Part shown: positions 1 to 64,000 of the stretch, piece after piece
Numbering within the stretch: position 1 is the stretch's first letter
How the letters are laid out: every line of letters starts with the position of its first letter
NCBI GenBank assembly: GCA_024663395.1
Contig: JANFAH010000002.1
Location: 5,952,001-6,016,000 of the forward strand
Direction: 5' to 3'
DNA from: Pisolithus tinctorius
Taxonomy: Eukaryota > Basidiomycota > Agaricomycetes > Boletales > Pisolithaceae
Length of the DNA: 64,000 nt
Notes under the pieces: generated by a model
Told to the model about the DNA's origin: nothing
Database searches by the model: none
Seen by the model: only the letters and a program-made list of their open reading frames with translations
Translations under genes and position numbers: made by a program

Positions 1-1290
1 CGAACGTTAAAGACAAAAAAGAAAATCAATTGATTACAAACGTACACATAATGCCCGTCCCGCTCACTACGTGACTGATCAGACACAAAACAAGACAAGT
101 TTTGCTAAACTTACAAAGAGCCATGATAAAAGAGACGAGGTAAAAGTCTACGGTCCTCCAAAGCATCTTCCCGTGTATGTCTGGCAAAGTATCTGACCTC
201 GAACAACTTCGGCTACGGCCCAACCTCGGGGTGGAGGATGATCCGCCCTCAGGTCGAGCACCCAAAAGAGGCGCGCGACTGCCTTCTTCCGCTACACCCA
301 CAGCATCGATATTTGGATCAGCGATGAATGGAACTACCTCCCCGCTTGGGATTTGCTCATAATCTCCATTTTCGCCATCCCTCGGCCCCGGGGGAATCGG
401 AGGAGGAGGTACAGGGCGCACAATAAACAATCCAACTACTGCGGACATGGAGGTAGCGAGGGCGAGAAGAAGCAAGAATGCCGACGTGTCTCCAGGGAAG
501 AAAACATGTGCCATAGTCGAAAAAAAGAACGCTGAGAGCCCAAAACCAGAGACAACTAGGGCAGTCGTTGTAGCACGCTGTAGAGAAACACATTCCGCCA
601 CGGAAGTGTCAAATATCGTAAACCATGGGAGGTAAAATGAGGCCAAAGGCATGACATACCGCTGATTCAGGAAAACTCTTGGCGGTAGTATTAACGGCGG
701 CCGCAAGGCCAGCGTTTGCGCCAAACCCAGTGAGGAGCCCACACACAACGAGCAAGGCAAAGTGTGCGGCAGATATGGATGTCCCGGAACCTGTACCGGC
801 GTCGTACATACTCTTCATCCCTGTGTATCCGACGAGGAAACACATGAAAGCTCCAATGAGTGGAATGCGGGGGCCCTTGGAATCCACGATGCGTCCCCAG
901 ATGGGTCCGGATGCATAAACGCCGGCTAGGACAGAGATAAGCTTGACCAAAAACAACCTCTAGGGAGTTGCGAGACACACCGTTGCCCGCGAGCCCGACG
1001 ACATTCAATTGAGTATGCGTAATGTGGAGGCGAGCACCTAGCTGCGGTGCATAGGCTAGTCATTGCCATGGTTCAGGACATCCGATGACATGGAAGCCAA
1101 CATCATATACCCACCCGAGAAGATCTGTGAAAAGAGTATTAGAAGATGGACCGACCACAACGACCTCAAGAAAACACACATAGTTTGTTCCAGAACCGAG
1201 TGCAACAAGGATAGATCCCAGCAAGGTTATAATCCGACGGGCACCGAAAAGACCCGGAGCATTATGTCTGGCGTCAATCTGAGACGCCAT
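1..1290 (-). CDS. MCH1-like MFS transporter, N-terminal half (runs off the left edge)
   Basis: Major facilitator superfamily transporter of the fungal MCH1/nodulin-like type. These are predicted 12-TM proteins whose substrate is usually unknown. The start is taken at the ATG 1290-1288, where the second copy also starts. Exon 1 reads GARRIITLLGSILVALGSG (TM1). Later exons give YAPQLGARLHITHTQLN and the loop signature SGPIWGRIVDSKGPRIPL, then two helices ending in NTTAKSFPESA. The 26-600 exon reads RATTTALVVSGFGLSAFFF, followed by a long hydrophilic central loop (PVPPPPIPPGPRDGENGDYE) and the start of the second half (LWRTVDFYL). TM7-12 lie outside the window. It is a close paralogue of the gene at 1887-3959, in the same orientation, so this is a tandem duplication. 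No stop is seen in the exons used. Confidence 0.8.
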
Positions 1291-1649
1291 CTGCACAAGT
1301 CCGAGAGGCCAAGTATTGTGGGGAATAGACGAGCGGGGTGAGTAGGCAAGACGAAGGCTACTGATCTGATATACAAATTGACACGGGAGGGTCCCGAAGA
1401 CAATCCGAGCTGCGGTCGCTGTATGGGCGCGATAGTTTGTAGTGGTAAAAATAGTACTGCGCTAGGTCAAATGAACGCTTTTGATATGCAGTGTAGTTGA
1501 TCCGTAGTATGTGCCTAAGAAGCTCATGGCAATTTACATGAATGGCTGTGATCACATGTAGCCAACAAATTACCCGTTGGAGGGAGACCAAGCTTGTCCC
1601 ACTTCCAAAGAGCACATGTTAGATGGCCACACAGCGCTACCACACTCAA

Positions 1650-1870
1650 ATCTACTCTCCCCTCGTGACACCGGTGCTCACTAATCCCACAAGGCAGCCC
1701 ATGTGTGACCTCCGGGCTCGACAAGTAACACTGCCGACCACGCAAGCATTAACCCTCTAACAAAACGTCCTACATTACAACTGCATCAGCGACGTTCATA
1801 GCAAGGGTTACATCGAGGAATGTGTACTCACAAACCAAACCCGTCCACCCGATTAGATCGTCACATCCCT
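1650..1870 (-). pseudogene. decayed relic of the MFS 3' exon
   Basis: The stretch around 1715-1830 aligns by eye with 1985-2110, which is the last-exon region of the downstream MFS gene. Both share the string CTCGA, the AAAACGTCC block, CGTTCATAGCA versus CGTACTCATAGCA, and the GGGTTACA block, with many substitutions and indels between them. No reading frame survives. I read it as the eroded 3' end of another tandem copy. It could instead be the diverged 3' end of a copy damaged by unequal exchange. The remaining 1300-1650 sequence shows nothing I recognise. Confidence 0.4.
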
Positions 1871-1886
1871 TGCCATGCTCATCCGC

Positions 1887-3959
1887 TCACCCTTTCCTCG
1901 TCTTCTGCCGGTACTTATCCCGCCTGGCAGCCAACGTACTCAGAGCAAGCGCGACCATGCAGGCCACAAGCGTAACCTTCAAGCTCGAGACATAACAATC
2001 CCGACCGGTAAAGCATCGGCGCTCTGCCAAAACGTCCCGGTGTACTGCTCGGCCAGCCGTACTCATAGCACGGGTTACACCGATAGTCGTGTTCGTATTC
2101 TCGCGTGGCGTATGCGCATCGAGGTTCCGACCAAATATGATTGAGAAGACATTCCCGCCGACAAGTGGCGCGAGGGAAAGATATCCCAAGTTTTCAGATA
2201 AATGACCTATTCGATATGTGCATTTCATATTTAGCCATGTGATCGACTCCCGTGTACATGACGGGCGGGGGAAGACTGAATGTGCACTCACCTAGACCAA
2301 ACCAATCGATTGCGATTGCAGGAAGGCCTCCGAAGAGGCTGCCGTACGCAAATCCCAGGATGGCAGTGGCCATCCACAGCGTACCAACGCTCGAAATTCC
2401 GATTGCGAATGCCTGGGAGATGATGAAAAGCGAGGAAACAATGCACAATGAATAGGCACGAGGGAGATGAAACTTAGTGCGTGCAAAGTCTGAGATGAGG
2501 CCTGCCAAGTACGTTAATTACGCAGAGCTGACCGATGAGATACGAATCACCGATTAGTATTCGACCAGCGAAGTTGCCAACGCTTAACGTCGATACTTGC
2601 GCCGCTTGCAGTTTGGACGCTTCCTCTTCTTCATAGTTCGGGTTTGACTTGGCGAAGAGGGCCAGGGAGATTAAGCCCACGTTGTTAATATCTGCACAGT
2701 GTCAAAGTCAAACAAGTACACCAGTGCATCTGAACTGACACATAACCCCTGTTCCGCCCACTTGGCAGTCTGGTCAGACATGATACAATAAGGCAGTTCC
2801 GCCAGACTTACAAAGCAACAAGATCATGCAGAGGAGGTAAAAGTCTGGAGTCCTCCATAGCAACTTCCCGTAGACGTCTGGTAAGTTATCTGGCCTTAAG
2901 TGACTGTGGATGCGGTCCGTCTCCAAAGCAGAGGATAATCCATCCTCGGGTTGGATATCCGAGAGAGACACATAACTGTCTCCTGCGACACCCACAGCAT
3001 CAACATTGGGATCAGCAATAAACGGTACAACTTCTGTAGTGGATATTAGTTCATACTCTCCGTTCCTATCATCCTTCAGACCCGCATGGGTCTGAGGAAG
3101 AGGTACGGGCCGCATAACGAATAATGCAACGAGCATGGGTATGGAGGTGGCAAGGGAGAGAAGAAGCAGGAAAGCCGATGTATCTCCAGGGAAAAAAATA
3201 TGTGCAATAGTCGAAAAGAAGAATGCTGAGAGACCAAAACCAGACAATACAAGACCGGTGGTTGTGGCGCGCTTTAGAGATTTGTCATGAGACATGTTTC
3301 ACGACAATCACGGATTAGAAGATAGAAGGCACGACATACCGCAGATTCCGGAAAGCTCTTGGCGGTGGTGTTAACAGCCGCAGTCACGCCAGCGTGCGCA
3401 CCCGAACCAGTCAGAAGGCTGCATATCACTAACAAGAGAAAGTGTGCTGGAGAGACAGATGTTCCAGAGCCAGTGCCCTCATCATACATACGTTCCATCC
3501 CTGCATATCCGGCAAGGGAGAAGACGAAAGCTCCAGTGAGCGGGATCTGGGCACCTCTAAAGTCTACGATACGGCCCCAGATAGGCCCGGAGATAGAAAC
3601 ACCAGCTAGGACAAAACATAAGCTTGGCTTCAGAGAAGAGATGGAACACACCGTTTCCGGCAAGCCCAACGATATTGAGCTGAGTATGCGAAATGTGGAG
3701 ACGAGCACCTAGCTGCGGCGCATAGGCTAAGCATGACCGGTTTTCAGAACATCCAGTGACCTTCCAAGCTCTATCGTCTACCCACCGGAAAAGATCTATC
3801 GAAAGAGTATCAGGAATAGACTGACTATAATCACCGCAAAATCCAAACATAGTTCGTGCCAGAGCTGAGCGCAACGACAATGGAACTCAGCAATGTAATA
3901 ATCCGTCTGGCGCTGAAGAGAGCAGGCACATTGTGTTTGACCTCGGTCGGAGTCGCCAT
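1887..3959 (-). CDS. MCH1-like MFS transporter, complete copy
   Basis: Second tandem copy of the MFS gene, apparently complete. It starts at ATG 3959-3957 (MATPTEVKHNVPALFSARR) and ends at TGA 1889-1887. N-terminal half: TM1 (ITLLSSIVVALSSGTNYV), the loop motif SGPIWGRIVDFRGAQIPL, and RATTTGLVLSGFGLSAFFF. A hydrophilic central linker lies at about 2880-3100. C-terminal half: MGLISLALFAKSNPNYEEEE, STLSVGNFAGRILIGD, ISSVGTLWMATAILGFAYG and the conserved LAPLVGGNVFSIIFGRNLD, then a last helix VACMVALALSTLAARR. Several short introns are needed to join these blocks, and all the joins I inspected are GT-AG. The protein is a predicted plasma-membrane or vacuolar 12-TM carrier with unknown substrate. 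The closest relatives in the window are at 1-1290 (tandem) and 9840-10770 (dead, opposite strand). Confidence 0.8.
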
Positions 3960-5778
3960 CTGGACAAGCCCGAAGGGCCAAAGATTGTGGCGAGAGGTCG
4001 AACAACAAGAGAAGGTAGAGCGGATCCAGGTATGAATGGATCTGACGCGCGAATCTTGCGGGTGAACACTCCAAAAAAAAACTACGTTGCGGGCGTCTCT
4101 TACATATGCATTATTATGTAGTTACGGCACCTGTGCTGCACTAAGCGAAACTACTCTGCAAGTAATGCGCCTGTGGTTCAATATGAGTTTACGGCCATCC
4201 CACCACGCCGTCGGCATGTCGATAGCTTCCTCTGCTTGACGCTATTCCAGATACTAGGTCACTAAACATCTGGTCCATTGCATCAACGCATGCCATGTTG
4301 CAATTTTTTGCCATACTCGTCGGGTGGGTCGGGTGGGGCAGGGAATCTGGTTGACTCCGCAGACGTGCCGATTCCTGTGGAAGAGAACCATTCATTGCAT
4401 ATCTTTTGTCTATCAGCTTCCATCCTAAAGCCGGCATTTCCTTTGGACGCGATAGCGGCTGGGTCGGAGAAGCATGTCGGCAAAGGAGGACAGTTACTTT
4501 CGTGCGTGCTGGAGTCCTCGGACAACAGAAACGTCTCTTTGTGTGTGAAGCAGCCCCGGCCCGGATGCGAGCCACCCTCCGAGAGAAGACAACAGGGTAA
4601 TACACATGGTATGTACATACAGTAGTCCTGAGTGCTCTTGATATCCCAGTAAATGCGACCGAATCTATGTTCGTGTCCTTGCATTTCGCATTTTGCTTCC
4701 GCATGACAGCCTCCATGCGGTATTCTTGGACCTGGAGGGAACTCGGCACAAGGTTATAGCAAGCAAGGCACTCGAGAGCGATGCTTCCGAGTTACAATAT
4801 TACGAGCTGCTCCAATTAGGATGCATTTCATCTCATATATTCCGGAACAAAAAACAAGGTGGCTTACATACGAGGCCTTGAGGCCTGGGCCGCCGGTACA
4901 CAACAACATCGCAAACCGATATTCGCGGTCTACTAAATACTTGACTACGCGCAGTATAGTCTCGATTCCAGACGCTGTGGTCTTCAACTTGGTCGGCTTT
5001 GGAATCTCCCGAGCACCAAAACGCAACAACCGAGTGTCAGCGCATGTCAGCCGCGACCGTCCCAAAACATCTGGTTGCGGGACCACGTGCAGCACTGATG
5101 GGGTGAGTCAGGCTTCGCCCGAGATCGCGGACTATTGATCAGTGATACACTTTTTCATCTCCTTTTGATGCTTGCAGCTCTGTTAGAGAGTGATTTTTTA
5201 GTACTTGTTCGAGGAACAAGATAGCGTGAGTGAGGATATGGTAGTGGACGAATGCGGAACATGATCTCATCATCTAAACCAGCTGTACAATGTGGAGAGT
5301 AGATTAATGGGGTTAAAAGTACGTGGCTGGCCAATGGGGACCGGTTACCATTCAATGGTAAGTAACGTCTTTCCTCAGAAATCTCCCTCATTGAGAAATG
5401 GCTTGCAACTCGTCGTTAATTTAGTCTGGCATCTACCTACGTGTACGTGCTCCTTCTGCCTTGCGACTCAGAATTCTGCATGCAACGGTCTCAACCACTC
5501 TCAGTACAACTGAATGTTCAATCGCAGGTGATTGTCTGATGATCAGCTCCCCAATAACAGTCGGAACCGTTAACGTACCACTGGCTCGAATGGCCTGGTT
5601 TGGCCGCATGGCTTGATGATCTCATATCCGTGGTCGTCCGTTAATCGAATGCGATTTCTACAAGGCAACCAGTGCAGTAGTGTGCAAACTAGGCATCTCC
5701 AGATGTGCAGCAAGTACATAGGGACATGAACAATTCTCCTTGGATCGTTCGCTAACCCCGTTATAACAGTCGATCCAT
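3960..5778. other. no recognisable gene (1.8 kb)
   Basis: This stretch holds the 5' flank of the MFS gene and then about 1.5 kb with overlapping open frames on both strands: 4189-4749 minus, 4283-4684 minus, 4821-5138 plus and 4754-5095 minus. None shows a domain, a signal peptide or a coherent splice structure that I can support. The 133-residue minus frame at 4283-4684 has a Cys/Pro-rich middle and is the best candidate for a small unrecognised protein, but I would not call it. The last few hundred bases are the presumed promoter of the seven-TM gene. Confidence 0.4.
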
Positions 5779-6957
5779 ATGTCACAGACCGTCAGCTCCC
5801 AGCTGGTCATCTCGACCTTCATCGACGCTATTCGCCCTCCATTCAATTTTATCGTCGGAGTGACTGCGTTATCTGCGTGTTTGGTCACTTTGCTGGTTGT
5901 TTTGTTCGTCTTCTCGACCCCCGAGTCACGCAGGCGCCCCGTATTTTACCTGAATGTCATAGCCATCTCGATTGCTGTGGTTCTGAGCATTCTAAACGGT
6001 ATCACGAGCGGTAAAGCCATCCTCGACCCATTCAGACCTACGGCAGAAGGGATTTACATCGCAACGATCTCCTTTGCGATTTTCCCTCCTGTATTTTATG
6101 ATTCGATATTGCTCACTCGTTTCCTTGCCCTATACCCCGTCAATGTGACCCCTGGATCCACTCTCTTCAAGATATTCATATTCCCACTTTGTATTAAGTG
6201 TGGTCGTCTCATTGTCTTGGCAAGTGCAAAAAGTTGTACTCAACTCTATCTCTAACTGGCACCAAATAGTCCTTGTATCTTCGCGAATTCGCTCAGTCTA
6301 CGAAAGTACTACTGTCGCTGGAACAACATGCACAGGCTACGTGGTATCGGAATCCATACATAACGGCGGAATGGACGATGCAGATGTTGGACAACGTGTG
6401 AGATCATCCTACATTCTCGCACAGTAAGAAGCTCTGACACGAAGTGTTATCTAGATATTCCGCCAGCGTCTTTTTATACAACCTCCATGCTAGAACCTCC
6501 AAGATAAAATATTGTGGGTATTTCTCTACAGTATCAATGCAGCGTTTTCTTATCATTCATCACATAAACTGGTCGCACCGGAGGGCGGATCCGGCAAATA
6601 GTTTTTACTTCTGTTGCTAACTTCGTCTTCCCCCTCTTTCTCAACCTCGCACAAATCGTTTGTATCATCACAAGTCACTCTTTCGCAACGGGAACCATGG
6701 TTCTGCTAGCAAACAACTACGTCAGCGTCATTGGTGTGTTGTGCGCTACCATCTGGTTTTCTGGGTCAGAATGGGTCCGTGATACCCAGCGAACTATGGG
6801 TCCAGAGCCCTTTCAGGGGTGCAGTAACCAGGCAAAGGAAGGGCGTTCCATTAGGTTCCTTCCTGGATCAGATGAGAATGATGGTTATGCAAAGCAAAGC
6901 CTCTGGTTGGTGGAGGGGGACAGACATGTCTTTGGACAGGGTACTTTCGGGGCTTGA
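5779..6957 (+). CDS. seven-TM fungal membrane protein, function unknown
   Basis: ATG 5779 opens a 140-residue first exon with four hydrophobic segments: FIVGVTALSACLVTLLVVLF, YLNVIAISIAVVLSILNG, IYIATISFAIFPPVFYDS and LFKIFIFPLCIKC. After an intron ending near 6268, exon 2 continues with the charged loop NPYITAEWTMQMLDN. A short exon near 6455-6512 reads YSASVFLYNLHARTSKIK. A last exon carries two more helices (FVFPLFLNLAQIVCIITS and MVLLANNYVSVIGVLCATIW) and a hydrophilic tail ending at TGA 6957. The layout of an outside N-terminus, seven helices and a cytosolic tail resembles a GPCR-like family expanded in Agaricomycetes, but I recognise no STE3 or cAMP-receptor motif. The join around 6513-6590 is unclear because a stop lies in the linking frame, so an exon boundary there needs transcripts. 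Ligand and role are unknown. Confidence 0.6.
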
Positions 6958-7530
6958 ATCACTGCAACAGCCTCGCGTGAGAGTCAAACGTCCGCTCCCA
7001 AGATATTCCCTTGTTACCCTGCGCGTGTGTATACACTTGCATTATATTCCTTGAAAGACCTGTTTGAAATTTGCGGATACACATATTTGTACGTACGTAT
7101 ATGCTACTTAAGCATTTGTTGGTCACAGATCTATGCACCTATTTCATTGCTTACTTCCTTTCAGAATCTGGATGATTCTCGGCATAATACGGCGCTGCCT
7201 GATGGAACATCAGACCGTGTGATACGATATTTGAATTTACTGACCACGCGCCCGGGGCGCATAACAACGGGTTGAGAGGTATACATATAAGTAATCATCA
7301 ACGCACCGAGTACCCGGAGCCTGAGGGGTGAAGGAACGTGCCACCTTACCGTTGGCTGTCTGCTGTGGAGAGAACAAGAATTGGTTCCTTGCAGCCGGTC
7401 GTGTAAAACTGAGTCAGGCAAAAGAATAGACGATGTTCCTGGTGAATATAAGAAGCTCCACGCCTCCCACCAGCTATAAGCCTTCGATTGCCATCAAGTC
7501 TCGAGAAAAGTATCGGTGTTCATCAGCCCC
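6958..7530 (+). promoter_or_regulatory. intergenic, presumed promoter of the P450 gene
   Basis: About 570 bp without a supportable gene. AT-rich TATA-like strings occur at about 7277 (tatacatataag) and 7445 (gaatataagaag). The second lies 85 bp before the P450 ATG and is the better core-promoter candidate. The small open frames here look like chance. Confidence 0.35.
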
Positions 7531-9770
7531 ATGTTAACCGTATTCGAAACAGTGCTAGGACGTACCTTCTATGTCACATCTCCTGCATTACGGAGTGTGC
7601 AAGAGGTTACATTAGGGGTCTTAATGCTTGCCGGTGCTGGTTTCTGTTTCTTCATGATTGCTCGGCGATGCAGACAACCTAAGGTGAGTTGAGGAACGGC
7701 CGCCAAACACTACAAGTAGCCCTAAATTATACCGCTCCACAGCCCTCGAGTCATAGTCCAGCGTACCCGCTCCCCCCAATTATAGACATTCCAGTAGGTT
7801 GCGGAGCTTATCGATCGCGACTTTGGTGTTCAGTTACCAAAATATGATAAGGCCAGCGAAATATTTTCATCCCCCCAGAAGGCCTATGAATCGGCCTTGA
7901 AGAATCATGGACCCGTGATTGGAGTGTGGAGGAAAGGAAGGGTTTGTCGGTTCTTATCCTCTATGGGCACCGGTCTCAAACTTCTTGGCTAGCTTGAGTA
8001 TATCGTCGACGAGGAATGTGCCAAGGAGGTGCTATCGAATGACCAAGATTTCAGTTTCGAACGTGGGACAGCTAGGGTAAACACATCACGCGACCTTTTT
8101 CCTGACATGCGGACGATCCACACCCTCTTTTAGGTCCTAAACCTGGGGTTTATAATACCCTTGAGCAAAGGCAAATTTTCCAAGGACGTACACATGATGG
8201 TCGCTGGTGGTATCATCCCAAGGATGGAAAAAATAGTGGATCAGAGTAAGGAGCTAGATTCCACGGTGATCGCCACTGCCTTTGACTTGTCCCTATAATT
8301 TTCTTAGTATTTCCCACCTTCAAACGTCAAGCTCATAGAATCGTAAAAAACTCCCAGCTATCAGGGAACGGTGTCGACCTGTTCGCACACGTGCACCGTT
8401 GCATCGCGGAGGCAATGTTAATCACCGCCGTGGGTGAGGTATGTAAATCAGTCAATATGCTAAGTTTATCACTCACGAATGGACATGGTCACCACCGAAA
8501 GAAATACGTCAGCGATCGTTCCCTGCAAGTCACAGAGGAGACAGCACATGCCATCGCAACCATGACGGGTATCTACCAAAATCTGTCGCCTTTCGCACGG
8601 ACGTTCCCGAAGACATGGAAGGTTATAACGTGGTGCGTATTGCGTCGCCTTATCCACCGTACAAAGCAATTAAGAGGCACCTAGGGCGAGACTGGTGGTG
8701 AAAGTCATTATATTCCAATATTGTTGCGTCATCGTGCCAATCATATGGAGAGAAATTTGCGGACGCAAATACCGGCCTTTAAACTCACGTGTATCAGAGT
8801 ACATCGACGAAGAGGAAAGACACGATGTAAGCAGGACTCAGCTGACTTTTGCGAACGCCCTAAGCTACTTTTGCAGGAGCCCCTCGTCCACTACATCGCC
8901 AGAATGTACACGGAGTCCCAGGGTCGCGTCTCCATTCTTTCTGCAATGTGGGTGTCTACCCTGGTACTCGCGTACGTTGAATTACCAGCAGCGTTTCGGA
9001 TCCCCGGAAACTGACGCAGAAATTGGCCAGTTTTATTTTCGCATCTGTACACCAAACAGCTGCCGTCGCAGTCTGGGTGGTATTCGAATTGTCCATTCGA
9101 AAGGAGTACTTAGCGTCCGTACAAGAGGAGTTATCGGCGATCGCGGATGGTATAGACAATGGCGGTGTCCACAAGTTGACATACGATGCCTTGCGACGAT
9201 CGACAGTCCTTGATTCTTTCATCCGCGAAGTCCTCAGAACCAAAGGGGACACCTTGAGTATAGTCCGTGAAACGACCCGTGACGTTTCTCTGGCAGGTCG
9301 CACCATTCCAAAAGGTTCGGTGATGCATCGTGTCTGTCTATTGACTTGCTTGACAGCGTCGTTTAATGCATCGATATATAGGAAACTTCGTTTACCCGAT
9401 GACTACTCTCACGCATCGCAGTCGCAGGCTGTACGGTGAGAAGGCTGCTGAGTTTGACCCGAACAGATGGCTGGAGGGGCCGGCCTCGTCGACGGTAGAT
9501 CCAGGATACTTGCCTTTCGGTTTCGGAAAATGGGCGTGTCCTGGTCGCATCCTAGCAGTTACTGGTATGCAAGTATCCGAGGTCTGACCTACTCGAGTTA
9601 ACCTTTATACCACAGAGATCAAGATGATCGTACTTACCTTGCTAGCAATCTCGGTGCCGGAACTTGAGGGCGGTGAATACACTGTGGTAGATCCCCTAAA
9701 TGTGACAAGCGTCCCCCCGGTGGGGCGACTCCTTCTGCATCCATTGGATTCAAAGCCAATGGAAAATTAG
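7531..9770 (+). CDS. cytochrome P450 monooxygenase
   Basis: Haem-thiolate monooxygenase, probably ER-anchored. Exon 1 from ATG 7531 gives a short lumenal stretch and an anchor (VTLGVLMLAGAGFCFFMIAR), followed by a basic stop-transfer RRCR. Downstream exons read KAYESALKNHGPVIGVWRKG, YIVDEECAKEVLSNDQDFSF and the I-helix region FASVHQTAAVAVWVVFEL. The K-helix ExxR is E-V-L-R at 9227-9238, in REVLRTKGDTLS. The haem-binding loop is PFGFGKWACPGR, with the ligand Cys at 9537-9539. The C-terminus is PVGRLLLHPLDSKPMEN, stop at 9768-9770. About ten short introns are implied. All signature residues are present. The exon after the membrane anchor needs a frame change near 7795, so either a small exon is missed or there is an indel. 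Subfamily and substrate cannot be read from the sequence. It lies between two MFS copies, which may be coincidence. Confidence 0.8.
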
Positions 9771-9839
9771 ACGCATGTTGTAGGATAATGACTAGATATT
9801 AGTTATGGAAAGCCAGACTGTGAACATACGTATTGCAGC

Positions 9840-10770
9840 ACGTCCTGGGAACAAGCGGAGAAGTAGTGGCATTCATTGCTGGCCCAGATATCGACATTGT
9901 GAGTGTAGCAGAACGAGACAGTCATGCGCCTCTCTTAGGCGCCGGGGCCTGGATGTGAATCGCCCTCCGAGTCGGAGGTGGGGAGTGCCCAGAATCGCTC
10001 GAAGCCGGATATTCGTGGGAAGATGCTTTCTGTACCATCATGTCGCTTTCAATAAGTCTGAGTCTTGTCTCCTTGTTTACTGACTGACCGGGTGGCGAAG
10101 TGAGCGGAACAGGTCTCTTGCAGAAGTTCCACTGGTTTATTTCCTTCCATTGATTGAAAAAAACAGACATTAGCAATATCACTTGGTTCGAACTCCCTGA
10201 CTCTCTTCGCCGAGTCAAACCCAGACTACGACGAAGCAGAAACTTCTAAATGGCAAACTGTGTAGGTGCCGACATTGAGCGTGGGCAACTTCGCTGGTTG
10301 AATACTAATCGGTGATGACTATCTTATCGCTCATTTCTACTGCGTAGTTAACATGCCTCGCAGGCCTCATCTCAGACTTGATGCGCAACCAGTTTCGTCT
10401 CCCTGGGGCAGTCTGCTTGTGCACTGTATCCTCGTTTTTCGTAATGCCTCAAACGCTTGCAATCGAAATTTCGAGCATTAGCACGCTGTGAATTGCAACT
10501 GCATTTCTTGGAGTCGCGTACGGTGGTCTGTTCGGAGCCCTTCCAACGATCGTTGTCGATTGGTTCGGTCTAGACCTTGCCCATTGCAAACTCATTGGAT
10601 CCGTACCTTGTCAATACTTGCAAGGGTAGCTCATATATCTGAAAACTGGGGATACGTCACCCTGGCACCGCCTATCGGCGGGAACGTCTTCTCGATTGTG
10701 TTTGGTCGGGATCTTGACGCGCATACGCCGCGCCAAGTAACAAACCGTTCTCGTTGGAGCGACAGTGCTT
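9840..10770 (+). pseudogene. MCH1-like MFS pseudogene (C-terminal part)
   Basis: Third copy of the MFS family, opposite in strand to the other two. It begins mid-gene with the central linker (SGEVVAFIAGPDIDIVSVAE, compare SGEVVPFIADPNIDAVGVAE in the first copy) and continues through DRNQ-like, FRLPGAVCLCTVSSFFVMPQ, VAYGGLFGALPTIVVDWFGL and LAPPIGGNVFSIVFGRDLD. In-frame stops occur at 9956-9958 and at 10489-10491. In the second, the conserved Trp of STLW is TGA instead of TGG. No N-terminal half is present; the P450 gene ends just upstream. It is a truncated, inactivated inverted duplicate. Confidence 0.85.
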
Positions 10771-11034
10771 GATTGAGTCAAGTTTAGGGATCACACTGGC
10801 GCTGAGCACGTGAGCTGCTATTCGGGACGGGCGCCAGCCGAGGGCGAGGTAAGATGAGTATCTAACAATATGATGTAGTTTTTGCTGGTTGTTCCCTCAA
10901 CCCCCTGCATTAGTATTATTCTCAACTTTGGAGGGTGCAGTGAGGTATACAACCACTCTCATTCTGTGACGGGCGTCCTCCAATGCAGAGATGGGTAAAT
11001 GGATTAAAGTAAGATACGTCTAGTGCAATCTGCC
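10771..11034. other. intergenic, nothing recognised
   Basis: About 260 bp between the MFS pseudogene and the TIM17 stop codon. I see only a probable 3' UTR of TIM17 on the minus strand. Confidence 0.4.
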
Positions 11035-11796
11035 TTATGAGTGCGTAGGTTGGGGAGTCATGTTTTCTGGCACTGAAACATCCTATTAATATATGGGTTG
11101 AGAAATTTCCTGGTTGAAACACTTACGTGGGGGTAGTTGTGGTCTTGCACCTTCATTAAATACTCGCGACAACAGAACACCAACACCCTCGAATACGCCT
11201 AGTAAAATTCCACATGCCACAGCAGATCCCAACGCAGATTTAGGGCCACCTGAGAATGGGGTGTTAGTAAACATCAAAGAAACAAGTGTTACAGTGAGTC
11301 GTATGCGACACTACTCGGGGCGGGTACGTAGCGGGCAAGGAAAACTCACTTCGTATAGCCAAACAACCTCCAGTCATGAAACCAGAGAGTATGGCATTCC
11401 ATGCATCATCTTTTTGTCGCCACCCCTTGATTGCACAGTCGAAAGTGGAGAACATGCCACCCCAAACGCCGAAGTTTCCTCCCGTGACCGGTGCACGAGC
11501 TTTGACGGTAGAAATAGCACCAACTAGTCGTTCACCCTAAAACTCAAAGTTATCAGTGTTCCAAGCAACAGAGATTATAAGAGAGCTAGCAGGGACCTAC
11601 CCTCGGAGAATTACGAGCACCTTTGATTCCGTGCCATATAGCTCCGCCGACCGAACCCATTGCAAAGGCGCCACCGAAGTCACTTAGGATTACCCAAGGA
11701 CTGGAATGGAAACGTCGGTTAGCATGGTGATAGTGTAGACATTCAGATTGAGGCTTGGGCGTACCATGGGTCGCGCGTGTGGTCTGCATGGGCCAT
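11035..11796 (-). CDS. TIM17: TIM17, mitochondrial inner-membrane import translocase subunit
   Basis: Core subunit of the TIM23 presequence translocase in the mitochondrial inner membrane. I can place five exons: 11796-11765, 11700-11601, 11536-11350, 11249-11127 and 11072-11035. They total 480 nt, or 159 residues plus stop, the normal size. Signatures in order are [76 protein letters not shown] and [20 protein letters not shown], ending in [18 protein letters not shown]. The four-helix Gly-rich Tim17 fold, the first-loop acidic/aromatic residues and the Cys in both DPCPW and FDC are all present. All four introns are GT-AG. The sequence looks fully functional. Confidence 0.96.
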
Positions 11797-12299
11797 GACA
11801 ACGCTTGTGCTCTAGGTGGTTTTCTCGAATGTGACGGTTTTTTTTCTTCAAATAAGCTGCCCACAGTCCCACCACGGGCACAAAAACCTTTGTTCGGTAG
11901 GTGTTTAGGAACCTAGTGGAGTTGTCGCTGAGCAACCCACTTGCATCACGAAAATTCTCGGGTCACGGGTGACATTGCCCGAAATGGAAACTCAGCTAAC
12001 GCTACACAGCCACGCAAGTAGGCCAAGGAAGTTCAAGCTTTTGACAAGCGCAACCTCGAGGAGGACAAGCTTTTTGGTGACTATGGGTAATCAGCTCATT
12101 TGTGCATGTATGTTACTATGCATCACGATGATTAAGTGAGAAAGCCGGCGATGGAATCAACGGGACTGTCAATATGAGAACTTTCGAGTCACACATGGTA
12201 AAGATAGGTGTACAAACCAGCCGTAGCTAGTATAACCGATGGTATGGGACGCCTCCGCACGACACCGGCATTTAAGAATCAGGGTGAGGAAAGAAAGGC
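11797..12299. other. intergenic, with a possible coding tail at 12025-12090
   Basis: Upstream of TIM17. On the plus strand a short frame reads KEVQAFDKRNLEEDKLFGDY and ends in Gly-stop (TAA 12088-12090), preceded by an AG at about 12025. Its charged, low-complexity-free composition looks like a real protein C-terminus, but I find no convincing upstream exons and cannot name it. The rest shows nothing I can support. Confidence 0.25.
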
Positions 12300-13563
12300 T
12301 CAGGCCCAGGCATCTGAATCCACCTCTCCCGGTCTTCTATGCGGTCTATGGTGATCATCATCATCAGCCGGTAATGCGATAGGCCCGCTGAGTCTCCGCT
12401 TGAAGAACATGTGATACAACATAGTTGCCATCAGAGTGAGAGGATGGAGCACAGTGAACAGTATCGTAGTTGCCTAAATCAATAAGTTGTTTCAACCAGC
12501 TGCGTCCAAAATAGACAGGGGATACAAACGTAGACGGGCATAGGCTTCGGCCTTGCAGTCCATTCGCTGATGCATATCCACGTTGCTGCGACAGCCCATG
12601 TGATGTCTCTTCCGATGGCTATCACCGCTAATCCGAGCAGGTTTGCTGAAAATACGACAGCGAAGCCTGGCCAGGCATAACGATCGTAGTGCTCCGGATG
12701 GCCGGGTGAGTACGTGAGACCCAATGTTATACTGGAAGGGCATTTTTTAATGAAAATTTTTTTGGTTAAGTGTTGAATTACTCACAATAACGAGTAGGGA
12801 AACATCAACGAGAGCGGGAGAACGAAAAAGAATCGAAGCGGTGCGTGTATAAGCATCATGTCGATCGGCCGATCAGTCGTCGGCGTATGATAGACCAGGA
12901 GGACGACGTTAGAATACGCCAGTAGGACCACGAGAATGCCTAATAATATGGTCGAGGCGAGGAAGAATTGCATAACCTTTTCGGAGTGTGAGGACTACGC
13001 TAAGGTACACTCGACACACAAACTTACCCAAGCTATCGCCCAGAAAGCCATCGTCCAATTGGCGAGCACCAGAGAGATTCCAACCGCTTTGACCAGGGCC
13101 TGCTGTAGTACGCATTAGCAGGGCTCTCAAACTTACATCCGTAAACATATCATAATCAATGCTTACCTTCGTCTCGGCCTTTCTAGCAAAGACGAGCAAC
13201 AGGCAATATCCAACCTGTGCTACGTATATCATCATCACGTAGACAGCCACTAGACCAGGATGAAAAGAGATCGAGGTCGGGTACAGCCTTATTATGTCCC
13301 CTGGGATTATGGAAATGTGAGACGACTCGATCGAAGTTTGAACGCTGCGGTAACGCCTACCAATTGTCGGTTTTACGATCCCCGCACATACAAACACAGT
13401 CACGATATTGATAAGAAGTGAGAGTGGTGTGAGAACCTGAAGACTGCAAATTCGTGTTCGTTCGTACGCTGAGCTGACGTCAAAACAGATAGACCACCCA
13501 CCGAACGAGAGCGAGGTAATCCCTTACTGCAGGGTTGGACATGTCTACCGGCAACGAATCCAT
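12300..13563 (-). CDS. multi-pass membrane protein of unknown function (DUF1774-like)
   Basis: A spliced membrane protein of about 300 residues. ATG 13563-13561 starts MDSLPVDMSNPAVRDYLALV. After an intron, VLTPLSLLINIVTVFVCAGI forms TM1. Then come GLVAVYVMMIYVAQVGYCLL (TM2), a 75-nt exon QALVKAVGISLVLANWTMAF, VMQFFLASTILLGILVVLLA (TM4), VYHTPTTDRPIDMMLIHAPL, RFFFVLPLSLMFPYSLL, GFAVVFSANLLGLAVIAIGR, ITWAVAATWICIS and TILFTVLHPLTLMATMLYHM. The C-terminal tail is acidic and His-rich (LPADDDDHHRPHRRPGEVDS), with stop at 12302-12300. The joins are GT-AG and the frame holds throughout. I recall this layout from a fungal uncharacterised family (DUF1774), but the family name is from memory and not certain. 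The function is unknown. Confidence 0.75.
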
Positions 13564-13811
13564 CTTAGAGGAAAGAACGTTGTGATGCCTGTCGTGAACC
13601 GGTGGAGGTGTCTGGAAGTAGAAGAGCAAGCCTGCCAAAGTTGCCAGAGGCTTGCACCCATCATACGACAATTACCCCAATGATGTCATCGCCGAGTCAA
13701 AGAACCAAACAGTCGTAAACAACGCATCCCCGGCTCTGTGCCTCTCTAGAGGCATCACCAGGGTCATCTATATCAATTCTCTATGGCCAAATACAACGAG
13801 CAGTTAAACAA
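13564..13811. other. intergenic between two minus-strand genes
   Basis: About 250 bp holding the 5' flank of the membrane-protein gene and the 3' end of PDX2. No feature is recognised beyond that. Confidence 0.4.
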
Positions 13812-14714
13812 TTATATCGAATGCGACGATAATATGCAGTTCTGTACGAAATATTCATGAAACCGACCGTCTTTGGTGAGCTCGGGATGAAAAGTGGTTA
13901 ACAAATGCTTTCCCTGGCGAACTGCCACAATGGTGCGAGGGTCCTCGAGGCCAGTAAGGAGTCGGGTGGATGGGACAGCCTCGGGTGGTAAACGGGCTAC
14001 GATCTGTATCGGTGGCGCATCGGGACTGGGGTGGAGGGCAAGGACCACCTGAATCGAGTAAATTAGATACGTGCTGAAGCACCGCAACAAAAATAAGGCT
14101 TACGGGTGCACGAATAAAGACACCGGTAAATGGTTTCTCCGAATCTTCCAAAACGGTTACAGTTAGGGGTGCTTCGAAGGATTCAACCTAAGTTATCCCT
14201 CCTAAGTCTCCAGCGATGCCAAAAAAGATTGTGTTCATACTTGCGATCCCCAACCATTTCTAGCTACTGTCACAGATATACCTCCCAGGAGTTCCTGTCC
14301 GCCCTGCTTGGTATTCTCCACCACCTGGGCAAGCAGGATGGCTCCCGCACATGTTCCCCAAATAGGTTTTGTCTTGGAGAATTGTCGTAGTGGTTCAAGA
14401 AGGCCGGCCAGTTTTGCTAGTAGGGCGATGGTGGTTGACTCTGTGAGGGGTCGGTGGACGATGAGTCATTGGAGGAACACACGACGTGCCTCCGCCCGGT
14501 ATTATCAGGGCATCACATTTTGCGAGATCCGCTGGAGTACGAACAAGGGATACATTGATTTTTCTTGCGGATGGGATCCTTTGGAGTGCTGTTTGATGCT
14601 CAATAAAAGCACCCTGGAGGGCTGGAAGGAATCAGCGAGGGATTCCGATGGCCCACAGAGATGACGAAGCTCACCAAGTATCCCGACGCCTCTGCGATCC
14701 TGTGTTTGGTTCAT
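13812..14714 (-). CDS. PDX2: PDX2/SNO glutaminase subunit of pyridoxal 5'-phosphate synthase
   Basis: Class-I-type glutamine amidotransferase that delivers ammonia to PDX1/SNZ in the deoxyxylulose-independent vitamin B6 pathway; cytosolic. ATG 14714-14712 gives [14 protein letters not shown]. After an intron come [60 protein letters not shown], and the nucleophile elbow [15 protein letters not shown] with the catalytic Cys. Then come [44 protein letters not shown] and the catalytic His-Glu dyad in [20 protein letters not shown]. Stop at 13812. Every catalytic-triad residue is present. One intron, inside the PGGES motif, fits only as a GC-AG intron (donor GCACGT), which is unusual. The family normally has about 200-250 residues, as here. 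Confidence 0.93.
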
Positions 14715-14988
14715 GGTGAAAAAGAGGGAGGAAATGCGGAACGTTGTGTTCCCTACGGTTGAAACTCACGATAGATGTCACAGTAATACTCTACACGAAG
14801 ATCGTGATTACGGGACTGCCGAGGCCGTCCGCCACGACGCGGAAAAAAAAGAAGGCTGTGCCGGAGACCCCTAAGAAGCGCCGGACCCTATCGGATCCGT
14901 GGGAAAAGGAAGGGAACAAACGATGACATAAGCCGTTTTGGTATTCTCAGTTTTTCGTTTCTGACCACCATCTCTCTGCGTTGTCGTC
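14715..14988. promoter_or_regulatory. divergent intergenic region, PDX2 (-) / HRP1-like (+)
   Basis: About 270 bp separating two divergent ATGs, so it should hold both promoters. A Lys-rich plus frame at 14820-14925 (RKKKKAVPETPKKRRTLSDP) has no support and may be chance. A pyrimidine-rich stretch just before ATG 14989 (tctctctgcgttgtcgtc) fits a fungal transcription start region. Confidence 0.4.
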
Positions 14989-17125
14989 ATGTCCGAGCTC
15001 GACGCTGACCTCTATGGCGGTATGCTGCTGTTATCGCTGATGGCGCTCAACTGAGTTCATGGTTCATTTACAGATTTATACGGAAACGACGAGGCTGACT
15101 TTACGGCTGCGGTGGAGTTAAACGAAACCAAGGCTGACATACAGAAGCCATCCGAGACCTCGACCGAAACACCTGCATCCACCGTCTCACCCCGCACAGA
15201 ACCCAGGCAGGAACCACTTTCAAGTTCAATAGCTGCCCCACGGCCGAAGTCGGAGCCTACGACCCAACCAACCTATCAACCCATTCCGACTCACTCGAGT
15301 CCGATATCCTATTCGTCAACGCCACAACAAATTCCCACGTATCAACAGCCCCAACCGTCCGATGGTCTCAAGTTGGATCCACCGCATATCCCAGAACGAA
15401 GTATCCGACCTTCTGAGATGAAGGATGAAGGGTGAGTCATCGAGGTCGTAACCTTGGCTAATTCGAAACTAGACCTTCTGTGGTCGCCGCTGCTGTCGCA
15501 ACTTGTGGGGTTGTCTCAAAGAAATTGTTGGCCCACCAGTCAACTAGCTCTGTAGTCGGTCACGTCGTCGTCACGCCTAGCTACTCAGCTCTGTCGACTA
15601 AGACTAGGCTAGCTCTACCGTATCCACTTCCCTACGTCTAGCCTAGGCTAGGCTAGCACGACACTCAGACACAGTAGCGTCCTCTCATTTTCTCTCTGTT
15701 ATAACGTCTCCTGTCCTTGAACAGATAGCTAATAGCAACTTTGCTCTTTGCATGTCTCTCAACGTCATCCTTCGACGTGCTTGCGTCCGTGTCCAACTAT
15801 CCGTGCTGCTTCTGCATGTCCAACCCTGGATTACTATCTATAGCAAGATGTTCATTGGCGGCCTCAACTGGGATACAACCGATGGTACTTACATCGTCAT
15901 CAATTTTCTGTACCGCCCAGTAGCACTAAATAGGCTTTGAATAGAGTCCCTCAGGAACTACTTTTCGCAGTTCGGTAAAGTAGATGCATGCACAATCATG
16001 CGCGATGCCGCCGGACGTTCGCGATGTTTCGCCTTCTTAACGTTCGAGGATCCTGCAAGTGTTAATGCGGTTATGGTTCGAGAGCATTTCCTCGACGGTA
16101 AAATCGTATGTATTGTGTCGTGTCTGGCAAGGAGCTTTGGCGCTCATTGGCCACTAACGTCGTTTAGATCGACCCAAAACGGGCAATACCTCGTCAGGAG
16201 CACCAACGTGCTACGAAACTGTTTATTGGAGGACTCCCTGGTAGCGTCACATCAGAATCGATGCGGGACTTCTTTTCCCAGTTCGGCAAGGTTATTGATT
16301 CTACGGTCATGCTCGACCGTGAGACTGGACGAAGCAAGGGCTTCGGGTTTGTATCGTTTGAGGATACGGATGTAACACCATTCCTTGGGTTTGGCAAATT
16401 GGAGATTGATGGTAAACTTGTAAGTCGGGGTCAAGTCCTATCTCGTCATCATGCTGACTGGTGGATGAATTTGCCAGATTGATGTTAAATTAGCACAACC
16501 TCGTTATCAACGTGACCATTTCAGTGAAGACACAAGGGCAAGCGGATTCAGTGCACAAGGTGGTGGCGGGGGTTTCAGCGCCGGTGCTGGTACGGCCAGT
16601 GCTACGAATGTGGCAGCTGGTATGGGCACCGCGATGACAGGTCCATCTGCAGGCAACACTCCGTTTGACCCGCAAGCACTCGCCGCGCTGTACACCCGAA
16701 TGTTCCAGCTTGCAGGTGGCGCTAGCATGATGGGTGGCATGGGTATGAATCCCATGATGGGCGGTATGAGTGGAGGTAATTTTGGAGGAGGTTTCGGGGG
16801 AGGTATGGGCGGAATGGGACGGGGCATGGGGGGCATGGGCATGAGTGGCGGTATGGGTGGTAGTATGGGAGCCGGAATGGGTGGTGCGGGTGGGGTAGGT
16901 ATGGGTGGTAGCGGCGGTGGCGGCGTGTCCGGTGGTGGAATGGGCAGGGGTAGCCAAGGAGTCGCGCAGGGTGGTCCTCCAACTGGCCCGAACGGCCTAG
17001 GACCTAACGTTCCTCGGGGACCACGTGGAGCACAAGGAGGACCCGGTGGACCCGGTGGGCCTGGTGTTGGCCCACAGCGGGCTGCGCAACGTGGTCAGCA
17101 CAGTTATCACCCGTACGCCCGTTGA
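14989..17125 (+). CDS. HRP1: HRP1/Nab4-like RNA-binding protein, two RRMs and a Gly/Met-rich tail
   Basis: hnRNP-type protein. In yeast, Hrp1 is cleavage factor IB for mRNA 3'-end formation and shuttles between nucleus and cytoplasm. ATG 14989 gives MSELDADLYG. After intron 1 there is a Pro/Ser/Gln-rich linker containing SYSSTPQQIPTYQQPQP. RRM1 has RNP2 KMFIGGLNW and RNP1-like SRCFAFLTF, with FSQFGKVDACTIMRDAAGRS. The inter-RRM linker is IDPKRAIPRQEHQRA. RRM2 has KLFIGGLPGSVTSESMRDFF and the textbook RNP1 KGFGFVSF, then IDVKLAQPRYQ. The tail from about 16740 is built of MGG/GMG/GGF repeats with RG-type ends, stop at 17123-17125. Intron 2 is unusually long (about 15518-15840) and contains CTAG-rich inverted repeats. 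RNA14 at 22917 is a partner in the same 3'-processing machinery. Confidence 0.92.
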
Positions 17126-17434
17126 TGACGGGCTCAAAAACTTAAAACTCGTGCTTGGGCTCGTGTTGCGTTTCTCGTGGTATGCCCAGGCAATACTCTG
17201 CTATTAGCTACTTGCATCGAAGTGTCGTTTGTGTATGTACGAAGAATCCACCCTTCTTGCCTCCACACATTAGGCGCCAACCTGGCTACTACCAAACAAG
17301 CGTCAACAGCGCGCGGTTAGATGGTAATACAAGTCGTCATTTCCCTCGTTAGCGTCAGGCGCCACGCACTCCAAACTTACGTCCATCTTGCTGACTGCAT
17401 TGTGCACCTGCTCGGGTTTGTCTCCGTGACGACC
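17126..17434 (+). other. intergenic, promoter of the TMEM16-like gene
   Basis: About 310 bp with no gene that I can support. It contains the 3' UTR of the HRP1-like gene and the 5' flank of the next gene. Confidence 0.4.
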
Positions 17435-19900
17435 ATGCCACCCCAAGTGGACCTTGTCATCGTTTTTCGTGTCTCTCCGCTTAAGGTGACATCCCTATCG
17501 AAGGAGCAAGTGCGCCAGAATGCTCTGAAAGCCGAACGGCAATACACTGCTCTAATTGACACACTCAACAGAGCGGGTCTCAAAGCAGTTGGGAGGAGCG
17601 GAGAGAATCAGGATCAACTACTCATACTTGTCACTTGTCCGCAGAATGTACTGTCCAGGCTGGTGCACTGCGAGCGGTAAGCTCCAATGCCTCGTGGTGC
17701 AATGGCAATCCCACTAAGACTGGATTCTATAGGTATTCTGACTTCCTGTATGGTCTGCCAATGTCGAGGTTGCCGTCAGTTGAGGAAGACCTGGATGCAG
17801 CTCCACTTTCGCCAGCTCACAGAATACGTCTCGTGCACGCCTTTATATCCTCTACTCCCCAAGACGGAGGTCTTGGAATCATACCCGGATGCAGAGAATG
17901 GGACCTCGTGGAGTCCGTTATGGCACTTCACGATCACGACTTCAACGAACATTGGATACGATTATGGACAAGGCACCGCATTGCGTCAGTGCAGCTCGAC
18001 AAAATAAGAGATCAGGTATGTTCTCTTTATCATCCTAAGTGGTTGATCTCTAGCTCTGATAAAAACTACATCAGTTTGGAGACTCAGTTGCCCTATATTT
18101 CTTTTTCTTGACGGCGTACACGCGTGCCCTCATTTTCCCGGCTGTGCTTGGCCTCGTGTTTTACTTTTTCGGGACCCCATATTCGGCACTATACTCTTCT
18201 CTCCTACTGGTGTGGTCTGTCGTATTCGTGGAGTGGTGGGCCCTCCAAGAACGTATTCTCTCGGTGCGGTGGTGCACTCGTGGATCATTCCGAGTAGAAA
18301 AACGACGAGCGGATTATCGCCCTGGCTTGCCTTGGTGGAAGAAGGAATTCCGAAGGGTTGCGAGTATCCCTATTATACTACTTTTCGCCAGCGTCCTAGC
18401 AGTCATTTTGACGGGGATTTTCGTGTTCGAGGCGTTCGTAACGCAATTATACAAAGGCCCAGGCCACCAGATAATCGTGAGTTTACCCTCCTTATTACCG
18501 TGTCATCGTGCCCTCTTTTGCTGAGCAAACCTGCTAACACCTTGCGACAGTCTTTCACACCTACGATCCTGTTCATGGCGCTCGTACCCAAGGTCATGGC
18601 CAGTTATAAGTCATATGCAAAGCGGTTCACGGATTGGGAGAACCACGCACATCAATCGAGTCACAGTAATTCGCTGGCGATCAAGGTGTTCGCGCTCTCC
18701 GCAATGAACGCTTACCTTGGCCTTGCGCTGTCTGCATTTGTGTATGTGCCTTTTGGAGAAAGTGTCATGCATTTCGTACAACGATATATTTTCTCCGGGA
18801 GCCGTCACGCAGCCGTCATCCTCGAACGATTTAGTATAAACTTGAACGACACCATCAAGGTTGGTTCGGGTGGTGGTAGAGGGGAGAAAGTGGTAGGAAA
18901 GGTGACCGCTCACAACTTGTTCGAAGCCGATATGGAGAATGCGCGGCAAAAGCTGAACCCTTCGAGGTTACAAGAACAGATGTTCGCGTTCATCGTCACG
19001 AACCAGGTGGTGAACAACTTTATGGAGATCGGGTTGCCTTACGTTCTGCGGGCCATTGAATCCTTCCGGAGTGGAAAGAGCTTTCGCAATGGCAAGATAA
19101 AGAAGAAGCGCGTTGCTTTTGACGACGAGTCTGTTGGACATGGACAAAACCAGGGTCAAGTTCCGGAGAAGCGTACCAAAGAAGAGCGCGAGTTCCTTGA
19201 GATCGTGCGCAGCGAGGTGACACGCCCGGAATATGACGTTTTCGAAGACTATGGAGAGATGGTGACGCAGTTTGGCTATATTGCGTTGTGGTCGACGATC
19301 TGGCCATTGGCACCTCTCATGGCGTTGCTCAATAATTATATCGAGGCACGCTCTGATGCTTTCAAGATTGCGACCCACGCGAGGCGGCCGATACCCATCC
19401 GCACGGACACGATTGGGCCCTGGCTCGAGGCGTTGTCGTTCCTGACCTGGCTCTCTGCCCTGACGAATTCGGCGCTCGTGTACCTTTTCCGCCCTCCTGA
19501 TCATGAACTCAGCACTCAGATGGACGTGAATGGGGACGTTGGCACACATCTTCACCATCACCATCATGGTCACGGACGCAATGGGTTGGCCGCAACGAAA
19601 GAGTTGCTTGGCCATGCGCTTCTCGTTGCGCTTCTCGCTTCGCATGGATACTTGCTGTTGCGCACCATAGTAAGGCGCATACTGGAGCTTGCGATATGGC
19701 GAGGCAGCGAGGAGGCAAAGGAGGCGGAGAGAGTGAACAGAGAGATGAAGGAGAAGTACCTCAAGCAGTGCACGTCGCTCACCGGAGAGACCAAACCTGT
19801 TTCTGTGGAGGCTTCCGCCGGTGTCAGAGATGAATGGGAGGGGTTCTGGGCAGTCGATGAAGGTGTTGAGGAGATTCAGAAGCTTGTGAAGGACGCATAA
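17435..19900 (+). CDS. TMEM16/anoctamin family protein (Ist2-like)
   Basis: Ten-helix membrane protein of the anoctamin superfamily. Fungal members act as Ca-dependent lipid scramblases or as ER-plasma-membrane tethers (Ist2). Four exons, 17435-17676, 17733-18015, 18075-18476 and 18551-19900, sum to 2277 nt (758 residues). The N-terminal cytosolic domain is MPPQVDLVIVFRVSPLKV, ending in HRIASVQLDKIRDQFGDSVA. The helices begin with LYFFFLTAYTRALIFPAVLG. Core motifs are VEWWALQERILSVRWCTRGS, TDWENHAHQSSHSNSLAIKV, TNQVVNNFMEIGLPYVLR and DYGEMVTQFGYIALWSTIWP, followed by PLAPLMALLNNYIEARSDAF and KIATHARRPIPIRTDTIGPW. The Glu/Asp positions lining the family's Ca site (NNYIEARSDAFK) are present. 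A His cluster (HLHHHHHGHG, residue about 642) sits in a late loop. All introns are GT-AG and the frame is intact. Confidence 0.93.
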
Positions 19901-20130
19901 GCTGGTTGCTTTGTGAATCTTACGTCTGTTGGTATATGTCCGATGCTACATTCGTTCTGACACGTTGATTTCCATGTATGTATGCTTGCGCCCGGCGTTC
20001 GTGTTGTGCATGTCAAGTGTACCCTTACTACTGAGCATTTGTTTCCGTACTACCTAATACAACATGACCTTGTTTCTTACATATGCCAGGTATTCGACAA
20101 CGACTTCTCTCATAAAACAGCTGGCGCGGC
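19901..20130. terminator. convergent 3' region, TMEM16-like (+) / ENGase (-)
   Basis: 230 bp between two convergent stop codons, holding both 3' UTRs. No strong AATAAA is seen on either strand. Confidence 0.4.
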
Positions 20131-22802
20131 TCATGGCTTGATGATATAGTCTACAAAGGCACACCTCTCCCAAGGGAGAACTTCGCCAAGATTCGTGACG
20201 CCTTGCACATAAAATCTGAGACACCTTTTCCCTTCTAACCCCTGAGGAAGGCACTGCGGTTCAACGTAAAATCGGTTGGCACGCCCGTCCAGTCCAGTGG
20301 TGCCGATGAACGTGGCAGGGAGTAAATCCGACATAGCAGTTTCACTTGCGTAAGTGGTGACGTAGACGTTGAAGTACAGGAAGGATATGGATTGGGGTAG
20401 GGCATCGTCTAAGACCCAGGCAGGGCGTGGGTCTTCAGGATGATTTTTGTACGGGTCAATCGGAGGCATTGGCGGGAGAGAGAGTGCCGTGTCCCAAGTT
20501 AAGACGCCGACCAAGTTAGCTAAGGAATCCGTAGCAGAGTCGGGAGCGAAACGGGCCCAGAAAACACGAGGCGAGCCCACTGATATCGGTGGAGTTGGTG
20601 GAGAGGGGTATACTGCGAGTTTGCCGAGGGATAATGCGAAGTTGCATGGCAAAGAAGGGTCTTTGGCTACGAAGCCAACTACGAGACCAACCGCGATCGA
20701 TATCGGACCCGAAGTTGACGTCGAGGTAAATGTTAATTCCTGCTTGGACCAGCCGTGCAGAAGATCAGTCAGAATAGCTTGCCCGACTTCCAATTTGGTC
20801 TCCCCTTCCTCTCCTAAGGAAAGAGGTTTGACCATGACAGTAAGATCAAGGTCGACGGTCTCGTCCGACCCGGGTTTGTATGCAATGCAGGTTTCGTATG
20901 ACCTCCCAGCGCTAATCGTCAAAGACTGAACGGGTAACCAGATGCATCGGAAGAACGCATCCTCCGCATCACTGCCTCCACATCTGACTGAAATCTTCAA
21001 GGTATTACCGCCGTTCCATCCGTCCGTCATATCAAATGCGGTCGATGCGGTGGGTAAATCTTCGTTCCTCCCGTCGCCCTCCCATTTCAAAGCAGGTGTG
21101 GGCCATGCAAGATTACCAATGGAACACTGCTTGTCAATGTCTGTCCAGCCCTTCTCGGTCTGCAAGACATTCACGCCGTCGACGAACCAGGACCAACCAA
21201 CTCCGGGAGAAAAACAGGTATAAAACGGAGACTTTGCTGGATCTGGGGATGGCGTATTTACGAAGAACGCGCTCAGAGGCTTGAATGCGCCCTCATTGTA
21301 GGGAGGGACGTCAGAGAGCTTCGGAGGGTCGGGAACCGGTACAATTTCGCCGGGGTGAGAAGGGCCGATCCAGAGTTTACGCTCGTAATCCCACCACTGT
21401 TCCCAATTCCAACCGGGTTTGTCCTGTTCGGATTCCCAGGTCCATGCTGGTCCAAAAAGTGCGACGCTAAGTCCGAGGGATTGCGGATCAATGTGGGTAA
21501 TGGCTCTGTAGCTGTTAAATCCCCCGCCGCCGTATTGACTACGGCCCCAGACATCAACTCCCGTCAAAACCGATTGAAGGGTTTTCACTCTCGTTTGGAC
21601 ATTTCGAGTTATGGGTGAATTGCCCAACAGGACTGGATCGATGGACAGAAAGTAACCCGCTCCAAGTGCCGGATAATTAGGAGGCCACTAGGCATATACT
21701 CTGTCAACTCGCTCCATCTTGGATGCAAACATTCCTTACAAAGTAGTTGGTGAAGAGTGCATCCGAAGCCAGGAAAAATGGCAAGTTGCGATGATTGAGT
21801 CTGTTTTGGTACCTCAACTCTCCGCTAATGATTACGCTATCATACCTTGCATTGCAATCAATGCGTGAGATGATCGAATCTAAGACCAGGGTACCTACCA
21901 CACCACATCTGCGTGGGTTCCGACTTTGGAGCGAAGCTCTGCTCTCAGTAGGGTGATCCATGCCGTCAAAGCGCGAGCTTGTTCGGCACCGCCAGGGAGA
22001 CTAGACTCGAAGTTGAGCAGATACCCGTCGAAACCGCGTTGAAAGGCTAGCTCGGCTAGGCAAGACGCATAGTGCGCAGACAGGCGGATGCTTCCGCTCG
22101 CTGCATCTGAGCCGGTGGAGAGGCTGGGAACGTTTCCTAGCAAAAGTTTGAGGCCGTCTGTATCTGATTCTGAGTGTTCTAATATCCTGATCTCGAGTTG
22201 AACGGAGGCGGTCATATAGTAATATTGACAGGCTTGCTCACAGAACGCCCAGCATTTTCACGCCTTGCTTATGAGCAGCGTTAATCCACCCCGAAGGGGG
22301 AACGGTAATGCGATGATGTGAAAAGCTTCCACGACCAGTGCATATCAACTGGCCAGACGGAGGATATGGCAAGGGGGTGGTACGCACTAGACGAATGTAT
22401 CACACAGGGACCAGAAATTGAAGGTATAGCATGTCCCCGACGGTGATTCGGTGTAGCCTCCCTGGATACCCGCATTTGATGAACCGAGTCACCATGCGTC
22501 AATTGCGAGCAAGTGACATAAACGATGCGACGAGTCACCAACTTTATAATCGTGGCATACCTGCAGGGAAGATGGGGGAAGGTCTTAGCAACTGATGTAG
22601 TAACGTAGAATCACTGTCTCCTTACCAGTAACTTCCCTCTGTTATCTGATTGTCCTTTGACTTGGGGACGAGGCTGATACTGGAAGACGCCGGCCAACTT
22701 GGAGTGAGGCTGCGTGAACCAAGCATCGAGCTCTGCCAAAGAATCAAAGAAGGGTGCCTCGTCGCCGACCAGTTTCGAATGGCCTACGCCACGCAGGGGC
22801 AT
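20131..22802 (-). CDS. cytosolic endo-beta-N-acetylglucosaminidase, GH85 (ENGase)
   Basis: Cleaves the chitobiose core of N-glycans, releasing free oligosaccharides in the cytosol. ATG 22802-22800 gives MPLRGVGHSKLVGDEAPFFD, then SLAELDAWFTQPHSKLAGVF. Downstream exons read VCHDYK, GGYTESPSGTCYTFNFWSLC and SHHRITVPPSGWINAAHKQG. The catalytic strand RGFDGYLLNFESSLPGG carries the Asn and Glu of the GH85 substrate-assisted mechanism. Then come GELRYQNRLNHRNLPFFLAS, YFLSIDPVLLGNSPITRNVQ and FVGVDVWGR-like TGVDVWGRSQYGGGGFNSYR. The long last exon (20131-21627 plus) holds PAWTWESEQDKPGWNWEQWW, then a galactose-binding-like beta domain (FYTCFSPGVGWSWFVDG) to the stop at 20131. The catalytic residues are intact. 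Six or so short introns are needed, and those inspected are GT-AG. Confidence 0.92.
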
Positions 22803-22916
22803 GTCGCACTGTGCTACTGCTACTAACTTACTACTGACTGACTAGGACTGATTGGAACTGGGAAGTGCCCGTCGACGCTGACGAGGCGTGGGAAAGGGCA
22901 AGAAAGACGGCGTAAA
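22803..22916. promoter_or_regulatory. 114-bp bidirectional promoter, ENGase (-) / RNA14 (+)
   Basis: Only 114 bp separate the two divergent ATGs. It contains a run of TACT/GACT short repeats (tactgctactaacttactactgactgactaggactg, about 22815-22852), which are short direct repeats that could bind a shared factor. No TATA box is seen. Confidence 0.5.
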
Positions 22917-25900
22917 ATGTCGGCCTTTGATTTTGCAACGTTTTTCGTCGGTTGCACGAGTCCCGGACAGACTGGCCAGGACATGTCTGAACTACCAGTC
23001 GTTAGGAACGACAACGGAACACCCACAGAGCACACGTCTCAAGACACCAGCTACAGTGGCGACAAGACCCAGCCCACAGAAGACATATTGAATGCTTTGA
23101 ATGCTCTCAACCCGAAGGCGATCTTGGAAGCCACTCAAAACGGGCACGAGCCCGCTCTTGCACAAGATGATAATGCTGGCCAAGATACCGATACCCCAAT
23201 GGACCCACCGTCTGAGTGGCACGTGCTGCGCGAGAAATTGCGTGAACATCCCCATGACCCGGAAGGCTGGAACCACCTCGTCGACATCGCTGAAAATAGT
23301 GGTGATCTTGAACAAGTCAAGCAGACCTACGAAGCCCTGTTCGAGACGTATCCCAACACGGTATGACATTCCGTTTGCTCCCAAGCACTTAGTTTGACAG
23401 CGGAATGTCAAGTCGTCTGCCCAAATTGCCTATCTCAACCACTTCTTGAGTCCAGGACTGTTCCAGTACGCCGAGGAATTGTTCAAGCGCTTCTTGAGAA
23501 CTTCACCTTCAGTTGACCTCTGGAAGTTTTATATAACATACGTCAGGTCAGTCAGGCAAAACAGATCGCAGCCCCGCACAACATTTTTGATCCAACGCCG
23601 AATCTACAGACGCGTAAATACGTCGCCAACCAGCCGTGAAGCCGTCAGTCGGGCTTATGAATTTGCACTCAATCGCATCGGACAAGACAAAGACAGTGGA
23701 GAGATTTGGCATGACTACATCCAATTCCTCAAAGCCGGCGAGGTATAAACTTATTTATCCAGCTCTGTCGGCGTCAACTGATGTGGTCATTAGACGAATA
23801 CTACTTGGGAAGAACAACAAAAGATGGATGCTCTGCGTAAGGTCTATCATAGGGCAGTTCAGATTCCGCTCGAGAATGTGGAGAAGTTGTGGTCTGAGCT
23901 TGAGGCTTTCGAGAACGGGTTGAACAAGATTACGGTTTGTGTCCCTTTTGCGTTACCCTTTCGAGTGTTTAATTTTCTTCGCAGGCTAAAAAATTTATGT
24001 CTGATTTGTCTCCCGTCTCATATGCAAGCCCGAACAGTGCTTCGTACAATTACAGAGACATCTCGGTCCGTTGTTCCCACCTCCACCTCCGTCTTCTTCG
24101 ACCCGGCCATCAATCTATCTACCGCCTGCACCAACATTCAACGCAGCTGAAAGAGCACTTGTGGGAGCATGGAAAACTTACCTCAAGTGGGAAGAGAACA
24201 ACCCGCTCGAATTTGAAGATAAAGATAAAGCCACGTTGGTATCGCGTGTCCAGCTTGTTTATCGCAAGGCAGGTCATCCGCATGCGATTTTATAGCGAGA
24301 TTTGGTGAGTCTTCTTGCCTCGGTCTTTGCCTGAATTAATTACCTTCTGCAAGGTACATGGCGTTTGTGTGGACAAACAGCATTGGTAAGCAAGAAGAAG
24401 CGCTAAACATCTTGAAGGCCGGCATCGAAGCAAATCCGACTAGTTTCCTCCTTAATTTTGCATATGCTGAGCTGCAAGAGGGGCGCAAGGAATACGCCGA
24501 AGTTAACGCTACTTTCGACAAACTTATCGACCGTCTGCATGTGCAACTCGAGGAACTTGAGGCCCGGGTGAATTCGGCGTCTTCGTCATTCTCGTCTGAT
24601 ATCACTGGCCGTTCTGTGGCTACGAGTGTCCCTAGCTCAATAACTCCCGGTACCGACAGAACCAGGGCACTGTGTCGAACAACTCGTCTTTTGCCACCCA
24701 GAATGCTGATGAGAAACCTCCCAAGTCCAAAGAGTTGCAAGAAGCGCCGGTCTGAATACGGTCTTGTGTGGATTATGTACATTCGATACGCGCGCCGAGC
24801 TCACGATCTCAAGACTTTCCGAGCGGTATTTGCAAAAGCCAGGAAAGACCGATGGACACCCTGGGAGGTTTATGAAGCTGCAGGTGTGTGAGAAGGCAAC
24901 GACAAAGCTCTCAAGTCAACTTGACGAATTTCCGACAGCACTAATGGAATACCATTGCAATAAAGGACTGGTGGTCTCGGAGTAGCGTGTCGTATCTTTG
25001 AAAAAGGTCTGGAAAGTTTCGGTGACGAGATTGAGTTCGTTTTGAGATATCTTGGTTTCTTGATATCGGTCAATGACGACAACAGTGAGCCTGGGTGTAT
25101 TGATGTCCCTCCTTGTCCACCAACTTACGAGATTTTCATCAGACGCACGAGCGCTTTTCGAGCGTGTCATTAGCGCGTTTAGCCCCGATCGGGCACGACC
25201 ATTGTGGGAAAGGTGGGCACGTTACGAGTATCAGTTTGGTGATCTCGAGGCTGCGCAGAAACTTGAGAAACGTATTGCCGAAGTCTACCCAACTGGTGGG
25301 AACAACTTTTTTTTGGGAAGGCGAGCCTTTTTTTTGACATCATTCGTTTGACAGACCCTCCTATCAAACGGTTTGCTCAACGACACACGTACCTGGGTAC
25401 CGATGCCATTGCAGCGAGGGACCTCGGGTTTGCCATGGCAGCCCGCCAACCTGCGGCGGGAGGTAACGCTGCCACATCGGCGGGAGGGCTTGAGAGACGT
25501 ACTGAGTCGCTTCAATCCATGATGCCATTGTCGCATGTGCCTCAAGCCCAAACATCCAAGAGACACTCGACGCCAGACCTCAAGCGCAGAGAGGATTCAG
25601 TGAAGCCTGACTTTGGACCACCATCCAAACGTCAGAGGCCCTTGACACCCCCGCGTGAGCGTGATCGAGACAGGTCGGCTGGGCCGCCCCACCGGAGACG
25701 TCTTGCAAGCCCAGCTGGATGGGAGAAGGAGCGAGACCGAGAACTTGGACACCTCAAGAGGGACCGAGACGAAGACAAGCCATCTCCGTTGCCTACAGTC
25801 TTGTCGTGGTTCGTTGGGCAGTTACCTAATCCGGCCGCTTTGATGGTCAGTACTTGACGACGTGTGAACCGTCGCCTTTTTTGTGTTACAATGGGAAGAA

Positions 25901-26184
25901 CGATGTCATTGATCGCGCGAACCATTGTGTCCCCTTTGCAGGTCCGATATTCAGGGTTGATGATTTGATGATGTTGTTCCGCAATGCTGTCATTCCAAGC
26001 GCTACGCGGAGGGCGACCCCGCCGCCGCCACCTCCACCCCCTCGCGGAAGTATGTTACGTCCTTTGTTTCTCCAAGAGGGGATGTGAAGTTACTAATTGA
26101 CACTTGCTTCTTGCAGCTGGCCGTCCCCCTCCAGATTATGGCCCGTATCAAGGACCCGGAGGTAGAGGTGGACGACGATATTAA
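22917..26184 (+). CDS. RNA14: RNA14, HAT-repeat subunit of the mRNA 3'-end cleavage factor (CstF-77)
   Basis: Scaffold of cleavage factor IA in the nucleus; binds RNA15 and drives poly(A)-site cleavage. ATG 22917 opens an acidic leader, then HAT repeats: [200 protein letters not shown] and [20 protein letters not shown]. The C-terminal part is basic and Pro-rich ([17 protein letters not shown]) with the monkeytail region [20 protein letters not shown], ending [10 protein letters not shown], stop 26182-26184. The homologous frame must shift near 24630 and back near 24745, again near 24985 and near 25836. These are either sequencing indels or damage. About ten introns are implied. Confidence 0.85.
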
Positions 26185-26703
26185 ATGTACTAGTATCGTT
26201 GTGCCTCTCGAAGAACCTTTCTCTTTGAATTTTTCCAACCACTTCCAAATACTAAGTTCTATTAGTTCTGCACTGTCATCAATACCGTAGCATATATCAA
26301 CAAAAAAACCTTTTGCTTAAATTGAAACGATGATGCATATGACGATATGTGTAAATTCCTCACAGCCCTTCGGTAGCACTAGGTACCACCTCCTGCTCAA
26401 AATTTTAACACAGCGATAGTGCAACCTTTGCAACACAAATTCCTGTGCGGTTTTTAGTACCATCTCTGCAAGAGAAGTGAGGGTTATCAGTTCGAGATTC
26501 GGGGATACTAATACACAGATGCAGCGTTATAGCCGCAGGGGGCACTTCCACGAGCATGAAGTTCACTGTAAATATTGATTTTACATGCTGTGTCGGTGCT
26601 GTGCACACGTGGTGCTGCCTCGTGCTGTAGTTGGTGTAGGCTGTGTCCTCACCATCCTGCGCTCCCCCATTGTTGCCTCTGTTGTCTGACTGGTCTCGGA
26701 GAA
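26185..26703 (+). other. intergenic, promoter of the ubiquitin-like-domain gene
   Basis: About 520 bp with no supportable gene. The frame continues upstream of ATG 26704 to a TTG at 26575 but has no earlier ATG, which supports 26704 as the start. A pyrimidine-rich stretch (gttgcctctgttgtctgactggtctc) directly precedes the ATG. Confidence 0.45.
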
Positions 26704-29700
26704 ATGGTCGACAAGATTATTCCTATTCGTATTAGGCGGGGAGACAAATCCACCCGAACGCCGCGCGATAACGGTCCGAATGTGCTATCTGGTCGTAATG
26801 TCTCCGACGCCTTTCGGATAGGTTTACCTGTGGTACAAGAAGTTGCGGGCGTAATCCCGATCGCCGGTGCGCCGCTGAAGGCTGCGATAGGCGGGTTACT
26901 TGCTGTTCTTCAACTTATAGATGTGATGTTGATCCATTTTCATGTATTGTTCTTGTTTCTAAACGTCATCATAGAGATGCACCCAGAACAGGAAGGCCTT
27001 AGATGACCTCACTTACCGATTGTACACGCTCAGTTGCCTTATAGCCAATGCCCCAACTGCTCAGACCCCTGATGAAGAAGATAGACGGAAGAGGCTGATC
27101 AAGTAAGTCGCGCTACGAAATGCGTCGGATATTCGATAGTGAAGTATTACTTGATCAGGATGCTAGAGGACACTACAAGCACGTTGGGTGAGATGCGAAG
27201 CGTCATGCGTGGGTCCCCAGCTCTCGCGCAAGAGATAGCTGGATGCTCCAGCAAAATCGATGAATATATTGGGGAAACTACGGTGAAACTGCATCTTCAT
27301 CATGACACTCCTGTCTTATTCGTCGTCTTGTATAGCTCGTTTACCTCATGCAACAACAGACGGACATCACCACGATTATGCATACCCAGCAGACGCAATT
27401 TCAATCTATCATGCAAGTTCTGAAGACACTGTATTCGAGACAATTACCTACAGACATCACCTCTGCTACTGTGACAATGGTCGATGCGACGGGACGGGAA
27501 CATCGCATGCTGCTTGATCAGTGCAGTTCTTTTGATGTTGGTTGCTGGAACTCAAATGTGGATTCACAAACCTCACCATATTTTTTAGCGACTGGTTACT
27601 TTTTTGCCTGGCATACTGCACCAATGTCGGCCAGATGAAGCTGAGATCCAACAGTGGTATATTGACCAGGGACAATATGATATTGTGATTGACGATGGCA
27701 CTAACGTAACCCAACTGACAAGGGAGAGTGATGTTTGGTCAACTATTCAGCCAGGGACCAAAATGGTCATGAGGATTATTACCGCAGAAGTGGTCAGGAG
27801 CTTTTCTGCAAGATGTCGGTGCCGCTGTGGGAAATGGAATGATATCAAGGTTGACGGTGCCACACTCGTGGATGCATTGGTGCATGGTTGCACCATCACC
27901 TGGTAAACTAATTTCCAGCGCCCGTCCGGCAGGGCTCACAATAATCCGGCAGTCGCTACTGCTGGCGACGCTTTCAGATAACGGGCACCGAAGCGGAAGA
28001 GGTTAGAAGCCGGCAGCGAGGGAGATCACAGCCCAGCGGTGATAGACCGTCGGAGGTAGCAGAGAGCCTCATTCGCAATTTTGTGGTGAAGCAAGCGGTG
28101 TGTTGGACCCAAATACGTGGTTGAGTTCCGACACTGCTGACGTTGTGGGCTTGGAAAGCTACAGCTGGTATATTGTGATTCCTGATTTGCACGCCGTCTG
28201 CTGACTACCGCATCACTGTTCCATGCCTTCAGGAGGTGGGTGGCCATGCATTTTGGTGTGTTTGCTGTTTACTGACCCTTGTCTGCTATCCCCCCATGCA
28301 CAGGACGTGCGTGTTCTCACGTTTCGAGCGTCTAGGAATTTGCTGACCCATGGCTGCTATTCCCCATCCACAGATTGTACGTGTTCTCACCTTTCGAGCG
28401 TCTGGCTGTTTTGTGAACCTTGCCCTGCTATTCCCCATCCACAGCTTGTGCGCGTTCTCTCCTTTGGAGCGTTCGAGTGTTTGCTGACTCTTGGCTGCTA
28501 TTCCCCAGCCACAGCCTGTGCGCGTTCTCACCTTTCTAGCATCTGGGTGTTTGTTGACCCTTGGCTACTATTTTCCATCCACAGCGAGTGCGTGTTCTCA
28601 CCTCTCGGGCGTCTGTGCATTTGCTGACCCTTGGCTACTATTTTCCATCCACAGCCAGTGCGTGTACTCACCTCTCGGGCGTCTGTGCATTTGCTGACCC
28701 TTAGCTACTATTCCTGATCCACAGCCAGTGCGTGTTCTCACCTTTCGAGAGTCGGAGTGTTTGCTGACCCTTGCTTGCTATCTCCCATCCACAGAAAGTG
28801 CGTATTCTCAGCTTTCGAGCGTCTGAATGTTTGCTGACCCCTGGCTGCTATTTCCTATCCACAGCAAGTGCGTGCTCTCACCTTTCCAATGGTTGGCCGT
28901 TTGCTGACCCTTGGTTGCTATTCCCCATTCACAGTTTGTGCGTGTTTCTCACCTTTGGAGCGTCTGAGTGTTTGTTGACCCTTGCCTGCTATTTCCCTTC
29001 CGCAGAATGTGCGTTCTCGCCTTTGGAGCGTCTGGCCATTTGCTGAACCTTGGCTGCTATTCCGCATCCACAGCCAGTGCGTGTTCTCACCTTCCCAGTG
29101 TCTGGCCGTTGGCTGACCCTTGGCTGCTATCCCCCATTCACAGTGGGTGCGTGTTCTTACCTATTGAGCGTCTGGGCGTTTGCTGACCCTTGCCTGCTAT
29201 TTCCCATCCGCAGGATGTGTGTGTTCTCGTCTTTGGAGCGTCTGGCCATTTGCTGAACCTTGGCTGCTATTCCGCATCCACAGCCAGTGCGTGTTCTCAC
29301 CTTCCCAGTGTCTGGCCGTTTGCTGACCCTTGGCTGCTGTTCCCCATCCACAGATTGTGCGTGTTCTCACCTTCCCAGTGTCTGGGTGTTTGCTGACCCT
29401 CGGCTGCTATTCCCCATTCACAGTGGGTGCGTGTTCTTACCTATTGAGCGTCTGGGCGTTTGCTGACCCTTGGCTGTTTCCCATCCGCAGAATGTGTGTG
29501 TTCTCGCCTTTGGAGCGTCTGGCCATTTGCTGAACCTTGGCTGCTATTCTGCATCCACAGGAAGTGCGTGTTCTCGCCTTTCGAGCGTCTGGCCATTTGC
29601 TGACTATTGGCTACGATTCTCCATCTACAGCCAGTGCGTGTTCTCACCTTTCGAGTGTCTGGGCGCTTGCTGACCCTTGCCTTCTGTTCTCCATCCACAG

Positions 29701-32700
29701 GAAGTGCGTGTTCCAACCTGTCAAGTGTCTAGGCGTTTGCTGATCTTTGCCCTGCTATTCCCCATCCACAGCGAGTCCGTGTTCTCACCGTTGGAGCGTC
29801 TGGGTGTTTGCTGACCCTTGGCTGCTATTCCCCATGCACAGGATGTGCGTGTTCTAACCTTTGGAGCCTCTGGGCGTTTTCTAACCCTCGGCTGCTATTC
29901 CCCATGCACAGGAAGTGCGTATTCTCACCTTTGGGGTGTCTAGGTGTTTGCTGACCGTTGGCTGCTATTCCCAATCCACAGGAAGTGCGTGTTCTCACCT
30001 TTGGAGCATTTGGCCATTTGCTGAACCTTGGCTGCTATTCCGCATCCATAGGAAGTGAGTGTTCTCGTCTTTCGAGCATCTGGCCATTTGCTTACCCTTG
30101 GCTGCTATTCCCCACGCACAGCCCGTGCGTGTTCTCACTTTTCGAGCGTCTAGACATTTTCTGACTATTGGCTATGATTCCCCATCCACAGCGAGTGCGT
30201 GTTCTCACCTTCGAGTGTCTGGGTGTTTGTGACCGTTGCCTGCTGTTTCCCATCCACAGGAAGTGCGTGTTCCCACCTGTCGAGCGTCCGGGTGTTTGCT
30301 GATCTTTGCCCTGCTATTCCACATTCACAGCTCGTGCGTGTTCTCACCTTTGGAGTGTCTGCGCGTTTGCTGACCGTTGCTTGCTGTTCCCCATTCACAG
30401 GGTGTGCGTTTTCTCACCCTTTGAGTGTCTGGGTGTTTGCTGATCCTTGGCTGGTGCATTCTGGGGCGTTTGCCATTTTCTGACCCTTGGCTACTATTCC
30501 CCATCCACAGTTTGTGCGTGTTCTCACTTTTCGAGTTTCTGGGTATTTGCTGACCCTTGGCTGCTATTCCCCATCCACAGTTTGTGCGTGTTCTCACTTT
30601 TCGAGTGTCTGGGCGTTTGCTGATCATTGGCTGCTATTCCCCATCCACAGGCTGTGCGTGTTCTTACATTTCGCACGTCTGGGCGTTTGCTGACTTGGCC
30701 GCTATTCCCCACTCGCAGCCAGTGCGTGTCCTCACCTTTGGAGCGTCTGGGCTTTTGCTGACCCTAGGCTGCTATTCTCCATCCACAGCGAGTGCGTGTT
30801 CTAACTTTCGAGTGTCTGGGTGTTTGCTGACCCTTTCTGCTGTTTCCCATCCACAGATTGTGCGTGTTCTCACCTTTCGAGCGTCTGGCTGTTTTGTCAA
30901 TCTTGCCCTACTATTCCCCATTTACAGCCAGTGCGTGTTCTCACGTTTTGAGCGTCTGGCTGTTTTGTGAACTTTGCCCAGCTGTTCCCCCATCCACAGA
31001 TTGTGCGTGTTCTCAGCTTTCGGGCATCTATGCGTTTTCTGACTCTTTACCGCTATTACACATCCCCAGCGAGTGCGTGTTCTCACCTTTGGAGTGTCTG
31101 ACCGTTCGCTGAACCTCGCCCTGCCATTCAACATACACAGTATGTGCGTGTTCTCTCCTTTGGATCATCTGGCCGTTTGCTGAACTTTGCCTTGTTACTT
31201 GCCATCCACAGCCAGTGCGTGTTCTCACCTTTCGAGCATCTGGGTGTTTGCTGAAAATTGCTCCGTTATTCGCCATCATAGGAAGTGCGTGTTCTCACCT
31301 TGGGAGTGTCTCCTCGCTTGTTGACCGTTGCCTTGGTATTGCTCATCGATAGGAAGTGTGTGTTCTCACCTTTGGAGCGTCTGGCCGTTTTCTAAATGTT
31401 GCCCTGCCATTCGCTATCTCCAGGAAGTGCGTGCTCTCACCTTTGGAGCGTTTGGTTATCTTCTCATCCTCGCCCTGCTATTCCTCATCCCAAGGACGTA
31501 CGTGTTGTCACCTTTGGGTCATCAGGCTGTTTTCTCACCCTTTCCCTACGATTCTACCTCCGTAGGATGTGCGTGTTCTCACCTTCGGCACGTCTGGCCC
31601 TTTGTTGACCCTTGCCCTCCGATTCTTCATCCATAGGCAGTGCGTGTTCTCACCTTCGGAGCTTTTGGTAGATTTCTGAACCTTTCCTGGCTATTCCCCA
31701 TCCACAGGCAGTGCGTATTCTCACTTTTTTTGGAGCGTCTTGCTGTTTGTCGAGAGTTTTCCCGCTATTTCTCATCTATAGGAAGTACGTGTTCCCACCT
31801 TAGAAGCATCTGGCCGGTTACTGAATCTTCCCTGCTATTCACCATCCACAGGTTGTGCGTGTTATTGCCTTGGGAGCATCTGGCCGTTTGCTGAACCTTG
31901 CTCTGCCGTCCACCATCCACAGGTTGTGCGTGTTCTCACTTTGGGAGCATCTGGCTGTTTGCTGAACCTTGCTCTGTCATTCCTCATCTACAGGAGGTGC
32001 GTGTTCTCATCTTTGGATTGCCTGGTTGTCTTCTCAACCTTGCCCTGCTATTTCCCATCTCCAGGAAGTGCGTGTTATTATCTTTGGAGCATTTGGCTGT
32101 TTGCTGAACCTTGCCCTACTATTTCCTATCTACAGGAGGTGTGCATTCTCACTTTTGGAAGGTCTGGCTGTTTGCTGAACCTTGCCCTACTATTCCCCAT
32201 CCACAGTATGTGCGTAGTCTCACTTTTGGAGTGCCTGGCCACTTTCTGAACCTTGCCCTACTGTTCCTCTCCCACAGGAGGTGCGTGTTCTCACCTTTGG
32301 ACTGCCTGGCTGTTTTCTCAACCTTGCTCTCCCATTCCCTATTCACAGGAGGTGCGTGTTCTCACCTTTGGGCTGCCTGGTTGTTTTCTCAATCTTGCCC
32401 TGTTATTTCCCATCTCCAGGAAGTGCGTGTTCTCACCTTTGGAAGGTCTGGCTGTTTGCTGAACCTTGCTCTGCCATTCCCCGTCTACAGTATGTGCGTG
32501 TTCTCGCCTTTGGAGCGTTTGGCTACTTGCTGAACCTTGCCCTACTATTCCCATCCACAGGAGGTGCGTGTTTTTCGCCTTTAGATTGCCTGATTGGTCT
32601 CTCGACCTTGCCTTGCTGTTCCCCATTTCCAGGAAGTGCGTGTTCTCACCTTTGGAGCATCTAGTGGTTTGCTGAACCTTGCCCTACTATTTTCCATCCA

Positions 32701-33148
32701 CAGGAGGTGTGTGTTCTCATCTTGGAAGGTCTGGTAGTTTGCTGAACTTTTCCCTTCAATTCACCCATTCTAGGATGTGCGTGTTTTCAACTCTACAGCA
32801 TCTAGCGGTTTGCTGAACCCCACCCTGCTATTCCCATCTACAGGAAGTAGGTATTGTCACCTTCGGAGCATTTGGTCATCTGTTGAACCTTGCGCTGTTA
32901 TGCCCCATCCACAGGAAGTGCATGTTGTCCCCTTTTGGGCCTTTGTTAATTTGTTTGCTGACCATTTTCCTGCTTCTACATAGGCGCAGGATGTGTGTTT
33001 TCCTACCTCCTGACCTACTGTGCATTTCTGAACCTGTTGCTACTTTCTCCCCGTAGCTCGTATGTGCTCTTCTCTTTTGCGTTTTCCTTCAATGATCCCA
33101 TTCATCCTTCAGGCAACGGATGCAAGATGTCTGCATGAGTGTCTTTGA
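26704..33148 (+). CDS. NLR-style helical/ubiquitin-like-domain protein with a predicted tail of 70 single-codon exons
   Basis: Six ordinary exons, 26704-26922, 26975-27102, 27159-27282, 27336-27536, 27589-27902 and 27953-28097, join in frame with GT-AG introns (377 codons). Residues about 15-140 form a helical domain (IGLPVVQEVAGVIPIAGAPL, AAIGGLLAVLQLIDRCTQNR, LDDLTYRLYTLSCLIA) like those heading fungal NACHT/NLR proteins. Residues about 160-190 are Gln-rich and possibly coiled. Residues about 195-298 form a fungal ubiquitin-like domain (TMVDATGREHRMLLDQCSSF, QQWYIDQGQYDIVIDDGTNV). A Cys ribbon follows: C300, C302, C304, C325, C329 and C332 (CRCRCG, CRYC). From 28098 a tandem intron-like array holds 70 three-base slots, then a terminal exon at 33113-33148 ends in TGA. 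Total 1377 nt, 458 residues, 77 exons. If the 27903-27952 intron is retained, translation stops at 27904-27906 without the CRYC motif or tail. Function is inferred only: intracellular signalling or immunity-like. The tail model needs transcripts. The six-exon part is firm. Confidence 0.6.
27953..28097 (+). other. entry exon into the array
   Basis: This 145-nt exon completes the Cys codon split across the 27903-27952 intron and reads CRYCWRRFQITGTEAEEVR, then a polar linker, then ESLIRNFVVKQA. It ends GCG in phase 0 at 28097, followed at once by GTGTGT, the first of the array's introns. The CRYC motif pairs with CRCRCG in the preceding exon to make a zinc-ribbon-like set. That is the main reason for believing that the gene continues past the TAA at 27904-27906. 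Confidence 0.75.
28098..33112 (+). repeat. tandem array of 71 intron-like ~67-nt units separated by 70 exact 3-nt slots
   Basis: Each unit is GTGCGT-like donor, TTTGGAGCGTCTGG-like body, CTGAC or CTGAA about 30 nt before the end, pyrimidine-rich stretch, CAG/TAG. Period is mostly 70 to about 31,000, then mostly 71. Slots (first base, codon): 28165 CTG, 28233 GAG, 28304 GAC, 28374 ATT, 28445 CTT, 28515 CCT, 28585 CGA, 28655 CCA, 28725 CCA, 28795 AAA, 28865 CAA, 28935 TTT, 29006 AAT, 29074 CCA, 29144 TGG, 29214 GAT, 29284 CCA, 29354 ATT, 29424 TGG, 29491 AAT, 29561 GAA, 29631 CCA, 29701 GAA, 29772 CGA, 29842 GAT, 29912 GAA, 29982 GAA, 30052 GAA, 30122 CCC, 30192 CGA, 30260 GAA, 30331 CTC, 30401 GGT, 30511 TTT, 30581 TTT, 30651 GCT, 30719 CCA, 30789 CGA, 30857 ATT, 30928 CCA, 31000 ATT, 31070 CGA, 31141 TAT, 31212 CCA, 31282 GAA, 31353 GAA, 31424 GAA, 31495 GAC, 31566 GAT, 31637 GCA, 31708 GCA, 31782 GAA, 31852 GTT, 31923 GTT, 31994 GAG, 32065 GAA, 32136 GAG, 32207 TAT, 32278 GAG, 32349 GAG, 32420 GAA, 32491 TAT, 32561 GAG, 32633 GAA, 32704 GAG, 32774 GAT, 32844 GAA, 32915 GAA, 32990 GAT, 33057 CTC. 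The slot at 32990 may instead be a 9-nt exon from 32984. Confidence 0.95.
33113..33148 (+). other. terminal exon after the array
   Basis: After the last acceptor (CCTTCAG, 33112) the phase-0 frame reads ATDARCLHECL and stops at TGA 33146-33148. The two introns before it (33060-33112, GTATGT...CAG, and 32993-33056, GTGTGT...TAG) are diverged from the repeat consensus and look like ordinary small fungal introns. The array therefore merges into normal gene structure at both ends. Confidence 0.55.
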
Positions 33149-33436
33149 ATTTCATGTTTGCGAACGTGAGTGTGGTCGCTGCCATTACCGAACATTCCAC
33201 CTATATATAATGTGGTATCTGCTCTGAAGATTTTTTCACTAAGCCTTCTGATGCAAATTTCGCCTCTGCTGTTGACTCCAGTTGTACAGACCTTCCTGGG
33301 GTCTTCCATTTATAAACTGGTCTGGTATTTGTGGTTGCGAAGTACGAAGTCCGTTAGCAAGATGGAAATGCTTTCCGTACTTTTTACTTACTTTCTGTTC
33401 TATGCATTCAACCAGTTAGCAAAGGGGAAAGAACAA
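33149..33436. other. 3' flank of the array gene, nothing else recognised
   Basis: About 290 bp of unique-looking sequence that still has CpG dinucleotides, ending at the T-run where CpG-poor transposon sequence begins. Probably 3' UTR and flank. Confidence 0.4.
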
Positions 33437-34608
33437 ATCTTTTTTTTTTTTTTGGTGGATGTAAATGCTAGGAAGGCAACTGACTAAGTCAGCCCCTTGG
33501 TAGCATGTAGGGATTTGTGGTTTGCACCCATGGATCATATCAGAACATAATCATATAATCATAAAACCCATAATATCACCCATGGGAAATGCTTGAAGCA
33601 CACTGGTTAAGGTAGTGTGGGCTCCCCACCTTGTTGGTACCTATCTACCATGCCCTGGAGGACACTGAGGTGTAATACCCACTAAAACCCCTGACTCTGA
33701 ATCTAGTTGTTTGGAAGATTACTTTCATTTAGCAAGGTGCTGCACCAGGTTTTGAGAACAGTGTCTTGTTTTATAGCTTTACTACCATAGCATTTGACAT
33801 CCATTTGGAGGTGGTCAAACTTTAGTCTCAGGTTTATGGTGTATACACATTTATTATGAATTTTGTCATGTGTTGGGATGCTGTCAGTCATGCCTTTGTT
33901 GATTACCCAGTCACACTGTAATTTCCATGTTAGGTGAGTGTACTCTAGCACTGGGATAGTGAAGAACCAAGTTTCCCTGATTTGTTTTTTATTTATTTTT
34001 TATTTTTAAATCTGAATTTAAGTGTGTGAAGGTGGTTCTACCTTATGTTGCACTATTCTAGCATAGTTTGACAGTCTGGCTTGGCCCCCTGTGGCCTACC
34101 ACTCCTACCAGTGAGTGAATGCCCTGATGGTGAGGCTGTTGGCCCCCCATCAGTCTGCCATTCCTGCTGGCCATTTTAGACACTCTGCTTTTTGCAGTGA
34201 GGGTGGTTTAGTACATTCACTAACTGTTTTAACTCTATCTACATTGGTCCAGCAGTTGAAAGACTGGCTGGTTTTTGGGGCATAATGAGTTCTTCTTTGT
34301 CTGGGTGTGTGGGTCTGTCTTGGGTGGTTATGCAGTGTGTGAGGGTGTGGTATTTGCAGGACATGGGAACTGGTTGTGCAGGTATGTTGTGGTTATGTGG
34401 GTTTTGGGGTGCGGTGTGGTTTAGTCTTGATGTGAGTGAGTTGGGCGAGCAGGGGGAGTAGGACATGATTGTTGGATGAGCTTGGTGGTGGGGAGGAGTG
34501 TAGATAGTTCTTCTGTTTGGTTTGACAGGTGATTGTGTCCTGGGGTGATTGCCTCCTTTGCCTACTGCTCTCATGTGTTTTCTTATCTGTGCATTGCATT
34601 ATTCTATG

Positions 34609-34985
34609 TTAGGGTTGTTTGAGAATCTCACCCAGTGTGCATTGCAATTGTTTGGTGGCTGAGATGTATTTGAGGAGGTGTGGTTGGGCTTTTGGGTTGG
34701 TGAGAAGGTATGTGATGGAGGTAGCATCCCTTCCTAGTGTTCTTTGTAGTACATGTTGTTCTCTTACATATCTGGGACACAGGAGTAGGTAGTGATGAAC
34801 ATCCTCTTGGCTGGTTCCACTGCATTGCAGGCACATTGGTGTGTTGCTGCATCCTATACAGTGAAGGTATTTGTTCAGGGGGATGTGTCTGGTGTGTAGT
34901 TGGATGTATAAGCTGGTTTGCTTCTTGGGTAGAGAGGTGGTGAGTTTTGTGAATGAGGCATTTATAAGCTGGGGGTCTATGGCAG
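34609..34985 (-). pseudogene. LINE C-terminal region fragment
   Basis: Reads in one frame LINASFTKLTTSLPKKQTSL, LHTRHIPLNKYLHCIGCSNT, CLQCSGTSQEDVHHYLLLCP and ending CTLGEILKQP. The Cys/His pattern C-x2-C...C-x2-C...H-x4-C (zf-RVT-like) is the usual C-terminus of fungal Tad-group polyproteins downstream of RNase H. It is cut at its N-terminal side by the LTR insertion at 34986. No catalytic function remains on its own. Confidence 0.75.
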
Positions 34986-36810
34986 TGTCACACACCAAAG
35001 GTGTTGTGGACATGGTTACAGCTGACTCTGCCTAACTTGTCAACAAGTTGTGTGCAATGCCCATGCCATGCAGATGAAGACTAAAGGCCTCATGCATAGA
35101 AAGACCGCTGGACATGAGCAGTCATCCTTTGCACAAGAATGAGTCATCAGTGCTAAAGAGAAAAGAGGAAGTGAGTTAAGTGCACATTAAAAGTTTTTAG
35201 TGCCCATGTGCAGCATTCCAGTTTTTGGTGTATCTCCACCATTTCCAAAGATGTTGACTCTGTTCTCACACTCACTTAAAGTGCTCAGCCACATGATTCT
35301 GCCTTCCAAATTTGGAGAGGATCCTCACACCCTATGCATTTCTACAGCACTCCATCCATCAGATGCTCATTTCACTCAGTCCACCAATCATGGCTGCCTC
35401 TTCATCAATCATCTTGCTTGTCTCATTTGCCAGAGACAGTGGCTATGTATATCTGCCAGGCATTCCCACCAGCTTCCATCCTGAAGCCCCCTGGTTCATC
35501 CCATCATTGTCAGCCCCATCCCATCCCATCCCATGCAGCTTGGTCAGCATGTTCTCCTTGTCAGTATGACTTCCAGAAGGATGTTCATTGGTTGCCTCAG
35601 GTCTGTCACACAGTCTCCCCTCTTGATGAAGCATATGGATCATTCCTCCCTGCTCCCTGCACCATCTTTATTCCAATCTCATACATCATTCTTCCCACAT
35701 TGTGACAGCTGCAGCATAATCTACTGTTCTCCAGCCTCCCTGATCACATCCATGACAAGTATGACATGCATCTTGCCTTCTTACTGTGAGATCCAGCAGA
35801 AGATGTCCCCCCTTCTCCTCCTCCTCCATCAGAGCCCCATCCATGAAGTTTTTGTTAACTTTGCTGAGAGGATGAAAGGGTGGGAGATGTGATCACTTAT
35901 GCTCCTGTTGCCCCACAGACCCCAATGTCCTAGCCCCTTTGACACCTGACTCATGCCCTTCAATTCTGGAATTAATACTTCCCTATCTGGAAACACTGTC
36001 CATCTGTCATGCCATCTTTGGATCTAGAGATGTCTCTGCTGAGATCTGACTTGCATCACCACCCCCTAATGTGATATCAGTGTGCTTACTCAGTTTCTGA
36101 CTCCATTTGACTCATTCTGTGATATTTTGACTGTTCTTGACTCATTCATTGCCAATACTTACCAATCTTCTTTGCTTGCTTACTTTTCATTTCTTGCTTA
36201 CTCATCATGATTACTCAGTCCTTACTCATTACTTACCAAGTGTTTGTGCCTTGTTTGTCACAAGCTGTGCTCCCCCCACAGTATATAAACCCCCATGTAC
36301 TTAGCTACACCCCAAAGTGAATCAAAAGCAATCCAGAAGTCAGTTCAGCTCTTTCAGTGCATATCTCATCATCAACAGTTGAGGCTCATTTGGAAGAGTC
36401 TATCTGTCACCATCCATCCTCCTTGGTAGTTGAGGCTCCATCAAGGGTCTATCTACCTCTATTCATCATCAGCAGTATCATCAGTGCTTAGTCAGCAACC
36501 TTTTGCTTAGTCATTCTTCCACTCCTGCATAACTTGTCATTGACTTGTGCTGGGAGCATGTTTTTATTCCAGAATACTTTTGGCTGAACACCTTCACTCT
36601 GTTCAGCATCCCCCATTCAATCATCACTCATTCATCTGCTCTTGCATAACTTGTCATTGACTTGTGCTAGGAGCACCTGCCATTGAAATTCCCCCACACT
36701 AGATCTTTCTGCACTCCGGGTTCCATGGAGGTACACCACCACTTGCTCTATATTTGTCTTTGGTGTTGGATTTGTTTGGTTTTCACCAGCTTTCCACACT
36801 TTGACTCACA
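34986..36810 (+). mobile_element. solo LTR, copy A of the 1.85-kb family
   Basis: Begins TGTCACACACCAAAGG and ends TTTGACTCACA (TG...CA), 1825 bp. It is flanked by GCAG on both sides (34982-34985 and 36811-36814), a 4-bp target duplication. A TATA box (cagtatataaaccccc, about 36281) marks a U3/R boundary near position 1300. It interrupts the LINE between RNase H and the C-terminal region. No internal retroelement domains are present. Confidence 0.85.
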
Positions 36811-37601
36811 GCAGATATTCTGTTGTATTGGGGGGAGTTTCTCCAGATCTTGGCCCATAGGGTCTTTAGTTTTGTGTTGTGGGATTGTTTGGGGGTGGAT
36901 ATGCTGAATGGTAGTTGTTTCCTTAGTAGTGGGGGTAAGTCTTCTGGGGGGCTGGCCAATTCTGCTCTTGTTGCTGCTATCTTTGCCTCCCTATCTGCTA
37001 GCTTGTTACCTTCCACTTCCATGTGACCTGCTATCCATCATATTGTTACATTTTTTCTTGATAGTCATTGTTCATTGAGGGCTTTGATGATCATAGACCT
37101 AGTGTGCATCAGTAGATAGTGGCCTGGCCTTGCTGATGGCTGCTCACTCGATCTTATTACTGCTTGGTTATCAACTAGTATTGTAGCTGGGTATGTGACT
37201 TCCATCCTGGCATCTAGTAGGTGTGTAGCCATTAATAGAGCCACTGCCTTGGCCTCAAATACTGTGTGTTGTGACACATTCCCTAGATGGTATCTCAGCA
37301 TAGTGATGTGTTGGTAGTCTGAGTAGAGGACTGTGGCAGCACCTACTCTGTCTGCCATGCTTGATCTGTCTGTGAAGATTAACATGCATTCCTTGAGTTT
37401 GGCAAAATCTATGACTGCCTCTTTCTTGTTTGGGGCTATGGTGATGGAGTGTGATGGGGGGGTGTGAGGAGGGGTTGGACATGGGTGGATTGTTTCAGTG
37501 TGTTGCAGGTCGATTTTTAGGTTGTGCATGAGTTGGTGTATGGATGATCTATGTTGTTTGATGTTTGTTTTGGTGATTTTGGTGACAAGTGCATGGAGCA
37601 G
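36811..37601 (-). pseudogene. LINE RNase H domain
   Basis: Reads LKECMLIFTDRSSMADRVGA (first Asp of RNase H within FTDRS), TVFEAKAVALLMATHLLDAR (conserved Glu), ATILVDNQAVIRSSEQPS (conserved Asp in VDNQ) and, after a break, MEVEGNKLADREAKIAATRA, which carries the last motif GNKLADREA. The sequence between the third motif and VEGN is disrupted. It is flanked by solo LTR insertions on both sides. Confidence 0.8.
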
Positions 37602-39450
37602 TGTGAGTCAAAGTGTGGAAAGCTGGTGAAAACCAAACAAATCCAACACCAAAGACAAAAATAGAGCAAGTGGTGGTTTGCCTCTGCAGATCCTGGAGTG
37701 CAGAAAAAACCTAAAGTGGGGGAAATTTTGATGGCAGGTGCTCCTAGCACAAGTCAATGATGAGTTACACAAGAGCAGATGAACAAGTGATGACTGGATG
37801 GGGGATGCTGAATAGAGTGAAGGTATTCAGCCAAAAGTACTCTGGCATGATGATCTTTAGGACATGCTCCTGGTGCAAGTTGATGTTGAGTTACACAGGA
37901 GTGGATGGATGACTAAGCAGGTGTGCTGACTAAGTGTGGATAAGACTGCAGATGATGGATGGTGGTAGATAGACCCTTCTGAATGAGCCTCAACTACCAA
38001 GTATATGAATGATGACAGATAGACTCTTCTGAATGAGCCTCAACTGTCAATGACAAGTTATGCACTGAACTGACTGCTGAGTGACTTCTGGTTCAATTGG
38101 GGTGCAGCTAAGTACATGGGGGTTTACATACTGTGGGGGGAGCACAGCTTGTGACAAACAAGGCACAAACACTTGGTAAGTAATGAGTAAGGACTGAGTA
38201 ATCATGATGAGTAAGCAAGAAATGAAAAGTAAGCAAGCAAAGAAGACTGGTAAGTATTGGCAATGAATGAGTCAAGGATAGTCAAAATATCACAGAATGA
38301 GTCAAATGGAGCCAGAAACTGAGTAAGCACACTGATATCACATTAGGGGGTGGTGATGCAAGTCAGATCTCGGCAGAGACATCTCTAGATCCAAAGATGG
38401 CATGACAGATGGATGGTGTTTCCAGATAGGGAAGTATTAATTCCAGAATTGAAGGGCATGAGTCAGGTGTCAAAGGGGGCTAGGGCATTGGGGATCCGTG
38501 GGGCAATGGGAGCATAAGCAATTGTGTCTCCCACCCTTTCATCCTCTCAGTGAAGTTAACAAAAGCTTCATGAACAGGGCTCTGAAGGAGGAGGAGGAGA
38601 AGGGGGGATGTCTTCTGCTGGATCTTGCAGTAAGAAGGCAAGATGCATGTCATACTCATCATGAATGCAATCAGGGAGGCTGGAGAACAGTAGATTATGC
38701 TGCAGCTGTTGTAATGTGGGAAGAATGATGGGTGAGATTGGAATAAAGACAGTGCAGGGAGCAGGGAGGAATGATCCATATGCTTCATCAACTGGGGAGA
38801 CCAAAACAACCACATAAGACCTCTCTAACTGAGTGACAGACCTGAGGCAACCAAAGAATGTCCCTCTGGAAGTCATACTGACAAGGAGAACACACTGACC
38901 AAGCTGCATGGGATGAGATGGGGCTGACAATGATGGGATGAACCAGGGGGCTTCAGGATGGAAGCTGGTGGGAATGCCTGGCAGATATTCGTAGCCACTG
39001 TCTCTGGCAAATGAGACAAGTGAGATGATTGATGAAGAGGCAGCCATGATTGATGGACTTAGTGAAATGAGTGTCTGATGGATGGAGTGCTGTAGAAATG
39101 TGTAGGGTGTGAGGATCCTCTCCAAATTTGGAAGGCAGAATCATGTGGCTGAGCACTTTAAGTGAGTGTGAGAACAGAGTTGATATCTTTGGAAATGGTG
39201 GAGATACAATGAAAACTGGAATGCCATACATGGGTGCTAAAAACCTTTAATGTGTGCTTAACTCACTTCCTCTTTTCTCTTTAGCACTGAGGACTCGTTC
39301 TTGTGCAAAGGATGACTGCTCACATCTGGCAGTCTTTCTATGCATGAGGCCTTTTGTCTTCATCTGCATGCATGGGCATTGTGCACAACTTGTCAATGAG
39401 TTAGGCAGAGTCAGCTGTAACCATGTCCACAACACCTTTGGTGTGTGACA
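37602..39450 (-). mobile_element. solo LTR, copy B of the 1.85-kb family (inverted)
   Basis: Same element as copies A, C and D in opposite orientation, 1849 bp, TGTGAGTCAAAG...GGTGTGTGACA on the plus strand. The flanks are GCAG (37598-37601) and GTGG (39451-39454), a 4-bp duplication that differs by two transitions. Both can derive from GCGG by CpG decay on opposite strands. Carries a 185-residue open frame (39125-38568, minus). Confidence 0.85.
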
Positions 39451-39454
39451 GTGG

Positions 39455-41783
39455 GTGTTTACCAGGTAGTGAGGAGAGTCAGAGTGAGGCATTGTATAGA
39501 GTTTTCTGTATGAGCACTGGTGCTGGTGGGATTTGAGTGTGTGCTAACAGGGCATTGGTGGGGGTGGTTTTCATGGCACCCATGGCTGCTATGGCTGCTA
39601 TTCTTTGTATTGTTAGTAAGTGCCTTGCTATGCCTTTTGAACCTCTAGTTTTGGTCATGTGGTTGCTGGAGTAGGCAGGTTGGAGCCACACTGGGGCCAT
39701 GTACATTATCTTGGGAATGACTACTGTCTGGTACAGTTGTCACATTAACTTTGTGGGTATGCCCCATGACATCATGGATAACCTTCTTAAGAGGAGCGCT
39801 TGCTTGGTTCCTTTTGCTAGTGCTTGCACTGCATGTGTTTTCCATCTTAATTCTTGGTTGAGAATGACACCTAGGAATTTCTGAGTAGGTACCATGATGA
39901 TTTCAGTGCCTCTTAGTGTCAATGGAGGTTTTGGTTTGGATCTGTTGAGCATGAAGTCCATCAGTGCAAATTTGCTTGTTTTGAACTTTGAGTTGTGTTT
40001 GCAAGACCAATCATATCCTCTGTCTTCCCTTTCCATCATGTTCAGTAGAGTGGTGTGGGTTTCATTGAATGTTTTGCCTATGGCAATGAGTGCCATGTCA
40101 TCTATGAATGCGAGTGTTAGTTCCTTTTTACCTTTGGCTATGTCTACTAAGTCTGAGCTGTAAATAACATATAATATCATCAGCAGAGGATCTCCTTGAC
40201 CAATGCCATTCTTAATGGTGAACCATTCAGATTTGTAGTCATCAAAACAAAGTTTTGTTTTCCTGTTCATTAGTAGTCATTCAGTGAAGTGTACTATTTC
40301 AATGGGGAGACATCTTTTTCTCATGTTGTGAAGCAATTGATCCATGACTGCATTTGGGAATGCTCCTTTGATGTCTAGGAATAGCACAGATACTACTTGT
40401 TTTTGGCACCGTGCATGTTGTACTGTGGTTTTGAGTAGTAGTAGCGAGTCTTCAGTTGATCTGCCTGGCCTGCTGCCAAAGTGTGTGGCCAGGAGGAGTT
40501 GATGTTCTTCTAGTATGTATGAGGTGCATGCTGCTAAGGTTGCCAAAAGTAACTTTGCCATGGTGTTGAGCAGCACAATTGGTCTGTAAGCTTTTGGGGT
40601 TGTGTAGTCTGGTTTGCCTTCGAAGGATGACCATGGTGGACTCTCTCCAGGGTTTGTAGTAGGTGTGAAACATAAACACTGCATTAAATAGGTGCAATAA
40701 GTATGCTGAAAGTGTTGGAGATTTTTGGAATACAATATTGGCTATACCATCCAGCCCTGGCACCTTGTAAGGGCTTAGGCTTTTGATAGTGCATGCTAAT
40801 TGGTCCTTCATGATTGGGGTCCAATGTTCTGCCAGGTCTGGGTACTCATAGTCTTGTGGTACTGATGAGCATGCTGGTGGTGGTGGGAAGAGTGCTTTTG
40901 CAAACAGTTGACTTTTGTCCTCATTAGAGCTGGCTGTGGTTGTGGTGCTGTCTTTGTTGGTCTTCTTGAGGGTGGGTATCCTGGTTTTGCTACCATCGCC
41001 ATATGGTCTGGAGATATAACTGTTAGCTTTCCAGAGATCTTCACTGCCCACCTCCTCGAGCCAGTCCCTCCAGTGGGTTTTCTTTGCTTCCTGTATGGCT
41101 TTGTCATACTCTTTTGCCTTTTCCTTGCATAACCTGTGGCTGTTGTGATTGTGGATTGCATGGAATGTGAATGCAGCTTTACTTAGCATTTTCAGGTCCC
41201 TGTGCAGGGCTGTGAACTCCTTCGTCCACCATTGCTTCATATGCAGGTGGGGGTGGGATCTTGGTACCTCTTTCTCCAGCACTGTTCATAGTGCTGTCTC
41301 AATTCCTTGTGTGTTCCTTTGGAACTCCTGCTCATTGGCTATCTCTGTTGGGGGACCAATTTTGGAAAGTTCAGTTTTTAGTGCCTTGTTGAACTTCTTC
41401 CAGTCTACCTTGCAGAAGTTGTAGGTAGGTGGAGACAAGGATGGCATTAGTGTAGTTTCAAAGTGTGTTAACACCAGGAGGTGGTCAGTGTTGGGCCCTC
41501 AGTCTTCTGGACTCATGTCACAGCTGATAAGTCCTTCCATCACTGATTCCATGCAGAAGACATTTCTGGGTGTGTCCAGTTACTTGTGGATGTCAACTGG
41601 AGTGTGAGTATTCCTTTAGGTAGCACTTGTATCATACAATAGTTTGCTGTTAACTTGAGCAGTCTTTGTGCTGACATGAGGGCTGTGGTTGTGAACAGGT
41701 GGTGGTTATGGTCTTCATCCCATAGTGGGTGGTGTCTGTTGAAGTCCCCTAACCACAGCATTTGGTCATCTTCTGTTGGGTGG
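39455..41783 (-). pseudogene. LINE endonuclease C-terminus and reverse transcriptase
   Basis: At 41761-41540, WLGDFNRHHPLWDEDHNHHL is the GDFN motif of the apurinic-type endonuclease. Then HMKQWWTKEFTALHRDLKML, the RT fingers (PGLDGIANIVFQKSPTLSAY), AYRPIVLLNTMAKLLLATLA and HFGSRPGRSTEDSLLLL. LFLDIKGAFPNAVMDQLLHN carries catalytic Asp 1. GIGQGDPLLMILYVIYSSDL follows, and LAFIDDMALIAIG holds the catalytic D-D box. The thumb runs from TLRGTEIIMVPTQKFLGVIL through GIPTKLM to YMAPVWLQPAYS. Frameshifts near 40735, 40270 and elsewhere break the frame, so this copy cannot be autonomous. Confidence 0.85.
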
Positions 41784-43645
41784 TGTCACACACCAAAGGT
41801 GTTGTGGACATGGTTACAGCTGACTCTGCCTAACTCATTGACAAGTTGTGCACAATGCCCATGCCATGCAGATGAAGACTAAAGGCCTCATGCATAGAAA
41901 GACTGCTGGACATGAGCAGTCATCCTTCACACAAGAACAAGTCATCAGTGCTAAAGAGAAAAGAGGAAGCAAGTTAAGTGTGCATTAAAAGTTTTTAGTG
42001 CCTGTGTATGGCATTCCAGTTTTTGTCATATCTCCACCATTTCCAAAGATATCAACTCCATTCTCACACTCACTTAAAGTGCTCAGCCATGCAATTCTGC
42101 CTTCCAAATTTGGAGAGGATCCTTGCACCCTACACATTTCTACAGCACTCCATCTGTCAGATGCTCATTTTGCTAAGTCCATCAATCATGGCTACCTCTT
42201 CATCAATCATCTTGCTTGTCTCATTTGCCAGAGACAGTGGCTATGTATATCTGCCAGGCATTCCCACTAGCTTCCATCCTGAAGCCCCCTGGTTCATCCT
42301 GTCATTGTCAGCCCCATCCCATCCCATGCAGCTTGGTCAGCATGTTCTCCTTGTCAGTATGACTTCCAGAAGGATGTTCTTTGGTCACCTCAGGTCTGTC
42401 ACTTGGTTAGAAAGGTCTTATGTGGTCATTTTGGTCTCCCCAGTTGATGAAGCATATGGATCATTCCTCCCTGCCCCCTGCACCATCTTTATTCCAATCT
42501 CATCCATCATTCTTCCCACATTGCAACAGCTGCAGCATAGTCTACTGTTCTCCAGCCTCCCTGATCACATTCATGATGAGTATGATGTGCATCTTGCCTT
42601 CTTACTGCAAGATCCAGCAGAAGATGTCCCTCCTTCTCCTCCTCCTCCATCAGAGCCCCATTCATGAAGTTTTTGTTAACTTTGCTGAGAGGATGAAAGG
42701 GCGGGAGACATGATCACTTATGCTCCCATTGCCCCACAGACCCCCAATGCCCTAGCCCCCTTGATGCCTGACCCATGCCCTTCAATTCTGGAGTTAATAC
42801 TTCCCTATCTGGAAACACTGTCCATCTGTCATGCCATCTTTGGATCTAGAGATGTCTCTGCCGAGATCTGACTTGCATCACCACCCCCTAATGTGATATC
42901 AGTGTGCTTACTCAGTTTCTGACTCCATTTGACTCATTCTGTGATATTTTGACTGTCCTTGACTCATTTATTGCCAATACTTACCAATCTTCTTTGCTTG
43001 CTTACTTTTCATTTCTCACTTACTCATCATGATTACTCAGTCCTTACTCATTACTTACCAAGTGTTTGTGCCTTGTTTGTCACAAGCTGTGCTCCCCCCA
43101 CAGTATATAAACCCCCATGTACTTAGCTACACCCCCAAGCAATCAGAAGCAAACCAGAAGCCATTCACTCAGCAGTCAGTTCAGTGCATAACTCACCATT
43201 GACAGTTGAGGCTCATTTGGAAGAGTCTATCTGTCATCATTCATATACTTGGTAGTTGAGGCTCATTCAGAAGGGTCTATCTACCACCATCCATCATCTG
43301 CAGTCTTATCCACACTTAGTCAGCACACCTGCTTAGTCATCCATCCACTCCTGCATAACTCAATGTTGACTTGTGCTAGGATCACATCCTAAAGATCATC
43401 ATGCCAGAATACTTTCAGCTGAACACCTTCACTCTGTTCAGCATCCCCCATTCAATCATCACTCGTTCATCTGCTCTTGCATAACTTGTTGATGACTTGT
43501 GCTAGGAGCACCTGCCATTGAAATTCCCCCACACTAGATCTTTCTGCACTCCAGGTTCTGTGGAGGTACACCACCACTTGCTCTACATTTGTCTTTGGTG
43601 TTGGATTTGTTTGGTTTTCACCACCTTTCCACACTTTGACTCACA
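41784..43645 (+). mobile_element. solo LTR, copy C of the 1.85-kb family
   Basis: TGTCACACACC...TTTGACTCACA, 1862 bp, with identical 4-bp flanks GTGG (41780-41783 and 43646-43649). TATA box at about 43101 (cagtatataaaccccc). It interrupts the LINE endonuclease. It holds the longest version of the U3 open frame (42008-42667, 219 residues). Confidence 0.87.
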
Positions 43646-44070
43646 GTGGATGTTTCTGATCTTGGCAGTGAGGAATGCACTTAGTGCATCCACAGTACAG
43701 TCATGTTTACAGTCATTGTAGATGTTGAAGAGCATGTAGGTGCCTCTCATAGGTCTCATGCTGATTACAACAATGTCTGGGGATGGAAATGGGATCTGTT
43801 CCTATATGTTAGTGCTTATTTGGGAGTTAACTAATGTTACTGCTTGGGGCTTGGCATTTTGCATCACTTTTGTTGTAAGGTATGCCACTCTGCAGTGAGT
43901 GTTGGCTCACACATTGCCTAATTGGTCGATTGGTGGTTCCTGTAGAGATATGATGTCCCATTCATCCACTACTTGGCTATTGATTAGTGAGTGCAGTGCA
44001 ATGTGAGAAGTGTTGAGGTTCTGTTGCCATATGCATAATTTGGTTAGCATTTTGTTATGTGTATGTTGTT
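43646..44070 (-). pseudogene. LINE endonuclease N-terminus
   Basis: In the minus frame, SLINSQVVDEWDIISLQEPP carries the catalytic Glu context of APE-type endonucleases (W-D-I-I-x-L-Q-E-P). It is followed by VVISMRPMRGTYMLFNIYND (N-I-Y-N-D). The frame is interrupted by stops and then by the solo LTR at 43645. It joins in order to the GDFN part at 41761. Confidence 0.7.
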
Positions 44071-44073
44071 CAG

Positions 44074-45937
44074 ACATAGGTTAAGGGGGGGGTGGGGTTT
44101 GCATTGCCTGGCTGAGAGTTTGTGATGGGGATGGAGGGGGGGGTGGGAGGAGGTTGAGTTGGGGGTGGAGCCAGGGGGTGTGGGGTGTTGTGTTGCATGT
44201 AGTGATGCATGAGGGGCCTCCTCTTCCCCCTCTGATGTTGTTTTGACTGCATCTGGGTAGTACAGTGCAGAAGTTCACAGCCTCCCCTAGTGTCATTTGC
44301 CTAAATTGGCCTGAGACTGCAGCCTGCAGGGCTTGGGGCCTCATTGGTATGATGGGGATTGTTGGGTGAGGGGGGAGTTCAATATGGGTCCATTCCTCCA
44401 AAGTGGGGAAGTATGGCATGCAATTTTCTGGGGTTTGCTTGTCCATTGCATTGTGTCTTCTAGCTAGGTCAGGGCAGTTTCTGTCAGTGCTGGTATGGGT
44501 GTCATTCTGGCAGTTGATACAGTAGCTTGTGGTGGAGTTGCATTCTTGTGTATGATGGGCCTGAGCACACATGCCACATGTGTCTGCTGATTGTTGACAG
44601 TCTCTTGTGAGGTGCCCAATGCATTGGCATTTGAGGCATCTGACTGGTTCTTTTTTGTCCTTGTGTGGTCATAACCAAGCCCCAATAGAGGCTGTCTCTG
44701 AGTAATTGGTTAGTGATTTCAGGGGAAGTGAGAGAGATGAGCACATGTGCTACTTGTTGATTGGGAGAGCATTTGGCTGGGTCTTTGATCCATTTGACTT
44801 GAGCGATTGATTCATGTGGGATGTTGTTTTCACTTTCCATTTCTTGGAGGGTGTCTGGGAGCTCTGTGTTGGTCAAGATAGGGAGGAACAGGATCACTAT
44901 ATTGTAATGATGGTTTTTGATTGTGACCTTGCCACCTAGTTTTGCAAGGAAGGTAGCTTTGTTTGTGGGTTCTTTGATCCAATCCATGGCTTCCTGGGTG
45001 TTGAGTTCTAGGAGTATGCTGCTGTTACATAGTTGCATGATCAATTTGAGCTGTAGGTCAGGGCTGTCGACTTGCTCTATTGCTTCAGGGCCAATTTGAT
45101 CGCTTCTATGATGGAGTTCCTTGACAGGGAGTTGCTGAGAGTGGGGTGGTTGCTGTTGAGGTTGATCAGTAGTTGTCTCTCTTTTATTGCAGCATGGGCC
45201 TTAGTGTATTCTGGTGAGAGGCATTTGCCTTGTGGGATCTGGTTGGAGTTGGTTGCTGTCATTGCTAGGGCATCTCTGTATGGTGTATGGGTGGTGGTGG
45301 AGTGTGTGTAATTCTTGAGCAGGTTCTTCATATCTTCCATTGTTGTCTTCATCATGCCTATGTCCGAGATTATGTTTTGGACCTCCCCTTCTAGACAGAG
45401 AGTGTCAGTGCTGTTGGTCATGTTGGTGATTGACTCCATTCTTTGGGTGTAGTTGGCATTTATCAAGGATGTGTCCTTGTTGACTTTTTCTAGTTTATCA
45501 GCAGTCAATAAGATTTTGGCAATCAGAGGGGAGATGGTGGCAATGACTGAGTTTTCTATATTGCTTGACACTGCTTTGATAACTGTTTTGGCTATCACTG
45601 ATGCTGCTAGTTCCCTGACTAAATATGCTGTGGCTCTGATAGCTGGTCTTAACATGTTATTTATGCCTTTGGTTTGTGAAATGTAGAACAGCATGTGTGA
45701 GATGTGTTTGGGTGTGGCTGGCTTGCCTTGGACCATGTAGAGCTGGTCCAGGTACATTCTGGCTGAGCTTGTGTTTTTTATCTCTGCTTCCAGGTCATTA
45801 ATGATTTCATCTAGTGAGAAGCCTCTGCTCCTGGTGGATTTGCTGGCTAGGCTGGGGCCTGACATATGGGGTGCTTGCAGGGGTCCTGGCATGGTGTGGG
45901 AATTTGACCTCAAGGATGGACATCCTGTCATGGTCAT
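44074..45937 (-). pseudogene. LINE ORF1 (Gag-like) with CCHC zinc knuckles
   Basis: ATG 45937-45935 begins an ORF of 286 residues (SRGFSLDEIINDLEAEIKNT, NNMLRPAIRATAYLVRELAA) that ends at 45077. A second frame (45044-44502) continues the RNA-binding part. The frame from 44665 to 44081 carries zinc-knuckle motifs: CIKCQCIGHLTRDC, CGMCAQAHHTQEC and CINCQNDTHTSTDRNC. A Pro-rich tail follows. At least two frame breaks make it a pseudogene. Its position upstream of the endonuclease fits a two-ORF Tad element. Confidence 0.8.
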
Positions 45938-45976
45938 GCAGTGGGGGTTATGATGTGCCAGGGATGCTGAGTGTGG

Positions 45977-46860
45977 TTATTGTCTAGGTTTGTGGTTCTG
46001 TGGGGTGGTAGGGTGTTTGTTTTTCATCACTTTGGCTGCAATGGGCTCTACTTTTACTTTTCCTAGCTGGTGCGACAAGTCCTGAAGAAAAATTTTCAGG
46101 GTCCTAGTCAGGGTGCCAGATGGAGTGGAGCCAAGGAGCATTTTTCTCCAGATTTGTTGTTGTCTGTCACAGCAGAAGTCTGTGAGACCAGCACTGAGGA
46201 TTGTACCAAAACTGATGTTGGGCTGTTGGGATCCACACATTGACCAGAGGCATTCTGCCAGGGGCCACATTATAGCTCAGAAGGGTGAGCACATGCATTT
46301 GGTGAGGATATGTGGCATTGATTTGGTTTCACCACATAGCAGGCATGTGCCTCTCATTTCATAGAGTGGGATTTTGAGCCAGTATTTGCCAATCTTATAG
46401 TAACTGTGGATGCTCTTCCAGAGGAAATTGCAGAGGTTCCTAGGTAAGTCTTTGTTTCTTACACTTTTCCACACTTCTGGCACTGGCAGGATGGGCACTT
46501 AGGGCTTGGTGAAAAATGTGCTGTGTGCCTACTGCTAGATGCAAACCTTGGATAGCAAAATGTGGGTCAAAGGATACCTCAGGTTCTGTCATGGTGGGGG
46601 AGGTAAGGGTGGCTTTGGCTAGGTTGGATGCAACTAGGCATTCTCTTCAAGGGGTTTTCACACTCCATGCTTGCAGGAGTGTATGGGCACTGCATTGATG
46701 CAGTGTTGCTACAATGGATTGATATACATTTGCATCATTACAATGGAACCAATCCTTGTCCTCATTCCTGGTGGAGCAGTGGGAGAGAGCCTGACAAGCA
46801 ATGAACTGAGCTTGTAGCCTGCTATGGCACAATGTATCTACTGAACATGTCCACATCCAT
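45977..46860 (-). pseudogene. RNase H / zf-RVT fragment of another retroelement
   Basis: The frame at 46856-46647 contains NEDKDWFHCNDANVYQSIVA, like the region after the RNase H core in a family common in Agaricomycetes. The frame at 46498-46277 contains PEVWKSVRNKDLPRNLCNFL, WKSIHSYYKIGKYWLKIPLY and RGTCLLCGETKSMPHILTKC, a zf-RVT zinc motif (C-x2-C...H-x4-C). The frame at 46270-45977 is a C-terminal tail. Frameshifts separate all three. It directly abuts the LINE 5' end. Confidence 0.65.
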
Positions 46861-46869
46861 GTCTGCCTC

Positions 46870-47481
46870 CATCTGACTAAGCCTAATGTGGGTGTACTCC
46901 TGCCCTCAGTTCCTAGGTCCCCCTATTCCATGTGCCCCCTTCAAAGAAATGACAATGTCCTCATTGTCTGTGACCCAGTGCATCCTCCCTGCCTTTCCTT
47001 GCCCCTCTAGCTCTGGGCTGCCTCTGCTCCCTCACTGGCCATCTCCCCTGCTGCATTGGCTTCCCCAGTACCATCCTCATCATTTTTTCTTTCTGTTGTG
47101 TCATTTCCTGCTCTCTCTTCCTGTTCCCTTATCTTCCTTATGTGTTCCATTTGTTCCATGTGGAGTTGTGTTCCTTCTCTTGGTGTGAATGCTCATAGGC
47201 ATCATGTGCTGAACTCTCCTGCTACCAGGTTTCCATTCAGTGTTTCTAACCTGTATGAGTTCCTTAGCTGCATAGTTACTCTGTATGGTTGGGACCACTT
47301 AGGCAGGACTTTTTGTTTGGTTTTGAATGTGTAGTCCAGGTCACTTCTGTACACCTGAACCATCTCTCCTTGTGTGAACACTACCTCCATGTGATGGCAC
47401 TGTAGTGCATGATGATTGAATGTGGCCTTTCTTCTTATTGTGTGTTTGATGGCTTTGTTGTACCCATCCAGTCACTGCTTT
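46870..47481 (-). pseudogene. old gypsy element, integrase C-terminal end
   Basis: The minus frame 47390-47202 reads MVQVYRSDLDYTFKTKQKVL, PKWSQPYRVTMQLRNSYRLE and TLNGNLVAGEFS, a typical C-terminal DNA-binding end of a Ty3/gypsy integrase (GPY-like). It is the downstream part of the element whose 5' portion lies at 55171-59148. The two were separated by the chromovirus at 47482-55170. No 3' LTR is recognised for it. Confidence 0.7.
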
Positions 47482-47855
47482 TGTGATGAGACCTAACAAC
47501 AGGATTTGTTGTAGGCTTGCACCAAGAACCACAAAAAGAAGAAAGGAGAAGAAGAGAGGAGACAGCTTTAGAAGCAAGCAACTTTAGGACTTGTAGACCC
47601 AAATGAACTAGCTTAGAGCTAGTTGGGTGATTGAGCAATGGTACTTATACGAAGGTACATGTGGTAACAGCAAGGCATACATGAGGCATGTGACATCAGA
47701 GTGGAGTGGAACATACCAGAAGAAGAACACATGGTTGTAGTGAGGTGAGGTCTAGACCTGAGTCCAGACTGAGTCCAAAGAGATAAGATAAGATGAGAAG
47801 ATTAGATAAGGTGAAAAGGAAAGGGAAGAAAAGAAAAAGAGTATGTATCATAACA
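47482..47855 (-). repeat. 3' LTR of the chromovirus
   Basis: 374 bp, close match to 54797-55170 (a few substitutions by eye). On the minus strand it starts TGTTATGATACATACTC just after a purine tract. Contains AAGATAAGATAAGATGAGAAG-type GATAA repeats. Confidence 0.9.
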
Positions 47856-47889
47856 CTATCCCCTTCTTAGAAATCAACTGCCAGGTGAT

Positions 47890-50550
47890 TAAAAGTTGGG
47901 ACAGTGTCAGTGAAGTTTTCAAGGGGGTGGAAGAGAGGAGAAGATGGAGGAATCCATGCCATGAAGTTTTTGAGGGGCAGAGGGGTTATGACAGTAGAAG
48001 TCACTTATGGCAGCTGGGGCAGATTTCAAGGCAGACTCAGATTCCCAGGTATGGTCCTTCTCATGGTAGCCCTTCCAATGGACCAAGAACTCCAGTTTGC
48101 CTCACTTGAGATGAGAGTCAGTGACATACTCCACCTCAAACTCTTCATCACCCTCATGACCCACCACTGGGCCAGGGCAGGTAACAGTTTGGCCCTCCAA
48201 TGGCCCCTTGTATGGTTTAACCTGAAAGACATTGACCACTGGGTGGATCCTGAGGGTCTTTGGGAGCTTTAACTCAACTGCATTTGGTCTGAGTGAAACA
48301 ACTTATAGGGACTGATCCACTGCTCAGTAAGTTTTCAGGAAGGGTGACTGGAAAGTGAGATCCTCAATGTCTCCAGCCAGACCATGTCTCTGATGGAGTT
48401 GGAGCCTCTGAGTGTTGGGCCTTGGAGTTAACTCTCATCCAATCAGCTGCCTTCTCTAAGGCCCACCTGGTATCCTCTAAGACCCTGGCTAGATCTACAG
48501 TATGATCAGTTGCTGCATCAGCCTTGGAAAGAAAGGGCTCTATGCCCATCCAAGGGGTATAGGAATGGGTGACCAAAAAGGGGCTTCTGCCAGTAGACTC
48601 CTGTCATTTGTTGTTGCAAGAAAACTGGGCAACCTTAAGCCAGGAAGGCCAAGACTCCTGTCTGTCATTCACAAAGAGGCAGAGATACTGCTGCAGATCC
48701 TGATTGAGTTGTTCAGTTTGGCTGTCAGGTTGAGGATGGAAGGCAGTGGAGAGCTTGGGCTTAACACCAAGCATCTTGCACAGTTCATTGGTAAATGCAC
48801 TTGCGAACTGTGGACCTCAATCAGAGATGACAGATGAGGGGAGACCATGCTGAGTCCAGACATGATCCCTGAACAACTCTGCAGTCTGGAGAGAGGACAC
48901 CTCCCTAGTAGTGGGTGCAAACACCACCTCTTTGGAGAACTGATCAACCACCACCATGACATTGTTGAAGCCCTGAGCCTCTGGTAGTTCCATGAAATCA
49001 ACCAAGATGTCAGTCCAAGGGCAGTTAGGAACAGGATTGGGGAGCAGCTTGCCTGCAGGAGGGGTCTGAGAGGTTTTGGCCATTTGGCAATGGTGACAGG
49101 CTGCGACATTCTCCTTTACTGAAGCAGTCATACCAGGCCAAGTGTAACTCCAAGAGATGAGCTTGAGAGTCTTTTTCCATCCTGGGTGACCAGCAACAGG
49201 GGTGTCATGATGTTTTTCAAGGCAGTGGATATGGACAGCAGGAGGGACATAGACCTTTCCAGTGCAGATGTATAGACCACCTTGGAGAGTGGATCCTTCA
49301 GGTTGTGGGGTAACCAAGGAGGTTGACTTTAGAGCAATGACAAGATCTACATCCTCTCTGACCACCAGCATGGAAGGCACTCTTGAAGGGTTGAGCAAGG
49401 TAACTCCCTGATTGTCTGTCCCCTTCTCTGGTTTGTGATCCTCCCTCCTTGAAAGAGCATCTGCCTTCGCCATAGAGGAGCCAGGCTTATAAACCAACCT
49501 GTAGTTGAAGCAGGACAGGTACTGTGCCCAGTGTGCCTGATGATGATCTAGATTCTGTGCCTTCATGAAATACTGGAGATTTGAATGGTCTGTCCAGATG
49601 TCAAACTGATAGGGGGTTGCCTCTAGATAGTGTCACCAGGTTTCCAAGGCACAGATGATGGCAAGCATCTCCTTGTTGAAGACTTGGTAATTGTGCTCAG
49701 GAGGGGACATGGAGTGGGAGTAATAGGCTACAGGTCACCAGAGGTCATCCTCACATTTGACAGAAAGGACTGTGCCAGTGGCAAAGTCTGAGGCATCAGT
49801 TTTGAGACAAAACTCCTTATCCTGATCAGGAAAGGCAAGGACAGGGGCAGTGGTAAATGCGACCTTCAATGCATCAAAGGCTTGTTGTTCATGGGGACCC
49901 CAGATCCAAAGCTGGTCCTTCCTGGTGAGGTTATTGAGGGGGCAGGCTATTTGAGCAAAGTCCTTGATGAAGCAACAATAGAAGTTTGCCAAGCCCAAAA
50001 AGGCTCGGACTGAGCAAACCTTAGTTGGTACTGGCCATTCTGTTATAGCCTTCACCTTTCCCTTGTCCATCTTAACCCCATCAGTGCCAACCACCATGCC
50101 CAGGAACTCCACCTGCTTCTGTTTGAAGAAGCACTTCTCCAGTTTGATGAACAAATCATTTTCCTCTAATCTCCTTAGTACCTCCAGGACAATTCTGTCA
50201 TGCTCTGCTTCATCATCCATTTTGGTAAAGATCATGAGGTCATTGATGTAAACCACCAGGACATTTTCCATATCACCAAAGATGTCATTCTTCATATTCT
50301 GGAAGATAGATGGGGAATTGCAGAGTCCAAAGTACATGACAAGGGGTTCATAGGCACCCTTGTGAGTGATGAAGGTGGCCTTCCACTCATCTCCATGCTT
50401 GACACAAATGTTATTATATCCCCATCAGAGATCCATCTTGGTGAAAAGTTTACAGCCCTTGAGTTTATCAACAAGTTGGGAGATGAGGGGAGGGGATATG
50501 CATTCTTGACCATGTGCTCATTGAGGTAATGGTAATCCTGAACCATGCAC
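47890..50550 (-). pseudogene. chromovirus pol: RT end, RNase H, integrase and chromodomain
   Basis: RT/RNase H frame (50337-49735): MYFGLCNSPSIFQNMKNDIF, then VYINDLMIF, where the second Asp box YxDD reads Y-I-N-D, so one catalytic Asp is lost. FLGMVVGTDGVKMDKGKVKA and FCLKTDASDFATGTVL follow (RNase H Asp present). Integrase frame (49566-48817): CLEKHHDTPVAGHPGWKKTL and NVAACHHCQMAKTSQTP (HHCC), WTDILVDFMELPEAQGFNNV and VVVDQFSKEVVFAPTT (DDE Asp residues), HGLPSSVISD. Chromodomain near 48200-48000: EVEYVTDSHLKRGKLEFLVH and WKGYHEKDHTWESES. Several frameshifts interrupt it. Confidence 0.88.
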
Positions 50551-52398
50551 TGTCACACACCAAAGGTGTTGTGGACATGGTTACAGCTGACTCTGCCTAA
50601 CTTGTCAACAAGTTGCATGCAATGCCCATGCATGCAGATGAAGACTAAAGGCCTCATGCATAGAAAGACTGCTGGACATTAACAGTCATCCTTCACACAA
50701 GAATGAGTCATCAGAGCTAAAGAGAAAAGAGGAAGCAAGTTAAGCACACATTAAAAGTTTTTAGCACCCATGTATGGCATTCCAGTTTTTGTTGTATCTC
50801 CACCATTTCTAAGATATCGACTCCATTCTCACACTCACTTAAAGTGCTCAGCCATGTGATTCTGCCTTCCAAATTTGGAGAGGATCCTTGCACCCTGCAC
50901 ATTTCTACAGTACTCCATCCATCAGACACTCATTTCACTAAGTCCATCAATCATGGCTGCCTCTTCATCAATCATTTTGCTTGTCTCATTTGCCAGAGAC
51001 AGTGGCTATGTATATCTGCCAGGCATTCCCACCAGCTTCCATCCTGAAGCCCCCTGGTTCATCCCATCATTGTCAGCCCCATCTCATCCCATGCAGCTTG
51101 GTCAGTGTGTTCTCCTTGTCAGTATGACTTCCAGAGGGACATTCTTTGGTTGCCTCAGGTCTGTCACTCAGTTAGAGAGGTCTTATGTGGTTGTTTTGGT
51201 CTCCCCAGTTGATGAGGCATATGGATTGTTCCTCCCTGCTCCCTGCACTGTCTTTATTCCAATCTCATCCATCATTCTTCCCACATTACAACAGCTGCAG
51301 CATAATCTACTGTTCTCCAGCCTCCCTGATTGCATTCATGATGAGTATGACATGCATCTTGCCTTCTTACTGTGAGATCCAGCAGAAGATGTCCCCCCTT
51401 CTCCTCCTCCTCCTTCAGAGCCCTGTTCATGAAGCTTTTGTTAACTTCACTGAGAGGATGAAAGGGTGGGAGATGCAATCACTTGTGCTCCCATTGCCCC
51501 ACAGACCCCCAATGCCCTAGCCCCCTTTGACACCTGACTCATGCCCTTCAATTCTGGAATTAATACTTCCCTATCTGGAAACACCATCCATCTGTCATGC
51601 CATCTTTGGATCTAGAGATGTCTCTGCTGAGATCTGACTTGCATTGCCACCCCCTAATGTGATATCAGTGCACTTACTCAGTTTCTGACTCCATTTGACT
51701 CATTCTGTGATATTTTGACTATCCTTGACTTGTTCATTGCCAATACTTACCAATCTTCTTTGCTTGCTTACTTTTCATTTCTTGCTTACTCATCATGATT
51801 ACTCAGTCCTTACTCATTACTTACCAAGTGTTTGTGCCTTGTTTGTCACAAGCTGTGCTCCCCCCACAGTATATAAACCCCCATGTACTTAGCTGCACCC
51901 CAATTGAACCAGAAGTCACTCAGCAGTCAGTTCAGTGCATAACTTGTCATCAACAGTTGAGGCTCATTTGGAAGAGTCTATCTGTCATCATTCATATACT
52001 TGGTAGTTGAGGCTCATTTGGAAGGGTCTATCTACCACCATCCATCATCTGCAGTCTTATCCATGCTTAGTCAGCACACCTGCTTAGTCATCCATCCACT
52101 CCTGTGTAACTTGACATCAACTTGTGCCAGGAGCATGTCCTAAAGATCATCATGCCAGAGTACTTTCAGCTGAATACCTTCACTCTATTCAGCATCCCCC
52201 ATTCAGTCCTCACTCATTCATCTGCTCTTGCATCACTCATCATCAACTTGTGCTAGGAGCACCTGCCATCAAAACTTTCCCCACTTTAGGTTTTTTCTGC
52301 ACTCCAGGTTCTGCAGAGGCAAACCACCATTTGCTCTATATTTGTCTTTGGTGTTGGATTTGTTTGGTTTTCACCAGCTTTCCACACTTTGACTCACA
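50551..52398 (+). mobile_element. solo LTR, copy D of the 1.85-kb family
   Basis: TGTCACACACC...TTTGACTCACA, 1848 bp, 4-bp flanks GCAC on both sides (50547-50550 and 52399-52402). TATA at about 51867. It lies in the chromovirus RT region, so it is younger than that element. Confidence 0.88.
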
Positions 52399-53829
52399 GC
52401 ACTTCTTCCCATCCTTCTTAGGAATGAAGAAGATGGGGGACATTTGGGGTGACTTTGAAGGGCAGATGTACCCTTTGCACAACTTGTCCTCAAGGAAGTC
52501 TGACACCTCCTTTTGTTCTTCAGTGGAGAGAGGGATAAGGTGACCATGTTTGGGAGTAAAGGTTTCTTTTAGGTCAATGGCATGATCCCAGGGTTTATGG
52601 AGTGGCATCCATTCTGATTCTTCCTTGGAGAAGACCTTGAGATACTGGTGGTACTCCTTTGGGATGAGCTCTTCAGTAGTTCCAGTCCTCATCCTGGTGG
52701 AACAAAGCTTTGGACAGAGGTATTCCATGTCCTGAGCTTCCTGCTCCTCAGCCAGTCTTTCCTTTCTCATTTTTGGGGCAAGGTCATGACAGCTTCACCT
52801 TTTTAGTTTCCCAGCATACCTCTGGGTTATGCTTCCAAAGCCAGGTATATCTGAGGATGAGGGGGTGAGTGCCAAGCATAGTCACCTGGCCCAGACAGAC
52901 TCTTGATGTCCTTGATAGTTCATTGTGAGAGAGGCAACATGTGTGATGTTCCCAGCCACATTAGGAGTTCTGTCAACATTAAGGACAGTGACAGGTCAGC
53001 CAAGCTTGATCAAGGGAACATCATTTTCATCAGCCCACCTCTTGTCCAAGAACATGTCATTTGCTCCTGAGTCCACCAGTGCCTTTACATTCCACTTCTT
53101 TTCTCTTCCTTCCAACACAACTTCTAACTCCAACTTGGCTTTTGGATCTGCTGTTCTTATCTTCAGGGCCTCCCTTGTCACATCCATGTGTACATCGACC
53201 ATTGTGCATGGTAGCTCAGGGGCAGAGTCTTCTTCATCAGTATCCTCAATGGTCAAAACTGAAAACCTGCCACCCATGTGGCCAGCAATATACTGCTTTT
53301 GTACTGGCTGAACCCTTTTTCCCTGGGCTTCCACCTTGGCAACCTGTTTTTCATAGAAGAAGGCCTGTACCTCTCCATATGACATACTTTGAAGGGCCAC
53401 CTCTTGTTTCTCCTGTGGGAGGTCCCTTATGCACTTACCCTGCACCTTCATTTCATTGATTTGCTTTTCATAAAAGAATGCCTACACTTCTCCAAAGGGC
53501 ATCTGGCATAGAGCAACCTCCTGTGCTCCCCAAATGAATTCCTGCATACCAGATCTAACAGAACCCCTGCCATTGACACAAGGGCAGTCTCACATGTAGT
53601 GGTTGCCTTGACACACAAAGCACTGGATGTGAGGAGGGACAGGGTAGAGGGAGGGATGAGTGGTGCCTGCCTGCATAGAGGCACCAAGTCTGGGGTGAGT
53701 TCCAGTAAAGACAGGGAGGAAGTGGGAAGGGGTTAGATGAAGATGCTGTGGTTCAGCAAAAGGGAGTAGGGACAAGTTTCAGAGAACAGGACAAAGATGG
53801 TGAGAAGTGTTGAGTCAGGAGACTTGGTG
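52399..53829 (-). pseudogene. chromovirus Gag end, protease and RT N-terminus
   Basis: RT start (52770-52400): LIPKEYHQYLKVFSKEESEW, DHAIDLKETFTPKHGHLIPL and GYICPSKSPQMSPIFFIPKK. Protease frame (53451-52996): KWNVKALVDSGANDMFLDKR with the active-site D-S-G. The Gag CCHC starts at CFVCQGNHYM (about 53600), where a stop replaces the next codon. The Gag body upstream is missing because of the solo LTR at 53830. Frame breaks occur near 53455 and 53590. Confidence 0.82.
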
Positions 53830-54729
53830 TGTCATATCCATGACTCTCAGACTCAATCCCAGTCCAGTCTGGACCCCTAGCCCCTAACTCTGGTCAACTC
53901 TGGTCCTAGTCTGGCCTAGATAACCCAACTCCAGCCCTAGATAACCCAACTCCAGCCTGAATAACTCACATCCAGTGTTTTTTCCCCTATCTCTGGTCCA
54001 CTCTGGCCTCCTGGCCTTGTGCTGCTCCACCCTGGTCCTCCTAGGTCTATGTCTGGGTCACCCAGACATAACTCCGGTCTGTTTTCCCATGTTTGCACTA
54101 TATTTAGTCTAGTCCTTTTGTCTGACTTTTGCTTACTGCACAAAACCTGTGTCTGACTCTGGTATGCCAGTCACCCAGACTTTGACTATTAGCCTTGGCA
54201 CAGCCCCTATGGCTGTCTACACTCTTGCTAATCATCTTGCTAATAGCTTATTCACAAGTCTGGCTCTATGTTCATTACCCTGGACTGGCCTCATGTATTT
54301 AACCCATGTACATACTTCATAGCACTCCAGTCAGAATATCAATTTAGTATTACCCTCAACTCCATGCTACACCCTGAGTCTACTCTATAGCTAAGGCCAA
54401 GCCTTAGGCTATCCCCAGCCCCTGTCCTGGACCTCTCCCTGGCTCACATAAGGGTACAGCACATAAGCTGAGACCAAGGTAGATCCAACCCTGGACTGGC
54501 TTCCCCCTGTGCACACTCCAAGACTGGTCAGTTTCCCATGCTACTGGTCTTATTCCTGCACTCCCAGCCTTAAGTCTGGTCCTCCAGACTTAGCCCCTGA
54601 CCTCTGGCCTCAACTCTGGTCCAACCAGACTTGGCCCCTGTCTCCTGGCCTTGACTTTAGTCACCTGGACTTAGCCCCTGTCATCCAGCCTTGAAGCCTG
54701 GTCACCCAAGGGTAAACCTGTACTTGACA
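53830..54729 (+). mobile_element. solo LTR of a different family (~900 bp)
   Basis: Starts TGTCATATCCATGACTC, ends TGTACTTGACA, with 4-bp flanks GGTG on both sides (53826-53829 and 54730-54733). It is very rich in CTGG/CCAG and TAGCCCCT motifs, with local repeats of the form CTCTGGTCC. TATA-like tatttaa at about 54296. Orientation from TG...CA alone is uncertain. Confidence 0.75.
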
Positions 54730-54796
54730 GGTGAGTGCATCCATGAGGAATGGTGATGAGCAGTGTGAGGGTACAATGAGTAGAAGCTAGTTCAAG

Positions 54797-55170
54797 TGTG
54801 ATGAGACCTAACAACAGGGTTTGTTGTAGGCTTGCACCAAGAACCACAAAGAGAAGAAAGGAGAAGAAGAGAGGAGATGGCTATAGAAGCAGGCAACTTT
54901 AGGACTTGTAGACCCAAATGAACTAGCTTAGAGCTAGTTGGGTGATTGAGCAACAGTGCTTATACCAAGGTACCTGTGGTAACAGCAAGGCATACATGAG
55001 GCATGTGACATCATAGTGGAGTGGAATGTACCAGAAGAAGAACACATGGTTGTAGTGAGGCAAGGTCTAGACTGGAGTTTGGACCGAGTCCAAAGAGATA
55101 AGATAAGATGAGAAGATTAGATAAGATGAAAAGGAAAGGGAAGAAAAGAAAAAGAGTACATATCATAACA
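54797..55170 (-). repeat. 5' LTR of the chromovirus
   Basis: 374 bp partner of 47482-47855. The equal length and few differences show that both LTRs come from one insertion. Confidence 0.9.
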
Positions 55171-58100
55171 GCTTTGCTATGTATGCCATGTGTATCACAG
55201 CATCCAAGGTTGTTGGTTTAGTCATGCTTTGTGCTGTGTCTGTGCATTTTGTGTCAACTACCAGCCCCAGTAGTAACTCCTTTGGCATGTACTTGAGGGA
55301 CAGTAGTATTCTGTTGTTTAGTGCTCACACCACATCATCTAGGTGGTCTGGCCATGTTCTTGGTAGTTTGCTCCAGTCTTTTTCTGTTGTGCCATCCTCC
55401 CCTATGTTGGGCATGCACAGTTGTTTCAGCTCATGTAGCAATACTTTATTTGTGCCTTCTACTGGGCTGTTAATCCAGGGTGAGTATGCTGCAATGATGT
55501 GATGGGTACATGACCACTTAGCACAGAATTCCTTGGTGGTGTCATTGTTGAAGTGTCATCTGCCATTTGTCATGAATGTTTCTGCTGGTGTGAAAGCATT
55601 GAAGATTGTGTTCAAGCTGTCTACTGTTGTCTTTGCTGTGCCCACTGTCTTGAACTTAGTAACCCATAGATGTTGTGAGAATGTGTCCAAGAAGAGACCC
55701 AGTGAGTTGTACCTGCCTTTGCCTTCTGGCATGGACAAGTAGTCTCCAACCAGCAGTTTGAATGGGTGTCATTGTGTTATTGGTTCAAGTAGTGCATTAA
55801 TTCTCAGTGTGCCAAAATTCTTGCATTTTGCACAATCTTGTATTGCCTTCATTACTGAGTTGTCTAGTTTTGGGGAGAAATATTTGTCAGTAAGTGCTAT
55901 TTTCAGCGCATCCCTACCCCAGTGTCCTCCTGTCTCATGTGTATGTTTTGCTTTTGCCTGCACTTCTACTTATGTGATGCATTCTGTCTTGTGTCTTGGT
56001 CTGATACTTGTGCTGCTGTGTATCTGCCAGAGCTTTCCTTGGTCAATTGTGTATTGTGATGCTCTGTGCCATGCTCAGTGCCATGCTCAGCTGCAGCCTC
56101 TTATAGGAGTGTTGGCATCTGTGTTGAGTATTGCATCAATTACCTTGAGAGATAGTGGTTCTTCCTTGAAGCAGTCCCTTAGAGTTTTGTTGTCTTGTGT
56201 CAGTTTTTCCATTGTGAATATGTTGTTTACTAGGCCCAGTGTTGTTTCTGTGTCTGGGTTAACCATCCATTGGCTGCTGTCATCACCTGTGTAGTTGGTG
56301 TTGTCCCATTGGCAGCTCAATCTGTCTGCCACTATGTTGAGGCATCCTGGTATGTGCCATACTGTCACTATGTTGTGTGCAATGATTCCATCCTGCCACC
56401 TTGCATGTGTGGCCAAGATGTTGTCATTGGATAGTACATCTTTGAGTGCCTTGCAGTCCATTTCTATTTCAATTGGGAAGCCCCATATTATGTCTGAAAA
56501 GTGGTCAAGTCTGAATCTCAGTGCAGCAAACTCTAACAGAAATGGTTTATAGTTGTGCTCAGCTGTTGAAGTTCTTTTCGATGCGAAGGCTATAGGTACT
56601 GTTCTTTCCACTGTTTTGCCAATGGGTGCCAGGGTTTTGACATGCTGTATTAGTACCACGCTGAATCCTTCCTGACATCCATCAGTGGTTACTATGAATG
56701 GTGTGCTGTCATATCTTGGTGCATGCAGCATTGGCTGGCTCATTAGCACAATCTTCAGTTTGAGGAATGCTTCCATGTGTTTTTGCTCCCATTTGTCTGT
56801 TAGTTTGTGGTTGGTCATCACTCTTTGGTACATGGTTTTTGATATTGGCTTTGGTACTTCTACTGCCTGGATCAGGTCATGTAGGGGTCCTTCTGTTTTT
56901 GCATATCCTTTGATGAGATCCCTGAAATGTCCTGTGAGTCCAAGGAATGACATTAAGTTGAGTGCAGTGTCAGGTTGTTTCCAGTTAACAATTGCTGATA
57001 ACTTAGCTATGTTGGGTTGTATGCCCTGTGGCCCTACCATTGTGCCTGTGAACATTGTGTTCATCATGAACAGTCAGCACTTCATTGGTGATAGTGACAG
57101 GTTGTGTGTGCTGCACTGCTGGAAGATCTGTCATAGTTTTGCTAGCATTCCTTTGAATGTGTTATCACTGCATCCTATGTCATCTACAAACAGTTCCATG
57201 GCATCTTCTGATATTATGTCATGTAGGCATCATGTTGCCATCACTGAGAACACTGTTGGTGCTCCCATCTACTCCATTGCCATTTGTTTGTACCACCAGT
57301 AGCCTCTCCCATTGACAAAGGTGAAGTAGGGTCTCCATTTTTCTGGTATGTTGACAGCATAGAAGCCAGATGCAAGATTGAACACTGACACATACTTATG
57401 TCCACTTAGACACTTGCTTCATTCTTATGTCCCCTTGGAACATTGGTGGGACTTGTGTGACCTTGTTGAGCTCTGTGAAGTGTGTGACTCACCACTTTGG
57501 TGGTTCATTTGGGGTCTTTGTCTCCTTGGTTTTCCTGGAGCCTTTGTCTGGTTCTTGAATGGGCTTGTCATGTTCACTTCATCACATTGCTTGTTCAGTT
57601 CTTCCTGTAGGCTTTTGAGTGACATTCCACTGCCATTGTCATGCATCTTTTGTGTGAGTACTGTTGGTGCAATGTGCTTGATGTGTGGTATGATGGCTTC
57701 CTTGATTAGGCCTGCTTCTTGCATTTGGTCCAGCCACTTGCTCATGAACTGTCTTTGTGGGGGGTTCATTGGCTGCTGGCATACTGTGGTGCAGAAGGTT
57801 GCATCACTTGTGATGTTTAATTCTACTTCTGCTCCCAGTATTGGTAGTACTTTGCTGAGTGTGCATGTGTATATGTCTGTGAACTCTTTGATCAGTGTGA
57901 TAACTTTTTCTTTCTCTGTATCCATTATGTCACTACCAATTTTAATGTTCTGGATGATGTACTCAACTCTTTGTGGTGCAAATGGATCTGTTTTCCTTGT
58001 GAAGATGCTTGCCAGTCTTGTTTGACCTTCATCTGTCATCTGTTTCTTTTCTGTTGCTTTCATTACTTTGTATGCTGTTTCATTGCTTGTTCTTCCTGTG

Positions 58101-59148
58101 GCATTCATTTGGAACTGGTTTTGCAGTTTTGTCATTGTGGTGCCATCGGTGACTGTCACCTCATCTGTGGAGTAGTTGTGGACCGCCTTGAAGGCCTGTA
58201 GCAGTGGCTTCCTGAGTAGGAATGACCATCCTCCTGCACTATTGAAGACTTTGAATGTTCCTGTGATTTCAGCTCCTTGTATGTTGATGGTGCCTGTCCA
58301 CATTGCTTCTGATGGTACTATTGTTCCATTTGCCATTTGTAGTGCTTGTGTTGATGACCACCATCCCTTTAGTTCATGTTTTATGGTGTTGAACATTGCC
58401 AATGACATTGCTCCTGTCATTGCTCCATTGTTGAAGAAGGCTTGTATGTGTATTGTGGACCTGATTGGGTTCTTGAGTGTGATTCAGTGTGTGAAGGGGA
58501 CAGATTTGGTTTCAACAGTTGATGTGGTATGTTCTTGTGTTTTGCATGCAGCAGAGTATAGATCAATAGTATGCTGCTGGTTATGATGTACACACAAGTT
58601 GGTTGGTGCTATTGTAGATTCATTGAGTACCTGGGTTGGTGTGCTGTCCTTCACAGTGACCCTGTCTTGTTTCCCTGGTCATCTAGAGCTATGAGTCAGA
58701 CATTGTATGCCATATTCCTATTAACTGGTCCTAGGACCTGATTGCACAATGTTCTCCATGCCATCTTGCTTCAGCACAATCTTGAGGGATCTCCTTCTGG
58801 GATGGGGCAGTTTCTGCTTCTGTGCCCATGCATACCACACCTAAAACATTCTCTTGAGCAGATCATTGCCTTTCCTGGTCTGAGGGGGTATGGGGTTAGC
58901 TCAGCAATTTGTGTCATCTCTCCATGTTCATATTCCATGTTGTGAACTGGGCTGTGTACCTCCTCTGTCCTTTGTCTGTGGTCTGATGGGGACACTGTTC
59001 CAGCACCTGGCATACTGTTTGTTTGAGTTCTTCCATAGGTGGTCTGTATGTGGTGGTGTGTCATGGTGTATGCTGGAGTGCATATCTTGTGGTGGAGGAG
59101 GGGTGGGGGGGGAATGGTGTTCATGCATTGGTTCCTGGTTGCATGTGG
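55171..59148 (-). pseudogene. old gypsy element: Gag knuckle, protease, RT, RNase H, integrase
   Basis: Minus strand. Gag CCHC at about 58830-58790: CFRCGMHGHRSRNCPIPEGD. The frame 58420-57425 holds a retropepsin-like region (LQMANGTIVPSEAMWTGTIN, FLLRKPLLQAFKAVHNY) and the start of RT (HIKHIAPTVLTQKMHDNGSG). The YxDD region lies near 57200-57070 but is broken. The frame 57067-56087 contains LSFLGLTGHFRDLIKGYAKT, DSTPFIVTTDGCQEGFSVVL (RNase H) and HIPGCLNIVADRLS. Integrase: HETGGHWGRDALKIALTDKY, AIQDCAKCKNFGTL, GRYNSLGLFLDTFSQHLWVT and FNAFTPAETFMTNGR. It differs from the chromovirus in sequence and lacks a chromodomain in what is visible. Strongly CpG-depleted. Confidence 0.83.
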
Positions 59149-60915
59149 TGTGAGTCAAAGTGTGGAAAGCTGGTGAAAACCAAACAAATCCAACACCAAA
59201 GACAAATGTGAGCAAGTGATGGTTTGCCTGTGCAGGACCTGGAGTGCAGAAGAATCTAAAGTGGGGGAATTTCAATGGCAGGTGCTCCTGGTGCAAGTCA
59301 TTGATGAGTTATGCAGGAACAGATGAGCAAGTGATGACTTGATGGGGGGATGCTGAACAGAGTGAAGGTGTTCAGCTGAAAGTACTTGGGAGTAATGGAC
59401 CTTGATAGAATGTGCTCCTGGTGCAAGTCAATAATGAGTTATGCAGGAGTGGAGGGATGACTAAGCAAGACTGCTGACTAAGATTGGAGAAAGTGTCAGA
59501 TAAGGAATGGAGGTAGATAGACCCTTGATGGAGCCTCAACTACCAAGTATGAATGAAGACAGATAGACTCTTCCAAATGAGCCTCAACTGTCAATGACAA
59601 ATTATGCTGAGCTGAACTGAACTGACTGCTGAGTGAATTCTGGATTGCTTCTTGGGTGGTTGTAGCTAAGTACATGGGGGTGTATATACTGTGGGGGGAG
59701 CACAGCTTGTGACAAACAAGGTACAAATGCTTGGTAAGTAATGAGTAAGGACTGAGTAATCATGATGAGTAAGCAAGAAATGAAAAGTAAGCAAGCAAAG
59801 AGAATTGGTAAGTATTGGCAATGAATGAGTCAAGGAGAGTCAAAATATCACAAAATGAGTCAAATAACATCAGAAACTGAGTAAGTGCACTGATATCACA
59901 TTAGGGGGTGGTGATGCAAGTCAGATCTTGGCAGAGACATCTCTAGATCCAAAGATGGCATGACAGATGGATGGTGTTTCCAGACAAGGAAGTATTAATT
60001 CCAGAATTGAAGGACATGAGTCAGGCATCAAAGGGCTAGGGTGTTGGGGGTCTGTGGGACAATGGGAGCATATGCAATTGCATCTCCCACCCTTTCATCC
60101 TCTCAGTGAAGTTAACAAAAACTTCATGAACAGGGCTCTGACAGAAGAGGAGGAGAAGGGGGGACATCTTCTGCTGGATCTTGCAGTAAGGAGGCAAGAT
60201 GCATGTCATACTCATCACAGATGCAATCAGGGAGCTGGAGAACAGTAGATTATGCTGCAGCTGTCACAATGTGGGGAGAATGATGGACAAGATTGGAATA
60301 AAGATGGTGCAGGGAGCAGGGAGGAATGATCTATATGCTTCACCAACCAGGGAGACTGAAATGACCACATAAGACCTTTCTAACCAAGTGACAGACCTGA
60401 GGCAACCAAAGAATGTCCTTCTGGAGGTCATACTGACAAGGAGAACATGCTGACCAAGCTACACAGGATGAGATGGGGCTGACAATGATGGGATGAACCA
60501 GGGGGCTTCAGGACAGAAGCTGGGGGGAATGCCTGGCAGATATACGTAGCCACTGTCTCTGGAAAAGGAGACAAGTGAGATGATTGATGAAGAGGCAGCC
60601 ATTTCTGATGGACGTAGTGAAATGAGTGTCTGATGGATGGAGTGCTGTAGAAATGCATAGGGTGTGAGGATCCTCTCCAAATTTGGAAGGCAGAATTGTG
60701 TGGCTGAGCACTTTAAGTGAGTGTGAGAATGGAGTCAATATCTTTGGAAACAGTGGAGATATGATGAAAATTGGAATGCCATACACAGGCACTAGAAACT
60801 TTTAATGTGCACTTAACTAGCTTCCTCTTTTCTCTTTAGCACTGACAATTTGTTCTTGTGTGAAGGATGACTGCTCACATCCAGCAGTCTTTCTATGCAT
60901 GAGGGCTTTAGTCTT
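59149..60915 (-). mobile_element. solo LTR, copy E of the 1.85-kb family, truncated by a gypsy LTR
   Basis: TGTGAGTCAAAG at 59149 marks the LTR 3' end; left flank GTGG (59145-59148). The sequence follows copies A-D, including the TATA (tgtatatactgtgggggg, about 59679), until about 60915. There another LTR (TGTCAAAGTCAG) starts, so about 100 bp of its 5' end and the second flank are missing. Confidence 0.83.
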
Positions 60916-62083
60916 TGTCAAAGTCAGACAACACCCCTGGCTTCCTCTTAGGGCAGAGTTGGAGTGGGTTGGGCTGCGGAGTACAGCAGTCAAAGTCCAA
61001 AGCAAATCTGACCACTGGGTGGCAAGATATTCAATAAACAGTGAGTGGAGGGGTATGACAGGAAGCTTCAGAGGCTGAGGTCAAAGTTGGAGTCACAGGT
61101 CAGAGGTCAGATGAGAGGGTGTTGGGTTCAGCTAGTGTGCTGCCCCCTTGCATGAGCTCAGCCCTCATATTTCAGAGGTGGAGCGGACTCAGAGGAAGTG
61201 GAGATGAAACTCTGGAGGGGGCTGAGAGGGAGTCAAAAGTGGGGACTTTATTTGATATTTGTACTAATTACATTGGAGTACTATGTGGCCTTATATACAA
61301 CATAGGTCAAGGGAAGTGCAGTGTGGAATGTAGACCAATAAGTGTATAATGGGCTAGTAGTCCCTCTGACACAAGGGATAGAGGGTAGGGACAACAGGGA
61401 CCTTAACTGAGACAAGGAAACTACCACAACAAGGAAAAGAGGGTAAATACCAAAAGAGCAGAAGAATGGAGAAAACCAACATGAGGGCAGAGCCCTATCT
61501 AGAACACAGGGCCACAAGTCTGACAGCCCACATGACCAACCCTAGGGCAGAGTTAAGCAGAGTTGGTCAGAACATGGACAGGGGACCTTGGAGAGGTGTG
61601 GAGACATGTCAGGAGGGTCAGAGGAGCGTGGGAACACATCGGAGGAGGGCAGAGAAGCACAGGAACATGTTGGAGGAGGGCGGAGTAGGTGTTAGGGGCT
61701 TATGTTGGTGTCATGGTCATGACAGTATCCCCCCCTTAGGGCCTGAACCCCTGAAGGCCATAGCAAAGCTACCACAGAGGTGAGTAAGGTCCAGGTTTGT
61801 GAGGATAGCGAGCATGGTAAGCAGCCAACAACTCAGAGGCATGTTCTAACTCCATTGCCAACACCCAAGAGGCCTTGTCTTCAGTATTCTCATAGCCTGC
61901 CCAGCAGACTAGATACAGTAACTGACAATGACAGCGGTGGCGATCCACCTTTGAGTCAAGGATCTCTGAAATCTCATACTCAAGGTCACCATCCACCTCA
62001 ACAGGTGGAGGCAGAGGTTGGTGCCAATCAGGGAAAGGGTTCAGAGTAGCAGGCTCTAACTGCGACATGTGAAAGACAGGGTG
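60916..62083 (-). mobile_element. chromovirus end: 3' LTR and integrase/chromodomain
   Basis: On the minus strand the LTR runs from 61724 (TGTCATGACCATGACACC) to 60916 (CTTTGACA), 809 bp, right after the purine tract AAGGGGGGGATAC. Just upstream, 62083-61769 encodes HPVFHMSQLEPATLNPFPDW and the chromodomain: DGDLEYEISEILDSKVDRHR, CQLLYLVCWAGYENTEDKAS and HARYPHKPGPYSPLW-stop. The element is cut at 62084 by the plus-strand relative. The LTR is the same family as 62084-62851 (shared CCTCTGAAATAYGAGGGCTG block) but with most CpGs lost. Confidence 0.85.
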
Positions 62084-62851
62084 TGTCATAACCGTGCATT
62101 CGTCATAGGTCTTTACTCACTCTGCAACCTTTTCTGCTGGTCATTCGCTCACTCCGCACCAACTCCGCCCACCTTCTATCGTCTACGAACCATCTCCACT
62201 CTGACTGTTGTCAGACTTGTGTTACTCTCCTACCGGACCGAGCGGTCTGTTCTCTGAGGGGTCATGTGACTACCTTCGCAGTCAGGTACTCCGCAGCGCG
62301 CTCACTGCATGGTCCAGCGTCTGGACTATTTCCTTTTCTAGATGTTCTGTGTTACCCGTTCGTATGTCCTCCATCTACCCTTCATTCGTCGTCCAGGAAG
62401 TTTTACTTGAAAATTTATGAGTCTCCATATGTCAGTTCCGATTCCAGTTACTGTACCTCCGTAGCAGTATAAAAGCATGTACTGTACTCCGCTGTTCTTC
62501 AGTACGAATATCAACTAAGTTCCTACTCCCTCCGATTCCGTCTTCTGTCTGTCAGAGTTATCTCTGACTCTCTGTCTGTACTCTCCCTCTGAAATACGAG
62601 GGCTGAGATCGTGCAAGGGGGTAGCGCACGAGCTAAACCTGATGCCCTCACTCCACTCCACCTTTGTCTCGGCGGTCTTCGTTCCTGCCAACACTCCACT
62701 AGTCGGAGTTCTGTTCTTCTGTCGGACTTGCTTCCGAACCCCTCTCTAGACCTTATATAGTGTCGGAGTTGGTCGGAGTAGGCCCGGACTTGACAGTATA
62801 TTCGTACTTGCACTTGTACGATCTCCTTTTCTGTCTTCCAAAAAACTTACA
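62084..62851 (+). repeat. 5' LTR of a young plus-strand chromovirus
   Basis: Starts TGTCATAACCGTGC and ends near CTTACA, about 768 bp. TATA box at about 62468 (gtataaaagcatg). Rich in CpG, unlike all transposon sequence to its left. No tRNA-type PBS (TGG...) follows, so self-priming as in Tf1-type chromoviruses is possible. Confidence 0.8.
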
Positions 62852-62856
62852 CCGTT

Positions 62857-64000
62857 ATGAGAACTCGAGCTCAATCCCAGAGAGAGGTCGCTGAGAACCT
62901 CGCTGTAGTGCTAGCTAATCCACGTCAACTCCCTTCCGTCGTTGAACAATTCCAGTCCTTCTCCGCTCGATGCCGCTCTCGCGCTGAAGGCGAAAGCGCT
63001 TCGCAAGCTGGTCGCTCCGACCTCCACCCAACAACTTTCCATACTCCATCTCCTCGTAACCGAGATGATGGACCCAACCCCAACCCTGACTATCCTGATG
63101 GTGATCCCGATGGCGGGGGCAGCGGTGACGGGGATGTCCCTGAAGACCCGGCTGAGCTGCCAGAGGATCCCCTCGTAGCTCTTGCTAGAGCTGTCCATGC
63201 ACTTGCGCGGTCTAGTTTGCGCACTGGGGACTCCGCTCCGAAAACCAAAGTCCACAAGCCTGACACCTTCAACGGCTCTGACCCTAAGAAACTCCGCGAG
63301 TTCCTCGTACAATGTGAGCTGAACTTCCAAGACCACCCTCGCACATTCCGCTCCGACAGAGCAAAAGTTACCTTCGCTCAATCTTATCTTAAGGGTATGG
63401 CCCTGGCTTGGTTTGAGCCAGATTTGCTAAACCCCGACAACTATGACTGCCCGCTCTGGATGGACGACTACCATGAGTTCTTACAAGAGCTCACAACTAA
63501 CTTCGGTCCACATGATGCCATAGTGGATGCCGTCCAACAACTCGAGAACCTAACCATGAAAGATGGGTCTTGAATTACTAAATACGTCGTGGAGTTCAAT
63601 CGCTGGGCTTCACAGGTCAAGGACTACAGTGTCGGTGCACTCCGCCACCACTTCTATAGCAGTCTTCCAGACCGCATCAAGGATGAGATCGCTCACGTTG
63701 GAAAACCTTCTACCCTTGCACAACTCCACAAACTCGCTCAGACCATCAATGCGCGCTACTGGGAGCGCAAAGCAGAGATCTTGCGCACCACCAAGTCCGC
63801 CTCCGACAAGTCGCAGTCTTCCAACTCCGACAACAAAACTAAATCGTCGCCCTCCACCTCCGCTCAAAAGTCCGACGCCAAGGGCAAGGGCAAACAGAAA
63901 GATCCGCCCAAGTCCGACGCGTCCAAGTCCGATATTGCCCATCTTCTGGGCAAGGATGGCAAACTCACCTCCGCTGAACGCCAGCGCAGGATGAAGAATA
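62857..64000 (+). pseudogene. chromovirus Gag (runs off the right edge), one in-frame stop
   Basis: ATG 62857 opens MRTRAQSQREVAENLAVVLA. A Pro/Asp/Gly-rich stretch and the Ty3-type capsid follow: KVHKPDTFNGSDPKKLREFL, CELNFQDHPRTFRSDRAKVT, AQSYLKGMALAWFEPDLL, DYHEFLQELTTNFGPHDA and VQQLENLTMKDGS. Then TGA 63571-63573, then the same frame continues with ITKYVVEFNRWASQVKDYSV, HHFYSSLPDRIKDEIAHVGK and a Ser/Lys-rich tail. The TGA sits where an Arg (CGA) is usual, so it is a probable CpG-to-TpG change. Apart from it the frame is open to the edge. Part of a Ty3/gypsy element starting at 62084. Confidence 0.85.

Follow-up and report, generated by a model that had tools for sequence, protein, structure and literature searches.

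Schistosome micro-exon genes (MEGs) are described as comprising 10-20 exons, mostly of 15 bp, separated by introns of 0.1-5 kb, and their small symmetrical exons permit in-frame alternative splicing (PMC10526429, PMC4350168). In the cited account of aphids, one megacycle gene has 118 exons encoding 2,092 aa over about 100 kb, or about 53 nt per exon, and the internal exons of the related bicycle genes are mostly phase 2 (PMC9168663). Isolated microexons of 3 nt and 1 nt are reported to be spliced in Drosophila hth and in plant APC11 and VPS55 (PMC7392893, PMC8831610). Among fungi, the reports cited describe microexons in P. chrysosporium P450 genes, in Trichoderma Xlr2 and in Dactylellina lipS, which has two 3-nt exons (PMC1184071, PMC5639578, PMC11121469), and introner-like elements are introns that have multiplied and occur in several genes (PMC4457414). 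The Pisolithus tinctorius locus described here resembles the aphid genes in its very many microexons per gene, but its exons are 3 nt long and in phase 0. As in the fungal reports, small exons lie between fungal introns, although those genes have few of them and no tandem array; the microexons of hth, APC11 and VPS55 are isolated, whereas here codon-sized exons occur in runs. We consider it very probable that this array is the 3' part of a gene for a ULD_2-domain protein, and that its 70 predicted single-codon exons are spliced into a 70-residue tail.

The stretch of DNA that was analysed, referred to as the window, is 64,000 nucleotides long and is part of contig C2 (6,547,381 bases) in a 92.5-Mb assembly. 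The gene model and its array have the following features, in which a slot is the three bases between two consecutive introns:

26704..26922, + strand: predicted exon 1, with the ATG at 26704 (gene model and paralog alignment; protein P0001 begins with the same residues)
26987..27102, + strand: predicted exon 2 (gene model; paralogs show the same splice sites)
27159..27282, + strand: predicted exon 3 (gene model and paralog alignment; residues present in P0001)
27336..27536, + strand: predicted exon 4; the ULD_2 domain (PF22893) starts at residue 196, about 27462
27589..27902, + strand: predicted exon 5, with the remaining ULD_2 domain (to about 27783) and the beginning of a Cys-rich motif
27903..27952, + strand: predicted intron, GTAAAC...CGGCAG, holding the TAA at 27904-27906 where annotated P0001 ends
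27953..28097, + strand: predicted exon 6 (RYCWRRFQITG...NFVVKQA), ending on a codon boundary, GCG
28098..33112, + strand: array of 71 introns and 70 single-codon slots, with introns of 53-107 nt, mostly 67-68, all phase 0
28165..28167, + strand: first slot, CTG (Leu), from the gene model
30404..30510, + strand: the single long intron of the array, 107 nt
33057..33059, + strand: last slot, CTC (Leu), from the gene model
33113..33148, + strand: predicted last exon, ATDARCLHECL and the stop TGA, from the gene model

The six ordinary exons (26,704-28,097) would encode 373 residues, and the ULD_2 domain within them scores 34.5 bits against a curated family cut-off of 24.5. All 76 of the 76 introns in the gene model are GT-AG, the slots are in phase 0 as set by the frame of the upstream exon, and the predicted product has 454 residues. 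The array is bounded by the GCG that ends at 28,097 and the GCA that starts at 33,113, and its predicted slot peptide, LEDILPRPPKQFNPWDPIWNEPERDEEEPRELGFFAPRIPIRYPEEEDDAAEVVEEEYEEEYEEEDEEDL, would form a 70-residue tail that is acidic and probably disordered. Upstream in the window lie a Suppressor-of-forked (Suf) protein gene (about 23398-24888, + strand), two pieces of which match PF05843, and a reading frame at 20131-21684 on the - strand with a Pfam match to Glycosyl hydrolase family 85 (68 bits); three of the six flanking reading frames had no Pfam match.

The preliminary description of this DNA had set transcripts stopping at 27906 against its own reading of the array as coding. Such an end is matched in annotation only, by four of 26 homologues (P0001, P0016, P0019 and P0020), while 21 continue across the junction with a C..C motif and one continues otherwise. 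Since 21 of the 26 read across, the annotated end of P0001 is probably wrong. Among other members of the ULD_2 family, P0006, P0010, P0017, P0023 and P0024 have, by eye, differing tails after an RNF..K motif; that of P0006 looks Zn2Cys6-like and that of P0010 gives a sub-threshold C2H2 match. It is as if the RNF..K junction were a place of exchange for C-terminal exons.

As the initial parse of the array presupposed 3-nt slots, spacing was assessed with splice-site score matrices that allowed any gap of 0-40 nt, although the matrices themselves derive from the 3-nt-slot parse. Between 27,000 and 34,000 in the window there are 64 strong acceptors, of which 61 have a strong donor within 40 nt, in every case at 3 nt (61/61), and three have none. 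Across nine array regions of the genome, the same matrices place 353 of 358 acceptor-donor pairs at 3 nt. One of the five remaining pairs lies outside its array. The other four are instances of a single homologous end unit, which yields an AGA slot of 3 nt when CCAG is read as the acceptor. By eye, the C43 array ends in an exception, its last unit, CCACCAG-AA-GTGCAT, leaving a 2-nt gap. Intron length varies, with 118 of 325 units, summed over arrays, off the modal length of their own array. The gene model and the gap test thus bear out the initial count of 71 GT...AG units with three bases in all 70 gaps, and, apart from the C43 gap and the two longer small exons of the short-array paralogs described below, the contrast drawn there between variable units and a constant slot holds across the arrays. 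Several consecutive in-frame exons far below normal size, the layout of a microexon gene, are present here as 70 phase-0 3-nt slots.

The slots also carry a coding signal. In seven arrays (all except C33 and C114, and minus two window slots, one C43 slot and one C21 slot that fall below the score threshold) there are no stop codons in 332 slots, whereas the base composition of these slots, taken column by column, predicts 9.2. The probability of zero stops is 8.8e-5 if slots are independent, an assumption that their relatedness by duplication violates. Read in the other two phases, the joined slots contain 11 and 40 stops. To characterise the introns, an alignment was made of the 307 units (of 325) whose introns measure 60-76 nt; GT and AG are invariant there by construction of the parse, in which the branch-site A played no role. 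The branch-site A is nonetheless the most conserved interior column (305/307, or 0.993, versus an interior mean of 0.783), and 272 of the 307 introns have CTNA at its usual distance, while 35 lack it there. Doubled intervals of 138-141 nt account for 5 of the 325, as would happen if decay had removed a splice site.

These signals bear on the view that the array is a minisatellite resembling introns by chance, with the gene ending at the TAA at 27,906 and the array untranslated. Its tandem period of 70-71 suits that view, as do the four homologues annotated to end at 27,906 and the searches with the full-length window product and with the window and C43 tails, which found no array transcript. 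It does not account for stop-free slots or for a branch-site A that is the most conserved interior column, and plain unit duplication would not leave slots far more variable than the adjoining introns. Moreover, 21 of the 26 homologues cross the TAA-containing intron, and two proteins join the slots of short-array paralogs, as set out below. A neutral minisatellite would diverge uniformly and accept indels anywhere; here the branch-site A stands out (0.993 against 0.783), lengths vary in 118 of 325 units while the gap stays at 3, and slots are more diverse than introns. The occurrence of separate arrays elsewhere in the genome also speaks against chance, and we regard this explanation as very improbable.

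Three paralogs of the same family (C83_131, C83_54 and C3_370) have short arrays that lead into ordinary exons, and the first slot in all three is Leu (CTA or CTG), as in the window. Two intron-free proteins correspond to them: P0011 (516 aa; longest contig 1,861 nt) and P0013 (426 aa). P0011 reads ...AKQM-L-S-E-P-YVFVDPTAPPQF-P-KVQESPD... where the C83_131 DNA reads ...AKQV-L-S-E-P-(36-nt exon)-P-KVQESPD..., joining all six small exons in frame, five of them single codons (L, S, E, P, P). P0013 reads ...IRV-L-E-NEK-P-K-RIHVFIFQAA... where C83_54 and C3_370 read ...IRV-L-E-NEK-P-K-RMHVFIFQAA..., joining five of five small exons in frame, four of them single codons (L, E, P, K). The small exons that are not 3 nt long, of 36 nt and 9 nt, are both multiples of three. 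With 88% identity to C83_131 in the two best-matching stretches, P0011 probably originates from a different strain or species. In the genome, the C83_131 gene covers about 2,450 bp, more than the 1,861-nt P0011 contig, and both proteins probably derive from spliced RNA. If they do represent transcripts, tiny exons are joined in the mature RNA of these short-array paralogs, as in microexon genes; searches with the window product and tail found no such record for the window gene. The array intron model gives two of the seven introns in the C83_131 tail scores of 56 and 58 bits, although both were among the 52 rows from which that model was built. Taken together, the absence of stops, the branch-site A, the constant phase 0 and the two intron-free proteins support the initial claim of real introns and single-codon exons.

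For the long arrays, products were sought for the window, C43 and C3_155 loci. Searches with the full-length window gene product, in which scoring covered the 7,996 candidates that had the most words in common with it, and with the window and C43 tails together matched no long-array transcript or protein; nor did the C3_155 product, for which no homologue with an unsplit peptide was found either. Since no long-array transcript was found for these three loci, splicing of the 70-slot gene is something we infer, and the window mRNA may include all 70 slots. Alternatively, the array may be transcribed and spliced with its slots serving mainly as recursive-splicing stepping points or being mostly skipped, such that the mRNA carries few or varying slot codons. 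The unit donors and acceptors are much alike and any skipping would be frame-neutral, an argument by inference only, yet every small exon is kept in P0011 (6/6) and P0013 (5/5) and the slots are stop-free. We consider this outcome unlikely.

Further arrays were found elsewhere in the genome:

C43: array of 38 slots
C114: array in which a motif scan finds the same 36 slots as it finds in C43
C21: array of 56 slots
C2b (C2 at 1.535 Mb): array of 55 slots
C3_155 (C3 at 155 kb): array of 65 slots
C3_299 (C3 at 299 kb): array of 22 slots
C3_788 (C3 at 788 kb): array of 30 slots
C33: array of 24 slots

The predicted start of the C3_155 gene is, by eye, MTRFTQ and that of the C2b gene MGDDSYLA; in C3_788 and C33 the predicted start is itself a 3-nt ATG exon; some array genes thus seem to consist almost entirely of single-codon exons. 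A lone 3-nt ATG slot with the same acceptor and donor motifs also occurs on the near-identical contigs of L029 and L030 (about 4777 and about 4969, respectively, in reverse complement coordinates), and is possibly a start-codon exon or possibly due to chance. C33 and C3_788 are near-identical, C33 being without exactly six units (six codons), and their 24 common slots are identical: none of 72 slot nucleotides differ, and 5 of 1,504 intron sites differ in the 22 of 23 shared introns compared. This pair is too similar for a comparison of selection on slots and introns. Strongly diverged copies of the window locus itself lie on C43 and C114: their upstream flank is 99-100% identical to the window, but their gene is 84.5% identical (window 26780-28112 versus L011/L012 and L013/L014), with 70 slots in the window against 38 in C43. 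The C114 flanks are 99.8-99.9% identical to those of C43. The copies may be alleles or recent duplicates. On the 3' side of the array, the compared stretches have just two inverted repeat pieces in common. At about 35068-40000 the window contains repeated, partly inverted pieces that are shared with the flanks of C21, C3_788, C33 and C43 and are likely transposon remnants.

Between units of one array whose introns are 95-100% alike, the slots differ at 0.3-0.6 per site. The window, C43 and C21 arrays show no correlation of slot identity with intron identity (r 0.03-0.05, no more than permutation noise), and C2b, C3_155 and C3_788 show a weak one (r 0.08-0.17); tandem duplication of intron and codon together was accordingly rejected as the sole source of slots. 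Three of six arrays have slightly more adjacent identical slots than expected (permutation P 0.03-0.06), and the other three show no excess. Within a slot the three bases are mutually linked (z at least 2.6 in 13 of 15 comparisons), while linkage between intron columns is weak on average (mean z 0.2-2.8; 6.2 for the nearest columns of C43). Codons therefore act much as cassettes that stay intact while the introns around them are shuffled. Some linkage of slot bases to the intron ends closest to them (mean z reaching 2.3 in C3_155 and 3.6 in C2b) argues against full decoupling.

That introns 95-100% alike flank different codons would also be expected if an older, uninterrupted coding sequence had received a copy of one intron behind each of its codons, and the C3_155 and C3_788 slot peptides do, by eye, resemble ordinary protein sequence. 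Such an introner-type origin leaves insertion at every third base without explanation, and no homologue with the C3_155 peptide unsplit was found. Of 119 close intron copies (<=3 mismatches), the 100 listed all lie in arrays or at array ends, in a search that would miss diverged copies. We hold this origin to be doubtful, and a dispersed introner unlikely on the same matches.

Each unit bears all the marks of a short intron (GT, branch-site A, AG) and is followed by three bases, which continue the frame of the predicted upstream exons. In our preferred reading, the 70-slot RNA would be spliced as those of the short-array paralogs probably are, intron by intron through intron definition, because two spliceosomes could hardly fit on a 3-nt exon at the same time. 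As a unit is one intron plus one codon, its gain, loss or skipping would keep the frame, and the tail could change codon by codon. Recombination inside similar introns may move codons as cassettes, which would explain the loose ties between codons and introns. More broadly, and with less confidence, the arrays may represent a new gene architecture: a coding satellite whose repeat is an intron plus a codon, in which codons are reassorted by intron recombination and whole units gained or lost, so that the tail is rewritten one amino acid at a time with the frame kept. It would be used in several genes of one mushroom, including small genes made almost wholly of single codons, one kind with a 3-nt start-codon exon, and the difference between 70 and 38 codons would point to fast change, perhaps in self/non-self recognition. 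This wider proposal is a serious possibility that we stop short of calling probable.

If transcripts confirm the gene model, splicing must cope with dozens of adjacent 3-nt exons, far beyond any run of codon-sized exons found. The array would then offer a testbed for intron definition with near-vanishing exons and for the order of intron removal, and no unit of exon shuffling could be smaller than its repeat. Such genes are likely to escape gene finders and read mappers; the public record of the window gene stops before the array.

Literature searches, as far as the sources covered it, found no description of a run of single-codon exons, which agrees with the earlier remark that no gene with dozens of consecutive 3-nt exons is known to have been described. 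The units differ from spliceosomal twin introns (stwintrons), in which an internal intron splits the splicing signal of an outer one, as each has its own donor, branch-site A and acceptor. Introner-like elements, as described, place near-identical introns in many unrelated genes, whereas the close copies here all lie in or at the end of arrays among the 100 matches listed of 119. The schistosome MEGs, as the cited accounts present them, share with this locus runs of many tiny exons, most of a length divisible by three, that are hard to annotate. In place of mostly 15-bp exons and long introns, the window gene has 70 3-nt exons with an intron of about 67 nt (range 53-107 nt) repeated between them, so it does not fit the MEG family in exon and intron size, and the likeness described here is one of layout.
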